Virus record (IMG/VR): IMGVR_UViG_3300042731_002780
Coordinates: 1 to 50,280 of that record
Length of the DNA: 50,280 nt
From: a virus
Reading direction: 5' to 3' (one strand)
The notes under the pieces were generated by a model. That model was not told the DNA's origin, did no database searches, and saw only the letters and a program-made list of their open reading frames with translations. The position numbers and the translations under genes were made by a program. Positions 1 through 50,280 of the stretch are shown one piece after another; the first letter of the stretch is position 1; every line of letters starts with the position of its first letter.

Positions 1-70
1 AGCTATCTGGCACGCAAAAGAGTTCGGCTGTTGGTGTGATGTCCGGGATAGGGCTGACCGTCGGCATAGG
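1..70. repeat. Terminal direct repeat, left copy
   Basis: These 70 bases are identical to the final 70 bases (50211-50280). The simplest reading is assembly overlap of a circular or circularly permuted molecule, giving a unit length of about 50,210 bp. A true short terminal repeat is possible. The lipoprotein gene reads continuously through the join, which supports a real physical junction. Confidence 0.95.
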
Positions 71-124
71 AGGGGACGTGCAGGCGGCCAGCCACAGGAC
101 GATAACAAGTAAAACGCGGGTCAT
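1..124 (-). CDS. Lipoprotein, N-terminal part (gene continues across the join)
   Basis: The ATG at 124 opens a reading frame that runs off the left end and continues from 50210 to 50023, for 103 residues in all. The first residues, MTRVLLVIVLWLAAC, form a short basic N-terminus, a hydrophobic core and a lipobox (LAAC), a typical signal peptidase II signal with the lipidated Cys at position 15. The start overlaps the stop of the preceding lysis gene as ATGA. A small lipoprotein as the last gene after endolysin and holin fits an outer-membrane spanin-like role in a Gram-negative host, but no partner inner-membrane spanin is evident. The lipoprotein call is firm; the spanin role is inference. 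Confidence 0.8.
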   Translation of the reverse strand, partial: MTRVLLVIVLWLAACTSPPMPTVSPIPDITPTAELFCVPDS

Positions 125-507
125 TTCTTCGGCGTCGGGTTGACTGCATTAAAACCCGGTGCTTTGTTGTCGCGCAGTTTGTTGTAGGCATAATTGGTCA
201 CGGCGCTGGTTACCACGCCACCGAGAACATACGGCCCCAGCACGTTCACCAGATCGGTAAGGAACTGTGCCACCTGTTTCAGCGCGGTATCATACTGATA
301 TTCGACTGCCAGACCATGCACGGCCATAAACAGGCCAATGAGTATCAGCGCGACGGTTTCCGGTGCGGCCTTGAGTTGTTCAGGCAACCTGACCACGATA
401 TAGCGCTTCCACATTTCGACCATAAACCAGACGATCCCGGCGGTATAGGACACGACCGCGAACGCTGGAATGGCGAAAAGTTGCTGCAATAGATCATTCA
501 TATCCAT
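121..507 (-). CDS. Nested in-frame holin-like protein (internal start)
   Basis: The ATG at 507 is in frame with the 566-residue protein and is preceded by GGAGGT (522-517) at a 9-base spacing, one of the best ribosome sites in the window. It would give a 128-residue protein with three hydrophobic segments and a charged C-terminus, the size and topology of a class I holin. A second in-frame ATG follows at 501, recalling the dual-start arrangement of holin/antiholin pairs. The ribosome site is seen directly; separate synthesis and holin function are inferred. Confidence 0.6.
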   Translation of the reverse strand: MDMNDLLQQLFAIPAFAVVSYTAGIVWFMVEMWKRYIVVRLPEQLKAAPETVALILIGLFMAVHGLAVEYQYDTALKQVAQFLTDLVNVLGPYVLGGVVTSAVTNYAYNKLRDNKAPGFNAVNPTPKK

Positions 508-1821
508 AGTGTTGTAACCTCCAGAGGCTAAACTACTTGCATGTGTTGCTTTCCAATTGGATAAGAGAATAATACCACCTAAGATGAGAATAAGCGAGAG
601 GATGAACAGACCGGCAGCCAGGCCAATGACCTTAAGCCAATCAATTGGTGGCTCCGGCTCTGGTTCCGTGTCAGGGGGTGTAGTATCAATAGCGTCGCTG
701 TAGTCCTGTAATGCCTGATGTAAACTGGCGTCTTTACTCATGTCAAAGCCATGCTGAATATCCCATTCGTCATGACCTGGACACCACGCGAAAAGCTGAA
801 CCGCCTCAAGATAGGGCGGATCGTTTTCACGGTCGTGCAACCAGAGATACCAGGACGTGAATTTTGCCAGTACCTGTCCGGGCGTCAAGTCGGGATAGTA
901 GGACTCCCAGACCCATCGTAGCGTATTCCAACCGCGCATACCCCAATGTGGCCAGGGCACTTTAAGCCATTTGAATTCGCCGTCAACAAATACTTCGCGG
1001 GCAAATGGCACCGATTCCAACCGGCTAAAAATGTTGACCCATTCGCCGGTGCTGAGTTCAACCCATTCGAGGTTGTGCATTCTATCCGGGCCATGTTCGG
1101 TTGCGATCATGCGGGGATAGGGAATGCCGAGTAGTTTACACAGCAGCAGCACGCCGTTAAACATGCGACCGATAAACCAGTTGTTTTGTATGCTGCCTAT
1201 CTGCACGTCATATCGACTCGGCGCGTATTTCTCCTGCGCCAGTTCTGCACTCAGGTAGACATCGGCCAATTGACCACCCGCACCGGCGTAAGCGATTGGG
1301 CCGTAGTAGGTGTGAATAGCTAACACGTGCCAATGGTCTTTAAGTTCCTGTACCAGTCCGTTAAACGTGCCGGATAACCAATGATAATCCTCAAGTGTGG
1401 CCATACCGACGCCCAACACAGCACAGCGTACGCCTTGAGACTTGGCATAGCGCATCGCGTCTACTGTCCATTGCAGGATCGCGCCTGCTTCCGTACCGCG
1501 TAAATCCGGCTCACATCCGATGTTCAGATAGACCCGGTTGTAATCCAGGTCATTGTCCTTGACGAAGGCTTTAAACGCCCGAACCATCTCGACATAATCG
1601 CCGTGCTGGTGGAGCGTCTTTTCGCCTTCGTTATCCAATACCGTGCGTAGAATGATAACCTTTAGCTCCGGTATGGTGTCGTGCGCTTGCTTGACCAACC
1701 CGAATACACGCTGAGAGAACGTCATGCTGTACGGTTTCAGTTGCCGCCAGTAGGCTAGGTCAGCGGCGGGGTTCTGGCTTTCGAGAACACAAAAACCAAT
1801 CGGGTTATAGGTGTAGGTCAT
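121..1821 (-). CDS. Glycoside-hydrolase-like endolysin fused to a holin-like membrane region
   Basis: 566 residues. Residues 1-375 look like a TIM-barrel glycosidase: CEPD (Glu104) follows a strand as the acid/base of clan GH-A enzymes does, and ATEHG (Glu242) sits where a nucleophile would. A Pro/Glu linker (380-392) is followed by a membrane segment at about 398-421 and three further hydrophobic segments (about 448-468, 488-508, 524-543). The expected role is wall degradation during lysis, with the membrane part as anchor or holin. It starts ATGA-coupled to the coiled-coil gene upstream and ends ATGA-coupled to the lipoprotein. A strong internal ribosome site at M439 suggests that the last 128 residues are also made alone. 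Exact GH family and substrate are unknown. Confidence 0.65.
   Translation of the reverse strand: MTYTYNPIGFCVLESQNPAADLAYWRQLKPYSMTFSQRVFGLVKQAHDTIPELKVIILRTVLDNEGEKTLHQHGDYVEMVRAFKAFVKDNDLDYNRVYLNIGCEPDLRGTEAGAILQWTVDAMRYAKSQGVRCAVLGVGMATLEDYHWLSGTFNGLVQELKDHWHVLAIHTYYGPIAYAGAGGQLADVYLSAELAQEKYAPSRYDVQIGSIQNNWFIGRMFNGVLLLCKLLGIPYPRMIATEHGPDRMHNLEWVELSTGEWVNIFSRLESVPFAREVFVDGEFKWLKVPWPHWGMRGWNTLRWVWESYYPDLTPGQVLAKFTSWYLWLHDRENDPPYLEAVQLFAWCPGHDEWDIQHGFDMSKDASLHQALQDYSDAIDTTPPDTEPEPEPPIDWLKVIGLAAGLFILSLILILGGIILLSNWKATHASSLASGGYNTMDMNDLLQQLFAIPAFAVVSYTAGIVWFMVEMWKRYIVVRLPEQLKAAPETVALILIGLFMAVHGLAVEYQYDTALKQVAQFLTDLVNVLGPYVLGGVVTSAVTNYAYNKLRDNKAPGFNAVNPTPKK
517..522 (-). promoter_or_regulatory. 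Internal Shine-Dalgarno for the nested holin
   Basis: GGAGGT placed 9 bases before the in-frame ATG at 507, inside the open frame of the endolysin fusion. It encodes Gly-Gly in the Ser/Gly-rich joint between the two halves, a place where an SD could be kept without harming the protein. Confidence 0.65.
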
Positions 1822-2588
1822 GCGTTTAGCCTCTCAAGCAATGCCGCGATAACCGCTAACCCGCCAGGAATGCCCAGTCGAATCGCCCACTTTTGTACCC
1901 AACTATCCCCTAACGCTTCACCTATTCGCTTGCCTGCACGCGGGATGCTCTGAATAACCAGACGCTCCACTTTACGCCGTGCCTCGATAAACGCGCCATG
2001 TTCTGCTTGCTTGATTTCAACCGCCTCGACACGTACACCTAACGCGGCGGTGCCATCAAGGTTGACCTGTAATTTATTCATGACAGCGTTGTGCTGTGTT
2101 TCCATTTTTTCAAACGATTCATTCATAAATAAACGCAATTGGTCAAGTAATGAGGATGTGCCGGGCCGGTCAGGCGAACCAAAAACGTCGGTACGGAACT
2201 CCTTTACATCACCTTCCAACGCCGTTAACCGTTCGCCACGCTGTGCGATCACTTTCGCCTGTTCATTATGCTCTACATCCAATCGCGCTTGAGTAGTCTC
2301 TAGTCGTTCCATCGTTTGTGTATGCGCCTTATTCTGCTCGACCAATACCGCAACCATCGTTTTCAGGTCAGAAAAGCTCTGCCGAAATTCCTCCATAAAC
2401 GGCGCAAAAACCGCCGCCACTTCGTTCTTAACAAGCGTTCGCATCTCCTTACGGCGCGGGTATTCGGCCAGGCGTGTCGTCAGCAAGGATTCAATTCGCG
2501 CGTCCATTTCCTCACGCGAGGGCATATCGGCGACTGCTTCGCCAATAATTTTACGCAATTCGGCGGTGTCTACTGTGATTTCAGTCAT
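1818..2588 (-). CDS. Coiled-coil protein with hydrophobic C-terminus, lysis cassette
   Basis: 256 residues from the ATG at 2588 (MTEITVDTAELRK). The frame is open further upstream to a TTG at 2720, but that TTG is part of a promoter-like -35 box, so the ATG is preferred. Residues about 60-230 are charged and heptad-rich, predicting a long coiled coil, and the last 25 residues include a hydrophobic helix (LGIPGGLAVIAALL) that could enter the membrane. It overlaps the endolysin start by ATGA and is itself ATGA-coupled to a 10-codon leader ORF. Position suggests a lysis accessory or a tail-associated protein. No family was recognised. Confidence 0.7.
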   Translation of the reverse strand: MTEITVDTAELRKIIGEAVADMPSREEMDARIESLLTTRLAEYPRRKEMRTLVKNEVAAVFAPFMEEFRQSFSDLKTMVAVLVEQNKAHTQTMERLETTQARLDVEHNEQAKVIAQRGERLTALEGDVKEFRTDVFGSPDRPGTSSLLDQLRLFMNESFEKMETQHNAVMNKLQVNLDGTAALGVRVEAVEIKQAEHGAFIEARRKVERLVIQSIPRAGKRIGEALGDSWVQKWAIRLGIPGGLAVIAALLERLNA

Positions 2589-2617
2589 AGCGTAACGCTT
2601 TGTGTTATACTGTTCAT
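2585..2617 (-). CDS. 10-codon leader peptide MNSITQSVTL
   Basis: A tiny ORF begins at the ATG at 2617, with GGAG at 2630-2627 (spacing 9), and its TGA overlaps the ATG of the coiled-coil gene as ATGA, the same junction used throughout this genome. The main gene has no clear SD of its own, so translational coupling through this peptide would explain how it is expressed. The SD lies in the loop of a small hairpin (GGATA/TATCC, 2622-2637). Confidence 0.45.
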   Translation of the reverse strand: MNSITQSVTL

Positions 2618-2691
2618 TGTAGGATACTCCGTTATCCTGCCATGCCGTCGGGCGGTCACTCGTCGCGGCGGCAACCTTTACGCCTACGCTT

Positions 2692-2720
2692 ACTGTACCG
2701 TAAACTTTATTGTTCGTCAA
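2692..2720 (-). promoter_or_regulatory. Candidate sigma-70 promoter of the lysis cassette
   Basis: TTGACG (2720-2715), 17-base spacer, TACAGT (2697-2692) on the minus strand, in the only substantial gap between the tail fibre gene and the lysis genes. The -10 box matches consensus at four of six positions, so strength is uncertain. Confidence 0.4.
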
Positions 2721-2739
2721 GGAATCGGGTGTTTAATTG

Positions 2740-4917
2740 CTATTCCTTGATAATTTTGATCTGCGAATAAACCTCAGTGTCCAGATTGGCAGCTTCACCA
2801 AAGCCATACGTTGCGCGGCTTGTATTGCATAGATGTTGTAATTCAAATGTTTTGGCTGCGGCAATCGTTGTTTTGCAATTAACGAATGATCGTGTTATGG
2901 CGTATGCAGCACCAGCAGCGGATTTTTCTGTTGACCCTATACCAGTGGTAGAAGTATCAGTTGTATTCTGAATGCGTGTTTGATGACCGCCAACTTGTTC
3001 TGCTGGCGCGTTTGCTTCAAACCGATATGTTCCCGCCAATAACCGTATTTCATTATTCGTGCTATCTGCTGCTACCGTTGCGATATTCGCTTGTGTACCG
3101 GTGTCCAGATTTTCAGATACAAATGTGCCTGTCTGACCATTAAGCCAGAGGTTGCCAGCGGCGTCTCCACCTGCCCAGGAACCCGATGTCAATTCCACGT
3201 CAAATACGGTTGCCGTTGCACCGCTCGTTGCACCTTCGATAGTATTGCCAGCGGCAATTTCTGCTGTACCGCCAGAGGTAAATGCTAACTTTGTAATCGA
3301 ACAAATGGAATATGTATCATAAACTTTTGTATTTAAGTCACGAGTACGCCATGCACCGGATGTAAATGTGCCACCAGCCGTGTTTTGGACTTTCTGGTCT
3401 TCGATATACGCGACTGATCCGATATTCGTTTTTACAGCCAATGTCGTGGGTACTGTTGAATCGGTTGCTGGTGTGAGAGTCGTATTGGTTTCAAAGCCGG
3501 ATACGATGTCACTGCCTAGCGTAATTTGTCCGGTTTCAATCCGGTCAGGTGTTACCTCGTATCCTGTGCCCGTGCGTGTGCCAGCGGGGGACTCGTTGCC
3601 AATTAACTTGATTGTGCCGCCTGTTCGCGTATAAACGCCATTGGTTAAAATGGTGTTGTAATTGATACGAATCGATCCATTAGCGATGTTAAAAGCCACT
3701 GTACTGGACGCACCGCCTGCATTGCTGATGCGCTTTACTGTGCCTGCGATAACACCACTTGCATGGTTGCAGTAAACGCCGTTGCAACTGGTGTCCAATA
3801 CGATATGTTTAATATCGACAATCCATTGACCCGACGCAGACAGTTGCAGCGCGTTGGTGGAGCTATCCGGCGTTATCCATCCAACCGTTGTGACGCTATT
3901 GTCGGCCCCGGTAATCGTGCCCTCCACTGTCGCCTCTGGCATGTACAGGTCAACATATGATTGACACGTCACATCTTCATCGTAATTTCCGGCGTCCAGA
4001 CACACGATACTGAACCGGTTATCTATCGCGGGTGTTTCAGCAGCCGTCAATATGTGCGCCTGTCCAATAGTGAGTACCGCATCATTCCAGGTCAGACCTG
4101 AATTGGCGTCGTTGCCGTGTTTGCCGATGTAATAAATTTGTACGCCGTCGGTACTGCTGCCTCCGCCGCCGTTGAGTAATTCCGGCGCATTATAGAGGTG
4201 TTCGTAACTAATGGCCGTCATGCCCGTGACCAACCGGAGCCACGTAATACGCCGCCGGTCAGTATCGCGCTGCGGGTAATATCCCGCGTCGAATGCCTGC
4301 TTGTGCGTCAATGTGGCCGGGAAGGCCGCGCCTTGTTTGTAGCTCAGAGTATCCGTTGTCGGGTCAATTTGGATACACACGCCAATGGCCGTTAACGGCG
4401 TCGTGGGTACATCAATGGCTACGGTATCCACATCAACCGGTGAGGTGGAGAAGTCCGCGCTTAACTGGTCACTACCCCGGTAAGCAGTATCCTCAACATC
4501 ATATAGCGCTCCCAACACCTGCACTTGCATCGAGGCGGGGTTGGTCGGTTGCGCGGTGCCATACATTAACTGAGACAGCAATACCGGTTGTTGGTCGTGC
4601 ATCACCGTACCGGCCCAAAACTTATCCCACATTTCCAGGTCTTTTGATGTGATGATATACCCGTTGACCACACGGCGCACCAGCACCGGCGCGTCATAGG
4701 TCAGCGCATCTTTGCCAAGATTGTTGATCGCGGTATAGGCGCTCTGTGGATCGCTGCCTAATCCGTGAATATAGACCAAACCATCCCGGTCAGTGTTGTC
4801 TACCAGGATAGCATGATCGACTGGGTTACCCACGCGCGCGGGTAGGTCTTCCGCTAATCGTGTGCCAAATGCACGTTGTAGACTTTCGCGGAACTGCGTA
4901 AATTCAGGCAATTTCAT
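2740..4917 (-). CDS. Tail fibre/spike with beta-helix start and C1q-like head
   Basis: 725 residues. The N-terminal third (1-245) would be the tail-attachment part. At about 258-285 the run YYIGKHGNDANSG followed by LTW and an AxLTIGQA segment is the typical opening of a right-handed beta-helix (pectin-lyase-like) domain, which continues to about 480. A Gly/Thr/Ala-rich module follows (about 545-610), then a C-terminal domain of about 110 residues ending in EVYSQIKIIKE that has the look of the trimeric jelly-roll (C1q/TNF-like) heads of phage fibres. The likely role is receptor binding, perhaps with polysaccharide binding or cleavage by the helix. It is preceded by a secreted-protein gene and followed by the lysis cassette. 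Confidence 0.75.
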   Translation of the reverse strand: MKLPEFTQFRESLQRAFGTRLAEDLPARVGNPVDHAILVDNTDRDGLVYIHGLGSDPQSAYTAINNLGKDALTYDAPVLVRRVVNGYIITSKDLEMWDKFWAGTVMHDQQPVLLSQLMYGTAQPTNPASMQVQVLGALYDVEDTAYRGSDQLSADFSTSPVDVDTVAIDVPTTPLTAIGVCIQIDPTTDTLSYKQGAAFPATLTHKQAFDAGYYPQRDTDRRRITWLRLVTGMTAISYEHLYNAPELLNGGGGSSTDGVQIYYIGKHGNDANSGLTWNDAVLTIGQAHILTAAETPAIDNRFSIVCLDAGNYDEDVTCQSYVDLYMPEATVEGTITGADNSVTTVGWITPDSSTNALQLSASGQWIVDIKHIVLDTSCNGVYCNHASGVIAGTVKRISNAGGASSTVAFNIANGSIRINYNTILTNGVYTRTGGTIKLIGNESPAGTRTGTGYEVTPDRIETGQITLGSDIVSGFETNTTLTPATDSTVPTTLAVKTNIGSVAYIEDQKVQNTAGGTFTSGAWRTRDLNTKVYDTYSICSITKLAFTSGGTAEIAAGNTIEGATSGATATVFDVELTSGSWAGGDAAGNLWLNGQTGTFVSENLDTGTQANIATVAADSTNNEIRLLAGTYRFEANAPAEQVGGHQTRIQNTTDTSTTGIGSTEKSAAGAAYAITRSFVNCKTTIAAAKTFELQHLCNTSRATYGFGEAANLDTEVYSQIKIIKE

Positions 4918-4920
4918 CTC

Positions 4921-5487
4921 TCAACTCGAATAGATGACGGTGATATTCCGAACGTCGATTTGCAAACCGGTGACAGTGGTGTTCTGGTTGTAATTGGCCA
5001 GCACGACCATGAGATACAAAACCGGCTCAACTGGCGGATTCGCATACCCGCGTAAGTCAGAGATAGCCGTCCGTATCCAGGGGTAACTATTGTGATACCA
5101 TGTCCCATTCTGCGCGGCGTCCTGCACAGTGATATGATACGGCGCATCAGACCACGAGAATTGTCCACTGAATCCAACCGCGTCACAATCCACACCGGGA
5201 AAGGCGTTAATAGTCAGACGGTCGGTGCCAACCGCACTCCATGAAGCGCGAACATCAAACGTCACCCCGGCAATCTGTCGCCCGGACTCAATTGGCAGGG
5301 CATAGATAATACTGCGCTGAATCGGCATATACCCATCTGGCTGAGCGATTTGAACCGCCGTAAAGCCATTGCCGTAATCGGAAATAGCGAAGTTAACCGC
5401 CGTCGTCACTGGACAAACATGTTGCGCCTGTACCGGCAGAATACCCAACACCAACACCATGAGCAAAACACACATGAGACGTTTCAT
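4921..5487 (-). CDS. Secreted protein with Sec signal peptide, tail region
   Basis: 188 residues from the ATG at 5487, which overlaps the stop of the large tail protein as ATGA. MKRLMCVLLMVLVLGILPVQA is a classic signal peptide: Lys/Arg start, a hydrophobic core and an AxA-type site (VQA). The rest is beta-rich with aromatic residues and three Cys, including one pair about 75 residues apart, resembling a jelly-roll or carbohydrate-binding fold. An exported protein inside a tail operon is odd, since virion proteins are assembled in the cytoplasm. It may modify the host surface, block superinfection or act in lysis. No family was recognised. Confidence 0.7.
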   Translation of the reverse strand: MKRLMCVLLMVLVLGILPVQAQHVCPVTTAVNFAISDYGNGFTAVQIAQPDGYMPIQRSIIYALPIESGRQIAGVTFDVRASWSAVGTDRLTINAFPGVDCDAVGFSGQFSWSDAPYHITVQDAAQNGTWYHNSYPWIRTAISDLRGYANPPVEPVLYLMVVLANYNQNTTVTGLQIDVRNITVIYSS

Positions 5488-8400
5488 ATCAGCACCAGAA
5501 AACCTTTCAATGTCCCTATGCCGCCAGACCATTGTAAGTCTAAATCGCCCTCGCGGCCATAAACAGTCCCGTTAACGTCTATTTCTAAGATGCTGTCACC
5601 GGCCAAAAAGCGGGTATCGGCCAACTGCTTGGCGGCAATGTAATCGTCTACGCCATTATCTGTCCAACTGGTGCCCTGATTGGCGCTCTCATAATAGCGT
5701 GTGTCATCATCGTTGGTGCCCATGACTATGATATTGTCCGGGTCGGTCAGGTCAACCGACAGCGCGTAGGGATACATCGGGATATGATCGGTGCCCGGCG
5801 TGACATCGTTCCAGGTGTCGGTATCGTTGTAACCCTCGACAAAGTAGAGTTTCGGATCGGTCGGTTCGGCGTCTTCGTTGGTGATAATGATATTATCCAG
5901 GCGAACCAAATCGCCAACCGTTGGCGCATTGCCAACCAGATAGTTATATCGGGCCTGCACATAAACATCCGGGTCTGTAATGGAAATACCTGAGTAACTA
6001 AAGTTCTCCCAGGTTTCCTCTGCTGCAATAGCCGTGTTATTATGGTAGGCTGAATTATATTCCAACTGCACACGCGGTTGCGCGTTCACCCCGGCGGTGT
6101 CTTTATACGCATCAAACTCAACGCTAATGTCGCATGGATACCAATCAGTCAAATCAAATTTAACGCTAATAACATTAGTGCTGGTCGTTGAAGGTGGTGT
6201 TGCAACCGTGAATTCGGCTGCATACCCCGTGTCTGGATTACCCTCTGCGGTTAGTGTACTGGTACCAATCGTCGGCGCAAAGGCAATGCTGTCATAATCA
6301 AAATAATCATCAAAATCCGCACGCAATACGGAACTGGCATTGCCAGCCGTTACCCCTACCCAGTAATTCCCATCCCCGTCCGGCATAATGCACGGACACG
6401 GTGCGTCTCCATATTCGGTGTTGGTTGCTTCAGTAAAACCGGCGTCAGCAATCGACCAGTACACGCCATACTGCCCGTCAGCATTCGGCGCGGAAACAAA
6501 CCAGTCATCTTCCACCAATGCGAACCCCAACGGCGCGTTATCGTTGTCTTCGTCGGTGATGGTTTCGCCGACTTGCTCGACCACTTCCCACGTTTCGCCG
6601 CCGTCATAGGAGCGCCCGACCAATACGCCGGTCTGGTCATGCCACGCCACGCCGACGTTATCCGGCACTTCTCTGGACACCTGGACTCGCGCCTCAGTGG
6701 TGCAGCTATCATCATTCATGGTGTAGGTTTCGAGCAGTGTCACCGTTGGCACCGGGTCGCGCACGTCGTCAATGCGGTACACATTGAGGTCAGTATCATC
6801 CGTCGTGACCACGAAGGCGCGTAGACTGTCCAACAGGTTAAACCCGTTGGCGAAAAAGTCGCAGGTGTAATCCCAGCACATGTCATTGATGGTACCAGTC
6901 ACAGCACCGGATAAGTCTTGATAATGCGGCGTTGTATCGAGTAGCGACTTGGTACGTGCCCAATAGCCGGTCGTGTTCCAGGTCAAAAGTAAATTCGGGA
7001 TGCTGTCAACCACTGGCTCATACGGTTCCGCGCCGATGCTCCATCCCTCGCTAATACTGCCCTGTGCGCTACCTATCGGCAATTCTTCGCCCGGCATTCC
7101 GTAGGATTCGGTTTGCATCGTTACGCTGATGTCACACGTTACGCCAAACTCGTCATTGTTCCAACGCCGTGAGACGCGCACCGGCAAGAGTCGCGCCGCC
7201 GTCCACCCTACGCCGCGCGGGTCGTAATCACTGCTGACGGTTAACCCATGCCAAACCATGTATGCTGGGTCGATGATGTCAATATGCCGCTGAATGTCTA
7301 ATATCAGTTCGGGCGTCGGGTTATTAGCCTCTGCCATTGCGTGACCAACCACCTCCTTTACCCGGTCGAGTCCATCGCTGGCGGTTACGCTAAAGTCAGG
7401 AATGGTTGGCTTGCCGACGCCTTGATACCAGCGCTTAATGCCCATCCATGCGCCAATGGTTGCCCCATCGTAGCTAAAGCCACCACCGCGTAATTCACCA
7501 GTTGGCATGGTGCGCTTGCGGCCATATCGTAAAGGTGCTTTGACATCCTGCGCGAGCCATGTCCAGACCGTCGCCAACGCATTACGGAACGTGTTGTCTT
7601 CATACATCGGCGACTGGCGCAACACCGTTGTACCGTCCGATACGCTCCCAACGTTGCCGAGAATATTATTCGCTGCCACTTCACACGCGGCATACAGATT
7701 GTTGGTGCCGTAGTCGTAACTCTTGCGGCGTGGCGTGGTCAGGTCGCCACCGTCAAAGTCGTGCATATCCAGCAGCGCCGGGGTGTGCCATTTAATGGCA
7801 TAATACAGCGCCCCGCGCGGGTTACTCATGACGCTGTTACATTCTGTCCAGCGGGCCGGGTTTGCGGTATCTGCTAAAACCTGCGGCGGCTGTACGATGT
7901 CTTTTGCCAGGATCAACGGCGCTTGCGTTGTGATCGTCACCGTTCCGTAATTGCCATCATGACTATATTCCAGGTCGGTCACATAGCCGATGTAGGTATC
8001 CACCATTACGCCATCGGTCACGGTGTCCCCACTGAACGCATGGTCTACGGTGAACAGCACACCAGCATGAGGCAAAATAACGCTCTCATCAAGCGCGGGA
8101 TCGTCAGCGCGAAGTGTGACCGTAAAGGACATTTCACGCCCTTGCCGCGTTTGTTCGTCGCGGTCAATGTTCCAGAGATACGCGCTCCCAAAAGATGTGT
8201 AGGTGCTACCATCCTCCACGAACAGCCAGACATAGGCCGTGTGTGTTTTGCTGTCGCTGTCGGTGATGGTCAATGAAACGAGATGCTGTCCAGCGCTGGC
8301 GGTGACTTCAATCACGTCGTCACTGTCGGCATACCCATCGACCAGCGTGACACCGGTGGGCAGCGTCCATAGATAAGTGTCAACTGTTTTCGCGCCTAAT

Positions 8401-8954
8401 GCAAAACTGGTATTGCTACCCGCTTTCGGAAGGGTGAACGTTGCGGTGCTGCCTACGGCTACGGTTGCCCGCTGCCAGGGGCCGGTATTCGCTACCGGCG
8501 GCGGCGATTCATTCTGGTCGCTGTAGGGCACGTCCCAGGACTTGTAAAACGTTGCCGCGCGAATGGTGGAGTACAGACCAAACAGCGGACGATGCGTGTA
8601 CACCGTTACCGTGTCACCAACTTCGATAAGGTTCTCTATCGCTTCAGGATAGCCGGGGTCGCCCAGGCTTACCGGCGTGATGAATAACGTCGTGCCGGAC
8701 GGCGCTTTCCGCACGACACCCCATGTCTTGTGTGTACTGCCATCGGCAATATGTACCAGTTGTCCGATAGACACATCCGTCATAGAACCGGAAACAGTCA
8801 GGTTAATAAATGGAATAGTTGCGGGTACAGCCGTAACCGTTAACGTGACAACGGTCTGCGGGGCAACTATATCGAGGTGAATACCTGTGATGGTATGGGC
8901 TAATGCGCCTCGGATGGTCGATTGATCTGCGCTGCTAACGGCGGTGTGTGCCAT
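5484..8954 (-). CDS. Large tail-tip/host-interaction protein with PKD-like and Asp-box segments
   Basis: 1156 residues, the largest protein here. Residues about 1-145 are beta-rich. A PKD-like Ig fold follows (about 150-250, with TYLWTLPTG and the closing VSLTITDSD strand). Residues 270-640 look like a tail hub or baseplate core. Residues 680-1150 contain two sialidase-type Asp boxes, SYDGGETW (about 783) and SANQGTSW (about 1088), flanking a carbohydrate-binding-like beta sandwich (about 930-1035). Asp boxes mark beta-propeller blades and do not by themselves prove glycosidase activity. Its position after the tape measure fits a central tail-tip protein that contacts the cell surface. It overlaps the upstream small gene by 20 bases. 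Confidence 0.7.
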   Translation of the reverse strand: MAHTAVSSADQSTIRGALAHTITGIHLDIVAPQTVVTLTVTAVPATIPFINLTVSGSMTDVSIGQLVHIADGSTHKTWGVVRKAPSGTTLFITPVSLGDPGYPEAIENLIEVGDTVTVYTHRPLFGLYSTIRAATFYKSWDVPYSDQNESPPPVANTGPWQRATVAVGSTATFTLPKAGSNTSFALGAKTVDTYLWTLPTGVTLVDGYADSDDVIEVTASAGQHLVSLTITDSDSKTHTAYVWLFVEDGSTYTSFGSAYLWNIDRDEQTRQGREMSFTVTLRADDPALDESVILPHAGVLFTVDHAFSGDTVTDGVMVDTYIGYVTDLEYSHDGNYGTVTITTQAPLILAKDIVQPPQVLADTANPARWTECNSVMSNPRGALYYAIKWHTPALLDMHDFDGGDLTTPRRKSYDYGTNNLYAACEVAANNILGNVGSVSDGTTVLRQSPMYEDNTFRNALATVWTWLAQDVKAPLRYGRKRTMPTGELRGGGFSYDGATIGAWMGIKRWYQGVGKPTIPDFSVTASDGLDRVKEVVGHAMAEANNPTPELILDIQRHIDIIDPAYMVWHGLTVSSDYDPRGVGWTAARLLPVRVSRRWNNDEFGVTCDISVTMQTESYGMPGEELPIGSAQGSISEGWSIGAEPYEPVVDSIPNLLLTWNTTGYWARTKSLLDTTPHYQDLSGAVTGTINDMCWDYTCDFFANGFNLLDSLRAFVVTTDDTDLNVYRIDDVRDPVPTVTLLETYTMNDDSCTTEARVQVSREVPDNVGVAWHDQTGVLVGRSYDGGETWEVVEQVGETITDEDNDNAPLGFALVEDDWFVSAPNADGQYGVYWSIADAGFTEATNTEYGDAPCPCIMPDGDGNYWVGVTAGNASSVLRADFDDYFDYDSIAFAPTIGTSTLTAEGNPDTGYAAEFTVATPPSTTSTNVISVKFDLTDWYPCDISVEFDAYKDTAGVNAQPRVQLEYNSAYHNNTAIAAEETWENFSYSGISITDPDVYVQARYNYLVGNAPTVGDLVRLDNIIITNEDAEPTDPKLYFVEGYNDTDTWNDVTPGTDHIPMYPYALSVDLTDPDNIIVMGTNDDDTRYYESANQGTSWTDNGVDDYIAAKQLADTRFLAGDSILEIDVNGTVYGREGDLDLQWSGGIGTLKGFLVLI

Positions 8955-9192
8955 GTATACGGTTCCAGATTCGACGCCAGATAGATAAACGTTTTGACTG
9001 TACAGGAATGAGTATACATTTACATGGATACCCGACCGGCAATATGTCTAACTTATGGTGTTCGCTGCGCCATTCCGCATAAGCTTGTGCGATTTGTTCT
9101 CGATATTCCTGCTCGATTTCCTGCAAAGCACGTTCGCAGTCCGGGCAATCCTCAATCCATTCGAGTTGACGCCAGTCAGGGGTATCACTCAT
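8935..9192 (-). CDS. Small cysteine-containing tail-region protein
   Basis: 85 residues from the ATG at 9192, which overlaps the stop of the small membrane gene as ATGA; an upstream in-frame ATG at 9222 lies inside that gene and is less likely. CPDC near residue 26 and CKC near residue 58 could bind a metal ion. The N-terminal half is helical and acidic, and the C-terminus is strongly basic (KRLSIWRRIWNRIHGTHRR). Function unknown. Confidence 0.65.
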   Translation of the reverse strand: MSDTPDWRQLEWIEDCPDCERALQEIEQEYREQIAQAYAEWRSEHHKLDILPVGYPCKCILIPVQSKRLSIWRRIWNRIHGTHRR

Positions 9193-9365
9193 CTTGTGCC
9201 ACCCTTCCGATATGCGCGCCATAAAAAGTTAAGCGTAGCAATCCCCCACCCAATTGTAACATACCATAGTTGATCAAGTGTAATAATATGTGCTAGAGTG
9301 GAAGCCAAGATCAACCCCGAAGCTACTCCAACGATATAGATGCTTGTATATGCGGTATCACTCAT
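9189..9365 (-). CDS. Small two-helix membrane protein
   Basis: 58 residues, starting at the ATG at 9365 and ending at the TGA at 9189. Both ends form ATGA overlaps with neighbours, which strongly supports a real gene. Two hydrophobic segments (about 7-27 and 32-50) are joined by a short polar turn, and the C-terminus RAYRKGGTR is basic. That is the layout of small holins or of membrane proteins that act in DNA entry. Its position among tail genes leaves the role open. Confidence 0.7.
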   Translation of the reverse strand: MSDTAYTSIYIVGVASGLILASTLAHIITLDQLWYVTIGWGIATLNFLWRAYRKGGTR

Positions 9366-9769
9366 GATATACTGCCTATCTTCGCAGGTGGATACCAGGA
9401 TAGCACATCAGTTAACGTATAGACTGGCAAATCAGGGTAAGGCGGTTCAAGATAGTCGCCCTCGATCTGAATCCAACCCTCAGTGAATTTCACATCCGGT
9501 TGACCGACGGCATTCAGACACTTTTCAAGCCGCGCCAAACTCACCTGCAATGAGCGCACATGAATATGGCATTCGACCGGTTGCAATGTGTCTGTAAACG
9601 TTGGCGAGTCGGGCGGTAAATTCCGAATCGTTATCGGTCTGATGACTGTGAAGCCATCCCCTTCAATGACTGGATGAACCGGGTTATCCTGACTGATTGC
9701 AAGAAAACTTCGGTATGGATAATACTCAAAACGAAGTATCCATTCATGGACAGTCGTGGTATCATTCAT
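9362..9769 (-). CDS. Unrecognised tail-region protein
   Basis: 135 residues. GGAGGT lies 12 bases before the ATG at 9769, and the stop overlaps the small membrane gene as ATGA. The protein is beta-rich with several Pro and aromatic residues (WILRFEYYPYRSF at the start, LSWYPPAKIG at the end) and no signal peptide or membrane segment. It may be a tail-tip or chaperone-like component. No family was recognised. Confidence 0.65.
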   Translation of the reverse strand: MNDTTTVHEWILRFEYYPYRSFLAISQDNPVHPVIEGDGFTVIRPITIRNLPPDSPTFTDTLQPVECHIHVRSLQVSLARLEKCLNAVGQPDVKFTEGWIQIEGDYLEPPYPDLPVYTLTDVLSWYPPAKIGSIS

Positions 9770-9801
9770 GGTAGTGGCCGAACCTCCATTCGGTTACTCA
9801 C

Positions 9802-9828
9802 GCGCCCGGTGTACCTGCACGCGGGCGC
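9802..9828. other. Hairpin GCGCCCG/CGGGCGC in an intergenic gap
   Basis: A 7-base-pair perfect inverted repeat with a 13-base loop, between two tail genes. No run of U follows on the minus strand, so it is not a clear terminator. It may stabilise or process the mRNA. Nothing else was seen in this 100-base gap. Confidence 0.4.
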
Positions 9829-9871
9829 AACCCTTCGTTACGAATAGTATATACCCGTTTTCAATTGGTGT

Positions 9872-10312
9872 CTATGGTGCGGTAATTACACTGGCCAGTA
9901 TCCACCACGCCGTACCATCACAGATGATGGTTGCATAATCAAACTCAGCAGTGAGTACCTGCGTAGTTTCCCCTTCAATTTCTTCGCTGGCGTTGGCGTC
10001 AATTGTGACCGTATTTGCACCGGCGTCAATCTTCTTAATCGTCTTTACCCAATTCGGGCAACCCGATGCCGCCGGGAGGTTGATCGTCACGGCTTCACCC
10101 GCCGTTGCCGCATCAACCAACAATACGCTGTGATCCCGGTCAACGGCCACTGGCGTGGTGATAATCGTAGAGACCCGCTGCACATTGACGATGCTGTCAA
10201 CAATGTTATCCATGTAGGTATTAACATCATCGGCTTCAATATCGCCGTCAGTATTGACAACCATCAGTGCAGTTGTAGCGGTATCAAGTTCAGACTTCGT
10301 TTTAAACGTCAT
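9872..10312 (-). CDS. Structural protein, beta-stranded tail-region domain
   Basis: 146 residues. After an N-terminal helix, the protein shows the pattern VLLVDA, VTINLPAASGCPNWVKTIKK, TVTIDANASEEIEG and a closing Ala/Trp strand. This layout (a signal switched to a constant, then an alternation of short strands) is common in the ends of phage fibres and tail decoration proteins. It lies directly downstream of the tape measure region. A virion role is likely, but the exact position is unknown. Confidence 0.65.
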   Translation of the reverse strand: MTFKTKSELDTATTALMVVNTDGDIEADDVNTYMDNIVDSIVNVQRVSTIITTPVAVDRDHSVLLVDAATAGEAVTINLPAASGCPNWVKTIKKIDAGANTVTIDANASEEIEGETTQVLTAEFDYATIICDGTAWWILASVITAP

Positions 10313-10320
10313 GGTTTATC

Positions 10321-10806
10321 CTATCCAAAACTGGCACTAAACGAAGGTGCAAACGAGCGTCCATAAGCCGCTACCGTCCCACGCTCCCATCGAAACAGGA
10401 CATTACTGTACAAATCAAGGTGCTGTTGTGTAAACTCCCCGGCGTCAAATGGCCAGATAAGTGTGGCGTTGTAGACAACCCAATCCGAATACTGATGCAA
10501 CGTTCGCAGCGTCACAGCGGCGCGGGGCAGACTGTTAAACACAGTTGACCACAAGTAACCAATCATGTCCGCAGTCAGCACGAAAAATTCCAGGCCGCCG
10601 GTATACGTGCCGACATACCCGCCGCTGCCATCCAATGCTGTACTGACTGTACCACGTACCGGGTCTTTCGGAACAGCAATCCATTGGTCAGCCGGACTCA
10701 TATCGGTCTGCCGTGCGAAGTTGGCAACGAGATAATCATCGTCGGCTTCGATCGCGTATTGTGATAATGTGCCATTGGCAAGCCGGACGTTCGTATCAAG
10801 GTTCAT
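10321..10806 (-). CDS. Probable distal-tail component after the tape measure
   Basis: 161 residues from the ATG at 10806, which overlaps the tape-measure stop as TGATG; a TTG directly before it is possible but less likely. The protein is mixed alpha/beta and rich in aromatic residues (FFVLTADMIGYLWSTVF), with no signal peptide. The gene directly after the tape measure usually encodes a distal tail protein in siphoviruses, which is the basis for the call; the sequence itself was not recognised. Confidence 0.6.
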   Translation of the reverse strand: MNLDTNVRLANGTLSQYAIEADDDYLVANFARQTDMSPADQWIAVPKDPVRGTVSTALDGSGGYVGTYTGGLEFFVLTADMIGYLWSTVFNSLPRAAVTLRTLHQYSDWVVYNATLIWPFDAGEFTQQHLDLYSNVLFRWERGTVAAYGRSFAPSFSASFG

Positions 10807-13328
10807 CAATTCACCTGCGGATTATACCGGCCATTCATGATGACTTGTTCCAGGTTGCCGGTCAACTGGTCATGATAGGCGTTAAACATGCGCTCTACTT
10901 CCTGTGCGGTTGGGATGTCGCCAAAGGTTGGGTTAGCGATGGTAAACGGCGCGTTGACAATCACGCCCCCGCCGCCCCCACTGCGCTTCAGGATGCTGGC
11001 CGCAAGTCCTTCGTTGAGTTTAAATTTTACCGCCGCTTCTGCTTCACCGCGCCCCAGACTTTCGCCCATCAGCGCAACTGTTGGCCGTGTAACGTATCCC
11101 TCGTTAGCGAAGGCGCGAACCGGCCCAGACCGCGCCGACCCGCTGGCGTTTTTCTTGAGTATACCGGATAGGCCCGATGTACTGCTGCTGTTGCTGGATG
11201 ACGAACCGCTGTTGAGTCCAGACAACCCACTGGCCGACTTTGCTACCGCTTGCATAGCGGCAATCATAGCCTGTCGGGTCTGGTCAATGGCGTTGAGTTC
11301 GGCACGTTTCTTTTCCTCAATAGCGGCAATCTGTGCCTGTAAAGCCTCTTCTGCCCGCGTATCGGCTAATGCTTCGTCCTCTGCTTGCCGCCGCATTCGT
11401 TTATCCCGTGCAGCGTTAGCAGCGTCTTCACTGGCTTTGTAGCTGGCAATTTCCGCCTGTTTGCGCGTTTCAATAGCGGCAATTTCATCTTCTACCGCCT
11501 GCTGTAATGCGGCGCGTTTCTGTCCTGCCGTCTCAAGGAGTTGTGCCCGTTCTGCTTCGGCGCTAGCCTGAATGTCCGCGACCTTAGCTGACAGCGCCTC
11601 TTGTGCGGCCTGCCGTTCTGCCCAGAACGCGGCGTCACGGTCTGCCGTCTCCGTGTCCATGTCTTCTTGCTGACGTTCCAAGCGTTTTTGCCCGTCACGC
11701 TCGATTTGCAGGAACCGCGCTACATCATTGGCTTGTTCGGCGTCCAGCAGGTCGCTTTGCCAGTCCTCAATATCGCGGAGTCGTTGGCGGTTGTAATCCC
11801 GTATCCGTTTCCGTTCGTCGTCATGAAACTTCGCAACTGCTTTGAGTTCCGACTGCATAAAATCGGCGTTGGCTTTACCTACGGCGTCATTGGTTTTGGT
11901 TGTGATGTCGGCAAGCCCGTTGGCAACCTCAGAAGCAAGACTATCCATCTGGCCACGTAAATCAGCAACCCGCGCCTGCCCTTGCGTCTCAATGTCAATG
12001 AGTTTCTGCTGATGCGCCTTGCTGGCCTTTGCGCGTTCTTCGAGCCAGTCCTCGAGCTCGCGCGTTTCCTTAATGCTGCGATCCTCAAGAAGTTTTTCAC
12101 GCCGGTCGTCATACCCTTTCTGAGCGCTGATGAGTTGCGCGTTGTATTGTTCGACGTTGGCTTGCTGGCCTTCGAGCGTGGCATTCAGTCTGTCTACTTC
12201 GGCGGCGCTGGCCTGCGCTTCGGCCTTCAGGTTATCCAGCGCGGCGCTGGTTGCATCGGTGCCAAACGTCGCTGCCAGAGCAACCGCCTGCGCTTCTTCC
12301 GTCGTGACGTTAAGTTTTTCGATTGCCTCACGGTACAATTCAACCGTATCCGTGATTTCACCTAACGCCCCTTCATTCGAGTAGAGAGTGTCGAGGCTTT
12401 TTTGGTAAGCTTTACGTTCGGTTTCTGTTGTGGCAGTAGCCAATTTCTCTTTAAGCGCCGCCTCTTCCTGCCATAAATTTTCCTGTTTGGCGGTCAGGTC
12501 AGCATATTCCTTGAGGATTTGATTCCGTGCTTGTACATCCCCGGCCAGCGCATAATTGACCTTATCATTCAACTCTGCTGATGCAAGCGCCTGTTCACCA
12601 ACAGCTTTAGCCGCTGCCTCGGCGGCTTCCTTGCGGCGGCGTTCGGCGGCGTTCAAAGCATTAATGGCCAGTATCGCGCCACCAACAACCGCAGCGATTG
12701 CGGCCACTGGTAGCAATACCGCGCCTATTGCCGCCGCCATGCCCAGTAGACCGGGCGTAGCGGTTGTGGCTGCAACACCGGTTGCTGTTTCAGCAGCAGC
12801 AGCGGCGGTTGCGCCGGCCTGGGCAACTTTCGCACCGGCTGCCATGTCTTTAAGCGCTGCACCGAGTTTCGGAATCGCTTCACTAACGGCAAATATTTCC
12901 GCGCCAACGTTAGCGATCCTTTCAATTTCCCCGCCTGCTGCGCCGCCAACATACCCAACCGCGCCCGTAATGGTGCGCGCCTGAGACTCAACATCACCGC
13001 GTGCAGCTACGGACTTCGAGACCGCTGCAAACTGCTCTGGCGTTTTGCTGGCTTCGCTATTGATGCGCTGTAACTGCTTGACAATCCCGGCGGCGCGGTC
13101 TTCCAGCTTGGCGGCGTTTAGTTCCGCCTTCGCCAGTTCGTCGCCTTGCAAACCACGCATTTTATCCCGTACGGTCTGTAGTTCCCGTGCGGTCTGCTGA
13201 AGTTCTTTATTCAGCTTGCCAACTTTTATATTCCGAACGGCTTTATCGAGATCGTCAACCGACTTTTTAGCGGTTTTGTCCCCTTTGACCTGCCAGTTCA
13301 GAATGGCGTCAATTTCGCGGTCTGCCAT
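10806..13328 (-). CDS. Tape measure protein
   Basis: 840 residues. It sets tail length and is ejected into the host envelope. Residues 1-110 form a coiled coil; an Ala/Gly/Val-rich hydrophobic stretch at about 163-226 would cross the membrane on ejection; residues 240-720 are a long charged Glu/Gln/Arg coiled coil; a Ser/Asn linker (about 700-720) leads to the C-terminal region. At about 0.15 nm per residue the tail would be about 125 nm, a typical siphovirus length. It lies right after the two tail-assembly chaperone genes, the usual order. GC-rich Ala codons give the opposite strand long spurious frames here. Confidence 0.92.
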   Translation of the reverse strand: MADREIDAILNWQVKGDKTAKKSVDDLDKAVRNIKVGKLNKELQQTARELQTVRDKMRGLQGDELAKAELNAAKLEDRAAGIVKQLQRINSEASKTPEQFAAVSKSVAARGDVESQARTITGAVGYVGGAAGGEIERIANVGAEIFAVSEAIPKLGAALKDMAAGAKVAQAGATAAAAAETATGVAATTATPGLLGMAAAIGAVLLPVAAIAAVVGGAILAINALNAAERRRKEAAEAAAKAVGEQALASAELNDKVNYALAGDVQARNQILKEYADLTAKQENLWQEEAALKEKLATATTETERKAYQKSLDTLYSNEGALGEITDTVELYREAIEKLNVTTEEAQAVALAATFGTDATSAALDNLKAEAQASAAEVDRLNATLEGQQANVEQYNAQLISAQKGYDDRREKLLEDRSIKETRELEDWLEERAKASKAHQQKLIDIETQGQARVADLRGQMDSLASEVANGLADITTKTNDAVGKANADFMQSELKAVAKFHDDERKRIRDYNRQRLRDIEDWQSDLLDAEQANDVARFLQIERDGQKRLERQQEDMDTETADRDAAFWAERQAAQEALSAKVADIQASAEAERAQLLETAGQKRAALQQAVEDEIAAIETRKQAEIASYKASEDAANAARDKRMRRQAEDEALADTRAEEALQAQIAAIEEKKRAELNAIDQTRQAMIAAMQAVAKSASGLSGLNSGSSSSNSSSTSGLSGILKKNASGSARSGPVRAFANEGYVTRPTVALMGESLGRGEAEAAVKFKLNEGLAASILKRSGGGGGVIVNAPFTIANPTFGDIPTAQEVERMFNAYHDQLTGNLEQVIMNGRYNPQVN

Positions 13329-13672
13329 CAGCGCATCATCGCCCCACGTTTGGGATAGTCCTTAAGATACTTCACCCACAGTTGAAAGTTCAAGAAGTCC
13401 GACAGCCAATCATCATCCGCCAGAATCAGCGTATCCGCGCCCAATGCGAATGGATTGATAATCAGGTTGCCGGTCAGCTTGTAAATCTGATACGCCTGCT
13501 TGAGCGCCTCAGGATGATACTTGCTGCGCTTGTTCGGCTCCTCCAGTTGCAACGGTGCCTCCAGGTTGCGGTCGCGCATCAGGCGTTCAATCTGTTCGAC
13601 TCGCAGTTCGTAATCGGCGATGGGCTGCGCGGCGTCCAAAAATAACTGACGCGCGGCTTTCCATCGCTTCAC
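13328..13672 (-). CDS. Tail assembly chaperone, second part (T-like)
   Basis: 114 residues from a GTG at 13672 that overlaps the preceding stop as GTGA; the TGA stop overlaps the tape measure start. Position between the G-like chaperone and the tape measure matches the G-T segment of lambda-like phages, whose product binds the tape measure and recruits tail-tube protein. The N-terminus is helical and basic. It may also be made as a C-terminal extension of the upstream protein by a -1 frameshift at 13693-13697. Confidence 0.7.
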   Translation of the reverse strand: MKRWKAARQLFLDAAQPIADYELRVEQIERLMRDRNLEAPLQLEEPNKRSKYHPEALKQAYQIYKLTGNLIINPFALGADTLILADDDWLSDFLNFQLWVKYLKDYPKRGAMMR

Positions 13673-14085
13673 GCTTCCGGGTCGCTGTCGTCTTTTTCAA
13701 CCTCGCGCTGAATATCCACCGGTGCCGAGAGCGCCGTTTGCCGGGTGTCTTCGTAGATGTCGATAAAGTCGTCTAAGACATCCACGCTACCCAACGTCTG
13801 GAACAACTCCCAGTCCTTGACAATATCGCCGGTGCGCTCCTTGAAATATTGCGCGGCAAGCTGCCAATAGACCGGCGCGTCTTTTGTTGCTTTCACATCC
13901 AACAGGTAAGCATTAAACCGGCAGAACACCGCCCGGTTACTGGTCGCATCATCCCCGATGCTATCCTGTAGGGTCTTCTCCGGCACGTTCAGCCATATCG
14001 GACGAAACGGCAGAATCCACACCGTCACGGTTCCATTCTGACTTTGATGTTCGCGCGCGACCTTTTGCAACGCTTCGTTTTTCAT
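13669..14085 (-). CDS. Tail assembly chaperone, first part (G-like)
   Basis: 138 residues. The ATG at 14085 has a GGGGAG about 10 bases upstream. The protein is acidic at its C-terminus (EVEKDDSDPEA) and helical in the middle, as G-like chaperones are. It lies upstream of the T-like part and the tape measure. The first 125 bases overlap the end of the 111-residue gene in another frame. A run of five A near its end is the possible frameshift site. Confidence 0.7.
   Translation of the reverse strand: MKNEALQKVAREHQSQNGTVTVWILPFRPIWLNVPEKTLQDSIGDDATSNRAVFCRFNAYLLDVKATKDAPVYWQLAAQYFKERTGDIVKDWELFQTLGSVDVLDDFIDIYEDTRQTALSAPVDIQREVEKDDSDPEA
13693..13697 (-). other. Candidate -1 frameshift site (AAAAA) in the chaperone genes
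   Basis: On the minus strand the codons GAA-AAA-GAC contain GAAAAAG. A Lys tRNA on AAA can slip back one base onto AAA. The -1 frame is closed by TGA immediately upstream and is open from the A-run onward into the downstream gene, so a slip here would fuse the two chaperone parts. A downstream pseudoknot was not checked. Confidence 0.4.
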
Positions 14086-14296
14086 CCTGTTTTTGCTCCC
14101 CTGCGATAACCTGTCGCAGTTCCAGTATCAGCGCATCCACTGTTTCTTGTTTGATAAACACGTCCACAACCGCAAAGTAACCATTCGGTAAGCTCACGGT
14201 TGTGCCAGGCTTAACGTAAGCATGGCCGGAAACCGTAACCTCCGGCCATGTTCGTCTCGCGGTGTTCGTCGCTTCACGTCCGAGCCGCTCGTCCAT
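13961..14296 (-). CDS. Small protein between tail tube and chaperones
   Basis: 111 residues from the ATG at 14296, two bases after the tail tube gene's stop. Residues 1-65 form a compact beta-rich domain (VTVSGHAYVKPGTTVSL, YFAVVDVFIKQETVD), while residues 70-111 are basic then acidic and are encoded on top of the start of the G-like chaperone in another frame (125 bases shared). A frame error or a programmed shift could join it to the chaperone, so the true end is uncertain. Function unknown. Confidence 0.5.
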   Translation of the reverse strand: MDERLGREATNTARRTWPEVTVSGHAYVKPGTTVSLPNGYFAVVDVFIKQETVDALILELRQVIAGEQKQDEKRSVAKGRARTSKSEWNRDGVDSAVSSDMAERAGEDPTG

Positions 14297-14298
14297 CG

Positions 14299-15165
14299 TT
14301 ATGCAGTGGCGAAAGCCGTTGGATAGAGCACAACCCATCGGTCAAAGTCCGTGCCCGCCGCCACCAGTGTAACCAATCCGGTCGCTGTTGCAACGGATGT
14401 AACCGCCGTAATTGCGCCCTGCTTGGTGATGCTGTTCACCGCTGCGCCTGTTTCATCATCGTCAACCGGCAGATAAGGCAGCGTGAATGATCCCGCGCTG
14501 TTATCGTCTACATATGTCACAGGCAGCAAGCCATACTGAAAGCGGTAGCAGGACAAAATATCCCGGTCGTCTGTAACCGCCAGCGCTGTGTCTTCGTAGA
14601 GCAGACCGGACATGGTACGGGCACTCGGCGACGGCGTGACCGTGTAGGTCAGCGGGTTGGGGTTTTCGCCGCCTGCCGTTGACCCGGACGGAATGTAGTT
14701 CGCAATCTGGACGTTGTGGTAAATCATCGTCAGGAATTGATGATCGCCGTCAATCGTATCAAAGCCCAGAATGAACCCGATGAACATCTGTGGCGGCTCT
14801 GCCAGACCGGTATTGGGCGCGGTTGTGGCCACGCTGGTGAGCGTGGTTTCATCCACCGTCGTCTGCGAAATCAGCGCGTTAAACGTTTCCGAATAATGCG
14901 CCAGCGTAAATTGAAAATCCCCGATGTCCTGCACGCCCAACACGCGCTTATTCAGCAGGCGCTGGCCGCCAGTCGCAAACGCCACCAACCGCGAAATCGC
15001 CGGGCTGGCAACGTTAATCGGGCCGGGCAGCAGCAGCGGGGTATAAACCGCATTATGCGGGGCATTATCCGGGTCAGTGTAGACACCCATCGGGTAGCCG
15101 TTGCTGTCCCTGAATCCGACAAAAGCCTTGAACATGCCAAGCATGGCACCTGATGTTGCTGTCAT
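14299..15165 (-). CDS. Major tail tube protein (probable)
   Basis: 288 residues. The protein is long, soluble and beta-rich, with the look of a phage tail tube subunit: an N-terminal SGAMLGMFKAFVGF, many Val/Thr strands, and a Gly/Thr-rich C-terminal part (TSVATATGLVTLVAAGTDFD) that may be an extra Ig-like module. Its place between the tail terminator-like gene and the chaperone/tape-measure genes is the canonical position. Sequence recognition alone is weak; the call rests mainly on order. Confidence 0.7.
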   Translation of the reverse strand: MTATSGAMLGMFKAFVGFRDSNGYPMGVYTDPDNAPHNAVYTPLLLPGPINVASPAISRLVAFATGGQRLLNKRVLGVQDIGDFQFTLAHYSETFNALISQTTVDETTLTSVATTAPNTGLAEPPQMFIGFILGFDTIDGDHQFLTMIYHNVQIANYIPSGSTAGGENPNPLTYTVTPSPSARTMSGLLYEDTALAVTDDRDILSCYRFQYGLLPVTYVDDNSAGSFTLPYLPVDDDETGAAVNSITKQGAITAVTSVATATGLVTLVAAGTDFDRWVVLYPTAFATA

Positions 15166-15180
15166 TGCTGACTCCTCTGG

Positions 15181-15654
15181 TTAATCACCTAACAGAATAC
15201 GATGGCTCACGTCCAGATTGAACGTGACGGTATAAAAATACGGCGACTGCGGGTCGTTCTGCGGATAACTTTCCACAAGGATTCCGCTGTCCCCGGTTAA
15301 TTCCGTCCCTCGCAAATAATCCAGAATATCATTGTTGTATTCCAGCCGTGGCACTGCCACGAAGGTATCATAAAACAGGTCGATATAATCGTAAAGCATA
15401 TTTTCGGCGGCGGTCAGCAGCGCATCACCAACCGCCAGCGCATACAGTTTACAGTTCCAGGTGCGTGTGACCATGCACCAACGATCCGCTATTGGTCGGC
15501 GCACAGCCCGGCCTGGAATATTGATGAATATCGGGCATTGATTGGCCTGCAAACGCTCCGGCACGTTGGCGCTGGCTTTGAGCGATGTGCCGTTGTAACT
15601 CATGGTGCGCTCAATGACACAGAGCCGGTCGCGTGTATCAACGGTAATGCCCAT
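15181..15654 (-). CDS. Tail terminator/tail completion-like protein
   Basis: 157 residues. Mixed alpha/beta, with TRTWNCKLYALAVGDALLT, a helical middle with many Tyr/Phe, and a C-terminal strand pair (YFYTVTFNLDVSHRILLGD). Such a protein caps the tail tube and joins it to the head. Position between the adaptor/minor head genes and the tail tube gene supports this. The start abuts the upstream stop. Confidence 0.55.
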   Translation of the reverse strand: MGITVDTRDRLCVIERTMSYNGTSLKASANVPERLQANQCPIFINIPGRAVRRPIADRWCMVTRTWNCKLYALAVGDALLTAAENMLYDYIDLFYDTFVAVPRLEYNNDILDYLRGTELTGDSGILVESYPQNDPQSPYFYTVTFNLDVSHRILLGD

Positions 15655-16560
15655 CTACAGCGCCTCCGCAATGCGTCCATAACGTCGCCGTTCGGCAATC
15701 TGCGAGAGTTCCTTGTCGAACTGAGCAATCACCAACTGGTTATCAATCATCTGTACTCGTTCCCCGGCGTCACTGCGCCGTTGGTAGGCATAGGCAACCA
15801 TCTTCGTTGCCAGTTTTTGCACGTCTGAAACCACATTCCAGCGCGTGATGCTGACGGCGTTATCATGAGTCGCAGCCGTAAAACCATTCACACCGCGCTT
15901 GACCGTGAGCGATTGCGGGTCTCCGGTAGTCGTTAAGGCTGTAACCAACATCAATTCATCATCAATACGAACATAATCATAGACGTTATACAGGTTGGCA
16001 CTGGCAACCGATAGCGTGGTCGCTGTCGTACTGCTGACCGCTGCTGCCAACGTCCCGACGGTATCGTAAGCATCGCTGCTGTTGTCCTGCACGCCCCATT
16101 CGCCGGTAATCGTGATGCACGTGCTAAACCCGGTATTCCAAGTAGGCACTTCGTCACTGTCAAACACAATCGACCGGTACGGGTAAGTATTCGGTCGGGC
16201 ATTCATATCGGCCAGATAATACGTATCCGTGTCCATATCCGTGCCGTTCAAGTCGATGCTATCCACCGTCAGTAGGTCTTCGTCCAGTCGCAGCACGTAC
16301 CGGCCATCGGCGACGTACCAATCACCCGCCGCAACCAAGTCGCGGAAGTAGTACACCTTTTCGGCAGCATAAGGCACAAAGGTACGCTGCGTTTTGTCCT
16401 CAATGATCTTGCTATACGCGAAACAATCGTCCAGGATGTAGGTATAATAACTGCCATATTCAGTCGCCATTGACGCACTTTCTTCGTCGGTAATGGCTTT
16501 CGGCAGTTGTTTATTGAGTTGCGCCGGAGTCGTGTAGGTGCTGGCTGGTCGGGTATTCAT
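15655..16560 (-). CDS. Head-tail connector (adaptor) protein
   Basis: 301 residues from the ATG at 16560 (MNTRPASTYT), with AGGAG five bases away; an upstream ATG overlapping the previous gene is less likely. An N-terminal helical part (about 20-70) is typical of gp6-like adaptors. The middle (about 165-235, with VASANLYNVYDYVRIDDELMLVT and LTVKRGVNG) is a beta-rich insert seen in many phage structural proteins, and the C-terminus is helical and basic. It would sit under the portal ring. Confidence 0.65.
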   Translation of the reverse strand: MNTRPASTYTTPAQLNKQLPKAITDEESASMATEYGSYYTYILDDCFAYSKIIEDKTQRTFVPYAAEKVYYFRDLVAAGDWYVADGRYVLRLDEDLLTVDSIDLNGTDMDTDTYYLADMNARPNTYPYRSIVFDSDEVPTWNTGFSTCITITGEWGVQDNSSDAYDTVGTLAAAVSSTTATTLSVASANLYNVYDYVRIDDELMLVTALTTTGDPQSLTVKRGVNGFTAATHDNAVSITRWNVVSDVQKLATKMVAYAYQRRSDAGERVQMIDNQLVIAQFDKELSQIAERRRYGRIAEAL

Positions 16561-16567
16561 ATCGCTC

Positions 16568-17095
16568 CTAAATAAACCGTGTGCCGGGCGGCGCGTTGAT
16601 GATACTGAAATACGCATCAATTACGGCGTCGGTCAAGTCCTGCTGGATAATTGCAAGCTTGTCATCTGCTTTCGGCCAGCCGGTATTGCGATGGAAGGGC
16701 TGCTGCCGTGCGCCGACGATGAACTGCGCCAAGTTTTCGCCGTGTTTGGTTTTGGCCGTGTTGGTGATGGTGATTTGCCCGCCGCTTTCCAGTTCGGTGT
16801 AGTTCAGTTCCCACGCCTCACCGAAACGTCCAGAGCGCTGGTAGGGAATGATATTCCCTTGCTCATCACGTTTCAGGACAAATCCTAGCACATAATTCTT
16901 TTGCCGCTGCGATTCCCATTCAATTGGGTGTTTCGCTGGCCCCGGATAGGGCGTGACGTCCTGTTTCACCCGCTGCACGAAGTCCGGCAATATCGACCGG
17001 TTGACAATCGTGTTCGTCGTGCGCGGGGCAGTATCCAGCGTTTCTTGCAAGGCATCCATTACATCGCTGTCGAAACTGATCGAAAGACTGAACAC
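16568..17095 (-). CDS. HK97 gp10-like head-tail joining protein
   Basis: 175 residues. The protein has the feel of HK97 gp10-like neck proteins: an N-terminal helix, the segment YQRSGRFGEAWELNYT (R-x-G-x-L/F motif region of this family), then ITNTAKTKHGENLAQFIVGARQQPFHRNTGW, and a C-terminal amphipathic helix. It stands between the capsid accessory genes and the adaptor. It overlaps the upstream stop by one base. Confidence 0.65.
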   Translation of the reverse strand: MFSLSISFDSDVMDALQETLDTAPRTTNTIVNRSILPDFVQRVKQDVTPYPGPAKHPIEWESQRQKNYVLGFVLKRDEQGNIIPYQRSGRFGEAWELNYTELESGGQITITNTAKTKHGENLAQFIVGARQQPFHRNTGWPKADDKLAIIQQDLTDAVIDAYFSIINAPPGTRFI

Positions 17096-17484
17096 TAGCG
17101 TTCCACAACCAGCGTCACATTCACGCCGTCATCATCGTTGGCTTGCGCGATGGTCACGCTGATATAGTCGTCTACAATAACCGGGCTGCCCTGGTTGGTA
17201 ATTGCCGCGCCGGACGTATTGAGTACCGCCTGTTTCATTGGCGCGAACCAACCGGCGGTTGCCGCATTTGCAACCGCAAGAATTGCCTGTGCCGGGTCAT
17301 TGTACGCCTCGACAATCGTCACATCCGTTGTACCGGCGGGCGGGCTGTCCAGGTATTCGAGATAGACATCGCGCACCGTGCCAGTGATTTTGTTGTCTGA
17401 AATAACCGTAACAGTGGCGTCACCGGTGCCAGTTGCGCCGACGGCGGGCGTGCATGCAATGGTATAACGAACGATTTCACCCAT
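17095..17484 (-). CDS. Small beta-rich structural protein
   Basis: 129 residues with GAAAGG about 6 bases before the ATG at 17484. Alternating Val/Thr strands, no Cys, no signal. Position among head and connector genes suggests a head decoration or neck protein. No family was recognised. A strong hairpin lies just upstream (17502-17528). Confidence 0.6.
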   Translation of the reverse strand: MGEIVRYTIACTPAVGATGTGDATVTVISDNKITGTVRDVYLEYLDSPPAGTTDVTIVEAYNDPAQAILAVANAATAGWFAPMKQAVLNTSGAAITNQGSPVIVDDYISVTIAQANDDDGVNVTLVVER

Positions 17485-17501
17485 GTTTGACCTTTCGGGT
17501 T

Positions 17502-17528
17502 AGGGGCGGGGATTTACGACCCGCCCCT
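17502..17528. other. Strong intergenic hairpin, 9-bp stem
   Basis: AGGGGCGGG pairs perfectly with CCCGCCCCT across a 9-base loop. It lies between two late structural genes. No U-run follows on the minus strand, so full termination is unlikely; partial stop, RNase processing site or mRNA stabiliser are possible. It would set different mRNA levels for capsid and connector genes. Confidence 0.6.
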
Positions 17529-17539
17529 GTTGGATTGCA

Positions 17540-17767
17540 TTACTCAGACTTGGCTTTCGCCGGTTCCGCTTCAATCGGTTTTGGTTTCTTCTCCGGTGCT
17601 GGTTCAGCATATTCGCTGGCAATCAACGCCGCGCCTACACCAAACAGCACTTCGATAACCTTACCCGCTGTCGCTTCAGGCGCTCCCGGTATCCATTCTG
17701 CATTCGGATTCGGGTTGCCATAGGGATGATCGTAGACCATCTTCACTTTCATCGTGACACTGTTCAT
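17540..17767 (-). CDS. Small Pro/Glu/Lys-tailed structural protein
   Basis: 75 residues. A beta start (TMKVKMVYDHP), a short hydrophobic segment (IEVLFGVGAALIA) and a low-complexity Pro/Glu/Lys/Ala tail. Small proteins of this type occur next to capsid genes and may be head fibres or decoration proteins. Function unknown. Confidence 0.55.
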   Translation of the reverse strand: MNSVTMKVKMVYDHPYGNPNPNAEWIPGAPEATAGKVIEVLFGVGAALIASEYAEPAPEKKPKPIEAEPAKAKSE

Positions 17768-17778
17768 GGTTTACGCTC

Positions 17779-18696
17779 CTAACTATTCGCGGCTTCTTTA
17801 GCGCCGGTGCCATCATTGACGACACTGTTGCCAACCGTGTAGGCCGCGCCGCCGCCATGTTCAATAGCGTCAATGGCACTGATCCAGTTGCCATAGACCA
17901 GCGTCACGCCGCCATTATCGTCCACGCCTTTACTTCCTGCCCCTGTGCAGCGGATGAAGTTATTCGGCCCGATACGCGCTTCTGAAGCCGTGCAGTTCGA
18001 CGCGATATACACACCTGTTGTAGACGTGATGATCGAATTGTCATGCACGTGGATATTGTGCGCGTATTTGTTGGAACCACCCTGAAAGTACAGCCCGTGC
18101 GCCATGCCGGTCGTCTGCCCGCTTTCCACATAGTTATGGTGGAAATGAAGATGCGTGCAGTTATCGGTTGATAGCGCCGTAGCTGCAACCGCTGCGCCAT
18201 TGGTAAACACGCAATGCGCGATTTCCGAGTTATTGCAGATGCCGATATTCAGGCAGTCTACGGCTTCGTTGGTTTCAAAGCGCAGATTGATAAGCACCGT
18301 CCCCAACAGTGTACCGGTCAGGCATGACCCGGTCGTTGGATGGATTTCGGCGCTCGTGTCCGTACCACGCACACCGCCACCAATGACATAGCAGTAGTAA
18401 GGCGGCGTCAAGTTTTCATCATACACGCCCGGTGCAACGAAGATACACCCATAGCGCATCGGCGTAGCTGTCCAGTCGATTGTCGCATTGTGTGCCGTGA
18501 TCGCTTCCTGAACCGTTGCGAATGCCGTATCCCAGGTTAAGCCGTCGGTGCTGACGCCGGTGCCGTCATTATTGCTATCGACGTACCAGACATCATCCAC
18601 ACCGGCAAACAACAGGGATAGCACATCCGGGTCAAGCAAGTCCGGCGCGCCCTGAATCAGATTTTTCGCGGGGCGATTAATGAAGTTAACCATCAC
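17779..18696 (-). CDS. Beta-helix (pectin-lyase-like) protein in the capsid gene block
   Basis: 305 residues. A short N-terminal part is followed by VWYVDSNNDGTG and GLTWDTAFATVQEAI, the standard opening of a right-handed beta-helix, then repeating strands with Asn/Cys/His ladders (NNSEIAHCVF, NCTHLHFHHNYVES, NKYAHNIHVHDNSI) up to about residue 265. It has the same opening as the tail fibre and the 348-residue protein near 28 kb. Its place beside the major capsid gene suggests a head fibre or surface decoration rather than a tail spike. Confidence 0.7.
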   Translation of the reverse strand: MMVNFINRPAKNLIQGAPDLLDPDVLSLLFAGVDDVWYVDSNNDGTGVSTDGLTWDTAFATVQEAITAHNATIDWTATPMRYGCIFVAPGVYDENLTPPYYCYVIGGGVRGTDTSAEIHPTTGSCLTGTLLGTVLINLRFETNEAVDCLNIGICNNSEIAHCVFTNGAAVAATALSTDNCTHLHFHHNYVESGQTTGMAHGLYFQGGSNKYAHNIHVHDNSIITSTTGVYIASNCTASEARIGPNNFIRCTGAGSKGVDDNGGVTLVYGNWISAIDAIEHGGGAAYTVGNSVVNDGTGAKEAANS

Positions 18697-18704
18697 ACAC
18701 CCCC

Positions 18705-19103
18705 TTATGCGTCGGTATAGGCAGGCTGGCCGACAGCGGTAATGCTGAACGTCCGTGCGCTGGATACCGCTCCGGTCAGAACCACGCGAACATAGCGCTT
18801 CAACTGCTGACGATTCAGCACGAGCGTTTCATCCTGCGCTGTGCTGGCCGTTGGTGTAGTGAACGTATCGGCTGCCCCAGTGCTGGTATTCATCAGCGAA
18901 GACGCCGGAACCGCAGCATAAGTGCTGTCATCTGCCGAATGTTCAACCGTAATCGCGGGTGTATCCGTGCCGGTGGCATTGCAGGCCACATTCAGCCACA
19001 CATTGCCGACATAGCTAGACACGTCCAGTGTCGCGCTGTAGTCCGGGTTGGACGCCTGCGCTTCGACGAACAGATTGTCTACATCGAGGTTAAAGGTAAT
19101 CAT
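18705..19103 (-). CDS. Head decoration-like beta protein
   Basis: 132 residues starting ATGA-coupled to the capsid gene stop. It is an Ig-like or jelly-roll beta protein with the pattern VWLNVACNATGTDTPAITVEHSADDSTYAAVPA, commonly found directly after major capsid genes. It may coat the capsid. Exact role unknown. Confidence 0.6.
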   Translation of the reverse strand: MITFNLDVDNLFVEAQASNPDYSATLDVSSYVGNVWLNVACNATGTDTPAITVEHSADDSTYAAVPASSLMNTSTGAADTFTTPTASTAQDETLVLNRQQLKRYVRVVLTGAVSSARTFSITAVGQPAYTDA

Positions 19104-20497
19104 GATGCTCTTACTCCCTTCATGACATAGAAGGCTTCGGGATAGTGCATGATAAAGTCGCTGTAGGTGTAGAAGATCAAGCGTACCTGAAGCGACCCGG
19201 CCAGCGTCATTTCATCAACGATCACTTCCACGTCATTGCTCATGACGTATTCGCCGTACATGAAGTTACCGAGGAAAATGTAGCTGGTATCGGTATTCGT
19301 GCCGGTTGTGATGTTGATCGGCACCTGTGTTGTATTACCGACCTTATACCCAACCAAGTCTTCATACGGTTTCTGGCTGTAGTTTTCATGCAGCAGCGGT
19401 TCGCCGGTGGTGGTCGTCAGACTGCGGAACGTACCACGCGTGCGTGGGTGCATAACCCAGCCGGAGGTATCGCCGTCAAGCTTGACGTTGCCGGTCGCAA
19501 CCTGCGTTTCAGCAGCGGTCAGATCGGTAAACTTGGGCATACGACCATTGGTCGCCAGTGTGATGACGTTAGTCGATGACAGCGTGCTATGACCTTCCAG
19601 CACGCGCAGAATACCGCGAATTTCCGCGCCGGTGTCACTGTTGACCACGCCTTCACCAACCAGAATTTCTTTGTCGATTTGTAGTTTAATCGCGCGGATT
19701 GCCTGATCGCGGATTTTCTGGTCAATCGGCAAACTGGTTTGCATAAGCAGTTGACGCGGGATAATGACCTCGGCAGCGATGGGGCGCAGGAATGCCGTCA
19801 CGGTGCCAAAGGTCGCTTCATCATCGGTAATCGCCTGGTTGATACCAGGACGATAAGCCGACGGCGCAGCGGTCATTTTGTTGACGGTGTAGGTGCCGAC
19901 GCCACTCACGCGAGTCTGCTGCACGCCCATATCAAACATCGTGACTTCAGCGGTCAGCGGGTCGAGAATATCCGGGGCGATTTCCTGCCCCAACATATAG
20001 CCGCCCAACGGGCCAACATACGGATTCTGAGCGCGGAACGATGAGTCTTTGTGATAGATACCGCGCACGAAATCACCGAGGCCCGGTTTCGCCGCACGTC
20101 CTACCTGGTTGACCGTTGTCGCACCATTGCCGCCGACATAACCGGGGGCGGGTTTCGGTTCAACCTGCTTATAAGCATCGCGGGCCGCATTCTGAAACTG
20201 CGCGGCGCGTTCGGCTTTACGCTTCTCATACGCTTTGATGGCTTCCGGCAGGGCTTTGGCCAATTCCTGGTCAACCCACATCTGCCGTTTGTCTTCGCTC
20301 ATTTCAGCAAGCGCTTCTTCCATCTCGGCAATACGTGCATTCATGGCGGTATTCAACTCATTCGCCATTTCCTGCTGGACTTCCGGGGGCATTGGTTCCC
20401 CGCCATTCTGCTGCTGGGCCGCATTGGCGTACTCGATTAACATCTGAGCCGCTTCTTGTACCATCGCAGCGATTTGCTGTAGCTTTTCAGCATCCAT
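19100..20497 (-). CDS. Nested in-frame major capsid protein (internal start)
   Basis: The ATG at 20497 begins MDAEKLQQIAAMVQEAAQ, exactly at the start of the helical delta domain, and has AGGAG at 20511-20507 with a 9-base spacing. The product would be 465 residues, a usual length for an HK97-type capsid precursor with delta domain. The site is seen directly; its use is inferred. Confidence 0.65.
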   Translation of the reverse strand: MDAEKLQQIAAMVQEAAQMLIEYANAAQQQNGGEPMPPEVQQEMANELNTAMNARIAEMEEALAEMSEDKRQMWVDQELAKALPEAIKAYEKRKAERAAQFQNAARDAYKQVEPKPAPGYVGGNGATTVNQVGRAAKPGLGDFVRGIYHKDSSFRAQNPYVGPLGGYMLGQEIAPDILDPLTAEVTMFDMGVQQTRVSGVGTYTVNKMTAAPSAYRPGINQAITDDEATFGTVTAFLRPIAAEVIIPRQLLMQTSLPIDQKIRDQAIRAIKLQIDKEILVGEGVVNSDTGAEIRGILRVLEGHSTLSSTNVITLATNGRMPKFTDLTAAETQVATGNVKLDGDTSGWVMHPRTRGTFRSLTTTTGEPLLHENYSQKPYEDLVGYKVGNTTQVPINITTGTNTDTSYIFLGNFMYGEYVMSNDVEVIVDEMTLAGSLQVRLIFYTYSDFIMHYPEAFYVMKGVRAS

Positions 20498-21241
20498 GTC
20501 TGGATTCTCCTGTCGTTTGTCTGTTGATAACGGTAGTGCAGATTCAGAACGCTTTACCAACGTTTTCAGGTCTGTACCTGTTGTCGCTGCCTGTAAGGCT
20601 CTCTGGTATGCACTCCGGGTGTAAATCTGACTGGCATAAGGCACCGCCGCCGGACGGGGCGTTAACGTGGCGTCAATAATCGCCCAGCGTTCAATATGCC
20701 CATCTTCGGCCACTTCAACACTCTGCGGCAATGCGCCACTTGACCAGCCGAGTTTGCCATCCTCAGCCAGTTTGTAAACCTCTTGTTCCCATTCATCACG
20801 GAGTTTCAATTGTGCCTGGAACCATAACCCGGCATCGGTAAACTTTGCCCGCATCGGCGTGCCTAAGTTGCGTATGTTGAGCGTTTCATCAAGTCCGTGA
20901 TCGTACAACACAACCGCGCGTAATGGCGGAAAGTCTTCAGTCACATAATCCGTGTTAGCATCAAAATACGTCCCGTACCAGTCGGGATTGTCCGGCGTAT
21001 TGAATGGCACAAGCAATCCCTCAACGATACCATTACCGACCGCGCGCACCAAACCGCCAGAGAAGTATTGCACATCTTCGGAGCGTGTCTCATTGGCATA
21101 CAACGCGGCTATCTGGGCGTCGGCGGCGTCCTCCGTTGCATGGCAGCCTAAACTCGCGCCGATACGGTTGCCGTCCGCGTCTTTTTTGTAGACACATATC
21201 TGTTCGCCGCCTTTCCATTTTCCGTAAGGCATCGTTACCAA
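19100..21241 (-). CDS. Prohead protease fused to HK97-fold major capsid protein
   Basis: 713 residues. The first 55 residues form a Cys/His module (GCHATEDAADAQIAALYANE) often found at the start of phage head proteases. Residues about 60-210 resemble an S78-type prohead protease, with His115 (YDHG) and Ser167/168 (GWSSGA) as candidate catalytic residues. Residues 245-350 are a helical delta/scaffold region. Residues 390-713 are an HK97-fold capsid protein. Normally these are two genes; here the frame is unbroken. A ribosome site at M249 suggests capsid protein is also made alone, which would explain how capsid subunits outnumber protease. It overlaps the portal gene by 7 bases. Confidence 0.85.
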   Translation of the reverse strand: MVTMPYGKWKGGEQICVYKKDADGNRIGASLGCHATEDAADAQIAALYANETRSEDVQYFSGGLVRAVGNGIVEGLLVPFNTPDNPDWYGTYFDANTDYVTEDFPPLRAVVLYDHGLDETLNIRNLGTPMRAKFTDAGLWFQAQLKLRDEWEQEVYKLAEDGKLGWSSGALPQSVEVAEDGHIERWAIIDATLTPRPAAVPYASQIYTRSAYQRALQAATTGTDLKTLVKRSESALPLSTDKRQENPDMDAEKLQQIAAMVQEAAQMLIEYANAAQQQNGGEPMPPEVQQEMANELNTAMNARIAEMEEALAEMSEDKRQMWVDQELAKALPEAIKAYEKRKAERAAQFQNAARDAYKQVEPKPAPGYVGGNGATTVNQVGRAAKPGLGDFVRGIYHKDSSFRAQNPYVGPLGGYMLGQEIAPDILDPLTAEVTMFDMGVQQTRVSGVGTYTVNKMTAAPSAYRPGINQAITDDEATFGTVTAFLRPIAAEVIIPRQLLMQTSLPIDQKIRDQAIRAIKLQIDKEILVGEGVVNSDTGAEIRGILRVLEGHSTLSSTNVITLATNGRMPKFTDLTAAETQVATGNVKLDGDTSGWVMHPRTRGTFRSLTTTTGEPLLHENYSQKPYEDLVGYKVGNTTQVPINITTGTNTDTSYIFLGNFMYGEYVMSNDVEVIVDEMTLAGSLQVRLIFYTYSDFIMHYPEAFYVMKGVRAS
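20507..20511 (-). promoter_or_regulatory. Internal Shine-Dalgarno for the capsid protein
   Basis: AGGAG, 9 bases before the in-frame ATG at 20497 inside the protease-capsid frame. It sits at the boundary between the two domains, as the holin site at 517-522 does. Confidence 0.65.
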
Positions 21242-23970
21242 CTCCCTCGCGCCCGACCTTCAATCGCTGCTAAATAGTGCTGACATTGCCACCCGCCGCA
21301 TTCATAGGATTCACCGTCCTGCTGAGGCACCATGTTCTTACGTGTCCAATCTTTGAGCCGGTGACGTTGTCCTTTCAAGCGCTGGCAGTCCGTACACGAT
21401 TCCTCACCGTCATCCCCAACAAATTCAACCATCTGGTTTTTAGCGGCACTCTCGAAACCGGCATAATACGCGGGCTGAATGGAATTACCCCACCACATTT
21501 GAGCGCGCTGTTCGGCCATTTCCGGCGTAACCGCTTCGTCTTTGAACAGTCGCTTTGACAGGTTATTGATATATTCGCGCTGATTCAGGTTCAGTTCGGT
21601 AATCTTCTCCTGCTCGGCCTGGTCAGGTTCATCATCCACGCCGCCCGCCTTGAGACCGTCCCGATAGGCTGCATTGATCCCTCTCAAGACGATACGGCGC
21701 ATCTCAATACCCCACTGCCGCCGGTTCATATGCCCATCTAACGCGGCTTTGATCGCGGTATCAAACGCATCTTCAAACTGTAACCGGGTTGCCTGTACAT
21801 CCCGCACCGCCATTTCCTGCCGGATTTTACGGAATATCTGGCAGTCATCCCACGACGGCGCGGCCTGAATCGCGGTCATGATACGCTCGGCTTTGTCGCC
21901 TCTCAGGTAGGTGCATTCGTAGCCGTCCCGTTTGGCACGGTTGGTAAAGTGCTGCTTGGTAAACAGCATCCAATGGTCAAGTTCTTTAAGCTGTGCCTCG
22001 TGCAAGGTATCGGGCGTTTCCAGTTCCCATGTCTCGACGCCTTCACTGTGCTGGTGTATATGCCGGGAAACCTCCGGCCAATCGCGTTCGTACACAATTT
22101 CGCCATTGTAGGACAGTTGTAACGCCTGCGGTTGCACGCTCAATTTGCTGTCAAACGTCCAGCGCTGCGGCTTGTCCTGTGCGTAACCCATCGTGATATG
22201 CGGCGCGTACATCGAAGGTTGACTGTAAGGTGATAGCGTGTACCCTTGCCCTTCGAGCCAGTCCGCCGTGCTGGTTTGCAGGTCGGTTAGCGTCTGGTTT
22301 TGCCGGATACGGAAATGCACCGCGTATTCCCCGACACCCTGAAAATAATTCAGACTACCAACCTTGAGCGCCAACGCCGGGAGATCAACCGACTGGCACC
22401 AGGACATGAGCCGCGCTAAGCCACCGTCGTCCACGTCCGGCAGGTGAATGAGCGTCACGTGGAATGTGTCCGGCGCGTTCCATTCAACCTGCACACCTTT
22501 CATAAACGTTTTGACCTGCTGTTGCAACGTGACCAGACTGGCATCATTCGCCAATCCGAGCATAATCGTGCCGGAGTGTGTTTCCTCACGTTCGGCCTGT
22601 GCAGGAAGTAACGCGGGCGTCTGAGTAGCGGGTAACGCCGTCGGTGCGGTGGGTGTGATGGGTTGTGCCTCTGGCATAACGATAGACCCATCCGGCTTGA
22701 CATACACACCGGCTTTAATCTGTTCCAGCGTCAATCCATTCGATAACCGATCGCCACCTTCTAACGGCGGATCGCCCATCTTCTCGCGGGCCTCATTCAG
22801 CGTATTCAGGTTATTAACGTAAGCGTTGCCAATTTCATACAGGTTAACATTGGTCGTGTCGGCACTTTCCAACGCGGAAAAATCAAATTCAAAGCGTACA
22901 TCACGGCTCTTATCCAGGTGTGGCAAACACAGATCATTGATATAGTTCTGCAAATCAAGCGCAATCGGTTTGATCCGCAGTCGGATAAAGTTCTCCATGA
23001 GCGCGGGCGCATCTTTGTACGGCGTGGCGCTGTTATCACCCACCAACGCTTGCGGAACACCGAACGCTGAAAAGATCGCGGTGACAACCGGGTCTTCGAT
23101 GGACATGTGCTTACTGATGTCCGGCTCTTCATTGTTTGTCACGTCTACCGGCTGATTGAACAAAGCCGTGCGGCGGCGGTTCCGAACACCTCGCATTTCC
23201 TGAAAAATCGCCTTGATCGTTTCCCACTGCGAGTCTGTCCATTGATCTCCCGATGGCGGGGCAATCGTCTGCCCTGGCATAGCATCGTTCTGGAAAAACG
23301 CCTGCAAAAACGTATCTAGGTTCTGGTCAATATTGATCTTGTTAATGATGCTAGCAACCAGACTCGCCCCGCGAGTATCGTAAAACGGGTTGAATCCATG
23401 ATTGTACGCAATGACATCCGGCTCATATGTCTGCTGTCCACCCGGCGCACTATAATAAAACCGGGTCACGTAACCACGCGAATCCTCCACCGTCATACCC
23501 TGGCTATTCAACACCTGCAAACGCGGACTGCTGTTGTACTGCGACATCAGTTTCAGCGTGTAAATGGCATCGGTTAGCATACTGTTGTACAGCATGGCTG
23601 ATATGAGGCCGATGTTTAACTGCCGTTGGTGCCAGCGGGTCGCCTCATACCAGATGTGACGCGGCTTGACATCATCCGATCTGGCTAATTCTTTATCATT
23701 CTTGCGGTCGTAGGTCGCATTGTAAATAACCCGCGTCGGTATCTGACCGATAGCATAGGCGTAGGTATCCACGCATGTCCGCACCGCCCACACGGCAGTA
23801 TAAGCACGCGCAAAGCTGTGGTTGCTGTCGCCATAGTCCGCGCCGCCGCCGTAGGGGATTGCTAACCCATTGATTGTCATCGGCAATTGGTAATTCGGAA
23901 ATGGAAACGTTGTCCCACGCAGCACCTGCGCCGCTGTGCGTAACCGTGTAAGAAATCGTGTCTCAGGCAA
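21235..23970 (-). CDS. Portal protein fused to a 2H-phosphoesterase-like domain and a MuF-like head protein
   Basis: 911 residues. Residues about 1-430 are an HK97-type portal (WAVRTCVDTYAYAIGQIP near 61-79, SAFGVPQALVGDNS at 301-314, LNEAREKMGDPPLEGGDRL near 391-409). After a Pro/Thr/Ala linker, residues 465-635 carry two H-x-T motifs, His504-Val-Thr506 and His591-Ile-Thr593, the signature of 2H phosphoesterases (2'-5' RNA ligase-like). Residues 645-911 are a MuF/SPP1 gp7-like minor head protein ending in a Cys cluster (Cys859, Cys862, Cys891, Cys896). The portal forms the DNA channel, and MuF-type proteins are packed in the capsid, so the enzyme-like domain may be inside the virion. It overlaps the terminase stop. 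Confidence 0.85.
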   Translation of the reverse strand: MPETRFLTRLRTAAQVLRGTTFPFPNYQLPMTINGLAIPYGGGADYGDSNHSFARAYTAVWAVRTCVDTYAYAIGQIPTRVIYNATYDRKNDKELARSDDVKPRHIWYEATRWHQRQLNIGLISAMLYNSMLTDAIYTLKLMSQYNSSPRLQVLNSQGMTVEDSRGYVTRFYYSAPGGQQTYEPDVIAYNHGFNPFYDTRGASLVASIINKINIDQNLDTFLQAFFQNDAMPGQTIAPPSGDQWTDSQWETIKAIFQEMRGVRNRRRTALFNQPVDVTNNEEPDISKHMSIEDPVVTAIFSAFGVPQALVGDNSATPYKDAPALMENFIRLRIKPIALDLQNYINDLCLPHLDKSRDVRFEFDFSALESADTTNVNLYEIGNAYVNNLNTLNEAREKMGDPPLEGGDRLSNGLTLEQIKAGVYVKPDGSIVMPEAQPITPTAPTALPATQTPALLPAQAEREETHSGTIMLGLANDASLVTLQQQVKTFMKGVQVEWNAPDTFHVTLIHLPDVDDGGLARLMSWCQSVDLPALALKVGSLNYFQGVGEYAVHFRIRQNQTLTDLQTSTADWLEGQGYTLSPYSQPSMYAPHITMGYAQDKPQRWTFDSKLSVQPQALQLSYNGEIVYERDWPEVSRHIHQHSEGVETWELETPDTLHEAQLKELDHWMLFTKQHFTNRAKRDGYECTYLRGDKAERIMTAIQAAPSWDDCQIFRKIRQEMAVRDVQATRLQFEDAFDTAIKAALDGHMNRRQWGIEMRRIVLRGINAAYRDGLKAGGVDDEPDQAEQEKITELNLNQREYINNLSKRLFKDEAVTPEMAEQRAQMWWGNSIQPAYYAGFESAAKNQMVEFVGDDGEESCTDCQRLKGQRHRLKDWTRKNMVPQQDGESYECGGWQCQHYLAAIEGRARGSW

Positions 23971-25444
23971 AAATCACCTCGATCTTAGAGTTAAATTGTG
24001 CGCCATGCCACGCCAGCGCCAACGCAATCACCGTGTCGTCATGTGCCCCATTGCCGCCTTCATAACTCCAATGGCCTGACGCAGTTTGTTTTGAGATAAA
24101 AGAGCGTATCTCATGGCGCAATTCCGTAATGGCTTGCAAAGTTACGCCCTGCTCATGGAGCGCGTGATAAACACCTCGAATAAGCGGTGGTTTGCTTTGA
24201 GGCGTCGTATCGAAAGCATACAAATCAATGCCAGTGTAAAGCAGGTTGCCGTTCTCATCATATTCGCCACTTTGCAAAAGTTCGATGTTCGTTTGCCCCA
24301 TGTTGTTGGCTTCACCAATGACCTGCGCGTTATTCCAGTAATGCGCTTTTCGCGCAATCTGGGCACGCATATCTTGCCATTTGAGACGGCTTATACGTAA
24401 CATATCAACCATCTGATAGGTACGTTTATTCAGAACAATAAGAACTGTCCAATCGTTTGTTTGGCCAAAATCTAACCCAGCTATATATACCTCGCCCGGT
24501 ACGGGTTGGGCTTCTAATGGCGCGGTATACACATGCTCGATATTACCAAAGAAGCCTTTCCCGGATGTCAGGAAACATTGATACGGGTCTTCTGGATATT
24601 CTTGTGCAAATGTAAACGGGAGTTCTTGCTGTTTTCCGCGCCGCCATTTGATCTGTTCCGGTGTCAATCCGTGCTGGTCAACAAGCGCTTGTTCATCTGA
24701 TGTGTAACTTATTTTTTCACCCGGTTCCAGTTCTAGCCGGTATTCGTCCTGCCACCACCAGGGGTAGAAGTGTAGCGTCCATTCGCCATCCCCATTCAGC
24801 GCCTCCATGCACCGATCATAAAACCAACCCTGTGCGCCGTTTGCGGTACTTTCCAATTCAATTGATCCACCGATGGGCACACCCTGAAGCAACCCGGACA
24901 TGATCGAGTCCGCATCTTTCCAGAAAGCAACCTCACTTCCATGCACGCGGTTATACGTACCACCACGTCCAATGTTAAGACTGCCTGCCGTTGCAATTGT
25001 TACTTCAGAGCCGGTATGTCCGTATACAGTTGTCGTTGCATTATCGAGGCTTCGTGGCGGACGTATCGCATCAGATAGGTTCTCATAGAACCGTTTTGCC
25101 ATACGCCTGAGTTTCGCGGTGGTATCCGCGTCATGTGCCAATGTCGCCTGTAAACTAGTCTGCGACACCGCTTCAACAAACATATCCGCTTGAATGGCGG
25201 TACTAATACCAACCTGCCGAGCTTTCAATATCAGGTCGCGACCGGTTCGATGTGTGGCATAATCCTGCTGAATGCGGTTCGGTTGATAACGGGTTAATGA
25301 TAACTGCTTATCCAGGATAGTAAGGTATGCAGCATAGTCAACATCAACCGCGCCCGTTGCCGTTGTGCCTAATCCAACGTCAATCAGTTCATCGTCGTCA
25401 ATGTCATTGTACGTAGTGTTCGTTGGTGAGACGATCAATGACAC
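23963..25444 (-). CDS. terL: Terminase large subunit
   Basis: 493 residues from a GTG at 25444 with AAGGAG 10 bases upstream, overlapping the small-subunit gene by 41 bases. The packaging ATPase has a deviant Walker A, KARQVGIST (74-82), preceded by the RYQPNRIQ region. The C-terminal nuclease shows GLDFGQTND (about 322-330), GEANNMG and HDDTVIALAL (about 468) acidic motifs. It cuts and drives DNA into the prohead through the portal. Order small subunit, large subunit, portal is standard. Confidence 0.92.
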   Translation of the reverse strand: MSLIVSPTNTTYNDIDDDELIDVGLGTTATGAVDVDYAAYLTILDKQLSLTRYQPNRIQQDYATHRTGRDLILKARQVGISTAIQADMFVEAVSQTSLQATLAHDADTTAKLRRMAKRFYENLSDAIRPPRSLDNATTTVYGHTGSEVTIATAGSLNIGRGGTYNRVHGSEVAFWKDADSIMSGLLQGVPIGGSIELESTANGAQGWFYDRCMEALNGDGEWTLHFYPWWWQDEYRLELEPGEKISYTSDEQALVDQHGLTPEQIKWRRGKQQELPFTFAQEYPEDPYQCFLTSGKGFFGNIEHVYTAPLEAQPVPGEVYIAGLDFGQTNDWTVLIVLNKRTYQMVDMLRISRLKWQDMRAQIARKAHYWNNAQVIGEANNMGQTNIELLQSGEYDENGNLLYTGIDLYAFDTTPQSKPPLIRGVYHALHEQGVTLQAITELRHEIRSFISKQTASGHWSYEGGNGAHDDTVIALALAWHGAQFNSKIEVIFA

Positions 25445-25874
25445 GATCCATGAACTCCTTAGGGTCTTTGCCTGCTTGCGTTAATGCCTGAATAAAATTA
25501 GGTAGCACGCCGATGATCTCAGTCGGCAGTCCTTTGAGCAACCGCATTTTGTCAACCGCCGTCGCCCCGGCAATCACCGCATCCTTACCGGACATCTCCT
25601 CAATCACGTCATCACGCGACGCATGAGCCAACATCTTGTAAGCGATGTCTTCGAATACAATTTCGAGTTCTGGCCTTTTTTCGTTTACCAAATCGGAAGG
25701 GGGTGGGTTTTGTTTGCCGTGAAACCAGCGATGCAACGTAGCCATCGGTACGTCCAACGCTTTCGATACATACGTCAATGCACCCTCTTGCGTGGGGTAT
25801 CCCTGAGACTCAAGCATCACAACGGCTGATGCTCTGAACTTGTCATCATATCGCTTACGTCTACGTTTCATCAC
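25404..25874 (-). CDS. Terminase small subunit (probable)
   Basis: 156 residues. An N-terminal HTH region (SKALDVPMATLHRWFHGKQ, about 32-50) follows a basic start (MKRRRKRYDDKFR), as in DNA-recognising small subunits. The C-terminal half is helical, as in the ring-forming part of this family. It lies directly upstream of and overlaps the large subunit, the usual arrangement. Confidence 0.75.
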   Translation of the reverse strand: MMKRRRKRYDDKFRASAVVMLESQGYPTQEGALTYVSKALDVPMATLHRWFHGKQNPPPSDLVNEKRPELEIVFEDIAYKMLAHASRDDVIEEMSGKDAVIAGATAVDKMRLLKGLPTEIIGVLPNFIQALTQAGKDPKEFMDRVIDRLTNEHYVQ

Positions 25875-25878
25875 ACCT

Positions 25879-26166
25879 CTACAGGTTTCTTACATGTATC
25901 ACAATCGACCGGTCTTTCTGCAAACCATTCGCCGTCACGATGCGATTTGTCACCGTGTAGCGATTGTCTGCCGTACCGCCGCTTAAAACAACCGTGGTAG
26001 TGGTAGTCGTATTCGACTGGCTAACAATCGTCAATCCATCGACCTCCGGCCACGTGCTAGTTACAATGGTATCGTTATCGCGGTTCGTTAACCAGGCAGA
26101 CCAGTCAATACCGATGTAATCAATGTCACTGGGATCACGGGGTGGTGCATTAAACGGCATGGTCAA
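25879..26166 (-). CDS. Fibre-tail adaptor-like beta protein
   Basis: 95 residues. IDWSAWLTNRDNDTI, STWPEVDGLTI and TTTVVLSGGTADNRYTVTNRI, then RSIVIHV, follow the pattern of the small Ig-like adaptor/fibre proteins common in phages. It starts ATGA-coupled to the upstream gene and ends just before the small terminase gene. Its place ahead of the terminases is unusual; most phages have it after the head genes. Confidence 0.6.
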   Translation of the reverse strand: MTMPFNAPPRDPSDIDYIGIDWSAWLTNRDNDTIVTSTWPEVDGLTIVSQSNTTTTTTVVLSGGTADNRYTVTNRIVTANGLQKDRSIVIHVRNL

Positions 26167-26444
26167 TCTCTCGCAGGAACTACAAATATCACCGGGTTAG
26201 CACCAACGGCAAAGACAACCGGTTCAGCGCCGACAGTTAACACCACCGACTCAGCGCCGACAGCGAATAGGTTGTAATCATAATCAATAGATGTCACGCC
26301 CGATAATGGATATGCATACAACCCCATCAACATAGCCCGATCGTCTGCGTCAATGCTCCCATTGGGGAACGGGAGCATACATCGAAACGGCAACCCGTGT
26401 CCGCACACGCTGGCACGTTTCTCTGGTGTGTTAAAGCTTGTCAT
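26163..26444 (-). CDS. Small protein with VGAEPVVF-type tandem repeats
   Basis: 93 residues. The first half is ordinary; the last 40 residues contain four near repeats (FAVGAESVVL, TVGAEPVVF, AVGANPVIF) of about 9 residues. This would give a short beta solenoid or beta stack that assembles on a partner. It is TAATG-coupled to the gene upstream and ATGA-coupled to the next. It is probably a virion surface protein. No family was recognised. Confidence 0.55.
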   Translation of the reverse strand: MTSFNTPEKRASVCGHGLPFRCMLPFPNGSIDADDRAMLMGLYAYPLSGVTSIDYDYNLFAVGAESVVLTVGAEPVVFAVGANPVIFVVPARD

Positions 26445-27583
26445 TACGCGCCACTTTCCAGTTCGCCACGTGTGAAGGTCGTGCTGTCATCCGTAGACGT
26501 TTGTTTCTGATCGACCGTCGTACCATCATCTGCATACAGGCTGTATACGCCGGTCGTCTTGTTGAACGTCTGTTTGTTACGGGCGATTTTATACAGATAC
26601 ATGAGCGCCTCGGTTAAGGTCGGCGTTGCAGATGGGTCGCCCTGCCCCGGCATCGTCAATACCGCAGTAATGGCGTCGGACATTGACAGGTTCTGCATTC
26701 CCGCCGGTAGTATACAATAGGCGCTAGTAGTATCCGGCGTGGTATCCCAGGTATCGTTAACCATGGCCACTTTCGTCGTACCATTGTAGGCTGTGACCCA
26801 CCGCACCTGGTCTGCACCGGTTCCCGACCGGATAAATATTACCTGACCGTTATAGGCATCATCCGCCGCACTTGCCAGCGTATTGAGCGTGATGGTATTG
26901 GCTGCGCCGCCTTGCGCCAGTCCTTCATTGACGTGTTCGCGGCCCGCGTTGCCATTGATAATAAATTCACTGGTTGCATCGGGCGTGACCTTCCAATCAC
27001 GGTCTACCGCCGCCGTGCGAGTTGCACCGTCATATTGGAGGATATTCCGACATTGCCCCGCGCCAGTACCTTCTACCAGCGCAATAGTTGATGGATCATA
27101 GGAACCATCAATCGCACTTGCGCCAGCATCCAACACAATGGTATTGCTGGTGCTGCCTGCCTGACACGTACCCGAATAGATAATATTACCTGCCAATTCG
27201 CGCAATCGCCGTCCAGCAGATGTTGCGATGTTATGCGTTGCGCCGGTCAGAATTTCGTCCCACACAGCATCGGCAACATCTGCGCTGAATCCATAAGGGT
27301 CATCTGTAATAATGTCCACTTTGAAATCAACCGTATTGGCTCCAGTTGCCTCCGCATGAATCAGCAGTTCACCTAACGTTTCGCGGTCAGTTGCGTTACC
27401 AGCCAGCGCATACCAGCCGTTACCTTCATCCGATACCGCGCCAGCAGGCGCACCCCAACCCGCGCCGTTTTTATTAATCGTCACGGTGGGAGATAGACCC
27501 GTCACCCCGGTCTTGTTATCAATCGTACTGACCATCAAGAAGTTTATCGGATAATCCGTGCTTGCGCGTTTACGTTCGTTCAT
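26444..27583 (-). CDS. Structural protein with duplicated beta module
   Basis: 379 residues. An N-terminal domain (about 15-95, MVSTIDNKTGVTGLSPTVTI) is followed by two similar modules of about 75 residues (about 135-205 and 213-285) that share the pattern TIxLxxxASAxDxxYxxxxI, G-T-G-A-x-Q and DWK/DTW-x-x-x-P-D-x-T. The C-terminal part is helical then beta (YSLYADDGTTVDQKQTSTDD). Proteins of this type occur in phage tail or baseplate fibre operons. It is probably assembled with the beta-helix protein encoded upstream, to which it is ATGA-coupled. Confidence 0.65.
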   Translation of the reverse strand: MNERKRASTDYPINFLMVSTIDNKTGVTGLSPTVTINKNGAGWGAPAGAVSDEGNGWYALAGNATDRETLGELLIHAEATGANTVDFKVDIITDDPYGFSADVADAVWDEILTGATHNIATSAGRRLRELAGNIIYSGTCQAGSTSNTIVLDAGASAIDGSYDPSTIALVEGTGAGQCRNILQYDGATRTAAVDRDWKVTPDATSEFIINGNAGREHVNEGLAQGGAANTITLNTLASAADDAYNGQVIFIRSGTGADQVRWVTAYNGTTKVAMVNDTWDTTPDTTSAYCILPAGMQNLSMSDAITAVLTMPGQGDPSATPTLTEALMYLYKIARNKQTFNKTTGVYSLYADDGTTVDQKQTSTDDSTTFTRGELESGA

Positions 27584-28626
27584 ACGCCGCGTCTCCCGCG
27601 TGGTTCACCGCTATCCCAGGCCCGGCGCGTTGCCTCATACTGCGTGCTGCCCCAACTGGACGGACTCGCGCGGGTGAAGCCATGTAAATCGTCTGCCGGC
27701 TCGCCGGTTCCTGCGATACTGGTCAACTGTGAATACGATGCTAATTTGCCCAACTGTACGCTGTACTGCCGTCCTTCGACCAATCGCCCCACGTCCAACT
27801 GTGGCAAATACGCATTGCTGTGTGCGCCAACAGCGACGTTGAGGCGTAGGTTCGTGCATAACGCAATGTTGTTATAATCCTCAAGTATTTCCCCTAATAC
27901 CGTCGCCTGTAGACCGGTCACATTGCCGGTGATAATGCTGTTATTGATCGTAATCGTCTGGCCTACGGTCAGCGCCGTTTGTTCGCGCATCCCGACGCTG
28001 TTTCCCGACAGCAGGACGTTTTTAATCGTCACGCTGCCTTTACCGAGGCCATGAATACCATACAATCCATTACATAGGCAATCTACATTTTGAATGAGCG
28101 TGTTGGTGTTATCTTCCGCAACCGCGTTTCCAATGGCGATCCCCGCCGTCTGGTTAAATAACGCCTTCACACGCTGAATCGCGCCGTTCGTACCTGTGCG
28201 TAAAATCATCCCGTAGGCACAGCCAGTTAGAATGCAGTCCTGAATGGTGAGGTTGTTACCTAACATGTCAATGCCGAAGTTGGCACAACCGTCAATAACA
28301 AACCCCGTAAACGTGCGGTTGTTTTTGCCGTTGCCATAAATGCCATAACTGCGAGCGGCTGTCATATCATTGTCACTGCCGGTGATCCGTACGACCCCGC
28401 CGATACCATCCGTATTCGCGCCTGTCGTGTCGGCTCTGTATTCAATTTCAGCCGCACCCGATACATCAACGGTTAACTGCTCGCGGTAGGTGCCTGCACC
28501 AACCCACACCAGGTCATTATCTGTAACCGGTATGTCCTCTACCCCGTTGAGTGTCAGTTTGCGCTGCGCCCACGAGGTTCCCGTGTTGCCGTCATTACCA
28601 TCAGAGCCGACATAATAGGTGGTCAT
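27580..28626 (-). CDS. Beta-helix surface protein
   Basis: 348 residues. It starts MTTYYVGSDGNDGNTGTSW, the beta-helix opening, and continues with coils that carry stacked Asn (NLTIQDCILTGC, NTLIQNVDCLCNG, ITINNSIITGN) to about residue 255. The C-terminal 90 residues are different and may bind a partner. Likely a tail spike or head fibre that binds or cleaves polysaccharide. It is one of three such proteins here, and lies near the late promoter. Confidence 0.7.
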   Translation of the reverse strand: MTTYYVGSDGNDGNTGTSWAQRKLTLNGVEDIPVTDNDLVWVGAGTYREQLTVDVSGAAEIEYRADTTGANTDGIGGVVRITGSDNDMTAARSYGIYGNGKNNRTFTGFVIDGCANFGIDMLGNNLTIQDCILTGCAYGMILRTGTNGAIQRVKALFNQTAGIAIGNAVAEDNTNTLIQNVDCLCNGLYGIHGLGKGSVTIKNVLLSGNSVGMREQTALTVGQTITINNSIITGNVTGLQATVLGEILEDYNNIALCTNLRLNVAVGAHSNAYLPQLDVGRLVEGRQYSVQLGKLASYSQLTSIAGTGEPADDLHGFTRASPSSWGSTQYEATRRAWDSGEPRGRRGV

Positions 28627-28874
28627 GCGAGACCTTCCGGCGTATCAATCCCCTGGCGTATGCGTTCAATCTGATAAAGCCAGTCGCCAATCATTTCCGC
28701 GACAATCGTCGGATCGCAGTTCGTTTTGAACCAATTCAGTTGACTGTTCATCTCGCGCGTTTCTTCCGCGTCCTGCGGGTTATTGTCCTCATCTAACCAG
28801 GTGATGTGCAAAGTCGTCAAATAAGAAGCGCCTTGTGGCAGCGTGGTGCGAGTCAGGTTTACATTCGATGCCAT
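28623..28874 (-). CDS. First late gene, small unrecognised protein
   Basis: 83 residues from the ATG at 28874 with GAGGT about 5 bases before it; the frame is open further upstream but without an SD. Acidic, with a Trp-rich helical second half (NWFKTNCDPTIVAEMIGDWLYQIERI). It is ATGA-coupled to the beta-helix gene. It is the first gene after the late promoter, 130 bases downstream of the expected start of transcription. Function unknown. Confidence 0.65.
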   Translation of the reverse strand: MASNVNLTRTTLPQGASYLTTLHITWLDEDNNPQDAEETREMNSQLNWFKTNCDPTIVAEMIGDWLYQIERIRQGIDTPEGLA

Positions 28875-28992
28875 TGTCACCTCAAAGGGAAACCCCGACG
28901 GCGTAAAGGAACACGCAAGGGCACGGCTCCTTTCTCTAGTGAGGGTCAACTCAGGGCAAGAGCCGCCGGGGATGTTACCATAGAATCAAATA

Positions 28993-29005
28993 GACGCATT
29001 GCGTC
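28993..29005. promoter_or_regulatory. Palindrome GACGCATTGCGTC at the late transcription start
   Basis: A 13-base palindrome (GACGCA, one centre base, TGCGTC) lying at about +2 to +14 of the late promoter. It could be an operator or a 5' mRNA hairpin. The 120 bases between it and the first late gene hold no ORF that I can support. Confidence 0.5.
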
Positions 29006-29013
29006 CTATGTAC

Positions 29014-29041
29014 AGTATACACCCGAAACATGCGTTGTCAA
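29014..29041 (-). promoter_or_regulatory. Late operon promoter
   Basis: TTGACA (29041-29036), 16-base spacer, TATACT (29019-29014) on the minus strand. Consensus -35 and five of six in the -10. It stands ahead of the whole structural block. The word ATGTACAGT (plus strand 29008-29016) overlaps the -10 box, and the palindrome 28993-29005 follows, so regulation by a repressor is likely. The -35 box overlaps the stop of the upstream gene. Confidence 0.75.
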
Positions 29042-29358
29042 GTCAATGATACTTCAACACTCATTAACTTTTCATGTCGAGGCGTGCCAACGTTGACAAA
29101 GTTAAGCGTCTTACCCCGTGCCGCCAGCTTGTCCTTGAGGCTCGCATCCCGGCGCATATCGCGCAGGATCGCACGGCAGAAGTCCGCGCCTTCACTGGCC
29201 AGCCAGTCGGCTAAGGCGTGTTTTTGTTTGGGGGTCATCTTGAGGACTTCGTGATAAATATTTTCGAGGGCTTCGTTTTCCACTGGCCGCGAAACCGTGT
29301 CGTAGTCGAAGGCATTGCGCCAGATGCTTATATCGTGCCACCATGAAGAAGTATCCAT
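29038..29358 (-). CDS. Small helical protein, possibly leaderless
   Basis: 106 residues from the ATG at 29358 (MDTSSWWHDISIW). The middle is helical (EALENIYHEVLKMTPKQKHALADWLASEGADFCRAILRDM) and could bind nucleic acid. No SD precedes the ATG, but a promoter whose -10 box ends 7 bases before it would start the mRNA at or next to the ATG. It is the only gene between a strong terminator and the late promoter, a place where late activators are often found. No family was recognised, so a regulatory role is only a guess. Confidence 0.6.
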   Translation of the reverse strand: MDTSSWWHDISIWRNAFDYDTVSRPVENEALENIYHEVLKMTPKQKHALADWLASEGADFCRAILRDMRRDASLKDKLAARGKTLNFVNVGTPRHEKLMSVEVSLT

Positions 29359-29364
29359 ATCCCA

Positions 29365-29394
29365 AGTGTATCGCAACTTATCCCAAATTGTCAA
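29365..29394 (-). promoter_or_regulatory. Promoter giving a possible leaderless mRNA
   Basis: TTGACA (29394-29389), 18-base spacer, TACACT (29370-29365). With a start of transcription 7 bases beyond the -10 box, the mRNA would begin at the ATG at 29358. The -10 matches at four of six positions. Confidence 0.5.
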
Positions 29395-29402
29395 CCATGC
29401 AA

Positions 29403-29430
29403 CCAAAACCGCCACGATGGGCGGTTTTGG
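29403..29430. terminator. Bidirectional rho-independent terminator
   Basis: CCAAAACCGCC pairs perfectly with GGCGGTTTTGG across the 6-base loop ACGATG. The stem carries A and U runs at its ends, so it would work on both strands. It separates the RHH-like gene from the leaderless gene. Confidence 0.85.
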
Positions 29431-29494
29431 CGAATCAGGGAACTATAAAACAGCACTGCCGTTACGAAGCCACTAAGCAGTTAGGCTCCTCAAA

Positions 29495-29932
29495 TCAAGT
29501 TGTCCCATTCACAACCTGATTATCATCTGATGGCATACCTCGCGGCCCGCCCCATGCGATGTCCATTGGCCAGTCAATACCAAGCGACCGCATGTAAAAT
29601 CGGATGGCAATACGAATCACCTGTCCGACTGATTCGCCGTTATTACGAGCAATGGCATCCAGAAAGAGTCGCTGGCGCGCACTAATGACCAGTTGGAATT
29701 TCATCGGATCACCACGCTGTAATGCCTCGATATAATCCTGTATTCCTTCAATCGCCTTTTGGCGGGTATCAAAGCCGGTCACATCGGTAGACATCAATAC
29801 CGATTCATTGGCGAAAACGCTCTGGTTGATATTCTCTGGTGATACAATACGAAAACCCCAACCATCTTTATCTTGCCAGACATCGGCGCGGTCTCCGGTA
29901 ACTAATGCAATTTGTTCCTGTGTACATTCCAT
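29495..29932 (-). CDS. RHH-like DNA-binding protein (candidate regulator)
   Basis: 145 residues with GGAGG 9 bases before the ATG. The N-terminal 75 residues form an unrecognised domain. The C-terminal part (about 77-115) has the ribbon-helix-helix look: a strand MKFQLVISA, a helix RQRLFLDAIARNNG, then SVGQVIRIAIRFYMRSLG. Such proteins bind DNA as dimers and often regulate phage genes. It has its own near-consensus promoter and its own terminator, so it is expressed separately from the replication arm and the late operon. Confidence 0.6.
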   Translation of the reverse strand: MECTQEQIALVTGDRADVWQDKDGWGFRIVSPENINQSVFANESVLMSTDVTGFDTRQKAIEGIQDYIEALQRGDPMKFQLVISARQRLFLDAIARNNGESVGQVIRIAIRFYMRSLGIDWPMDIAWGGPRGMPSDDNQVVNGTT

Positions 29933-29967
29933 CTTATCTATCCTCCCTACACCAAGTGATGTATTTC

Positions 29968-29995
29968 ATTATACCCATGTTATGCAACTTGTCAA
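29968..29995 (-). promoter_or_regulatory. Consensus promoter for the RHH-like gene
   Basis: TTGACA (29995-29990), 16-base spacer, TATAAT (29973-29968): both boxes perfect. Expected to be strong and active early. It lies just after the terminator of the replication arm. Confidence 0.8.
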
Positions 29996-30028
29996 GCCAA
30001 TTATTACAATTTCCCTGGCCCACCTTAC

Positions 30029-30058
30029 AAAAAAGCCCGACGCTGTCACCCGCCGGGC
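30029..30058 (-). terminator. Terminator of the replication arm
   Basis: On the minus strand GCCCG and CGGGC form a stem around a 14-base loop, followed by six T (30034-30029). It lies 70 bases after the Gp37/Gp68-type gene and closes the leftward operon. Confidence 0.75.
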
Positions 30059-30126
30059 CAACAGGGGTCTGCTACTCATCCGACCTCGGACGAATTGTAA
30101 AAGGCAATACCAGTCCCCTGGTCAAC

Positions 30127-30870
30127 TCAAAACAATCGTAACTGCTCTGGCTCTGGCACGACCTTGATGAATGGCCGTTTGAACGCCGCCGGTTTGCCGT
30201 TGTACTCATGTCCGAAAAGTATTCGATTCGTGTCCGGGCGTTCGCAACTTCCCTGCTTGTGATACCATTCCACCCCAATCTCAAGCGCCTGCTGTCCGAT
30301 GTCATATGCCCACTGTGGATCGAAATGGCGGCGGTTCTTACCACTCTCACCCCCCGTTACAATCCATTCAATCAGTGTCAAGTCAAGCCCATCGACGCAG
30401 CCAATCATCGGCTCAATGGACAGCCAGTAGTGTTTCGCCGGAATGCGCTTGAGGATGTCCGCACGGTAGTTGTAATCACCGTTTTCGATGCTCACGCCCA
30501 TCCACAGGTTATCCGGCCAGGTCAACTCATGCCCGTGTGCCTCAAAGCGCTCCGGTCGTTTGGTCGTAAACACGAACTGGCAATCGTCACGCTGGGCGAC
30601 CTTCGCGAATATATCCCGCCAGTGTTCCAGTGAAGCAAGCCCGAAATCAGACATGAAATCCAACCCGCATACACTACCCGACGGTATCTCGTCAAACCGC
30701 CGCGCAATGGTAGGAGCCATTTCCGGCTTAGGCATCCCGTCGAAAACCTGCCCTAACCGTGACATCATGCGCTCTGCATAACAATTCGCGCATCCCGGCG
30801 ATACCTTACGACAGTTGAAACTCTGTGTTGATACGAGCCAGTCCAGATATGATATGCTGCTTTTGCCCAT
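30127..30870 (-). CDS. Phage Gp37/Gp68 (DUF5131) family protein
   Basis: 247 residues with AGGAGG 10 bases before the ATG. The N-terminal SFNCRKVSPGCANCYAERM carries Cys20, Cys27 and Cys30 (C-x6-C-x2-C) followed by YAE, the mark of this family, which is distantly like radical-SAM proteins and may hold an iron-sulfur cluster. Later motifs are DFMSDFGL, FVFTTKRPERF, WMGVSIEN, WLSIEPMIG and VTGGESG, all usual for the family. Its reaction is not known. It is common in phages and mobile elements and is the last gene of the replication arm here. Confidence 0.85.
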   Translation of the reverse strand: MGKSSISYLDWLVSTQSFNCRKVSPGCANCYAERMMSRLGQVFDGMPKPEMAPTIARRFDEIPSGSVCGLDFMSDFGLASLEHWRDIFAKVAQRDDCQFVFTTKRPERFEAHGHELTWPDNLWMGVSIENGDYNYRADILKRIPAKHYWLSIEPMIGCVDGLDLTLIEWIVTGGESGKNRRHFDPQWAYDIGQQALEIGVEWYHKQGSCERPDTNRILFGHEYNGKPAAFKRPFIKVVPEPEQLRLF

Positions 30871-30885
30871 TGTCTTCTATCCTCC

Positions 30886-31089
30886 TCATCGCTCTGCCAT
30901 CTTGCCGCGTACATATTCCCGCACGTCCTCATACGTTTCCACGAATGCCGCCACTTTGGCGCTAAACACCGGGTCGCCTTTCAACGCTGCCCATCGTTTC
31001 AGGTCATCCATCGGGCACGCCTGGCACGTCAGGTATACGCTGGCGTTGGCATAGAGGGTGTCATAGGTCGGCTGGTTGGGGCGGGTCAT
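30886..31089 (-). CDS. Small unrecognised protein
   Basis: 67 residues, ATGA-coupled to the methyltransferase. Cys22 and Cys25 (CQAC) are followed by helices (DDLKRWAALKG, SAKVAAFVETYEDVREYVRGK). It might be a small zinc or DNA-binding accessory protein. Function unknown. Confidence 0.6.
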   Translation of the reverse strand: MTRPNQPTYDTLYANASVYLTCQACPMDDLKRWAALKGDPVFSAKVAAFVETYEDVREYVRGKMAER

Positions 31090-31913
31090 GTGTTCACCTC
31101 GAATAGACTCAGTTGCGTTTCGCCGGTCGGTAGAATGCTGGCCTGATACGGATCGCTGTTCTGAATGCGCTGGCGTGCCAAGTTGACGTATTCCGCGCTG
31201 ACATCGCAGCCGATATAATGCCGTCCAGTTTTTAATGCTGCCACCCCTGTTGTACCGCTGCCCATAAACGGGTCAAGAATAACGTCGCCCGGTTGGGTGT
31301 ACGTGCGGATCAAATAGTCGTAAAGGGAGACGGGCTTCTGCGTGGGATGAAAACCGTTTTCACAAATATGTTCTAACACTGAACTAGGTGTCCGTTCTTC
31401 AACGCTAAAGGCTTTTCGATGCCCAAAATTGACATCTCCAAAAACATGTCCTGTTTTTATGCGAACATCTGGTTTATATCCATATTTTGCCCGCGCTTTA
31501 TCTTTGCGTTCAATCCAAACTGGATAATATTGAGGTTGTCCTAACGCAAAAACTAAGATGTTTTCATGTTCTTTCATGGGTTCAATTTTGCCATTCAAAA
31601 AATTTGAACCTCTATTTTTTCTCCATACCCATTCATACCGAAACCATTCGAGATTGCTCATGACCAGCATACTCGTAAACGGTTGGCTGGCCGTCGTCAC
31701 CATCACGCCGCGCGGCTTCAGGATGCGCTTAACCGCTGTCCACCATCGATCAAAATCTACCCGTTTATCCCAGGTGCAGGCGGTGACTTGGTAAGGCATG
31801 TCGGTTATGATCGCATCGACAGACCGATCCGCTAAACCGTTCATCAGCGTGAAACAGTCGCAACAATGCACGGTATCCAGCGTCGTCACGCTGCGCTCTG
31901 GCAATAGCATCAT
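31086..31913 (-). CDS. Orphan DNA methyltransferase (amino-methylase, beta-type order)
   Basis: 275 residues. Motif IV DMPY (38-41) comes first, and the AdoMet-binding motif DPFMGSGTT (214-222) comes late, with HPTQKP (189-194) just before it, the order of beta-type N4-cytosine or N6-adenine methylases. The region at about 95-185 would recognise the target. No nuclease partner is adjacent, so it probably protects phage DNA from host restriction. The central part of the gene (about 31360-31640) is clearly richer in A/T than both sides, suggesting exchange of the target-recognition part. It starts by an ATGA overlap. Confidence 0.88.
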   Translation of the reverse strand: MMLLPERSVTTLDTVHCCDCFTLMNGLADRSVDAIITDMPYQVTACTWDKRVDFDRWWTAVKRILKPRGVMVTTASQPFTSMLVMSNLEWFRYEWVWRKNRGSNFLNGKIEPMKEHENILVFALGQPQYYPVWIERKDKARAKYGYKPDVRIKTGHVFGDVNFGHRKAFSVEERTPSSVLEHICENGFHPTQKPVSLYDYLIRTYTQPGDVILDPFMGSGTTGVAALKTGRHYIGCDVSAEYVNLARQRIQNSDPYQASILPTGETQLSLFEVNT

Positions 31914-32197
31914 CCCCCATGCTCCCTGATGATCTGTTCGCAGACTACTATTAATTCGTTGAGGTCTTTCGTTCGGTATGTAACTGCCGGTTCCATCGTG
32001 TATACAAACCGCGCCAGTCTCACCAGCAACGCACGGTCAACGGTCACGGTGTCCGAGTCCTCTGGCTGAATTGGAAATTCTGAGCGTATGGTAGGCGCGT
32101 TTATTTTGGCATGAATTGATTCACCTTTTAACGGTTCAGGCCAAATCAGTTCATCAAAGTAAATGTCATCATCGTTGAACAGTGGGTCGTCTGTCAT
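31910..32197 (-). CDS. Small acidic unrecognised protein
   Basis: 95 residues from the ATG at 32197, coupled by ATGA at both ends. The N-terminal half is very acidic (DDPLFNDDDIYFDELIWPEP); the C-terminal half is helical (ALLVRLARFVYTMEP, DLNELIVVCEQIIREHGG). It may be a DNA-mimic-like or partner-binding protein. That is speculation from charge only. Confidence 0.55.
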   Translation of the reverse strand: MTDDPLFNDDDIYFDELIWPEPLKGESIHAKINAPTIRSEFPIQPEDSDTVTVDRALLVRLARFVYTMEPAVTYRTKDLNELIVVCEQIIREHGG

Positions 32198-32547
32198 TTC
32201 GTTTCGCCTTCCCACACTTTTGGCGGCCAATATGGCCACCAGGGCATATCATAGTCGATGACTTGCCAGCGATAGATTTCGGCTTGAACCTCGTTTTCAT
32301 ATTCTCGGCGCTTCAACATATTCGCTTCGTGCGCTTGTCGTTCCGCCGATGTCATCAAACCGAGGCTATGCAACCAGACATCCCGCGCCAATCGAGTAGC
32401 TGCGAAGGTACTCGGCTCAATCTGCTCAAGCATCTCTGCTGGTACCTGAAATGCGCGTGCAATATCCCACTGCCACGCCTTTTCATGTGGTTCAAACGGC
32501 GGTAAATTGTCAATCGCTTCTTGCAAATTTTGCCAATAGTCGCTCAT
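32194..32547 (-). CDS. Helical, Trp-rich unrecognised protein
   Basis: 117 residues from the ATG at 32547 (MSDYWQNLQEAIDNLPP), ATGA-coupled at both ends. The middle is helical and charged; the end WPYWPPKVWEGETK is rich in Trp and Pro. No membrane segment. Function unknown. Confidence 0.55.
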   Translation of the reverse strand: MSDYWQNLQEAIDNLPPFEPHEKAWQWDIARAFQVPAEMLEQIEPSTFAATRLARDVWLHSLGLMTSAERQAHEANMLKRREYENEVQAEIYRWQVIDYDMPWWPYWPPKVWEGETK

Positions 32548-32810
32548 TCCGTTTCGCCTTCCTGCTCCGTCTCGCTCCATTCCAGGCTGGTCAGCATCTG
32601 CTCTAGCGTCGCATCACTCAGGCTCTCGTATTCCAGGTACTCATCATACGCCGCCTTGACCGTCTGCCACAGAAACCCGGCAGCGGTGCGGAACGTCTCG
32701 GCGGCTTCCTCCGCTGCCTCTGCCCGTCGCGTTGCCAATTCGCGGTCGCGTGCGGCTTTCATGGCGACGGCGGAATTGAGCGCCTTTTCTTCGGGTGTGA
32801 GTGTGGTCAT
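32544..32810 (-). CDS. Small coiled-coil protein
   Basis: 88 residues, ATGA-coupled to RNase H upstream and to the next gene. Almost entirely helical with a charged Ala/Glu/Arg heptad pattern (about 8-45) and an acidic C-terminus (SETEQEGETE). Probably a dimer. Function unknown. Confidence 0.55.
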   Translation of the reverse strand: MTTLTPEEKALNSAVAMKAARDRELATRRAEAAEEAAETFRTAAGFLWQTVKAAYDEYLEYESLSDATLEQMLTSLEWSETEQEGETE

Positions 32811-33244
32811 TTTGGCTCTCCCTGCAACTTGTGTAATAGTCCTTCTGCGACCGCATTGCAGCGTTCATTTTCTCGGTGCCCAGCGTGTCCGCGTTGCCAG
32901 ATGAACTTGACCTTATGCCCCGATTCGTAAATCAGCGTATAGACATCACCCCAAAGGTCTGCATTGGTACACTGCTCACAACGCCCCTTGTCCGGTAAAT
33001 CCCACTCATTTACACCTTTGACGACGTACTGAGAATCGCTAGTGACAACTACCTCACAAGGTTCTCGGAGTGCCTTCAATCCGCCAATGACAGCCAATAG
33101 TTCAGCCCGGTTATTGGTGCCTTCGACTAACACATCTGGTGTAATTTCCTTGCGTGTCCCGTTGTAGTCCAGGATCGCACACCACGCCATCGGGCCGGGG
33201 TTGCCCAGACAACTACCATCTGTCCACATCTTGACTCGTTTCAC
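32807..33244 (-). CDS. rnhA: Ribonuclease H type I
   Basis: 145 residues from a GTG at 33244 overlapping the primase-helicase stop as GTGA. It cuts the RNA strand of RNA-DNA hybrids, here probably to remove primers. The motifs are WTDGSCLGNPGP (first Asp), GTNNRAELLAVIGGLKAL (Glu), VTSDSQYVVKGVNEW (Asp) and HAGHRENERCNAVAE (His and the last acidic position taken by Asn-Ala region, so the fourth acidic residue may be replaced). The loop CEQCTNADLWG is an insert. Adjacent primase and initiator genes support a replication role. Confidence 0.85.
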   Translation of the reverse strand: MKRVKMWTDGSCLGNPGPMAWCAILDYNGTRKEITPDVLVEGTNNRAELLAVIGGLKALREPCEVVVTSDSQYVVKGVNEWDLPDKGRCEQCTNADLWGDVYTLIYESGHKVKFIWQRGHAGHRENERCNAVAEGLLHKLQGEPK

Positions 33245-35217
33245 AGGTTTATCACCTTTCCTTTTGCCAGTTCCGTATCGCACACATGCAACCATCGCAA
33301 CTGCTGCGGGTTCCAACTGATGTAAAACTCTGTCGATGGCCCTTTCATGCTGTCCTTGACGATCCGCGCTCGCATTCGCGGGTTGCCGTCGGTGCCTAAT
33401 ATTGGACGTTCCATGTTATCGAGGTCAGGCACAAACAGCATCACAAGATTGGCTTGCTGGTCACTGAGCCATTGCATCATATCCGCCTCTAATGCCTTGC
33501 CGTCCTTCACGCCTTCTGCGTCGGTCTTCTTGACCTGGCTGGTCACAAATCCGACAAGGTTATGTTTCCGGCACACGTCTTTAAACAGGTTAATGGCTGT
33601 CTCTATCCAGATGCGCCCGGCGCGTTTGTCATCCTCCAGCCAGAGCAGTTGTGCAAAGTCCAACCACGCGGTTTTAGCCGGGTAGCCTTTGTCGATGCTC
33701 ACCTGTACCAACTGCCCGATCTGATCGCATAACTGTTCGGTACTTAATCCGGGTGTATCCAGATAAAAAGCCTTGCCGGGTAACCGTCGCATCTGTAACG
33801 CGCTGGCAATCGCTTGTGAAATAATGCCGTCCTTCATGCGCTGCCCTGCACCATCTCGAATGCCATTCGCCTTTTCAATCAGGTGGAGCTTGTGCATCAT
33901 CTGTGACTGATAGTCTGGCCCACCATTGCGCTGAATCAGGCGTGCAATAAGTTCCTGCGCCTTGCTCTTGCCGTCTGTCCACTCCGGCGAATACACAATG
34001 TTATGTATCCCACGCCGCATACAGGCTTCCACGCCGGACTCGACGCCGATAGTCTTGCCACCGCCGGATACCGACGCCAGATACATCACCTTACCCGGCA
34101 TGAGCATATGAGCAAAGCCGCCGTACCTGTGCAAGAATTTGTATGGGTTCAGCATCGGGGCGACGGTTGGGATCGCATCGCCATTTATTTCCTCTACCGC
34201 CTGGTCAATGGCATCATCGCTGAAAACGAAGGATACCGGCGCGGGCGGTGTGACCGGTGACGCAGATAGAGGTGTACTACCGCTGACCGCGCCGTTCGTA
34301 GGGCGGATGTTTACCGTTGTCAAATCACGCGGCGGGGTACGATCCCAGGCGTCTTTCATCGCATGTTTAATTTCACCAGTATCCAACCCGATACCCCGCG
34401 CCGTCTGTTCAAGCTCGTTGTCAATCTGCATCTTCACCAATATTCCGGCCTTGACCAGTTCATACAACGCGCAGGCACTCTTGAATAATTGGGAGTATCG
34501 GCCCGGTTCGGTCTGACTGGCCAGTTTACCGATCTCATTGTCTCGTGCCGCTGCTGCATAAGCGCTCATGGACTCATAGGATAATGGCGCGTTGGGTACG
34601 TCCTGCCGTTCCGCGTCTTCCTGCCTTTTGGCTTCCTGATACCAGGCGCGTAATTGTGCCATTGGCAAGACATGATCCGGCCAGATATACGGCCACTTCT
34701 GACACCCGAAAAAGAATCGCGCACCATCCTTGCAACTGTCATCAAAGCCCGTCGGCAGTTGCGTCATCAGCGCTTTGACCGCTAACGTGTAACGCATATA
34801 CACCGGCTTTTCATCCGGCTCGTTGTGCGATTCAATCGGACTGTCGAGATAGAACAAGACCCGTAACCGTGCGCCGGTGCGCCAGGGTTGCCCATGCGAG
34901 GGCGTGTAACCAACCGCATACGCATACCGTTGGATGAACGGATGTTTGACTAGACTGTCTTCGTCCGGGTAATCGTCATAGTCCACACCGATCAGTTGGG
35001 CGCTAACCAGCGTCTCATTGCTGCGCTTGTTCCCGGCATATATCCCGACGCACCAGCCCGGCGGGTTGGCTTTTACAAACGCTGCAAGGGTATCCTTCCA
35101 GATCAGCCAACCGGTATCTGACTGTTTCGCCAGCGCACTTTTTGCGGCTTTGTATGCGTCTGCGGTATCGCCGGTAGGTAACTGCCAGTCGGTACGATAG
35201 GACAGCTTCAGCGTCAT
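33241..35217 (-). CDS. Primase-helicase fusion
   Basis: 658 residues. The N-terminal 1-200 look like an archaeo-eukaryotic-type primase/polymerase domain, with VDYDD (78-82) as the metal-binding motif and GARFFFGCQ (165-173). A helical region (215-300) and a Pro/Ser linker (305-330) lead to a RecA-fold helicase: Walker A SVSGGGKT (382-389), Walker B TAWLDFAQLL and a sensor region VGFVTSQVKK. It would make primers and unwind DNA at the phage fork. It is ATGA-coupled to the winged-helix replication protein and GTGA-coupled to RNase H. No DNA polymerase is nearby, so the host enzyme is presumably used. Confidence 0.8.
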   Translation of the reverse strand: MTLKLSYRTDWQLPTGDTADAYKAAKSALAKQSDTGWLIWKDTLAAFVKANPPGWCVGIYAGNKRSNETLVSAQLIGVDYDDYPDEDSLVKHPFIQRYAYAVGYTPSHGQPWRTGARLRVLFYLDSPIESHNEPDEKPVYMRYTLAVKALMTQLPTGFDDSCKDGARFFFGCQKWPYIWPDHVLPMAQLRAWYQEAKRQEDAERQDVPNAPLSYESMSAYAAAARDNEIGKLASQTEPGRYSQLFKSACALYELVKAGILVKMQIDNELEQTARGIGLDTGEIKHAMKDAWDRTPPRDLTTVNIRPTNGAVSGSTPLSASPVTPPAPVSFVFSDDAIDQAVEEINGDAIPTVAPMLNPYKFLHRYGGFAHMLMPGKVMYLASVSGGGKTIGVESGVEACMRRGIHNIVYSPEWTDGKSKAQELIARLIQRNGGPDYQSQMMHKLHLIEKANGIRDGAGQRMKDGIISQAIASALQMRRLPGKAFYLDTPGLSTEQLCDQIGQLVQVSIDKGYPAKTAWLDFAQLLWLEDDKRAGRIWIETAINLFKDVCRKHNLVGFVTSQVKKTDAEGVKDGKALEADMMQWLSDQQANLVMLFVPDLDNMERPILGTDGNPRMRARIVKDSMKGPSTEFYISWNPQQLRWLHVCDTELAKGKVINL

Positions 35218-36080
35218 TCCTCACCTCGCACATACACAGGGATAATGCCGTCGCCAGGGTATATCGGGTCAGGTGGTGGCGGTTCCATCGGTTCAAGCGG
35301 ACGTGGGCGGGCGGGTGTGGATGCTTTCTCTTTCTGCCAGCGCATCACAAAGTCTTGCACCGTTGCGGGACTCCCCAGGCTACACCCCGCACATACCTTC
35401 TGATACCATTTCCAGAACTCACGCACCTGTTCCGGGTCGGTCAATGGCACCTCCAAATCATACTTGGCATACTCCCCTTTGCCACATGCGCGCAGCACAT
35501 TGGCAATGCGCGTGTTTTTAAACCCTTCAACGCCCATCGTCTCAGCAATGACATCGTACCACTCGTTACGCGGTCGCGCCTTCTTCGGCGTCGGTTCGTG
35601 GCCATTCGGCTTGGCAGGTGGCACGTCGGCAACGCCCGACGTAATATCTTTTTTAGTACTCTCAGTACTTGGTAAAGATTCAGTACTTAGTAATGCGTCT
35701 CGATTTTCCATTTCTGGCTGAGCCATTTCTGGGTTTGTGGGAAGTGGGTCGGTTTCTTCGGCAGTTTTCTTAGGTTGAGGGACTTCATAAACCTCATATA
35801 TCCAGCTTACAAAGCGTTGGTTTTGGTCACGTTTGGGCGTGCGGGTAATGTATCCGGCAGCGATCAGTTCATTGAGGATGCGATAGACAACCGACTTGCC
35901 GCACTTCTGTTCCAGGTTCTTGGGAATGACCTTCCAGTTGTCCGGCTGTGAGAGGATGTAGCTTAGCATCCCACGCGCTTCCCATGATAGCTCTTTGTCT
36001 TGGGGTATTGCCTTACGCAGCACCACGTAGGGGTTATCAGCGTTTTTTGTCGCCCGGATGATGGTGATTTTGTCGCTCAT
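35214..36080 (-). CDS. Winged-helix replication protein (initiator-like)
   Basis: 288 residues. Residues about 15-95 form a winged helix as in RepA/DnaD-like phage initiators (KELSWEARGMLSYILSQPDNWKV, GKSVVYRILNELIAAGYITR). A Ser/Thr/Pro-rich linker (105-165) separates it from a C-terminal helical domain (170-255) and a Pro-rich tail (PRPLEPMEPPPPDP). It probably recognises the origin and recruits the primase-helicase, whose gene follows by ATGA overlap. No clear iteron set was seen in the gene, so the origin is not placed. Confidence 0.7.
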   Translation of the reverse strand: MSDKITIIRATKNADNPYVVLRKAIPQDKELSWEARGMLSYILSQPDNWKVIPKNLEQKCGKSVVYRILNELIAAGYITRTPKRDQNQRFVSWIYEVYEVPQPKKTAEETDPLPTNPEMAQPEMENRDALLSTESLPSTESTKKDITSGVADVPPAKPNGHEPTPKKARPRNEWYDVIAETMGVEGFKNTRIANVLRACGKGEYAKYDLEVPLTDPEQVREFWKWYQKVCAGCSLGSPATVQDFVMRWQKEKASTPARPRPLEPMEPPPPDPIYPGDGIIPVYVRGEE

Positions 36081-36409
36081 AACATACCTTTGATCTTGAG
36101 TATTTGCCTAGTTGGTTGTGGTGAGAAGGCCTTTACATTGTCGAAAAAGTTATGGATAGTTTCTGGTTGATCGGTACCATATCTGGCGATAAGGCGCTGA
36201 CGAGCATGTTCCTGCTTAATTTCATCATAGGTGGCTTCGACTATTTCAGTAGCCACACCATCATCATCCTTGAGGCGTTGAATATCATCAATAAGATTGT
36301 TGCGTTCCCATTCGAGTTCGCTTAGTTCCGTCTCGATTTCCTCAATGCGATTCTCAACGTTCTCCAATTCATTCTGAAGATCGTTTAATTGGTCAAATTT
36401 CTCGCTCAT
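36077..36409 (-). CDS. Coiled-coil protein upstream of the initiator
   Basis: 110 residues. Residues 4-50 are a perfect heptad-like coiled coil (LNDLQNELENVENRIEEIETEL). The second half is mixed. ATGA-coupled to the initiator gene. It may be a regulator or partner in replication. Function unknown. Confidence 0.6.
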   Translation of the reverse strand: MSEKFDQLNDLQNELENVENRIEEIETELSELEWERNNLIDDIQRLKDDDGVATEIVEATYDEIKQEHARQRLIARYGTDQPETIHNFFDNVKAFSPQPTRQILKIKGML

Positions 36410-36615
36410 TACCGCACCTCAGACATACTCAGACTAGCCATGCCGTTCTCATCCCAATGGCGCGTGTAGGTGACGTTTTCAGTAAAAATACGCACGTTGC
36501 CATCTGAGAATAATGCCCGGCAGCGGTAGGTAGTCACCCATCGGTTAGGAGACAAACTGCGATAAGCAATAGCCTTTTGCTCATAATAACGGGTCACGAA
36601 TGGTTTGGTGGTCAT
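36409..36615 (-). CDS. Small protein behind structured leader A
   Basis: 68 residues from the ATG at 36615 with AGGAG 8 bases upstream; a GTG three codons earlier is the alternative but lies too near the SD. Beta-rich and basic with many Thr/Tyr/Arg. It follows the structured RNA at 36637-36767 and would be made from its promoter if transcription passes the U-run. Function unknown. Confidence 0.6.
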   Translation of the reverse strand: MTTKPFVTRYYEQKAIAYRSLSPNRWVTTYRCRALFSDGNVRIFTENVTYTRHWDENGMASLSMSEVR

Positions 36616-36636
36616 GCTGTTCACTCCTGAGAAACT

Positions 36637-36767
36637 AAAAAGCCCTTAAGGGTGGGTTGCACATTTCGACATATCGCGCAAGGAGAATATATCGAAAAGC
36701 CCACTCTGAAGGACTCTTTCCTCGCGCTTACCGGGCTGTGCAACCCGCGTCAGTTCTTATCCTGATG
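36637..36767 (-). ncRNA. Structured RNA A: candidate small RNA or leader
   Basis: Read on the minus strand from its promoter. A closing stem GGGTTGCACA/TGTGCAACCC (36746-36737 with 36663-36654, 10 pairs, no mismatch) encloses two arms: GCCC/GGGC (36736-36733 with 36702-36699) capped by an AGGA/TCCT hairpin, and TCGATATAT/ATATGTCGA (36695-36687 with 36674-36666, one G-U pair) whose 12-base loop shows UCUCCUU. The palindrome CCCTTAAGGG and five T (36652-36637) follow. This is a three-way junction of a type I do not recognise. It contains no convincing ORF. It could be an attenuator/leader for the 68-residue gene or a free small RNA. Confidence 0.55.
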
Positions 36768-36773
36768 CCCCCC

Positions 36774-36802
36774 ATTCTACACCCGACGGCCCGCGCTGTC
36801 AA
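36774..36802 (-). promoter_or_regulatory. Promoter of structured RNA A
   Basis: TTGACA (36802-36797), 17-base spacer, TAGAAT (36779-36774). The stretch around the -10 box, GGGTGTAGAATGGGGGGCA, is the same as in the promoter at 38173-38201. Confidence 0.75.
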
Positions 36803-36849
36803 GGATGACTTGTGCATCGGGGCATCGTTTGATAGGGTTTGATCGTCGC

Positions 36850-37368
36850 TCATGATTTGTCCTCAACATACTCTAAAATAACGCTGCGTAATGTCTGCCC
36901 ATTGTTCTTATTTTCCAGAATCTGATCCCCGTCCCAAAATGTCTGACATTCTGGGCAGCGATATTTGGCGTTATTATAGAGGTATAATCTTCCGTTTGGG
37001 CCATTACCCGTAGCCCCAACCCAGGGATAAAAGTCAGTGATCTTAAATGTATGGGGGTGATTACATTGACTGTGGGGGCAGATAAGATCGACAGTAACAT
37101 TTTGGGGGACAGCATAAATATATGGCGTCCACCAGTCCCATGAATGGGGGTTATCGCTATATTCAATTGGAGGATTCAGCATATCTAACCCGCGCTTTGT
37201 CACTCGGTATTCCTGACCCGCAGCAGTAGGTGCCGCTTTGATTACTTTCAAAAAACCAAGCCGTATCATAGCGCGAATCGCATTGCCATGATGTTCGCCT
37301 TTTCGTCCGGTCTGCATGACAGTTCGTAGAATATTTGCGTGGCACTTACGAATGCGTTTATTCGTCAT
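36850..37368 (-). CDS. Winged-helix and zinc-ribbon-like protein
   Basis: 172 residues. The N-terminal half is a winged helix (NILRTVMQTGRKGEHHGNAIRAMIRLGFLKV, then a wing with EYRVTKRGLDML). The C-terminal half holds two Cys pairs, CPHSQC (about 97-102) and CPEC (about 138-141), for a zinc ribbon. Possible transcription factor or replication accessory protein. ATGA-coupled to the gene upstream. Confidence 0.6.
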   Translation of the reverse strand: MTNKRIRKCHANILRTVMQTGRKGEHHGNAIRAMIRLGFLKVIKAAPTAAGQEYRVTKRGLDMLNPPIEYSDNPHSWDWWTPYIYAVPQNVTVDLICPHSQCNHPHTFKITDFYPWVGATGNGPNGRLYLYNNAKYRCPECQTFWDGDQILENKNNGQTLRSVILEYVEDKS

Positions 37369-37610
37369 GGCGTCTGATCCTCCACGCTCACTATCGCGGT
37401 TTGCATAATTACCAACTCTCGGCTATCGTACGCCCCTTCAGTAGTCACGTATCCGTACACCGCGAATTGCGGCATATCGCCATTAATAAGTTGTGAAATG
37501 AGCATATCGATAATAGCGCGGGCGACATTACGATCTAGCGAAACTTGGATGATAGTTCCATCTTCAACAGAGATTTCGTTGTGCAGGAAAAGGATTTTAT
37601 TCTCGTTCAT
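37365..37610 (-). CDS. Small acidic alpha/beta protein
   Basis: 81 residues, with CTATAGGAG upstream of the ATG. Beta-alpha-beta pattern (TIIQVSLDRNVARAIIDMLISQLING, FAVYGYVTTEGAYDSRELVIMQ). The general size and plan recall the small paralogues of the early region but similarity is weak. Function unknown. Confidence 0.55.
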   Translation of the reverse strand: MNENKILFLHNEISVEDGTIIQVSLDRNVARAIIDMLISQLINGDMPQFAVYGYVTTEGAYDSRELVIMQTAIVSVEDQTP

Positions 37611-37655
37611 TTGACTATCTCCTATAGACGCAAAAACCCCTACTTTCGTGTGCGG

Positions 37656-37985
37656 TCATGATTCAGTCTTTGAGATATACAGACGAACAGGGTTGCGACC
37701 AGCATAATCTAAGCGAGCAAAGCACTCCTGGCTTTCCTGTTTCATCCATTCGCTATCGAAAAAATCGCCCTTTTTGGCTTTCTCAATAGCAGCAATGCAG
37801 CGCTTCCAGTTTCGTTGTGCAGCTTCCATGCTGGTAAACGAAATCAACCATACGCGGTCGGACAGATAGAAACCTTCCATATCGATTGATACGACTCCTG
37901 GTACTTTGAGGAGTCGCTTGGCTTGCTCGTCTGGGGATGCGCTTGAATTAATCGGGTGTTCCATTACAACAGATCGCAGTTTCAT
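37656..37985 (-). CDS. Small protein behind structured RNA B
   Basis: 109 residues with AGAGGA upstream of the ATG. Alpha/beta (VSIDMEGFYLSDRVWLISFTSMEAAQRNWKRCIAAIEKAKKG), soluble. It follows the terminator-like end of RNA B, so read-through or another promoter is needed. Function unknown. Confidence 0.55.
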   Translation of the reverse strand: MKLRSVVMEHPINSSASPDEQAKRLLKVPGVVSIDMEGFYLSDRVWLISFTSMEAAQRNWKRCIAAIEKAKKGDFFDSEWMKQESQECFARLDYAGRNPVRLYISKTES

Positions 37986-38006
37986 TTCATTTTCCTCTGG
38001 GGATAC

Positions 38007-38166
38007 AAAAACCCCACTTCGTAAACGGGCGTCCGGGTTCTCAAGTTGGCTATCTCACATAGCCTTAACCGGAAAACCCGCCTACGAACTGGGGTCTTCA
38101 TATGAGATGCCTACTGCTTCGGTCTTGAGAAACCGGGGCGGCGAATTTGCGCCGTCACTTCAATTG
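38007..38166 (-). ncRNA. Structured RNA B: candidate small RNA with terminator
   Basis: Read on the minus strand from its promoter. Early hairpins are GGCG/CGCC and CGGT/ACCG. Then comes a long arm (38094-38012): CCCCAgTTCGTA pairs with the 3' side TACGAAgTGGGG, GCGGG with CCCGT, CCGG with CCGG, and the tip is GGCTAT/ATAGCC (38064-38059 with 38053-38048). The arm ends directly in TTTTT (38011-38007), the form of a rho-independent terminator. No ORF is convincing inside. It is either a free small RNA of about 160 bases or an attenuator for the gene at 37656-37985. No known family was recognised. Confidence 0.6.
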
Positions 38167-38172
38167 CCCCCC

Positions 38173-38201
38173 ATTCTACACCCCGTTGCGCCGGATGTCA
38201 A
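38173..38201 (-). promoter_or_regulatory. Promoter of structured RNA B
   Basis: TTGACA (38201-38196), 17-base spacer, TAGAAT (38178-38173). It overlaps the stop of the gene at 38198-38473. The -10 region repeats that of promoter A over about 18 bases, though the RNA bodies differ. Confidence 0.75.
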
Positions 38202-38473
38202 GCATCAGTTTGGTCGCCGGTCTGCTTCGCCTCATGCTGCTGTCGTCTGATTTCCGCGTCCATGTTGGCGTAGGTATAATTAACAGTCCACACGTCTTTA
38301 ATTTGCGACTGAGTAAGCCCCATCATCGTCAGGATGGATACCCGCCGGGTATACCAGCGATCCGGGAAATAGTCCACATGCTGAGCTAACCGCGTGCCGA
38401 GCCAGACGAACAACCTCCAATGGGTACGTGTCCAGAACCATACACAGAGCAGCCATAAAGCGTTGGTATTCAT
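38198..38473 (-). CDS. Small aromatic, probably membrane-bound protein
   Basis: 91 residues from the ATG at 38473, ATGA-coupled to the zinc-finger-like gene. The N-terminal part (NALWLLCVWFWTRTHWRLFVW) is rich in Trp and Leu and may enter the membrane; the rest is charged and helical. Function unknown. Confidence 0.55.
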   Translation of the reverse strand: MNTNALWLLCVWFWTRTHWRLFVWLGTRLAQHVDYFPDRWYTRRVSILTMMGLTQSQIKDVWTVNYTYANMDAEIRRQQHEAKQTGDQTDA

Positions 38474-38742
38474 GGCGTTTCCTGCTTCGCCAGCCAGGCA
38501 CGAATGCGTTTGATAGCGCATTCCGGCTCATGCATATCAGTAGCTGTGCCGCAGAACATACACCGATCTGTGATACTCCAACGGGTCGCTTGTGCCACCT
38601 CGCGCAGCAGCGCCGCCGCTTCGTCGCGTTCGGCTTCGACGGCTGCAATGTGGGCAAGCAGCTTATGGCCTATGTCGGCAGAATGCCAAATAGAAAACGT
38701 GCGATAATGTTTTAGTTCATCCGGCGTCAATTTGTCGCTCAT
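38470..38742 (-). CDS. Helical protein with C2HC zinc-finger-like motif
   Basis: 90 residues. A helical, charged N-terminal part (LLAHIAAVEAERDEAAALLREVAQ) is followed by C-x2-C-x6-H-x3-C (CMFCGTATDMHEPECA, about 61-76). The same plan, helix plus small zinc finger, is seen in the early protein at 42413-42640. Possible nucleic-acid or protein binding. Coupled to the next gene by ATGA. Confidence 0.6.
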   Translation of the reverse strand: MSDKLTPDELKHYRTFSIWHSADIGHKLLAHIAAVEAERDEAAALLREVAQATRWSITDRCMFCGTATDMHEPECAIKRIRAWLAKQETP

Positions 38743-38752
38743 ATCAGTCCTC

Positions 38753-39007
38753 TTATAGCCCTAACTTTCGCATACGACGCCGCAACATCATCCGTTTCTG
38801 TTCCTGTGGTGGAATGCGGCGCAGGTTTTTCCGTTTTGGCAATGGTTTCGGTTTCGCCTTCGGTTTGCGCGGGTCAACCATGTGATACGCGACTTCCGTA
38901 TAGCCGCAGTGACGGCAGCGCAGGCGTATCATGTACCAATGGCAGCCGGTGCGGTCGGTTAGTACGCGGCGTAGATGTGTGCGTTGGAAGACGTGCGAGC
39001 AGGTCAT
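38753..39007 (-). CDS. Very basic zinc-ribbon-like protein
   Basis: 84 residues from the ATG at 39007, ATGA-coupled to the upstream gene. CSH at the start and CRHCG near residue 32 may bind zinc; the second half is strongly basic (KPKAKPKPLPKRKNLRRIPP, then RRRMRKL). Likely binds nucleic acid. Function unknown. Confidence 0.55.
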   Translation of the reverse strand: MTCSHVFQRTHLRRVLTDRTGCHWYMIRLRCRHCGYTEVAYHMVDPRKPKAKPKPLPKRKNLRRIPPQEQKRMMLRRRMRKLGL

Positions 39008-39216
39008 TTTAAATCTCCTGTATTTCGTAAATGACGAATTAAAAATGTCCACAGATAATCCTCATCGTCATCAGTGAATAAAACCTGGCCGCTAGGACTG
39101 ACACATCCATAGAGCCAGGCATCCGCAATCCATATAACCGAAAACCCGGCCTTAATGAGTTTGGCCTTTTGCCGTCTATACCAATGCTGTTCTAACTCAC
39201 TGTAGTTTATCGTCAT
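39004..39216 (-). CDS. Small unrecognised protein
   Basis: 70 residues with GGAG before the ATG. Helical start (SELEQHWYRRQKAKLIKAGF), then a beta part (VIWIADAWLYGCVSPSGQVLF) and a helical end. ATGA-coupled to the next gene. Function unknown. Confidence 0.5.
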   Translation of the reverse strand: MTINYSELEQHWYRRQKAKLIKAGFSVIWIADAWLYGCVSPSGQVLFTDDDEDYLWTFLIRHLRNTGDLK

Positions 39217-39243
39217 GGTTGCACTCCGATTGCACTCAATGGG

Positions 39244-39651
39244 CTAGGCTGAGTTATCTGGGAAAAGAAGACTCCGAGGTATATTCCCAAACCCAAAAGC
39301 CAAACCAAAATAACCCGGCGTGTATGGAGCGTAATCCAATTCAATTTTGATCTTTCGTTGAAGCGGCCATTCGGGTTCATCGATCATAACGATCCGCCCG
39401 CGTGTGCCAATACGTAGTGTATCCACGAACACTTCGGATACGTCAAACGGTCGGTCTTCAGGATAGATATTATAAATCGGCATTTTGATACCGTTCGACT
39501 TCTGGCGCTTCCACCGAAAACCAGCCTTTCGGAGTTCCCGAAAGAACGATAATAAATCATCAATTTGAACCAGTGCCATTTTGCGAGGTTGTCGTTTTGG
39601 CAGCTTATTCATCATCTCTTGCAACAATTCTACTGTTAATTCATTTGCCAT
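39244..39651 (-). CDS. Unrecognised replication-arm protein
   Basis: 135 residues. A basic N-terminal helical part (LLQEMMNKLPKRQPRKMALVQIDDLLSFFRELRK) is followed by beta strands (IYNIYPEDRPFDVSEVFVDTLRIGTRGRIVMID). CTATAGGGAATTAGA precedes the ATG. No family was recognised. Confidence 0.55.
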   Translation of the reverse strand: MANELTVELLQEMMNKLPKRQPRKMALVQIDDLLSFFRELRKAGFRWKRQKSNGIKMPIYNIYPEDRPFDVSEVFVDTLRIGTRGRIVMIDEPEWPLQRKIKIELDYAPYTPGYFGLAFGFGNIPRSLLFPDNSA

Positions 39652-39670
39652 TCTAATTCCCTATAGAAAC

Positions 39671-39955
39671 TCACTTCTCCTCAACATTCACGTACATCCC
39701 GCCCGCATCCGTGCCATACCCCAGACTGCTATACCCGGCGTTCTCCACGTGTTTCTCGATGGTCGCCTGTATCCACGTCACCGGCGCGATACGCACCTGA
39801 TACCCGTCACCATGCCGGGATACCGTCCGCACCGTGAATTTGCCATGTACCGTCATCGCGTGGCGCACAGCTTCGAGGCGTTGCAGGTCGGCGTTAATGG
39901 CGTCGATGCGCTGCTGACGGAGTGCGGCCAGCTGTTCATAGTCGGTGTTGGTCAT
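39671..39955 (-). CDS. Small protein with helical start and beta domain
   Basis: 94 residues from the ATG at 39955 (MTNTDYEQLAALRQQR), ATGA-coupled to the upstream gene. Residues 1-35 form a coiled coil, the rest a small beta domain (FTVRTVSRHGDGYQVRIAPVTW). The stop is inside a 20-base sequence that recurs at 44272-44291. Function unknown. Confidence 0.55.
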   Translation of the reverse strand: MTNTDYEQLAALRQQRIDAINADLQRLEAVRHAMTVHGKFTVRTVSRHGDGYQVRIAPVTWIQATIEKHVENAGYSSLGYGTDAGGMYVNVEEK

Positions 39956-40218
39956 GCGTACCACTTTTCTACTTGCTCATATGCCTTGAGGATTTCGGTA
40001 ATGATAGGTAGAAATGCAGGCGGCGTTATTGTTTCAATTAATTCAATGAGAATACGATCCGCGTTTCCATGTGCGCCTTCCGTATCGCCATTATCAATTT
40101 GTGCCTGCATAGCGTCAAGCAATTTCAACAATGGTGCGGACTGCACTTCAAATGCAGCTTGTAAACGCGATTCCACTTCCTGCGGTGTTAATAAATGAAG
40201 TTCCAATTTATCGTTCAT
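39952..40218 (-). CDS. Small acidic helical protein
   Basis: 88 residues from the ATG at 40218, with GGAGGG upstream and an ATGA overlap with the HTH protein gene. All-helical, acidic. Function unknown; perhaps a partner of the upstream DNA-binding protein. Confidence 0.55.
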   Translation of the reverse strand: MNDKLELHLLTPQEVESRLQAAFEVQSAPLLKLLDAMQAQIDNGDTEGAHGNADRILIELIETITPPAFLPIITEILKAYEQVEKWYA

Positions 40219-40847
40219 TGTTCCCTCCATATGCTGATGCGAAGATCATCATCAGAATACAAAAATACGCCATCCGGCAAGTAGACATAAAGCAAAACAG
40301 CATTGGTGAATTGTTCGTGAACGCTTGCCTCGACATTCGCCACAATATATTCCCGCTTGCTCAGCACGTCTTCCTGCAACGCGCCACGCACACCAGCCGC
40401 CAGCGCATCACCAACCGTGTATTGTTCGCCGTCGATGTCTACCGCGCCAGTGTTAACCGTCTCAGTGATGGCAGCTTGCACGCTCTTGACAACGTCTACA
40501 CCAATGTCACCGGTCACGCTTTTGGCGGCAATGGCGGCTACCTGGCGCATGTGGTCAATATCCGGGTCTGCCAACGCTTCGAGTGCGCCATTGGTAAAAC
40601 GCGACACGCTGTCGTGTCCTACCAGCGCTTCTCTCACTCGCTCCTGCCGGATGTACCGCTGAATGGTGCGTAGCGAAACGTCAAAATTGCGTTCAATATA
40701 GGCTGTCCATGTCTTGAATCCTAGAGCCTTGTGCGCCTGCCCATCATGCAACTGTTTCAGTAGACTAGCTAATTCGTTCGCGGTTGCCATAGCCTTCCGA
40801 GTCAACGTGCGGGCTTCGTCTTCGCTTAGTTGGATGTGGTTGGTCAT
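40215..40847 (-). CDS. HTH DNA-binding protein
   Basis: 210 residues. Residues about 35-75 give an HTH: ALGFKTWTAYIERNFDVSLRTIQRYIRQERV, like the ParB/KorB-type or DUF3102-like HTH in phages. The middle is helical (90-140) and the end is beta-rich. ATGA-coupled to the nuclease gene upstream. Possible regulator of the leftward arm or partition-like protein; the phage does not show a ParA partner. Confidence 0.6.
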   Translation of the reverse strand: MTNHIQLSEDEARTLTRKAMATANELASLLKQLHDGQAHKALGFKTWTAYIERNFDVSLRTIQRYIRQERVREALVGHDSVSRFTNGALEALADPDIDHMRQVAAIAAKSVTGDIGVDVVKSVQAAITETVNTGAVDIDGEQYTVGDALAAGVRGALQEDVLSKREYIVANVEASVHEQFTNAVLLYVYLPDGVFLYSDDDLRISIWREQ

Positions 40848-41326
40848 TTGGCAATAGCCTCAATAACCTCATCAGGAATCGCTAACGAATACGGAGCGCG
40901 GCGTAAATCATTCAATCGTTGTAACCGATCCTTTGCTTTCTGAACTCGATCCCTTGCTTTCTGGCGTTCTATTCTTTTTTGCTCACGAAAGGCACGCTTG
41001 GACTCGGTTTGTATTTGTATAGGGATAATGGTTTCCCTGTCCCAATTGATGAGCCGATGCGTCGTTTTCAATGATCGGATCATTTGAGTGATTTCATCGG
41101 AGAATAAAAACCATTCCCCTCTCACGCGCAAATGATCTAATTGTTGGTGTATCTGGGGTTCGTAGCAACCGAAGTATTTAAAAGTGGCCAGCACTTCTAG
41201 CTTTTCCGGTAGGTAAGATTGTATGATAGAAATGCGGCGGGCCATGTTTGTCGATATGCCAATTTTGACATACTTCTGGAATTTGATAAAGTATAACCCT
41301 TGATCGGAGAACACTCTACGCCCCAT
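40844..41326 (-). CDS. T5orf172/MUG113-type GIY-YIG-like nuclease
   Basis: 160 residues from the ATG at 41326; earlier in-frame ATGs lie inside the regulator gene. The N-terminal half has the family pattern: GLYFIKF, YVKIGIST, RRISIIQ, then LEVLATF, a Glu/His stretch and RGEWFLF. This is the GIY-YIG-related fold of T5orf172 proteins, which are probable DNA nucleases. The C-terminal half is a very basic coiled coil (about 105-145). It might be a homing-type or anti-host nuclease. It overlaps the regulator by 11 bases. Confidence 0.7.
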   Translation of the reverse strand: MGRRVFSDQGLYFIKFQKYVKIGISTNMARRISIIQSYLPEKLEVLATFKYFGCYEPQIHQQLDHLRVRGEWFLFSDEITQMIRSLKTTHRLINWDRETIIPIQIQTESKRAFREQKRIERQKARDRVQKAKDRLQRLNDLRRAPYSLAIPDEVIEAIAK

Positions 41327-41573
41327 CGTTATTACCCTCATGGCCAATTGGTTCAAAGCGAATCGTCCAACCATAGGCGTTGAGAATGCTAACGACTGTG
41401 TCGAAGTGCGCCCGCTTCCCTTTCGATACGTTCAAAACCGTTCGGTAATTCATGCCGAGTTCTTCCGCAACATTTTTGTAGCCACGCCTTTTTGCACCCT
41501 CCAAAGCTCGAATAAGTGCATCTGGCTGCAATGCCGCATCATGTTGTTCAACTGCCTGTCGAATGGTATCCAT
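41316..41573 (-). CDS. HTH transcriptional regulator (Cro/CI-like)
   Basis: 85 residues. Residues about 20-65 form a helix-turn-helix: GYKNVAEELGMNYRTVLNVSKGKRAHFDTVV, similar to XRE/antitoxin-type regulators (HigA-like). It is the first gene left of the face-to-face promoters and, from its place, is the best candidate for the switch regulator. It would act on the ATGTACA[G/A]T words at 41612, 45810 and 29008. Whether it is a repressor for lysogeny is open, since no integrase is found. Confidence 0.7.
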   Translation of the reverse strand: MDTIRQAVEQHDAALQPDALIRALEGAKRRGYKNVAEELGMNYRTVLNVSKGKRAHFDTVVSILNAYGWTIRFEPIGHEGNNDGA

Positions 41574-41582
41574 GTTTTATCC

Positions 41583-41611
41583 TTGACAAAAAATGTAACC
41601 CGATATACACT
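41583..41611 (+). promoter_or_regulatory. Rightward early promoter
   Basis: TTGACA (41583-41588), 17-base spacer, TACACT (41606-41611) on the plus strand. It reads into the early genes starting with the 58-residue basic protein. Its -10 abuts the -10 of the leftward promoter, so the two face each other and cannot both be occupied. Confidence 0.65.
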
Positions 41612-41639
41612 ATTGTACATATTTTAGGTATTTTGTCAA
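41612..41639 (-). promoter_or_regulatory. Leftward promoter of the replication arm
   Basis: TTGACA (41639-41634), 16-base spacer, TACAAT (41617-41612) on the minus strand. It reads into the HTH regulator about 40 bases away. The word ATGTACAAT covers its -10 box. TTGACAAAA and TTTTGTCAA at the two ends make the whole block near-symmetrical. Confidence 0.7.
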
Positions 41640-41691
41640 TGGTTTACCCCCTACCCTTTCGGCAGTGGGGGAGTAGGATAAGGAGTGCAAT

Positions 41692-41868
41692 ATGTGGCCT
41701 GACATTCGTAAATATGGATGGGATAACCCATTTGGTTTATTTAATCCATTGCATCGACAGTCAAAGACCAAATGCCAGCAGCAACGCAAGGGTTACAAGA
41801 ACCAAGTTAAGAGAGCCAAAAAGACCCGCCGCAAGCAGACCAAGAAAATGCAGCGGCATAGCCGATAA
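41692..41868 (+). CDS. First early gene, small very basic protein
   Basis: 58 residues with AAGGAG 7 bases before the ATG. The last 35 residues are packed with Lys, Arg and Gln (NQVKRAKKTRRKQTKKMQRH). Below the usual ORF length limit, but the SD, the place right after the early promoter and the next gene's SD starting at its stop all support it. Probably binds nucleic acid or acts on the host early. No family was recognised. Confidence 0.65.
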   Translation: MWPDIRKYGWDNPFGLFNPLHRQSKTKCQQQRKGYKNQVKRAKKTRRKQTKKMQRHSR

Positions 41869-41880
41869 GGAGCGCACGAA

Positions 41881-42132
41881 ATGTGGAAATGGACGCAAGA
41901 GAACCGCAAAAGTTTGCGCGGTACGCAAATCTTACTGTTCGGCGGGTTAGGCCGGTATGGCCAACCAGAGCGGGATGTGACAGTAGTAGCATCGTTGGAA
42001 GACGGTATTAGTCTAGCTGTAGATACGGTTAATTTTGGCCATGAGTCTATCAACCTAACCCGACAGCAGACCACTGACCTGATCGCACTACTGACCGAAG
42101 CACTCGAAGTCACGAAGGAGATCACGACATGA
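41881..42132 (+). CDS. Small early protein of a phage paralogue family
   Basis: 83 residues with AAGGAG upstream. Beta strands (RDVTVVASLEDGISLAVDTVN) then a C-terminal helix (LTRQQTTDLIALLTEALEVTKE). The same plan and end are found in the proteins at 49770-49982 and, more weakly, 46345-46590. Function unknown. ATGA-coupled to the next gene. Confidence 0.6.
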   Translation: MWKWTQENRKSLRGTQILLFGGLGRYGQPERDVTVVASLEDGISLAVDTVNFGHESINLTRQQTTDLIALLTEALEVTKEITT

Positions 42133-42416
42133 ATATCTATTATGTCCAGCAAACCGAACGGCAGACAACCGGGCCTTCATTATGGGACATGGGGTGTGAA
42201 CAAGAGGACACGCTCATTTTCCATATCATCCATGCACACAATGAGCAGGAAGCCGCACGTATTTTTAATCGCAGTTGTGATGAGTATTATATGTTAGATG
42301 ACCAACAGGTAACATATGTTGGCCCGTCATGGCGCACGAAACAGGGATTTGCTGGGCGCAAAAAAGAAGAGCATCAATTGCTGGATTTTTGGCAAAATCA
42401 GGAGCGCACGACATGA
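42129..42416 (+). CDS. Small early protein
   Basis: 95 residues, coupled by ATGA on both sides. Mixed alpha/beta with NEQEAARIFNRSCDEYYMLDDQQVTYVG; a C-terminal charged part (GRKKEEHQLLDFWQNQE). No motif recognised. Confidence 0.55.
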   Translation: MNIYYVQQTERQTTGPSLWDMGCEQEDTLIFHIIHAHNEQEAARIFNRSCDEYYMLDDQQVTYVGPSWRTKQGFAGRKKEEHQLLDFWQNQERTT

Positions 42417-42640
42417 CCACACTCACGCAAGAGCAGCAGCAGGCAGCGGTTGAACTGCTGCGGGAAATTGTTTCCGTGCCTGGATGGGCTGACCGCATTA
42501 GAAAAGGTGAATACATCTGCCAATGTAATTACTGCGGACGATACCGTGAAATCAGTGGACTGTTAACACATGCTGCTAACTGCCCCGTCGCCCGCGCTCG
42601 CGCCCTCCTGGCCGCCATCGAAAGCGAGGCAACCGAATGA
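42413..42640 (+). CDS. Small early protein with zinc-finger-like motif
   Basis: 75 residues from the ATG at 42413 (ATGA overlap). Helical start (LTQEQQQAAVELLREIVS) and a C-x2-C-x11-H-x4-C-like finger (CNYCGRYREISGLLTHAANC). It resembles the plan of the protein at 38470-38742. Possible nucleic-acid binding. Confidence 0.6.
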   Translation: MTTLTQEQQQAAVELLREIVSVPGWADRIRKGEYICQCNYCGRYREISGLLTHAANCPVARARALLAAIESEATE

Positions 42641-42882
42641 TTTTGCTGAATCGGGACGCTGTTGTTACATTAGGCACGAATGGTCAGTTGTATATTCTTC
42701 GTGCGAATCGGAGCGATAATCTTTTTTATCCTACGTCACACTTGACGGTTCGTTCATCGCATTCAATTACCCCTGCATCCTGGCAGCGCTTACATGTTGT
42801 GTTGGCTAAAATACCAGACAAGCGCCCTAATGAAGTTTGGCGGGTAACAGGAGACATCAACCTTTTGGAGACAACCGAATGA
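42637..42882 (+). CDS. Small early protein
   Basis: 81 residues, ATGA overlap at both ends. Beta-rich start (RDAVVTLGTNGQLYILRAN), basic-aromatic middle. Function unknown. Confidence 0.5.
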   Translation: MILLNRDAVVTLGTNGQLYILRANRSDNLFYPTSHLTVRSSHSITPASWQRLHVVLAKIPDKRPNEVWRVTGDINLLETTE

Positions 42883-43100
42883 CCCTACGCGACGAACGGC
42901 AAGCGAAAGTCCAAGCGTTCATTGACCGGCTCAGCATCGTGGAACGGCACCGGGTATGCCGAAGGCTCAATTGGTTTGTCAATTTCCTAAAGACAACCAC
43001 TATCTCATTGAAAGTTTTTGAACGTAATTTTCGCATTGTTATTAAGCAGGAGTTAGCACCGGCACCGCCGGATAGGAGACAATTGAGAGATGACAGATAA
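42879..43100 (+). CDS. Small basic early protein
   Basis: 73 residues from the ATG at 42879 (ATGA overlap). Basic and helical (DERQAKVQAFIDRLSIVERHRVCRRLNWF). It overlaps the start of the SSB-tailed gene by 11 bases. Possible DNA binding. No family was recognised. Confidence 0.5.
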   Translation: MTLRDERQAKVQAFIDRLSIVERHRVCRRLNWFVNFLKTTTISLKVFERNFRIVIKQELAPAPPDRRQLRDDR

Positions 43101-44229
43101 CGCAATTACAATACTTGACCCACAACGCGCCATTGGTGAGGTCAACGCCTTATACACCATCATGGCGAACCTCTATAAAGAAGTCCTGAAGCCTGACCTC
43201 GACTATGGCATTATTCCAGGCACCGGCGGCAAACCAACGCTGCTCTTGCCTGGCATGGAAAAACTGATGCGAGCCTTGAACGCTGTTCCGCGTTATGTGG
43301 AGCGCCGAGTCATCGTGGATTACGACCGGCCATTGTTCCACTATGAATACGAGTGTCAGTTGATCGATGCGAGCAGCGGTCAATTTATCCCTGGTGGCAT
43401 CGGGTTAGGGCTTTGCACGAGCAAAGAGTCGGCGTTCGCGTGGCGCAAGGCTAACCGGGTTTGCCCGAACTGCGGCAAGGAAGCCATCATCAAAGGTAAA
43501 GAAGAATACGGTGGCGGTTGGTTATGCTTTGCCAAAAAAGGCGGTTGTGGTGCGAAGTTCGCCGACGATGCACCGGAGATCATCAGCCAACCGATCGGAC
43601 GTGTCGAAAACCCGGACATCTTCGATCAGGTCAACGCCATTATGAAGCGTGCCAAAAAACGCGCGTTGGGTGATGCGGTCAAAGGTGCGGCGGCAGTGAG
43701 TGAGTTTTTCACTGTTGACCTGGAGGACTTTGTTGAGGGTGAATTTACACCGGTTGTGGATACCACGCCAGAACCGCCAGCGCAGGAGAAAACGCCCGAC
43801 AAACTCCACATTGGAAAGCTCATTGAAACGGTTACGCCGCTGTACGATCATGGCAAACACGCGGCAGACTCAGTCAACAAACTGATTAAGGATGGCATCA
43901 TCAAAACCGATATGGAAATGTTCGACGCCATTAAAACGGTCGTCCTCCACCGCGCCGCCAGCGATTACCAGATGACGGAAGCGCAGGTACTCGAAGCGAT
44001 TCGCGCGGTCAACGAGAATGATGGTATCACCGACTATGCCGCGTTCTTGAAGGCAGGGCACAAACACAGCGACGTGTGGGCAGCAGTCAAGGAATATCAC
44101 ACGCTGAAAAACAGCAAGCCAGCCGCGCCGAAAAGTGAGGCTGAACAGTTCGCGGAAGACCACAACCTGACCACTGATGCCGCACCGCCAGTTCGCCAGA
44201 ATGACGACGACGACGGAATACCGTTTTAG
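43090..44229 (+). CDS. ssDNA-binding/annealing-type protein with SSB-like acidic tip
   Basis: 379 residues. The N-terminal domain (about 10-115) carries LDYGIIPGTGGKPTLLLPGMEKL, a motif I associate with phage and plasmid proteins found beside recombination genes. Cys125, Cys128, Cys146 and Cys153 form a zinc ribbon. A helical middle (240-340) follows. The end DDDDGIPF matches the acidic tip with Phe used by SSB proteins to dock replication partners. It would coat or anneal phage ssDNA and recruit host enzymes. Exact family not certain. A hairpin follows the stop. Confidence 0.65.
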   Translation: MTDNAITILDPQRAIGEVNALYTIMANLYKEVLKPDLDYGIIPGTGGKPTLLLPGMEKLMRALNAVPRYVERRVIVDYDRPLFHYEYECQLIDASSGQFIPGGIGLGLCTSKESAFAWRKANRVCPNCGKEAIIKGKEEYGGGWLCFAKKGGCGAKFADDAPEIISQPIGRVENPDIFDQVNAIMKRAKKRALGDAVKGAAAVSEFFTVDLEDFVEGEFTPVVDTTPEPPAQEKTPDKLHIGKLIETVTPLYDHGKHAADSVNKLIKDGIIKTDMEMFDAIKTVVLHRAASDYQMTEAQVLEAIRAVNENDGITDYAAFLKAGHKHSDVWAAVKEYHTLKNSKPAAPKSEAEQFAEDHNLTTDAAPPVRQNDDDDGIPF

Positions 44230-44246
44230 CATCAACACAGCATACC

Positions 44247-44266
44247 GGGGGCGCTGCGGTGCCCCC
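44247..44266 (+). other. Intergenic hairpin after the SSB-like gene
   Basis: GGGGGCGC/GGTGCCCCC with a TGCG tetraloop gives 8 pairs including one G-U. No U-run follows, so it may be a processing or stability element rather than a terminator. Confidence 0.55.
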
Positions 44267-44300
44267 ATAGTGAGAAGTGAGTTTCTATAGGAGGTGAAAC

Positions 44301-44528
44301 TTGATTAAGGCACGTATCGAAAATCCCGAAAAGGGCGATTTGCTGGTTTTCGGCTTGAGCCGCGAAAACATCGACCGACTGACAGCAGACCAACCGATTA
44401 AGGTTGATTTGACCGAAATGGGCTTGAAAGGTTCCATACTCATTTTCTTCAAGGAGACAACCGGCGACTTGATTAAGACCATGACGCCATATATCGGAAA
44501 GGACACCAAACTCCATGACAACCTATGA
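44301..44528 (+). CDS. Small early protein with TTG start
   Basis: 75 residues. The TTG at 44301 is preceded by AGGAGGT at a 6-base distance, so it is well supported. Alpha/beta (LLVFGLSRENIDRL, IKVDLTEMGLKGSILIFFKE). It overlaps the phosphatase by 14 bases. Function unknown. Confidence 0.6.
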   Translation: MIKARIENPEKGDLLVFGLSRENIDRLTADQPIKVDLTEMGLKGSILIFFKETTGDLIKTMTPYIGKDTKLHDNL

Positions 44529-45060
44529 ACTGCTGATTTTCGACATTGATGGTACAATCGCCGACCGAGACTCCCACGAATTACTGCCCGGCGTAGAGCG
44601 TTGGATTGATGAATTTTCACAACAACCGCAAAAAACGGTAATTGCCTTTGCGACCAATCAGGGGGGCGTCGGTTTACGCTACTGGATGGAATCTGAAGGA
44701 TTCGGCGAACCCGAAAAGTTTCCATCTGAAGATGACGCCATGAATCACATTCATACCGTGATTGATCATTTGGGGCTTGACGAACAAATGCTGTATTACT
44801 ATTTACTCGTTTGTTTTGCCTATCAGTCGAAGAAGTCGGGCAAGTGGGGGCCAGCGCCAGAAAACGCGCCTAATCCGAGTAGTTGGCGGCAGGATTGGCG
44901 TAAGCCTGCACCGGGGATGCTTTTGCAAGCGATGGAATATGCCCAAACAATTCCCGCCAAAACATTGATGATTGGCGATAGCAATGAGGATCGCGAAGCC
45001 GCAGAGGCAGCGGGTATCCGATTCATTCATCGCGACGATTGGTTTGGTTCCGCAGAATAG
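44515..45060 (+). CDS. HAD-superfamily phosphatase
   Basis: 181 residues. Motif I is DIDGT with Asp10 as nucleophile and Asp12 as acid; motif II is ATNQGG; the Lys region is RKPAPGML; motif III is GDSNEDREAAEAAG. This set matches the polynucleotide 3'-phosphatase/histidinol-phosphatase group, so it may repair DNA or RNA ends or act on a nucleotide. The substrate cannot be told. It overlaps the upstream gene by 14 bases. Confidence 0.85.
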   Translation: MTTYELLIFDIDGTIADRDSHELLPGVERWIDEFSQQPQKTVIAFATNQGGVGLRYWMESEGFGEPEKFPSEDDAMNHIHTVIDHLGLDEQMLYYYLLVCFAYQSKKSGKWGPAPENAPNPSSWRQDWRKPAPGMLLQAMEYAQTIPAKTLMIGDSNEDREAAEAAGIRFIHRDDWFGSAE

Positions 45061-45082
45061 CTTTTCTAGGGTGTTGGCTCAA

Positions 45083-45104
45083 GGGGACGTCATCGGGCGT
45101 CCCC
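45083..45104 (+). other. Intergenic hairpin after the phosphatase gene
   Basis: GGGGACG pairs perfectly with CGTCCCC across an 8-base loop. No U-run. It stands between two early genes like the hairpins at 44247 and 46028. Confidence 0.55.
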
Positions 45105-45126
45105 AGGTGGCAGAGAGGAATGAGAG

Positions 45127-45507
45127 ATGGACAAACGTGTATTGAACGATGAAACCGATTATTATATTGCATGGTTCACACAAGTCAGGCATATGCAAGC
45201 TCGCGCCGCTGCTTATGATGGACACATTCAGCGTATCGCTGACCTGGAAGCGCAGAACGCTGCGCTGATGGAAGAAAAACAGGCTGCGCTAGATTTGGCT
45301 CATAAATTTGAAGTCATGACAGATAAGGCAATGGCAGACCGGGCACGGTTGAAATCGCTGGTGAGGGAAGCGGAGCGCTTAACTGATATTGAAAACCCGG
45401 CCAATGCCGATCTGTACAATGCCGCCTTAGCTCGTCGAGGGTTACAGATTGCGTTTAAAGCCCGCGCACTCCTGACCGACCTGGACGTGAAAGGCGAAGC
45501 CGAATGA
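45127..45507 (+). CDS. Small coiled-coil early protein
   Basis: 126 residues. Residues 30-90 are a charged coiled coil (RIADLEAQNAALMEEKQAALDLAHKF), and the end is helical too. Coupled by ATGA to a small membrane protein. Function unknown. Confidence 0.55.
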   Translation: MDKRVLNDETDYYIAWFTQVRHMQARAAAYDGHIQRIADLEAQNAALMEEKQAALDLAHKFEVMTDKAMADRARLKSLVREAERLTDIENPANADLYNAALARRGLQIAFKARALLTDLDVKGEAE

Positions 45508-45638
45508 CCCGCGCTAACTTCCGTTTCGTTATCGGCGTCGGTATCCTGCTCGGTGCCATCATCGCGATACTGGACGCACCAGGGCTTGCGCTGGCGTTGG
45601 GGACGTTGGGGATGTTGTGGGGCGCGGTGGAGGAGTAG
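45504..45638 (+). CDS. Very small two-helix membrane protein
   Basis: 44 residues from an ATG that overlaps the previous stop as ATGA. Nearly all hydrophobic: FVIGVGILLGAIIAILDA and a second segment LALALGTLGMLWGAV. Basic N-terminus (MTRANFR), acidic end. Too short for normal gene calling. Possibly a toxin-like or envelope protein of early infection. Confidence 0.55.
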   Translation: MTRANFRFVIGVGILLGAIIAILDAPGLALALGTLGMLWGAVEE

Positions 45639-45693
45639 CGCGGCAGTGACGCAATAGCCCGAATTTGACCTTAAACAGCCCCTTCCTGCCGCG
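45639..45693 (+). other. Long-loop inverted repeat at the end of the first early unit
   Basis: CGCGGCAG at 45639-45646 pairs with CTGCCGCG at 45686-45693 (8 pairs, 39-base loop). It lies after the last gene of the first early unit and may help end it, though no U-run follows. The 220 bases from 45639 to 45860 otherwise hold a second hairpin and a promoter. Confidence 0.4.
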
Positions 45694-45777
45694 TAACCGT
45701 TTATTCTCCTATCATTTGTCACAGCCTCGTAAAACGTCGCTCTACGCGCTTCGTATGAGTTTGCAAACATTCGCTAG

Positions 45778-45796
45778 ACCCCCGGAAAGTGGGGGT
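45778..45796 (+). other. Hairpin ACCCCC/GGGGGT before the second early promoter
   Basis: Six pairs across the 7-base loop GGAAAGT, ending 8 bases before the -35 box of the promoter. No U-run follows it on the plus strand. Could insulate the promoter from upstream transcription. Confidence 0.5.
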
Positions 45797-45804
45797 TACA
45801 TCTA

Positions 45805-45833
45805 TTGACATGTACAGTGTTGTATGCTACAAT
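45805..45833 (+). promoter_or_regulatory. Second early promoter
   Basis: TTGACA (45805-45810), 17-base spacer, TACAAT (45828-45833). The word ATGTACAGT (45810-45818) begins at the end of its -35 box, matching the one on the late promoter. It reads into the genes from 45860 to 49982. Confidence 0.75.
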
Positions 45834-45859
45834 GGTTTCATAGTAAAGAAACGGAGCGG

Positions 45860-46018
45860 ATGATGATGAATAAGCAACAAAACAAAGACAATCGCGATTT
45901 TTATATGCAACGCGGCATGGAATATGTCGCACGATGGAATAACGGTAACGGGCGGTTCATTGACCATGATCGTGCAAAGCGTGACCTTCGCATGGCTCTA
46001 ATTTTCCACTTCAGCTAA
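45860..46018 (+). CDS. Small basic early protein
   Basis: 52 residues at most: three ATG in a row (45860, 45863, 45866) follow GGAG (45853-45856). Spacing favours the second or third. Polar and basic (KQQNKDNRDFYMQRGMEYVARW). First gene of the second early unit. Function unknown. Confidence 0.55.
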   Translation: MMMNKQQNKDNRDFYMQRGMEYVARWNNGNGRFIDHDRAKRDLRMALIFHFS

Positions 46019-46027
46019 CAGATCGAA

Positions 46028-46043
46028 ACCCGGTTCGCCGGGT
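46028..46043 (+). other. UUCG-capped hairpin
   Basis: ACCCGG, TTCG, CCGGGT: six pairs closed by the very stable UUCG loop. It ends three bases before the GGAGG of the next gene. May protect the mRNA or raise translation of the next gene. Confidence 0.65.
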
Positions 46044-46058
46044 CTTGGAGGACATGAG

Positions 46059-46358
46059 ATGAACAGCACACGTGAACAGTACCAGAAAGCACACAGCGCC
46101 ATTCGTCAACTGAATCGCCAGGGACATTCCCTGACCAGCCACCAAACATACCTGCGAAAGATGCGCGGGGTTTCTCATACCGTTATCGCCAATGCGAGGT
46201 TGTCAACTGAGAAATATGAGCAGATATACTTTACCGGCTGGACTAGTGAGCAGCGGGAAAGCATTTTCACAGAATCACAATTCCGCCTTCGTCTTGAAGA
46301 ATCGAGGGTACAATCGAATTTATTGTTCGTTGTGAGGTCAAGTCATGTCATGGAATAA
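46059..46358 (+). CDS. Small basic early protein
   Basis: 99 residues, GGAGG 7 bases before the ATG. Helical and basic (REQYQKAHSAIRQLNRQGHSLTSHQTYLRKMRG), then mixed. Possible nucleic-acid binding. Overlaps the next gene by 14 bases. Confidence 0.55.
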   Translation: MNSTREQYQKAHSAIRQLNRQGHSLTSHQTYLRKMRGVSHTVIANARLSTEKYEQIYFTGWTSEQRESIFTESQFRLRLEESRVQSNLLFVVRSSHVME

Positions 46359-46590
46359 CACAGTAGACGATTATTGGTCAGCAGGACTTGGCTCATCAGA
46401 ATCAGATGAATATACGGTATTTGTTAGTCATATGATAGACGATCTGCCAATGATTCATATCAACAGCGTTTTTAATGACTACTGGCAGGAAACGTTTTCA
46501 TATGAATTGACTGAACTACAGCTAGATGAATTGATTGCAATCTTGCATGAGGCAAAATCACGTTTCAACCATCAAAAGGACATGAGATGA
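46345..46590 (+). CDS. Small acidic early protein, distant member of the paralogue family
   Basis: 81 residues. Beta start (DEYTVFVSHMIDDLPMIHINSV) and C-terminal helix (LTELQLDELIAILHEAKSRF), the same plan as proteins at 41881-42132 and 49770-49982. More acidic than those. Function unknown. Confidence 0.55.
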   Translation: MSWNNTVDDYWSAGLGSSESDEYTVFVSHMIDDLPMIHINSVFNDYWQETFSYELTELQLDELIAILHEAKSRFNHQKDMR

Positions 46591-46769
46591 ACACCGACTA
46601 CACCGAACTCAGCGACAAACAGCTTCGCCAGCGTATCAGCGACATTAATAACAAGATTGCCGACGCCGTTGCGGTCAACCAGACGACTTTGGCAATGGAT
46701 ATGTTATTCACACGCGGCGAACTGCTGCGGGAACTGAAGCGACGGAATCTAAAGGAGGACGAGACATGA
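46587..46769 (+). CDS. Small coiled-coil early protein
   Basis: 60 residues, all helical (LSDKQLRQRISDINNKIADAV, ELLRELKRRNLKEDE). ATGA-coupled at both ends. Function unknown. Confidence 0.55.
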   Translation: MNTDYTELSDKQLRQRISDINNKIADAVAVNQTTLAMDMLFTRGELLRELKRRNLKEDET

Positions 46770-46816
46770 ATTGCAAAATTGATACACCAACCAACCTAGT
46801 GGAATGGAGCGAATGA
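46766..46816 (+). CDS. 16-codon micro-ORF MNCKIDTPTNLVEWSE
   Basis: The ATG overlaps the stop upstream as ATGA and has AAAGGAGG 7 bases before it, a near-perfect SD. The TGA comes one base before the ATG of the next gene. It may be a real peptide or a device that brings ribosomes to the next gene. Confidence 0.45.
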   Translation: MNCKIDTPTNLVEWSE

Positions 46817-46817
46817 G

Positions 46818-47216
46818 ATGAACAAAATCGTGCATGACAACTATCGCATCGTCATCGAACTTTACAACGGCAGTAATTTCATGAGTGATATTCATTCTCA
46901 TGCTGACGCCGAGCGTATATCCAATACCCTAAAAGCGCAAATCAAACGCCATATTGATCTGCCCTATGGCACGAATATCTATTTCCGATACGACACTTTC
47001 GAGTATTGCGAATGGTGCGGGTTGGATGTCACGGATAAAACGGATGTTTGCCAAGACGTTGAATGGGATGATGGCGAACTTTCGTCATGGCCGGGAATGC
47101 CCGTATGCTGTACAAAAGCACAGGTGTTATGGGCCAAAGATAACGCGCCACCGCCGCCGCTTGTTATGCCAAATTGGATTATCGATGAACTAAAAGCAAT
47201 GGAGGATGAGTCATGA
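46818..47216 (+). CDS. Early protein with Cys motifs
   Basis: 132 residues, GGAG 8 bases upstream of the ATG. The middle has CEWCG (about 63-67) and single Cys at about 77, 95-96 that may complete a zinc site (VCQDVEW, PVCCTKAQ). Otherwise alpha/beta. Function unknown. ATGA-coupled to the next gene. Confidence 0.55.
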   Translation: MNKIVHDNYRIVIELYNGSNFMSDIHSHADAERISNTLKAQIKRHIDLPYGTNIYFRYDTFEYCEWCGLDVTDKTDVCQDVEWDDGELSSWPGMPVCCTKAQVLWAKDNAPPPPLVMPNWIIDELKAMEDES

Positions 47217-47458
47217 ATAATTCCAAAGTTCATCATAACGGTGTTTTGGATTATGCGTCATTCGATACTCCAACCTTGGAGCGTATTTTGTACAACGGCA
47301 TTAATTGTGATGCCTTCGGTAAATTCGAGGCAGCGAAAGAGCTTAAAGCGCGGGGTGAAACCGCTATCCTAGGAAATGCTGCAAATAATCCTAACGTGCA
47401 ACGAATGACCCGCGCTGCGGCTGTTCGTTTTATGAATGGCTTTAGTCACAAGGAGTGA
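47213..47458 (+). CDS. Small helical early protein
   Basis: 81 residues, ATGA overlap upstream. Helical (DTPTLERILYNGINCDAFGKFEAAKELKARG, NVQRMTRAAAVRFMNGF). Function unknown. Confidence 0.5.
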   Translation: MNNSKVHHNGVLDYASFDTPTLERILYNGINCDAFGKFEAAKELKARGETAILGNAANNPNVQRMTRAAAVRFMNGFSHKE

Positions 47459-47465
47459 TGAAATA

Positions 47466-47867
47466 ATGTACGATCCTACATTCGAGGTTGACCGCGCCGA
47501 AGACAACGCCATACAAGAAGAAAACGCGCGTGAGTTTCTAGCGCTCCAGGAACGCACCGACAAGTTCTGGCGGTGGCATCAGCGGCAGTATCAGGAAACG
47601 GTCAAACAGGGACACGACCATGCTGTAGCGCGTGAAGTGATGGATGACTGGTGTCAGGCGCATAACATCCCGTTCCGTTGCCGGACTCGTATTGGCAAAC
47701 CCTGCGCTTACCTGATGGAACTCCAACGCATACGTCCCGCCCGGTCTATAGCTGACTTCAAGGCTTATGTGCAGGCGGTTGGCGTCGAGAACTTAGACCG
47801 TGATGAGTACAACCGTTGGATGCGGCTCACGACTGGTGACCCAAATTTTGGTCGCCGGGGATACTAG
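47466..47867 (+). CDS. Unrecognised early protein
   Basis: 133 residues from the ATG at 47466; AAGGAG is 10 bases upstream, and a longer frame to 47436 lies inside the previous gene. Helical N-terminal half with charged residues (LALQERTDKFWRWHQRQYQETVKQG), then a more compact end. Function unknown. Confidence 0.55.
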   Translation: MYDPTFEVDRAEDNAIQEENAREFLALQERTDKFWRWHQRQYQETVKQGHDHAVAREVMDDWCQAHNIPFRCRTRIGKPCAYLMELQRIRPARSIADFKAYVQAVGVENLDRDEYNRWMRLTTGDPNFGRRGY

Positions 47868-47876
47868 GAGGAAACC

Positions 47877-48101
47877 ATGCCAAAACAAAACGGACGCAGT
47901 ATATCACTCTACATGACCTTCCGAGACCAGGCCATGCTTGACTGGCTGGCAACATGGCTCATTCCAGATGTGCAATACAACAAGACACCAACCATCCGCA
48001 AAGTGTTGTATGAGCGGTTGGTTGTCGAAGCCGCAGCACGCGGTATCTCTCAGGCGTCTGTTGATGCCAGTCTTGATAAGATGGTGGAGGATAGGAAATG
48101 A
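47877..48101 (+). CDS. RHH-like small DNA-binding protein
   Basis: 74 residues with AGGAGGAAACC just before the ATG. RSISLYMTFRDQAMLDWLATWL then TPTIRKVLYERLVVEAAARG follows the strand-helix-helix order of a ribbon-helix-helix protein. Candidate regulator of early or middle genes. ATGA-coupled to the next gene. Confidence 0.55.
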   Translation: MPKQNGRSISLYMTFRDQAMLDWLATWLIPDVQYNKTPTIRKVLYERLVVEAAARGISQASVDASLDKMVEDRK

Positions 48102-48424
48102 GCAACACACTACCTGATAACGCACACTTTTGTCCAGACTGTAACGGCACCGGCAATGCCTGCGGGTATCACGTACCAGACGATGCGGTTATGCCGCAAC
48201 TGTGCCAGTCCTGCAAAGGGCGCGGGTATGTGTTCGACACGACGGTGCAACCGGTGCGAGACATCATCATCGTGACGCTGCCAGCCAGCACAGAGGACAC
48301 GTTGCAGGAACTCCGAGATATGCTCTGGAAGTGCCGCAATTTTAAGCCGGACGCGGTGGCGCTCAGGATCGCGGTGAGTGACATGCTGACCGCAGTGCAG
48401 GAAGCGAAAGAGGTTGTGAGATGA
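48098..48424 (+). CDS. DnaJ-like zinc-finger protein
   Basis: 108 residues. Two CxxCxGxG-type repeats, CPDCNGTGNACGY (about 12-24) and CQSCKGRGYVF (about 36-46), as in the DnaJ zinc domain; four Cys would bind zinc. No J domain is present. The C-terminal helical part (STEDTLQELRDMLWKCRNF) may bind a partner. Might act on host chaperone or on a protein complex. ATGA overlap at both ends. Confidence 0.65.
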   Translation: MSNTLPDNAHFCPDCNGTGNACGYHVPDDAVMPQLCQSCKGRGYVFDTTVQPVRDIIIVTLPASTEDTLQELRDMLWKCRNFKPDAVALRIAVSDMLTAVQEAKEVVR

Positions 48425-48624
48425 AACCATCAGACCGGCAACACATCCTCATCACCGACTATCTGAACGCCCGTGCCGACAGTTTGAATCTGGCCATGAT
48501 CGCGTACAAAGAACAGATACTTGAGACCATGACGCGGTTACGGGCGCTATGCGAATTGGAAGGCATCACGCAAGAGCAGCTAGACGCCGCGTGGGAAGCG
48601 CGGCAGAGAGGCAAACGGACGTGA
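48421..48624 (+). CDS. Small helical early protein
   Basis: 67 residues, ATGA-coupled upstream, GTGA-coupled downstream. Helical throughout (NARADSLNLAMIAYKEQILETMTRLRAL), basic end. Function unknown. Confidence 0.5.
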   Translation: MKPSDRQHILITDYLNARADSLNLAMIAYKEQILETMTRLRALCELEGITQEQLDAAWEARQRGKRT

Positions 48625-48824
48625 GAAAACCGTTGACTGCTGAGAAGGCATTGGAACGTATCCGCGAGGAAGGACATTTAACAGTCGCCAATGAGAATCT
48701 AGTATGGTTTCCCCTGATGCTTGAACTATTGCGTCGGGACAAAATCAAAATCACGGAAGTAAGAGAATTTCGAGACAATGAAAAGCCGTTTTGGATGATA
48801 ACGGTAGGGGTACGCTCAAAATGA
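48621..48824 (+). CDS. Small early protein with GTG start
   Basis: 67 residues from a GTG that overlaps the previous stop as GTGA; the longer frame to 48549 lies inside the previous gene. A winged-helix-like string (TAEKALERIREEGHLTVANENLVWFPLMLELLRRDKIKIT). Function unknown. Confidence 0.5.
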   Translation: MRKPLTAEKALERIREEGHLTVANENLVWFPLMLELLRRDKIKITEVREFRDNEKPFWMITVGVRSK

Positions 48825-48914
48825 CCACTACCCGCGCTGCTACGACAACCGCATTCAAGCCCGGCCCGGCGCGGTTTCACTTCGCATATGTACCTATAGG
48901 AGAGGATTTGTACT

Positions 48915-49142
48915 ATGTGGGTTTTGGAGATGTACAACGAAGAACTGAAAATATGGACGCCCATCGAAAAGGGCATCAGCAAGATTCTGCTAGAACAGCG
49001 CAAGACGTTCTGGGGCGGCCCGAACAACCTGAAATACAAAGTGCGGGAAATCGAGACGCAAGCCGAATGGAATGCACTAGTCAATGTGCGCCGGACTGCC
49101 GACGTGATGCGCTCATACCTGTCCCCACGTCAAGCGAACTAA
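48915..49142 (+). CDS. Small early protein, covered by another open frame
   Basis: 75 residues. GAGG lies 9 bases before the ATG within the CTATAGGAG box. The protein has a normal composition (WVLEMYNEELKIWTPIEKG, NNLKYKVREIETQAEW) and codon use like its neighbours. A long open frame (48821-49423) covers it in another phase; only one of the two is likely to be real in this stretch, and this one is preferred. Function unknown. Confidence 0.6.
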   Translation: MWVLEMYNEELKIWTPIEKGISKILLEQRKTFWGGPNNLKYKVREIETQAEWNALVNVRRTADVMRSYLSPRQAN

Positions 49143-49144
49143 AG

Positions 49145-49423
49145 TTGCTACCCGCGCCGCATGTTGCCGGGCTGTTACCGGCGCGGGTGCCTGTACCAAC
49201 GAACGGACAGCGTAAATACGTCCAGGTTCAGGGCGTTGGTGTGGGGTATCTGACCACCGTCACCGACCGGGAATACCACCAGATAACGCTGGTCGGGCTG
49301 TCTCAGGGGGCGTGTGTCTGGAAACAGGCGCATCAATTTACAGCGTGCGCTAAGCCGGACGGCATGACACCGTATCAGGCCAGTGTGAAATTGAAGACCG
49401 AACAAGTCAAAGTGAAAATGTGA
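49145..49423 (+). CDS. Small early protein, probable TTG start
   Basis: 92 residues if the TTG at 49145, two bases after the previous stop, is used; a GTG further on is possible. No SD is seen, so the start is uncertain. The C-terminal part (YVQVQGVGVGYLTTVTDREYHQITLVGLSQGACVWK) is clearly coding. Beta-rich. Function unknown. It might instead be the end of a 200-residue protein starting at 48821. Confidence 0.5.
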   Translation: MLPAPHVAGLLPARVPVPTNGQRKYVQVQGVGVGYLTTVTDREYHQITLVGLSQGACVWKQAHQFTACAKPDGMTPYQASVKLKTEQVKVKM

Positions 49424-49437
49424 GAGGATAGAGGACG

Positions 49438-49773
49438 ATGGCAACAGCAGGACAACAGATTGACGAGCTACATCAACAATTGATGACCGCAAGGCAGCGC
49501 ATCGCGGAACTGGAAGCGGAATTGAAACCATTCCGTGAGTTCAAAGCAGCGGCGTCACAAATGCAACCACTACCTATCCAGAGCGCTGGCGGGGCGGGGG
49601 TAACGTGGGATGCGCCACTGATTAAAGAATACGTTGACCAGATCGACTTTAATGCTGATGCTATTATCATGTATCAAGATGGATACAGTATTCATTCATG
49701 GCGAATTATAGAACGAGAGTATATGTACGCCGTCATGTGGCAGCGACCGGCGCAGAGCGAGGTGGAGGAATGA
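49438..49773 (+). CDS. Early coiled-coil protein
   Basis: 111 residues, with GAGG at 49423-49427 region upstream of the ATG. Residues 5-40 are a coiled coil (QIDELHQQLMTARQRIAELEAEL), the rest alpha/beta with aromatic residues. ATGA-coupled to the last gene. Function unknown. Confidence 0.55.
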   Translation: MATAGQQIDELHQQLMTARQRIAELEAELKPFREFKAAASQMQPLPIQSAGGAGVTWDAPLIKEYVDQIDFNADAIIMYQDGYSIHSWRIIEREYMYAVMWQRPAQSEVEE

Positions 49774-49982
49774 GCGAGAAATTCTGGTCTGGTGGTCTGA
49801 AAGATGACCCGAAAGAACGCGATACGGCTGATGTGTTCGTAGATGGGTCACGGATTCGCATCGGTGTTTCAGAGCGTGATGAAAACCGAAATGCGATGAT
49901 CGACCTGTCATTTGAACAAGCCGAAAAGCTTATCGGGATGCTGACTGAGGCGTTGCTAGTGGCACGAATGCATCAGGACTAG
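49770..49982 (+). CDS. Last early gene, paralogue of the protein at 41881
   Basis: 70 residues from the ATG at 49770 (ATGA overlap). RDTADVFVDGSRIRIGVSE then a C-terminal helix LSFEQAEKLIGMLTEALLVAR, which aligns with LTRQQTTDLIALLTEALEVTK of the first paralogue. The two copies stand at opposite ends of the early region. Function unknown. Confidence 0.6.
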   Translation: MSEKFWSGGLKDDPKERDTADVFVDGSRIRIGVSERDENRNAMIDLSFEQAEKLIGMLTEALLVARMHQD

Positions 49983-49998
49983 CCATCCGCACACACAG

Positions 49999-50024
49999 AG
50001 CGCTGCCCACCGGCGGCGCTTTTC
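49999..50024 (+). terminator. Terminator of the early operon
   Basis: AGCGCTGCC pairs with GGCGGCGCT (9 pairs, one G-U) across the loop CACC, followed by TTTT. The minus strand lacks a U-run, so it mainly stops rightward transcription ahead of the convergent lipoprotein gene. Confidence 0.85.
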
Positions 50025-50280
50025 ATTTGCACGCATCTGGCACCGCAAATAGTGGTAACCATCCTTCTACCAGCGGATCATCTGCCGTCACCACATAAGC
50101 GGCGTTATCCTGATAGACGCCAGCAAACAGCAGCACGCCAGAAATAGCGGCGTGTTTTTCGTGGAGCGTGCTATCCACATAGAGCCAGGTTCCAGACGGC
50201 ACGGTGACATAGCTATCTGGCACGCAAAAGAGTTCGGCTGTTGGTGTGATGTCCGGGATAGGGCTGACCGTCGGCATAGG
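50023..50280 (-). CDS. Lipoprotein, C-terminal part (same gene as 1-124)
   Basis: This is the mature part of the lipoprotein whose signal peptide lies at 68-124. After the lipidated Cys come a Pro/Thr-rich linker and a compact domain with two further Cys, ending at the TGA at 50023. Treated alone it looks like an 84-residue protein starting at 50277, but the joined molecule gives a better start with a signal peptide. It converges on the early operon terminator at 49999-50024. No family was recognised for the mature domain. Confidence 0.75.
   Translation of the reverse strand, partial: PMPTVSPIPDITPTAELFCVPDSYVTVPSGTWLYVDSTLHEKHAAISGVLLFAGVYQDNAAYVVTADDPLVEGWLPLFAVPDACK
50211..50280. repeat. 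Terminal direct repeat, right copy
   Basis: Exact copy of bases 1-70. It lies inside the lipoprotein gene that begins at 124 on the minus strand and ends at 50023, so that gene is only complete when the two ends are joined. Confidence 0.95.

Follow-up and report, generated by a model that had tools for sequence, protein, structure and literature searches.

A putative exchangeable 2H phosphodiesterase cassette inside the portal protein of an environmental virus

Portal proteins form the ring by which DNA passes into the phage head and out again. What would a 2H phosphoesterase domain do in the middle of such a protein? The question is raised by an open reading frame of 911 amino acids in the IMG/VR record IMGVR_UViG_3300042731_002780, of which a stretch of 50,280 nucleotides was analysed as a whole (the window). 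The frame lies on the minus strand at 21235–23970, the coordinates given by an earlier note on this DNA, with a TTG start at 23970 and a stop at 21235. It overlaps terL (23963–25444) upstream and the capsid gene (19100–21241) downstream. The order in which its parts had been read, portal, 2H and MuF-like, was confirmed by profile matches and by the collinear relatives L002, L007 and L008. The frame is not the assembly artefact that it might have been, because the independent contig L002 is collinear over the full length with 81% identity, and the dN/dS value between the two is 0.10 over the whole frame and 0.04 over the 2H domain, with synonymous sites near saturation. The 2H domain is under strong purifying selection.

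The portal domain occupies residues 51–416 (22723–23820, minus strand). PF04860 matched residues 62–399 at 8e-28 (97.9 bits against a cut-off of 39.1), PHROG 2662 matched residues 51–410 at 1e-31, and TIGR01537 matched residues 59–405 at 1e-21. The PF04860 score above its cut-off, together with the terminase and capsid neighbours, assigns it to the HK97 type. A proline/alanine-rich linker at residues 429–461 (22588–22686, minus strand) precedes the 2H domain at residues 462–635 (22066–22587, minus strand). When this domain was scanned alone, the curated cut-offs of both PF13563 (30.8 bits against 27) and PF02834 (30.0 bits against 23.3) were exceeded, and both models were matched by all 15 family members scanned. 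TIGR02258, named RNA 2',3'-cyclic phosphodiesterase, matched residues 482–601 at 5e-11 and covered both HxT motifs; its score of 42.7 bits is below the equivalog cut-off of 65.7, so the domain is LigT-like and is not filed as an equivalog. The family profile matched the solved structure 5h7e at 7e-6. The 2H identity was therefore upheld by Pfam, NCBIfam and solved-structure matches. An AlphaFold model of the domain, built on a shallow alignment of four sequences, had a mean pLDDT of 40.5, too low to be of use. The earlier note had linked the domain to LigT-like enzymes and to the phage enzyme Acb1 alike. The first link stands, and the second does not hold as close kinship. The Acb1 model PF23474 did not match the window and gave weak matches in six of the 15 members (best 1.4e-4), and the family profile reached only 10.8 bits against T4 57B, driven by the second motif. 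Judging from these profiles, the nearest kin of the domain are the LigT/ThpR RNA 2',3'-cyclic phosphodiesterases, and the relation to Acb1 is weaker and at the superfamily level.

The predicted catalytic tetrad was found exactly where the earlier note had placed it, as H504-V-T506 (22453–22461) and H591-I-T593 (22192–22200), both on the minus strand. Loss of the motifs in relatives was not seen: both are invariant in all 24 members (the window and 23 others), where the first motif was never a search pattern and the second partly was. The second motif is also kept in members found by other patterns, for example L084, L088, L092, L093, L096, L106 and L107. The spacing between the two motifs is 85–89 residues across members. 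Beyond the tetrad, only two further columns of the 24-member alignment are invariant, and a subfamily motif, H-F-R at 552–554, keeps its H in 22 and its R in 20 of the 24 members. Two HxT motifs 80–95 residues apart appeared in 551 of 20,000 shuffles of the 911-residue protein, and therefore the pair of motifs carries little weight by itself. Such a pair was present in none of 54 other portals. The profile matches and the conservation in 24 of 24 members are not due to chance. A second, degenerate 2H copy in L073 and L075 had been suspected by eye and was unsupported by HMM.

The 2H domain does not follow its neighbours in the chain. In 132 of 136 pairs it was more conserved than the portal part. 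Its identity was uncorrelated with that of the portal (rho 0.04) or of the C-end (0.08), whereas portal and C-end identities correlate with each other (0.36). In the AU test the trees of the portal and of the C-end were rejected by the 2H alignment (about 1e-5), although deep divergence and errors in the alignment may have enlarged this conflict. The identities over portal, 2H and C-end were 15, 44 and 15% between the window and L065, 24, 44 and 15% between L070 and L073, and 17, 45 and 32% between L075 and L096. An empty site was found in L110, a portal–MuF protein from which the 2H domain is exactly missing and whose portal is 47.5% identical to that of L074. Its linker is akin to that of the window, which marks the cassette edge, and leads directly into the segment that follows the 2H domain in the window (ELxxW..., residues 636–735, 21766–22065, minus strand). 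This segment also occurs without a 2H domain in L109, another related portal, and the 54 other portals had no 2H domain either. These comparisons show a 2H domain that, at the level of sequence, behaves as an accessory, exchangeable and putatively catalytic cassette across unrelated portal/MuF backbones.

The remaining part, residues 736–911 (21238–21765, minus strand), ends in a Cys/His cluster. The MuF-like label given to it comes from homologues and not from any direct match of the window: no MuF match was obtained in Pfam or PHROG, and the cut-offs of PF04233 and TIGR01641 were not reached. By profile comparison, the C-ends of the window group matched those of group C at 99.9%, and group C matched canonical MuF weakly, at 82% over the Cys tail only; the window group against canonical MuF directly gave 3%. 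In L073, L074 and L110 the same place is taken by PF04233/TIGR01641 above the MuF or SPP1-gp7 cut-off. The window C-end is thus labelled MuF-like because its homologues carry the label. A model of it (pLDDT 56.5) found nothing in the PDB at E ≤ 0.001.

The 23 further distinct members all come from environmental viruses, and their 2H domain always lies inside the portal protein. Every confirmed match of the 2H profile in viral contigs lay in a portal frame. The idea of the earlier note that the domain is carried along with the portal is supported. The cultured phage set contained no 2H member, and its matches were to the portal only, or none. Two scans of genome contigs for a host revealed no relatives, a plasmid search gave no match, and PADLOC found nothing. 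A HAD/PNK3P-like phosphatase at 44515–45060 was considered as an RNA-repair partner and rejected, since HAD-IIIA and GmhB-type phosphatases match it better.

We propose that this portal subunit carries a metal-independent cassette, a 2H phosphodiesterase, which separates its portal body from the MuF-like C-end. This reading, in which a swappable enzyme on the portal counters host defence, is our best explanation overall, with a probability of about 0.5. By analogy with known portals, about twelve copies would be present per head, and the C-terminal half would face inwards, to the place in the head that MuF proteins of the SPP1 type occupy. The domain is very probably an active phosphodiesterase. 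It may open 2',3'-cyclic phosphates or cut short (cyclic or 2'-5') oligonucleotides, and defences based on RNA cleavage or nucleotide signals would be countered; for such a putative anti-defence or anti-RNase role the odds are about even. Cyclic-oligonucleotide signals are a rather unlikely candidate for its main substrate. The enzyme could act on entry, after the head protease cuts the domain from the portal, or at a late stage, when free portal monomers build up in the producing cell. A role in early injection would require such a cut, because a domain tied to the portal enters the cell only if it is released. In the most far-reaching version, widespread environmental phages would carry a swappable, intact 2H domain on every portal subunit, and with each particle an anti-signal enzyme would reach the next host, or it would flood the producing cell, so that cyclic or 2'-5' oligonucleotide alarms are destroyed on entry before phage gene expression. 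This version is improbable.

Several narrower functions have to be weighed. An Acb1-like anti-CBASS enzyme, which during infection would specifically degrade alarm signals made of cyclic di- and trinucleotides, is suggested by the HxT/HxT tetrad identical to that of Acb1 and by the weak Acb1 matches in six members. However, LigT/2'-5' RNA ligase models score much better in all members scanned, the motif spacing of 57B is 69 against 85–89, and the base-stacking residues of Acb1 are not alignable, which together with the poor 57B score make this specificity rather unlikely. A structural or packaging role, in which the domain serves to bind nucleic acid or to shape the inside of the head and its chemistry is irrelevant, would agree with its place in an essential head protein and with the fact that 2H folds bind RNA ends. 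Against it, the catalytic residues are the most conserved of the domain, and L110, L109 and the 54 other portals do without it; such a role is very unlikely.

Two further possibilities concern RNA. The best named models and the solved kin are RNA 2',3'-cyclic phosphodiesterases, so a ThpR/LigT-like end-healing enzyme could open the cyclic phosphates on RNase-cut tRNA or RNA for resealing by a host ligase. Yet no RNA ligase, RtcB or KptA was found in the window and 14 related records, most of them fragments, a repair enzyme would gain nothing obvious from attachment to the portal, and Iyer et al. 2017 (PMC5512222) never saw this 2H type with RNA ligases. End-healing is likewise rather doubtful. 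The same authors favour an RNase, reasoning from PBECR domains that are likewise fused to MuF and portal, and the cassette swapping resembles the behaviour of polymorphic effectors, as would suit a virion-delivered enzyme that cuts host RNA after entry like the presumed MuF-borne effectors. But no immunity gene was recognised nearby, and described toxins sit at the C-terminus of MuF proteins (PMC6316719), whereas the 2H domain lies before the MuF part; we consider this function unlikely.

Since 2017 it has been proposed that portal- or MuF-borne 2H domains act against defences based on nucleotide signals or RNases. The 24 sequences with an intact tetrad, the empty site of L110 and the evidence of exchange make this anti-defence idea easier to test, and clean constructs and controls follow from them: the domain alone, a double-His mutant and a portal without the domain. 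If delivery does occur, the enzyme would be a defence countermeasure at hand ahead of all phage gene expression.

The family can be compared with four known systems. Acb1 (PF23474, T4 57B) has the superfamily and the catalytic tetrad (H44/T46/H113/T115; PMC9117128) in common with the window domain, and differs as a free small protein outside the head, in addition to its spacing and base-stacking residues. ThpR/LigT share a 2H profile over both motifs and the HxT/HxT tetrad, with a spacing of 82 in E. coli ThpR; the portal-borne domain differs by its score below the equivalog cut-off, its embedding in a portal and its own H-F-R motif. SPP1 gp7 gets into the procapsid via portal binding (PMC6316719). 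The C-end of the window likewise adjoins the portal, but in cis, below the model cut-offs and with a variant Cys/His ending. The earlier note had called the three parts normally found apart, which was overstated. Portal–MuF chains are ordinary, as in Arthrobacter phage Brynnie, so annotated, and in L110 with portal and SPP1-gp7/MuF models within one frame. MuF fusions to effectors are known (PMC5512222), and fusions of 2H domains to MuF or to the portal were described in passages of Iyer et al. 2017 (PMC5512222, Fig. 5B) and 2022 (PMC9503650), with the proposal that they act as RNases or destroy defence nucleotides. As portrayed there, those fusions agree with the present ones in the domain types within one chain, the late/head gene context and the proposed roles (RNase, or nucleotide degradation after packaging in the head). 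Evidence of cassette swapping, of an empty site or of selection is absent from those passages and present here, and the 24 members are all environmental, with none in the cultured phage set. The idea of a 2H domain on a portal is not new, and the present family is a further, better characterised case of it.

The fusion of portal, 2H phosphoesterase and MuF-like parts proposed in the earlier note is encoded by an ORF of 911 residues with a TTG start (21235-23970, minus strand) in a 50,280-base virus record from IMG/VR that lists no host. The order of the head module is conventional: a terS-like gene of 156 aa (25404-25874), terL (23963-25444), the portal ORF and a gene with an HK97-type capsid protein as its C-terminal part (19100-21241). 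The Pfam portal model matched residues 62-399 at 8e-28. With the 2H domain scanned alone, the curated cut-offs of PF13563 and PF02834 were both exceeded. NCBIfam TIGR02258 (RNA 2',3'-cyclic phosphodiesterase) matched across both HxT motifs at 5e-11, which is under its equivalog cut-off. About 3% of shuffled versions of the protein contain an HxT pair at such spacing. Therefore, the claim rests on profile and conservation evidence. The protein has a collinear counterpart of 930 residues on an independent contig, L002, at 81% identity. Synonymous sites between the two are near saturation (dS about 1), and the 2H block showed a dN of 0.04 and a dN/dS of 0.04. The dN/dS of the portal core was similar (0.05) and that of the N-terminal 50 residues was 0.25, while dN was much higher in the C-end and in residues 364-435. 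Because L002 is collinear and the 2H dN/dS is low despite the near-saturated dS, an assembly artefact and a decaying domain are excluded.

Scanned with a portal alignment, viral contigs yielded two relatives that carry the 2H domain, L007 and L008 (about 56-60% identity), and 54 distant portals in which 2H was absent by HMM. Scans with 2H alignments only (A4, then A6) gave L065-L075 and new contigs among L084-L097, and every match sits in a long portal ORF of 880-1179 residues unless cut by the contig end. A third, portal-based scan added L106 and L107. The tetrad H504, T506, H591 and T593 is invariant in 24 of 24 distinct members, with F543 and L561 as the only other invariant columns and an inter-motif spacing of 85-89. 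The second motif served among the search patterns and its conservation is partly built in, while the first was never a pattern; the second is also kept in seven members that have a pattern-divergent motif or were found through the portal pattern. None of the 24 members has lost the motifs, in support of the 2H assignment of the earlier note.

Domain-by-domain identities were compared for 17 proteins of sufficient length (136 pairs). Median pairwise identity was 36% in the 2H domain, 22% in the portal and 21% in the C-end; in 132 pairs the 2H identity was above the portal identity. The correlation was 0.36 (rho) for portal versus C-end, 0.04 for 2H versus portal and 0.08 for 2H versus C-end. 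In AU tests the 2H alignment rejected the portal and C-end topologies (p about 1e-5). Conflict also exists between the C-end and portal trees, each rejecting the other, and the protein as a whole is therefore mosaic; all these rejections may be inflated by deep divergence. The exchange argument is already made by single pairs without a tree: identities in portal, 2H and C-end are 15, 44 and 15% between the window and L065, and 24, 44 and 15% between L070 and L073. An empty site was found in L110, whose portal is 47.5% and C-terminal part 36% identical to those of L074. Its proline-rich linker is followed directly by the post-2H segment, it passed the SPP1-gp7 model with 2H absent, and a PF13563 search found no 2H elsewhere in its 20-kb record. 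Therefore, the enzyme is accessory to the structural job of the portal. L109 (3845-5698) carries a related portal of 618 aa that lacks 2H and has a C-end not resembling MuF, a further architecture at this junction.

The window C-end matched no MuF model, and its group compared directly with canonical MuF gave 3%. Its profile gave 99.9% against the C-ends of L065, L075, L088 and L096, and this group gave 82% against canonical MuF C-ends, over the Cys-rich tail only. PF04233 was passed by L073 and L074. The label 'MuF-like' is justified by position and this chain of relatives, short of proof. A worn second 2H in about 200 extra residues between 2H and C-end of L073 and L075 was suspected by eye and not supported by the 2H HMM. 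L071 has an extra, possibly metal-binding Cys-rich stretch (CENCRWF...CDQY) there. The portal-2H-MuF ORF of L087 apparently opens with a helix-turn-helix segment (2453-2700), of which residues 5-48 weakly match sigma-70/DeoR/IS630 HTH models; this looks like the fusion of a portal with a DNA-binding domain of small-terminase type.

Other head genes also vary. The 19100-21241 product and L007 6629-9070 share a protease/scaffold-like N-part of about 430 residues (46% identical) fused to a major capsid domain. The likeness of the window N-part to a head protease is by eye and models gave no confirmation. The L007 capsid part is not alignable to that of the window, which is another module swap. 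The terL proteins of the window (23963-25444) and L002 (3101-4393) are near-identical over the first ~32 residues and 31% identical overall, beside a small-terminase-like protein (99%) and portal (81%); the terminase body is judged from these alignments to be replaced between near-identical edges. Elsewhere, the window encodes a DUF5131 protein (30127-30870, minus) that matches radical SAM mobile pair protein A below threshold, a protein with a MUG113/T5orf172 domain (40844-41374, minus), and a phosphatase of HAD-IIIA type (44515-45060, plus) that matches PNK3P marginally and is possibly a nucleic-acid 3'-phosphatase or a sugar phosphatase.

The C-termini of such portals point into the head interior. 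Each head would thus contain about a dozen copies of the 2H cassette in its interior. A portal-fused enzyme is not free for ejection; a head protease, for which the N-part of the downstream 19100-21241 product is a by-eye candidate, might free the cassette from the portal, or the enzyme might act within the producing cell on portal subunits not built into heads. In SPP1, gp7 (MuF) enters the procapsid through portal binding, and virions without gp7 are only about 25% infectious (PMC6316719). RNA ligase, RtcB and KptA were found in none of 15 related virus records, the window included and most of them fragments, which is mild evidence against self-contained RNA repair.

Among solved structures, the profile built from 15 members found the RNA 2',3'-cyclic phosphodiesterase 5h7e (7e-6) and PH0099 (0.004). 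The LigT and 2'-5' RNA ligase Pfam models were matched by all 15, and Acb1 weakly by six (best 1.4e-4). Acb1 has the tetrad H44/T46/H113/T115 and the stacking residues Y12, W74, F107 and W147 (PMC9117128); counterparts of the stacking residues were not identifiable from sequence in this domain. Direct scoring gave 13.5 bits for E. coli ThpR and 10.8 for T4 57B (Acb1), a gap too small to decide, and the T4 57B score was driven by the second motif. The domain is fairly described as a LigT-like 2H. Fusions of 2H domains with MuF or portal proteins were already described by Iyer et al. 2017 (PMC5512222), who note that RNA ligases never accompany them and suggest that they act as RNases or destroy defence nucleotides; Iyer et al. 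2022 (PMC9503650) repeat the proposal with packaging and injection. Therefore, the idea of a virion-borne enzyme acting early on defence signals or RNA ends is a rediscovery. Relative to those accounts, what is new is the evidence for selection and for exchange of the domain between portal backbones, together with the empty site and a defined set of 24 members.

Follow-up and report, generated by a model that had tools for sequence, protein, structure and literature searches.

Whether a short structured RNA that ends in a terminator directly ahead of a phage gene is a free small RNA or the leader of that gene is the question raised by a locus of IMGVR_UViG_3300042731_002780, a 50,280-base IMG/VR virus record that was analysed over its whole length (the window). 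The record encodes a terminase, a portal protein, a major head protein, and a tape measure protein, as well as a DnaD-like replication initiator, an RNase H, and a methylase. Since its terminase is 47–54% identical to terminases of Chloroflexota/Anaerolineae MAGs, the host is probably a member of the Chloroflexota, and the window probably represents a tailed phage of this phylum. On the minus strand, the locus occupies the interval between a small gene that ends at 38198 and the start, at 37985, of a gene for a 109-aa protein, within the leftward early region and upstream of the replication genes. Its RNA is called RNA B here.

RNA B is preceded by a promoter that matches the consensus at 11 of 12 positions (−35 TTGACA, 17 nt, −10 TAGAAT, then a GGGGGG run; 38173–38201, minus strand), and the 5′ start inferred from it gives a leader or small RNA of ~159 nt (38007–38165, minus strand). 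Nineteen bases of this promoter (38165–38183) are identical to the promoter region of a second structured RNA, RNA A (36766–36784); the shared core lies around the −10 element and takes in the G-rich stretch at the transcript start. The first-pass annotation, which had described an RNA of ~160 bases from a near-identical promoter and two small hairpins in it, is borne out in these respects: the hairpins are present at the 5′ end of the fold, at 38154–38139 and 38135–38120 (38120–38154, minus strand). The region as a whole (38005–38175, minus strand) folds with −75.7 kcal/mol (z −5.6).

The remainder of the minimum-energy fold is an interrupted arm of 91 nt (38008–38098, minus strand) with 37 pairs, including 5 G-U pairs, and consists of 9 bp, a 1×1 mismatch, 13 bp, a 2/1 loop, and a GGCUAU/AUAGCC apex. 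The arm had previously been described as 83 bases long with the same tip and a U5 end; tip and end are confirmed, and only the length has to be corrected. Its energy is −51.7 kcal/mol, compared with −24.8 ± 3.2 for shuffled sequences (z −8.5), and it is the strongest fold in the record, ranking first among 5,018 windows of 100 nt on both strands (z −6.1 after GC correction). The last pairs of the arm run into a U5 tract (38007–38011, minus strand), so that the arm (38098–38008) and U5 (38011–38007) show the arrangement of an intrinsic terminator, i.e. a GC-rich hairpin followed directly by a U tract, and would be expected to terminate transcription in vivo; among 335 T-tract sites, the closing hairpin at this U5 is the best (−51.2). 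The plus strand folds far less well (−38.4 versus −53.7 on the minus strand in a 100-nt window), among other reasons because of the G-U pairs, and a minus-strand RNA, rather than a DNA palindrome alone, fits best.

Behind the terminator is an open reading frame for the 109-aa protein (37656–37985, minus strand), which has no Pfam match above the cut-off and no PHROG assignment. U5 is separated from its start codon by 21 nt that form the junction GTATCCCCAGAGGAAAATGAA before the ATG (37986–38006, minus strand) and contain a Shine–Dalgarno sequence, AGAGG (37998–37994). Because no promoter fits between U5 (38007) and the Shine–Dalgarno sequence, every transcript of this gene must cross U5. A U5–ATG spacing of 21 nt is found at three sites in the window, but a fixed spacing as a rule was discarded, since the spacings are 20 and 18 nt in the related phage described below.

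This relative, L065 (18.7 kb of IMGVR_UViG_3300037297_000097), was recovered by a methylase search of viral_contigs and is colinear with the window (methylase, 72%, and helicase, 33% identical; replication initiator; and the gene at 25.4–25.8 kb, 75% identical). In L065, the gene that precedes RNA B has a homologue (48% amino acid identity), after which come two small genes, a promoter, an RNA, U5, a Shine–Dalgarno sequence, a gene, a second leader, and the replication genes. The promoter (TTGACA-16-TATACT; L065 3697–3724) lacks the 19-nt core common to the RNA A and RNA B promoters and precedes an RNA of ~134 nt, and U5 (L065 3860–3864) is followed by GTATCCCAGGAGGAAAAGTAATG and the gene. Lack of conserved pairing had been named beforehand as a finding that would speak against RNA B; the L065 RNA folds into the same arm, which is 94 nt long (12 bp to the U tract, a 1×1 mismatch, 17 bp, a 3/1 loop, and the apex; −45.8, z −7.1). 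The bodies of the two RNAs share 50% identity compared with 49 ± 3% in a shuffled null, i.e. no detectable sequence similarity, whereas identity reaches 91% in the GUGGG(G)UUUUU strand and 83% between U5 and the start codon (to L065 3865–3887, start codon included). The best conserved part of the locus, as judged from the one relative that carries it, is thus the junction from terminator to start codon (83–91%), part of which lies beyond the 3′ end of the RNA. Between the window and L065, structure and junction persist, but the sequence of the RNA body does not. No clear homology links the genes that follow the two leaders, and structure predictions of the downstream proteins (mean pLDDT, 48 and 71) are of too low confidence to be used.

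A second set of pairings connects the 5′ segment of the leader with the arm. Its 5′ strand (38100–38136, minus strand) comprises blocks a1 (38136–38124) and a2 (38111–38100), the latter abutting the base of the arm, and the complementary 3′ strand (38034–38060, minus strand) lies in the arm apex and comprises a2′ (38060–38048) and a1′ (38045–38034). In the window, CCGGUUUCUCAAG...GGCAUCUCAUAU (38136–38100) is complementary to AUGUGAGAUAGCC..CUUGAGAACCCGG (38060–38033) of the apex; in L065, CUGGCAG...CGACGUGG (3747–3770) is complementary to CCCACGUCG..CUGCCAG (3811–3829), likewise in the apex, and the block order and topology are identical. Since the second block touches the first base of the arm in both phages (0–1 nt), the alternative pairing and the terminator would, on geometric grounds, be mutually exclusive. 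The same geometry rules out an H-type pseudoknot, in which 0–1 nt would have to span 9–29 bp. The feature that distinguishes an attenuator, an alternative pairing that excludes the terminator, is therefore present, with the exclusion deduced from geometry and a statistical signal that becomes weaker with looser segment borders, and both folds are kept in a single relative, L065.

With segment borders picked after the match had been seen, the alternative pairing reaches −29.9 in the window, compared with −13.2 ± 2.8 after shuffling of the 5′ segment (0 of 3,000 as good), and −28.0 in L065, compared with −15.0 ± 2.7 (1 of 3,000). Under one uniform border rule, the z-scores are −5.3 (window) and −2.7 (L065), and among 1,288 control hairpins, 0.2% reach −4 and 1.5% reach −3. 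Looser borders give 18 of 2,000 shuffles for the window (p about 0.01) and 1 of 2,000 for L065. In the total free energy of the growing window RNA, the gain from the alternative state is inside the shuffled range (38–211 of 500). When prefixes of increasing length are folded, the alternative state has the lowest energy at nt 100–125 in L065 and the lowest or near-lowest energy at approximately nt 112–136 in the window, with the arm taking over afterwards in both. The two-fold switch is, on these calculations, likely to be real. The finished arm is more stable than the alternative by 12–20 kcal/mol, which means that read-through needs help or fast kinetics. In addition, the G run in the 3′ part can pair with a C run located beyond U5 (GGGG/CCCC in the window and GGG/CCC in L065, i.e. 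in two sequences only); such pairing would occupy the 3′ strand of the arm in the read-through transcript.

Conservation of the junction past U5, together with the alternative pairing in both phages, points to conditional read-through, and we consider it probable that RNA B is a bistable transcription-attenuation leader, with the short RNA as its terminated product. What was computed directly is the match to the promoter consensus, the two folds and their occurrence in L065, the conserved terminator/Shine–Dalgarno junction, and the synteny; building on these, the alternative fold would act as an antiterminator. Transcripts would start at the strong host-type promoter in the leftward early region, the ~159-nt leader being made first. 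As the leader emerges, the 5′ blocks a1 and a2 would pair with the apical 3′ strand (a2′, a1′) and prevent the arm from closing at its base; with the final ~10–20 nt of the arm transcribed, the 91-nt arm with U5 would become far more stable and terminate transcription intrinsically, setting free a short stable RNA. The winning fold would thus set the outcome, either the ~159-nt RNA or a longer transcript that continues into the 109-aa gene and on into the following genes, and the balance between the folds would be set by some factor or by polymerase speed. RNA B would accordingly belong to a known kind of element, the attenuation leader; since the same design recurs, in a different sequence, in a virus that is only distantly related, RNA B is most likely a switch that controls gene expression, of a type already known in general terms. 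The locus offers a concrete testable case of RNA-level early-gene control in phages of a phylum from which very few have been studied.

The earlier proposal, a free small RNA, was drawn from the argument that transcription of the following gene would be blocked. In such a scheme, the RNA would act in trans, the arm being a very stable terminator, the downstream gene being expressed only by leakage, and the hairpins or arm loops pairing with transcripts or binding protein. The strong promoter of its own, the discrete predicted product of 159 nt, and the very stable arm agree with it, and products of attenuators can also act in trans (GraL, PMC6829880; IsrK, PMC4825925). However, the body is unconserved in L065 while the junction past the 3′ end is kept, the reverse of what a base-pairing small RNA needs, and an uninterrupted match or complement of RNA B longer than 10 nt is absent from the rest of the whole window. 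With all transcripts of the 37985 gene crossing U5, the junction 83% conserved, and a terminator-excluding pairing in both phages, the structured RNA, promoter, and terminator of that proposal stand, whereas its restriction to a free RNA appears unlikely. By analogy with GraL and IsrK, it is possible that the free RNA is a by-product of the attenuation leader or has a second role in trans. A specific form of such a role is very doubtful: terminated RNA B would use a1/a2 or its apical blocks to base-pair with leaders still being transcribed, from the same phage or from an incoming one, and so force termination. The outcome would be an RNA-based immunity under which early and replication genes stay silent; if true, it would resemble the CI RNA of P4, unrelated in sequence, in Chloroflexota phages.

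The lambda pR′–tR′ region consists of a constitutive promoter, a short terminated leader, and then genes, a layout that RNA B shares. A comparable gate, in which the leader terminator would stop transcripts until a phage or host factor modifies the polymerase near the promoter and the alternative fold would be incidental, could account for the 19-nt core with its G-rich start common to two promoters that are both followed by a leader and U5 before genes. Unlike the lambda system with its Q protein (described in PMC4825925), the window has no Q-like protein among the proteins tested, PHROGs names no antiterminator among the early proteins tested, and a NusG/LoaP-type protein is lacking (PF02357 is absent from the record), although a host factor may still act. 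The core is not kept in the L065 promoter, and the a/a′ pairing, a further difference from lambda, would be left unexplained in both phages; we regard such a gate as distinctly improbable. In phages, long interrupted arms located between genes are known to serve as sites of RNA processing, as in T7 early RNA. An ordinary insulating terminator or RNase III processing arm inside an operon, without regulation, would be in line with these T7 arms and with the capsid gene leader of a related phage, L011, which has a promoter, a long arm, and U6 without the alternative pairing, but an insulator would block its own promoter, which lies upstream of the terminator, and the alternative fold in two phages would again have no explanation, making this the least probable reading.

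Among known systems, the P4 leader (CI RNA, seqA/seqC) controls replication genes by premature termination (PMC4825925), and both it and the related IsrK of Gifsy-1 resemble RNA B in being phage RNAs made from a promoter ahead of the phage's own genes, with a terminator end, a read-through form, and alternative structures (PMC4825925), but RNA B has no Rfam match, and no separate CI-like antisense RNA was identified here. The E. coli greA leader contains an intrinsic terminator whose terminated product is the small RNA GraL, with approximately one-third of the transcripts reading through (PMC6829880); it is bacterial and unrelated, and only ~19 nt precede its terminator hairpin, leaving no comparable 5′ segment to pair with an arm apex. 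Two mutually exclusive folds, the second being an intrinsic terminator before a gene, are also typical of amino-acid and riboswitch attenuators, but RNA B has neither a leader peptide with a Shine–Dalgarno sequence nor, in the Rfam search, a known ligand domain. Such a peptide was not seen by eye in either leader, the window leader holding only a GTG frame of 15 codons without a convincing Shine–Dalgarno sequence, and leader-peptide attenuation was rejected for this reason. Termination is likewise affected by the ~70-nt put RNA of HK022, whose two stem-loops form immediately downstream of a phage early promoter, but put suppresses distant terminators (PMC9378689), whereas RNA B ends in its own terminator. 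At the gathering threshold, Rfam (including IsrK, C4, riboswitches, and leaders) gave no matches in the window, and none was meaningful at E-values up to 10.

Searches of viral_contigs with the 109-aa protein, the helicase, the replication initiator, and a 172-aa protein found no relatives, and the terminase search returned distant phages in viral_contigs and Anaerolineae MAGs. The exact arm apex sequence had one match in viral_contigs, judged to be due to chance, and the promoter pattern one unrelated 100-kb contig. A covariance model built from RNA B alone detected no convincing homologue in 396 Anaerolineae genomes and relatives; even the L065 RNA, searched alone without filters, scores only 14 bits. 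One covariance match, in L041, was rejected as a palindromic element found on both strands. In this prophage-like region of an Anaerolineae MAG (L041:17299–17431), the nested hairpins CCTCCGGTTCAAAACCGGAGG, AAGCCCGTAAACGGGCT / AGCCCGTTTACGGGCTT, GCGTGGGGTTTTGAACCCCACGC are present. In a scan of 553 kb of related phage DNA for a promoter (at least 10 of 12 positions), an arm (−40 or better), a tract of U5 or U6, and a gene start with a Shine–Dalgarno sequence, these features coincide only at RNA A, RNA B, the RNA B counterpart in L065, and the L011 capsid leader. In the last (L011:5890–6103), a promoter, TTGACA-17-TATTTT, precedes a 162-nt RNA (z −6.8) that has a long interrupted arm and U6 but lacks the alternative pairing.

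The sister element of RNA B (36637–36802, minus strand) combines the same promoter core (within the promoter at 36802–36774), the structured RNA A, U5, and a gene (ATG at 36615) before the replication genes. RNA A (36637–36768, minus strand) has a 10-bp closing helix and a long inner stem (z −4.9), with only a 3-bp hairpin directly before U5. At the same place, L065 carries a tRNA-like RNA with extra hairpins (L065:4137–4273), followed by U5, a Shine–Dalgarno sequence, and a gene; it scores 30.3 bits against the Rfam tRNA model (cut-off, 29) and was missed by ARAGORN. RNA A is unrelated to it in sequence, and the junction TTTTTAGTTTCT is common to both. At two positions before the replication genes, the leaders thus differ entirely in sequence, but the terminator and start-codon junction, and for RNA B also the fold, are retained, a warning that sequence searches miss leaders of this kind.

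A shorter look-alike of the 3′ end of RNA B, reported near 37640 and taken for a possible decayed copy, does exist (ACGAAAGTAGGGGTTTTTG; 37634–37652, minus strand), in the same register before its gene at 37610 (U5, 21 nt, ATG). Its hairpin (37652–37634) is no better than shuffles, its sequence match is of the quality that a random 47-mer would achieve by chance within the window, and no counterpart was seen in L065; it is weak and probably due to chance or a minor terminator, and descent from RNA B is not upheld. Elsewhere in the window, an identical 20-mer occurs on opposite strands near gene starts, at 39660–39679 (minus) and 44272–44291 (plus), around TTTCTATAGG, and represents an extended Shine–Dalgarno-like context. 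A likely operon border lies at 30060–29968 (minus strand), where the hairpin GCCCGGCGGGTGACAGCGTCGGGC, ending in T6 near 30030, is followed by a promoter, TTGACA-16-TATAAT, ahead of the late genes.
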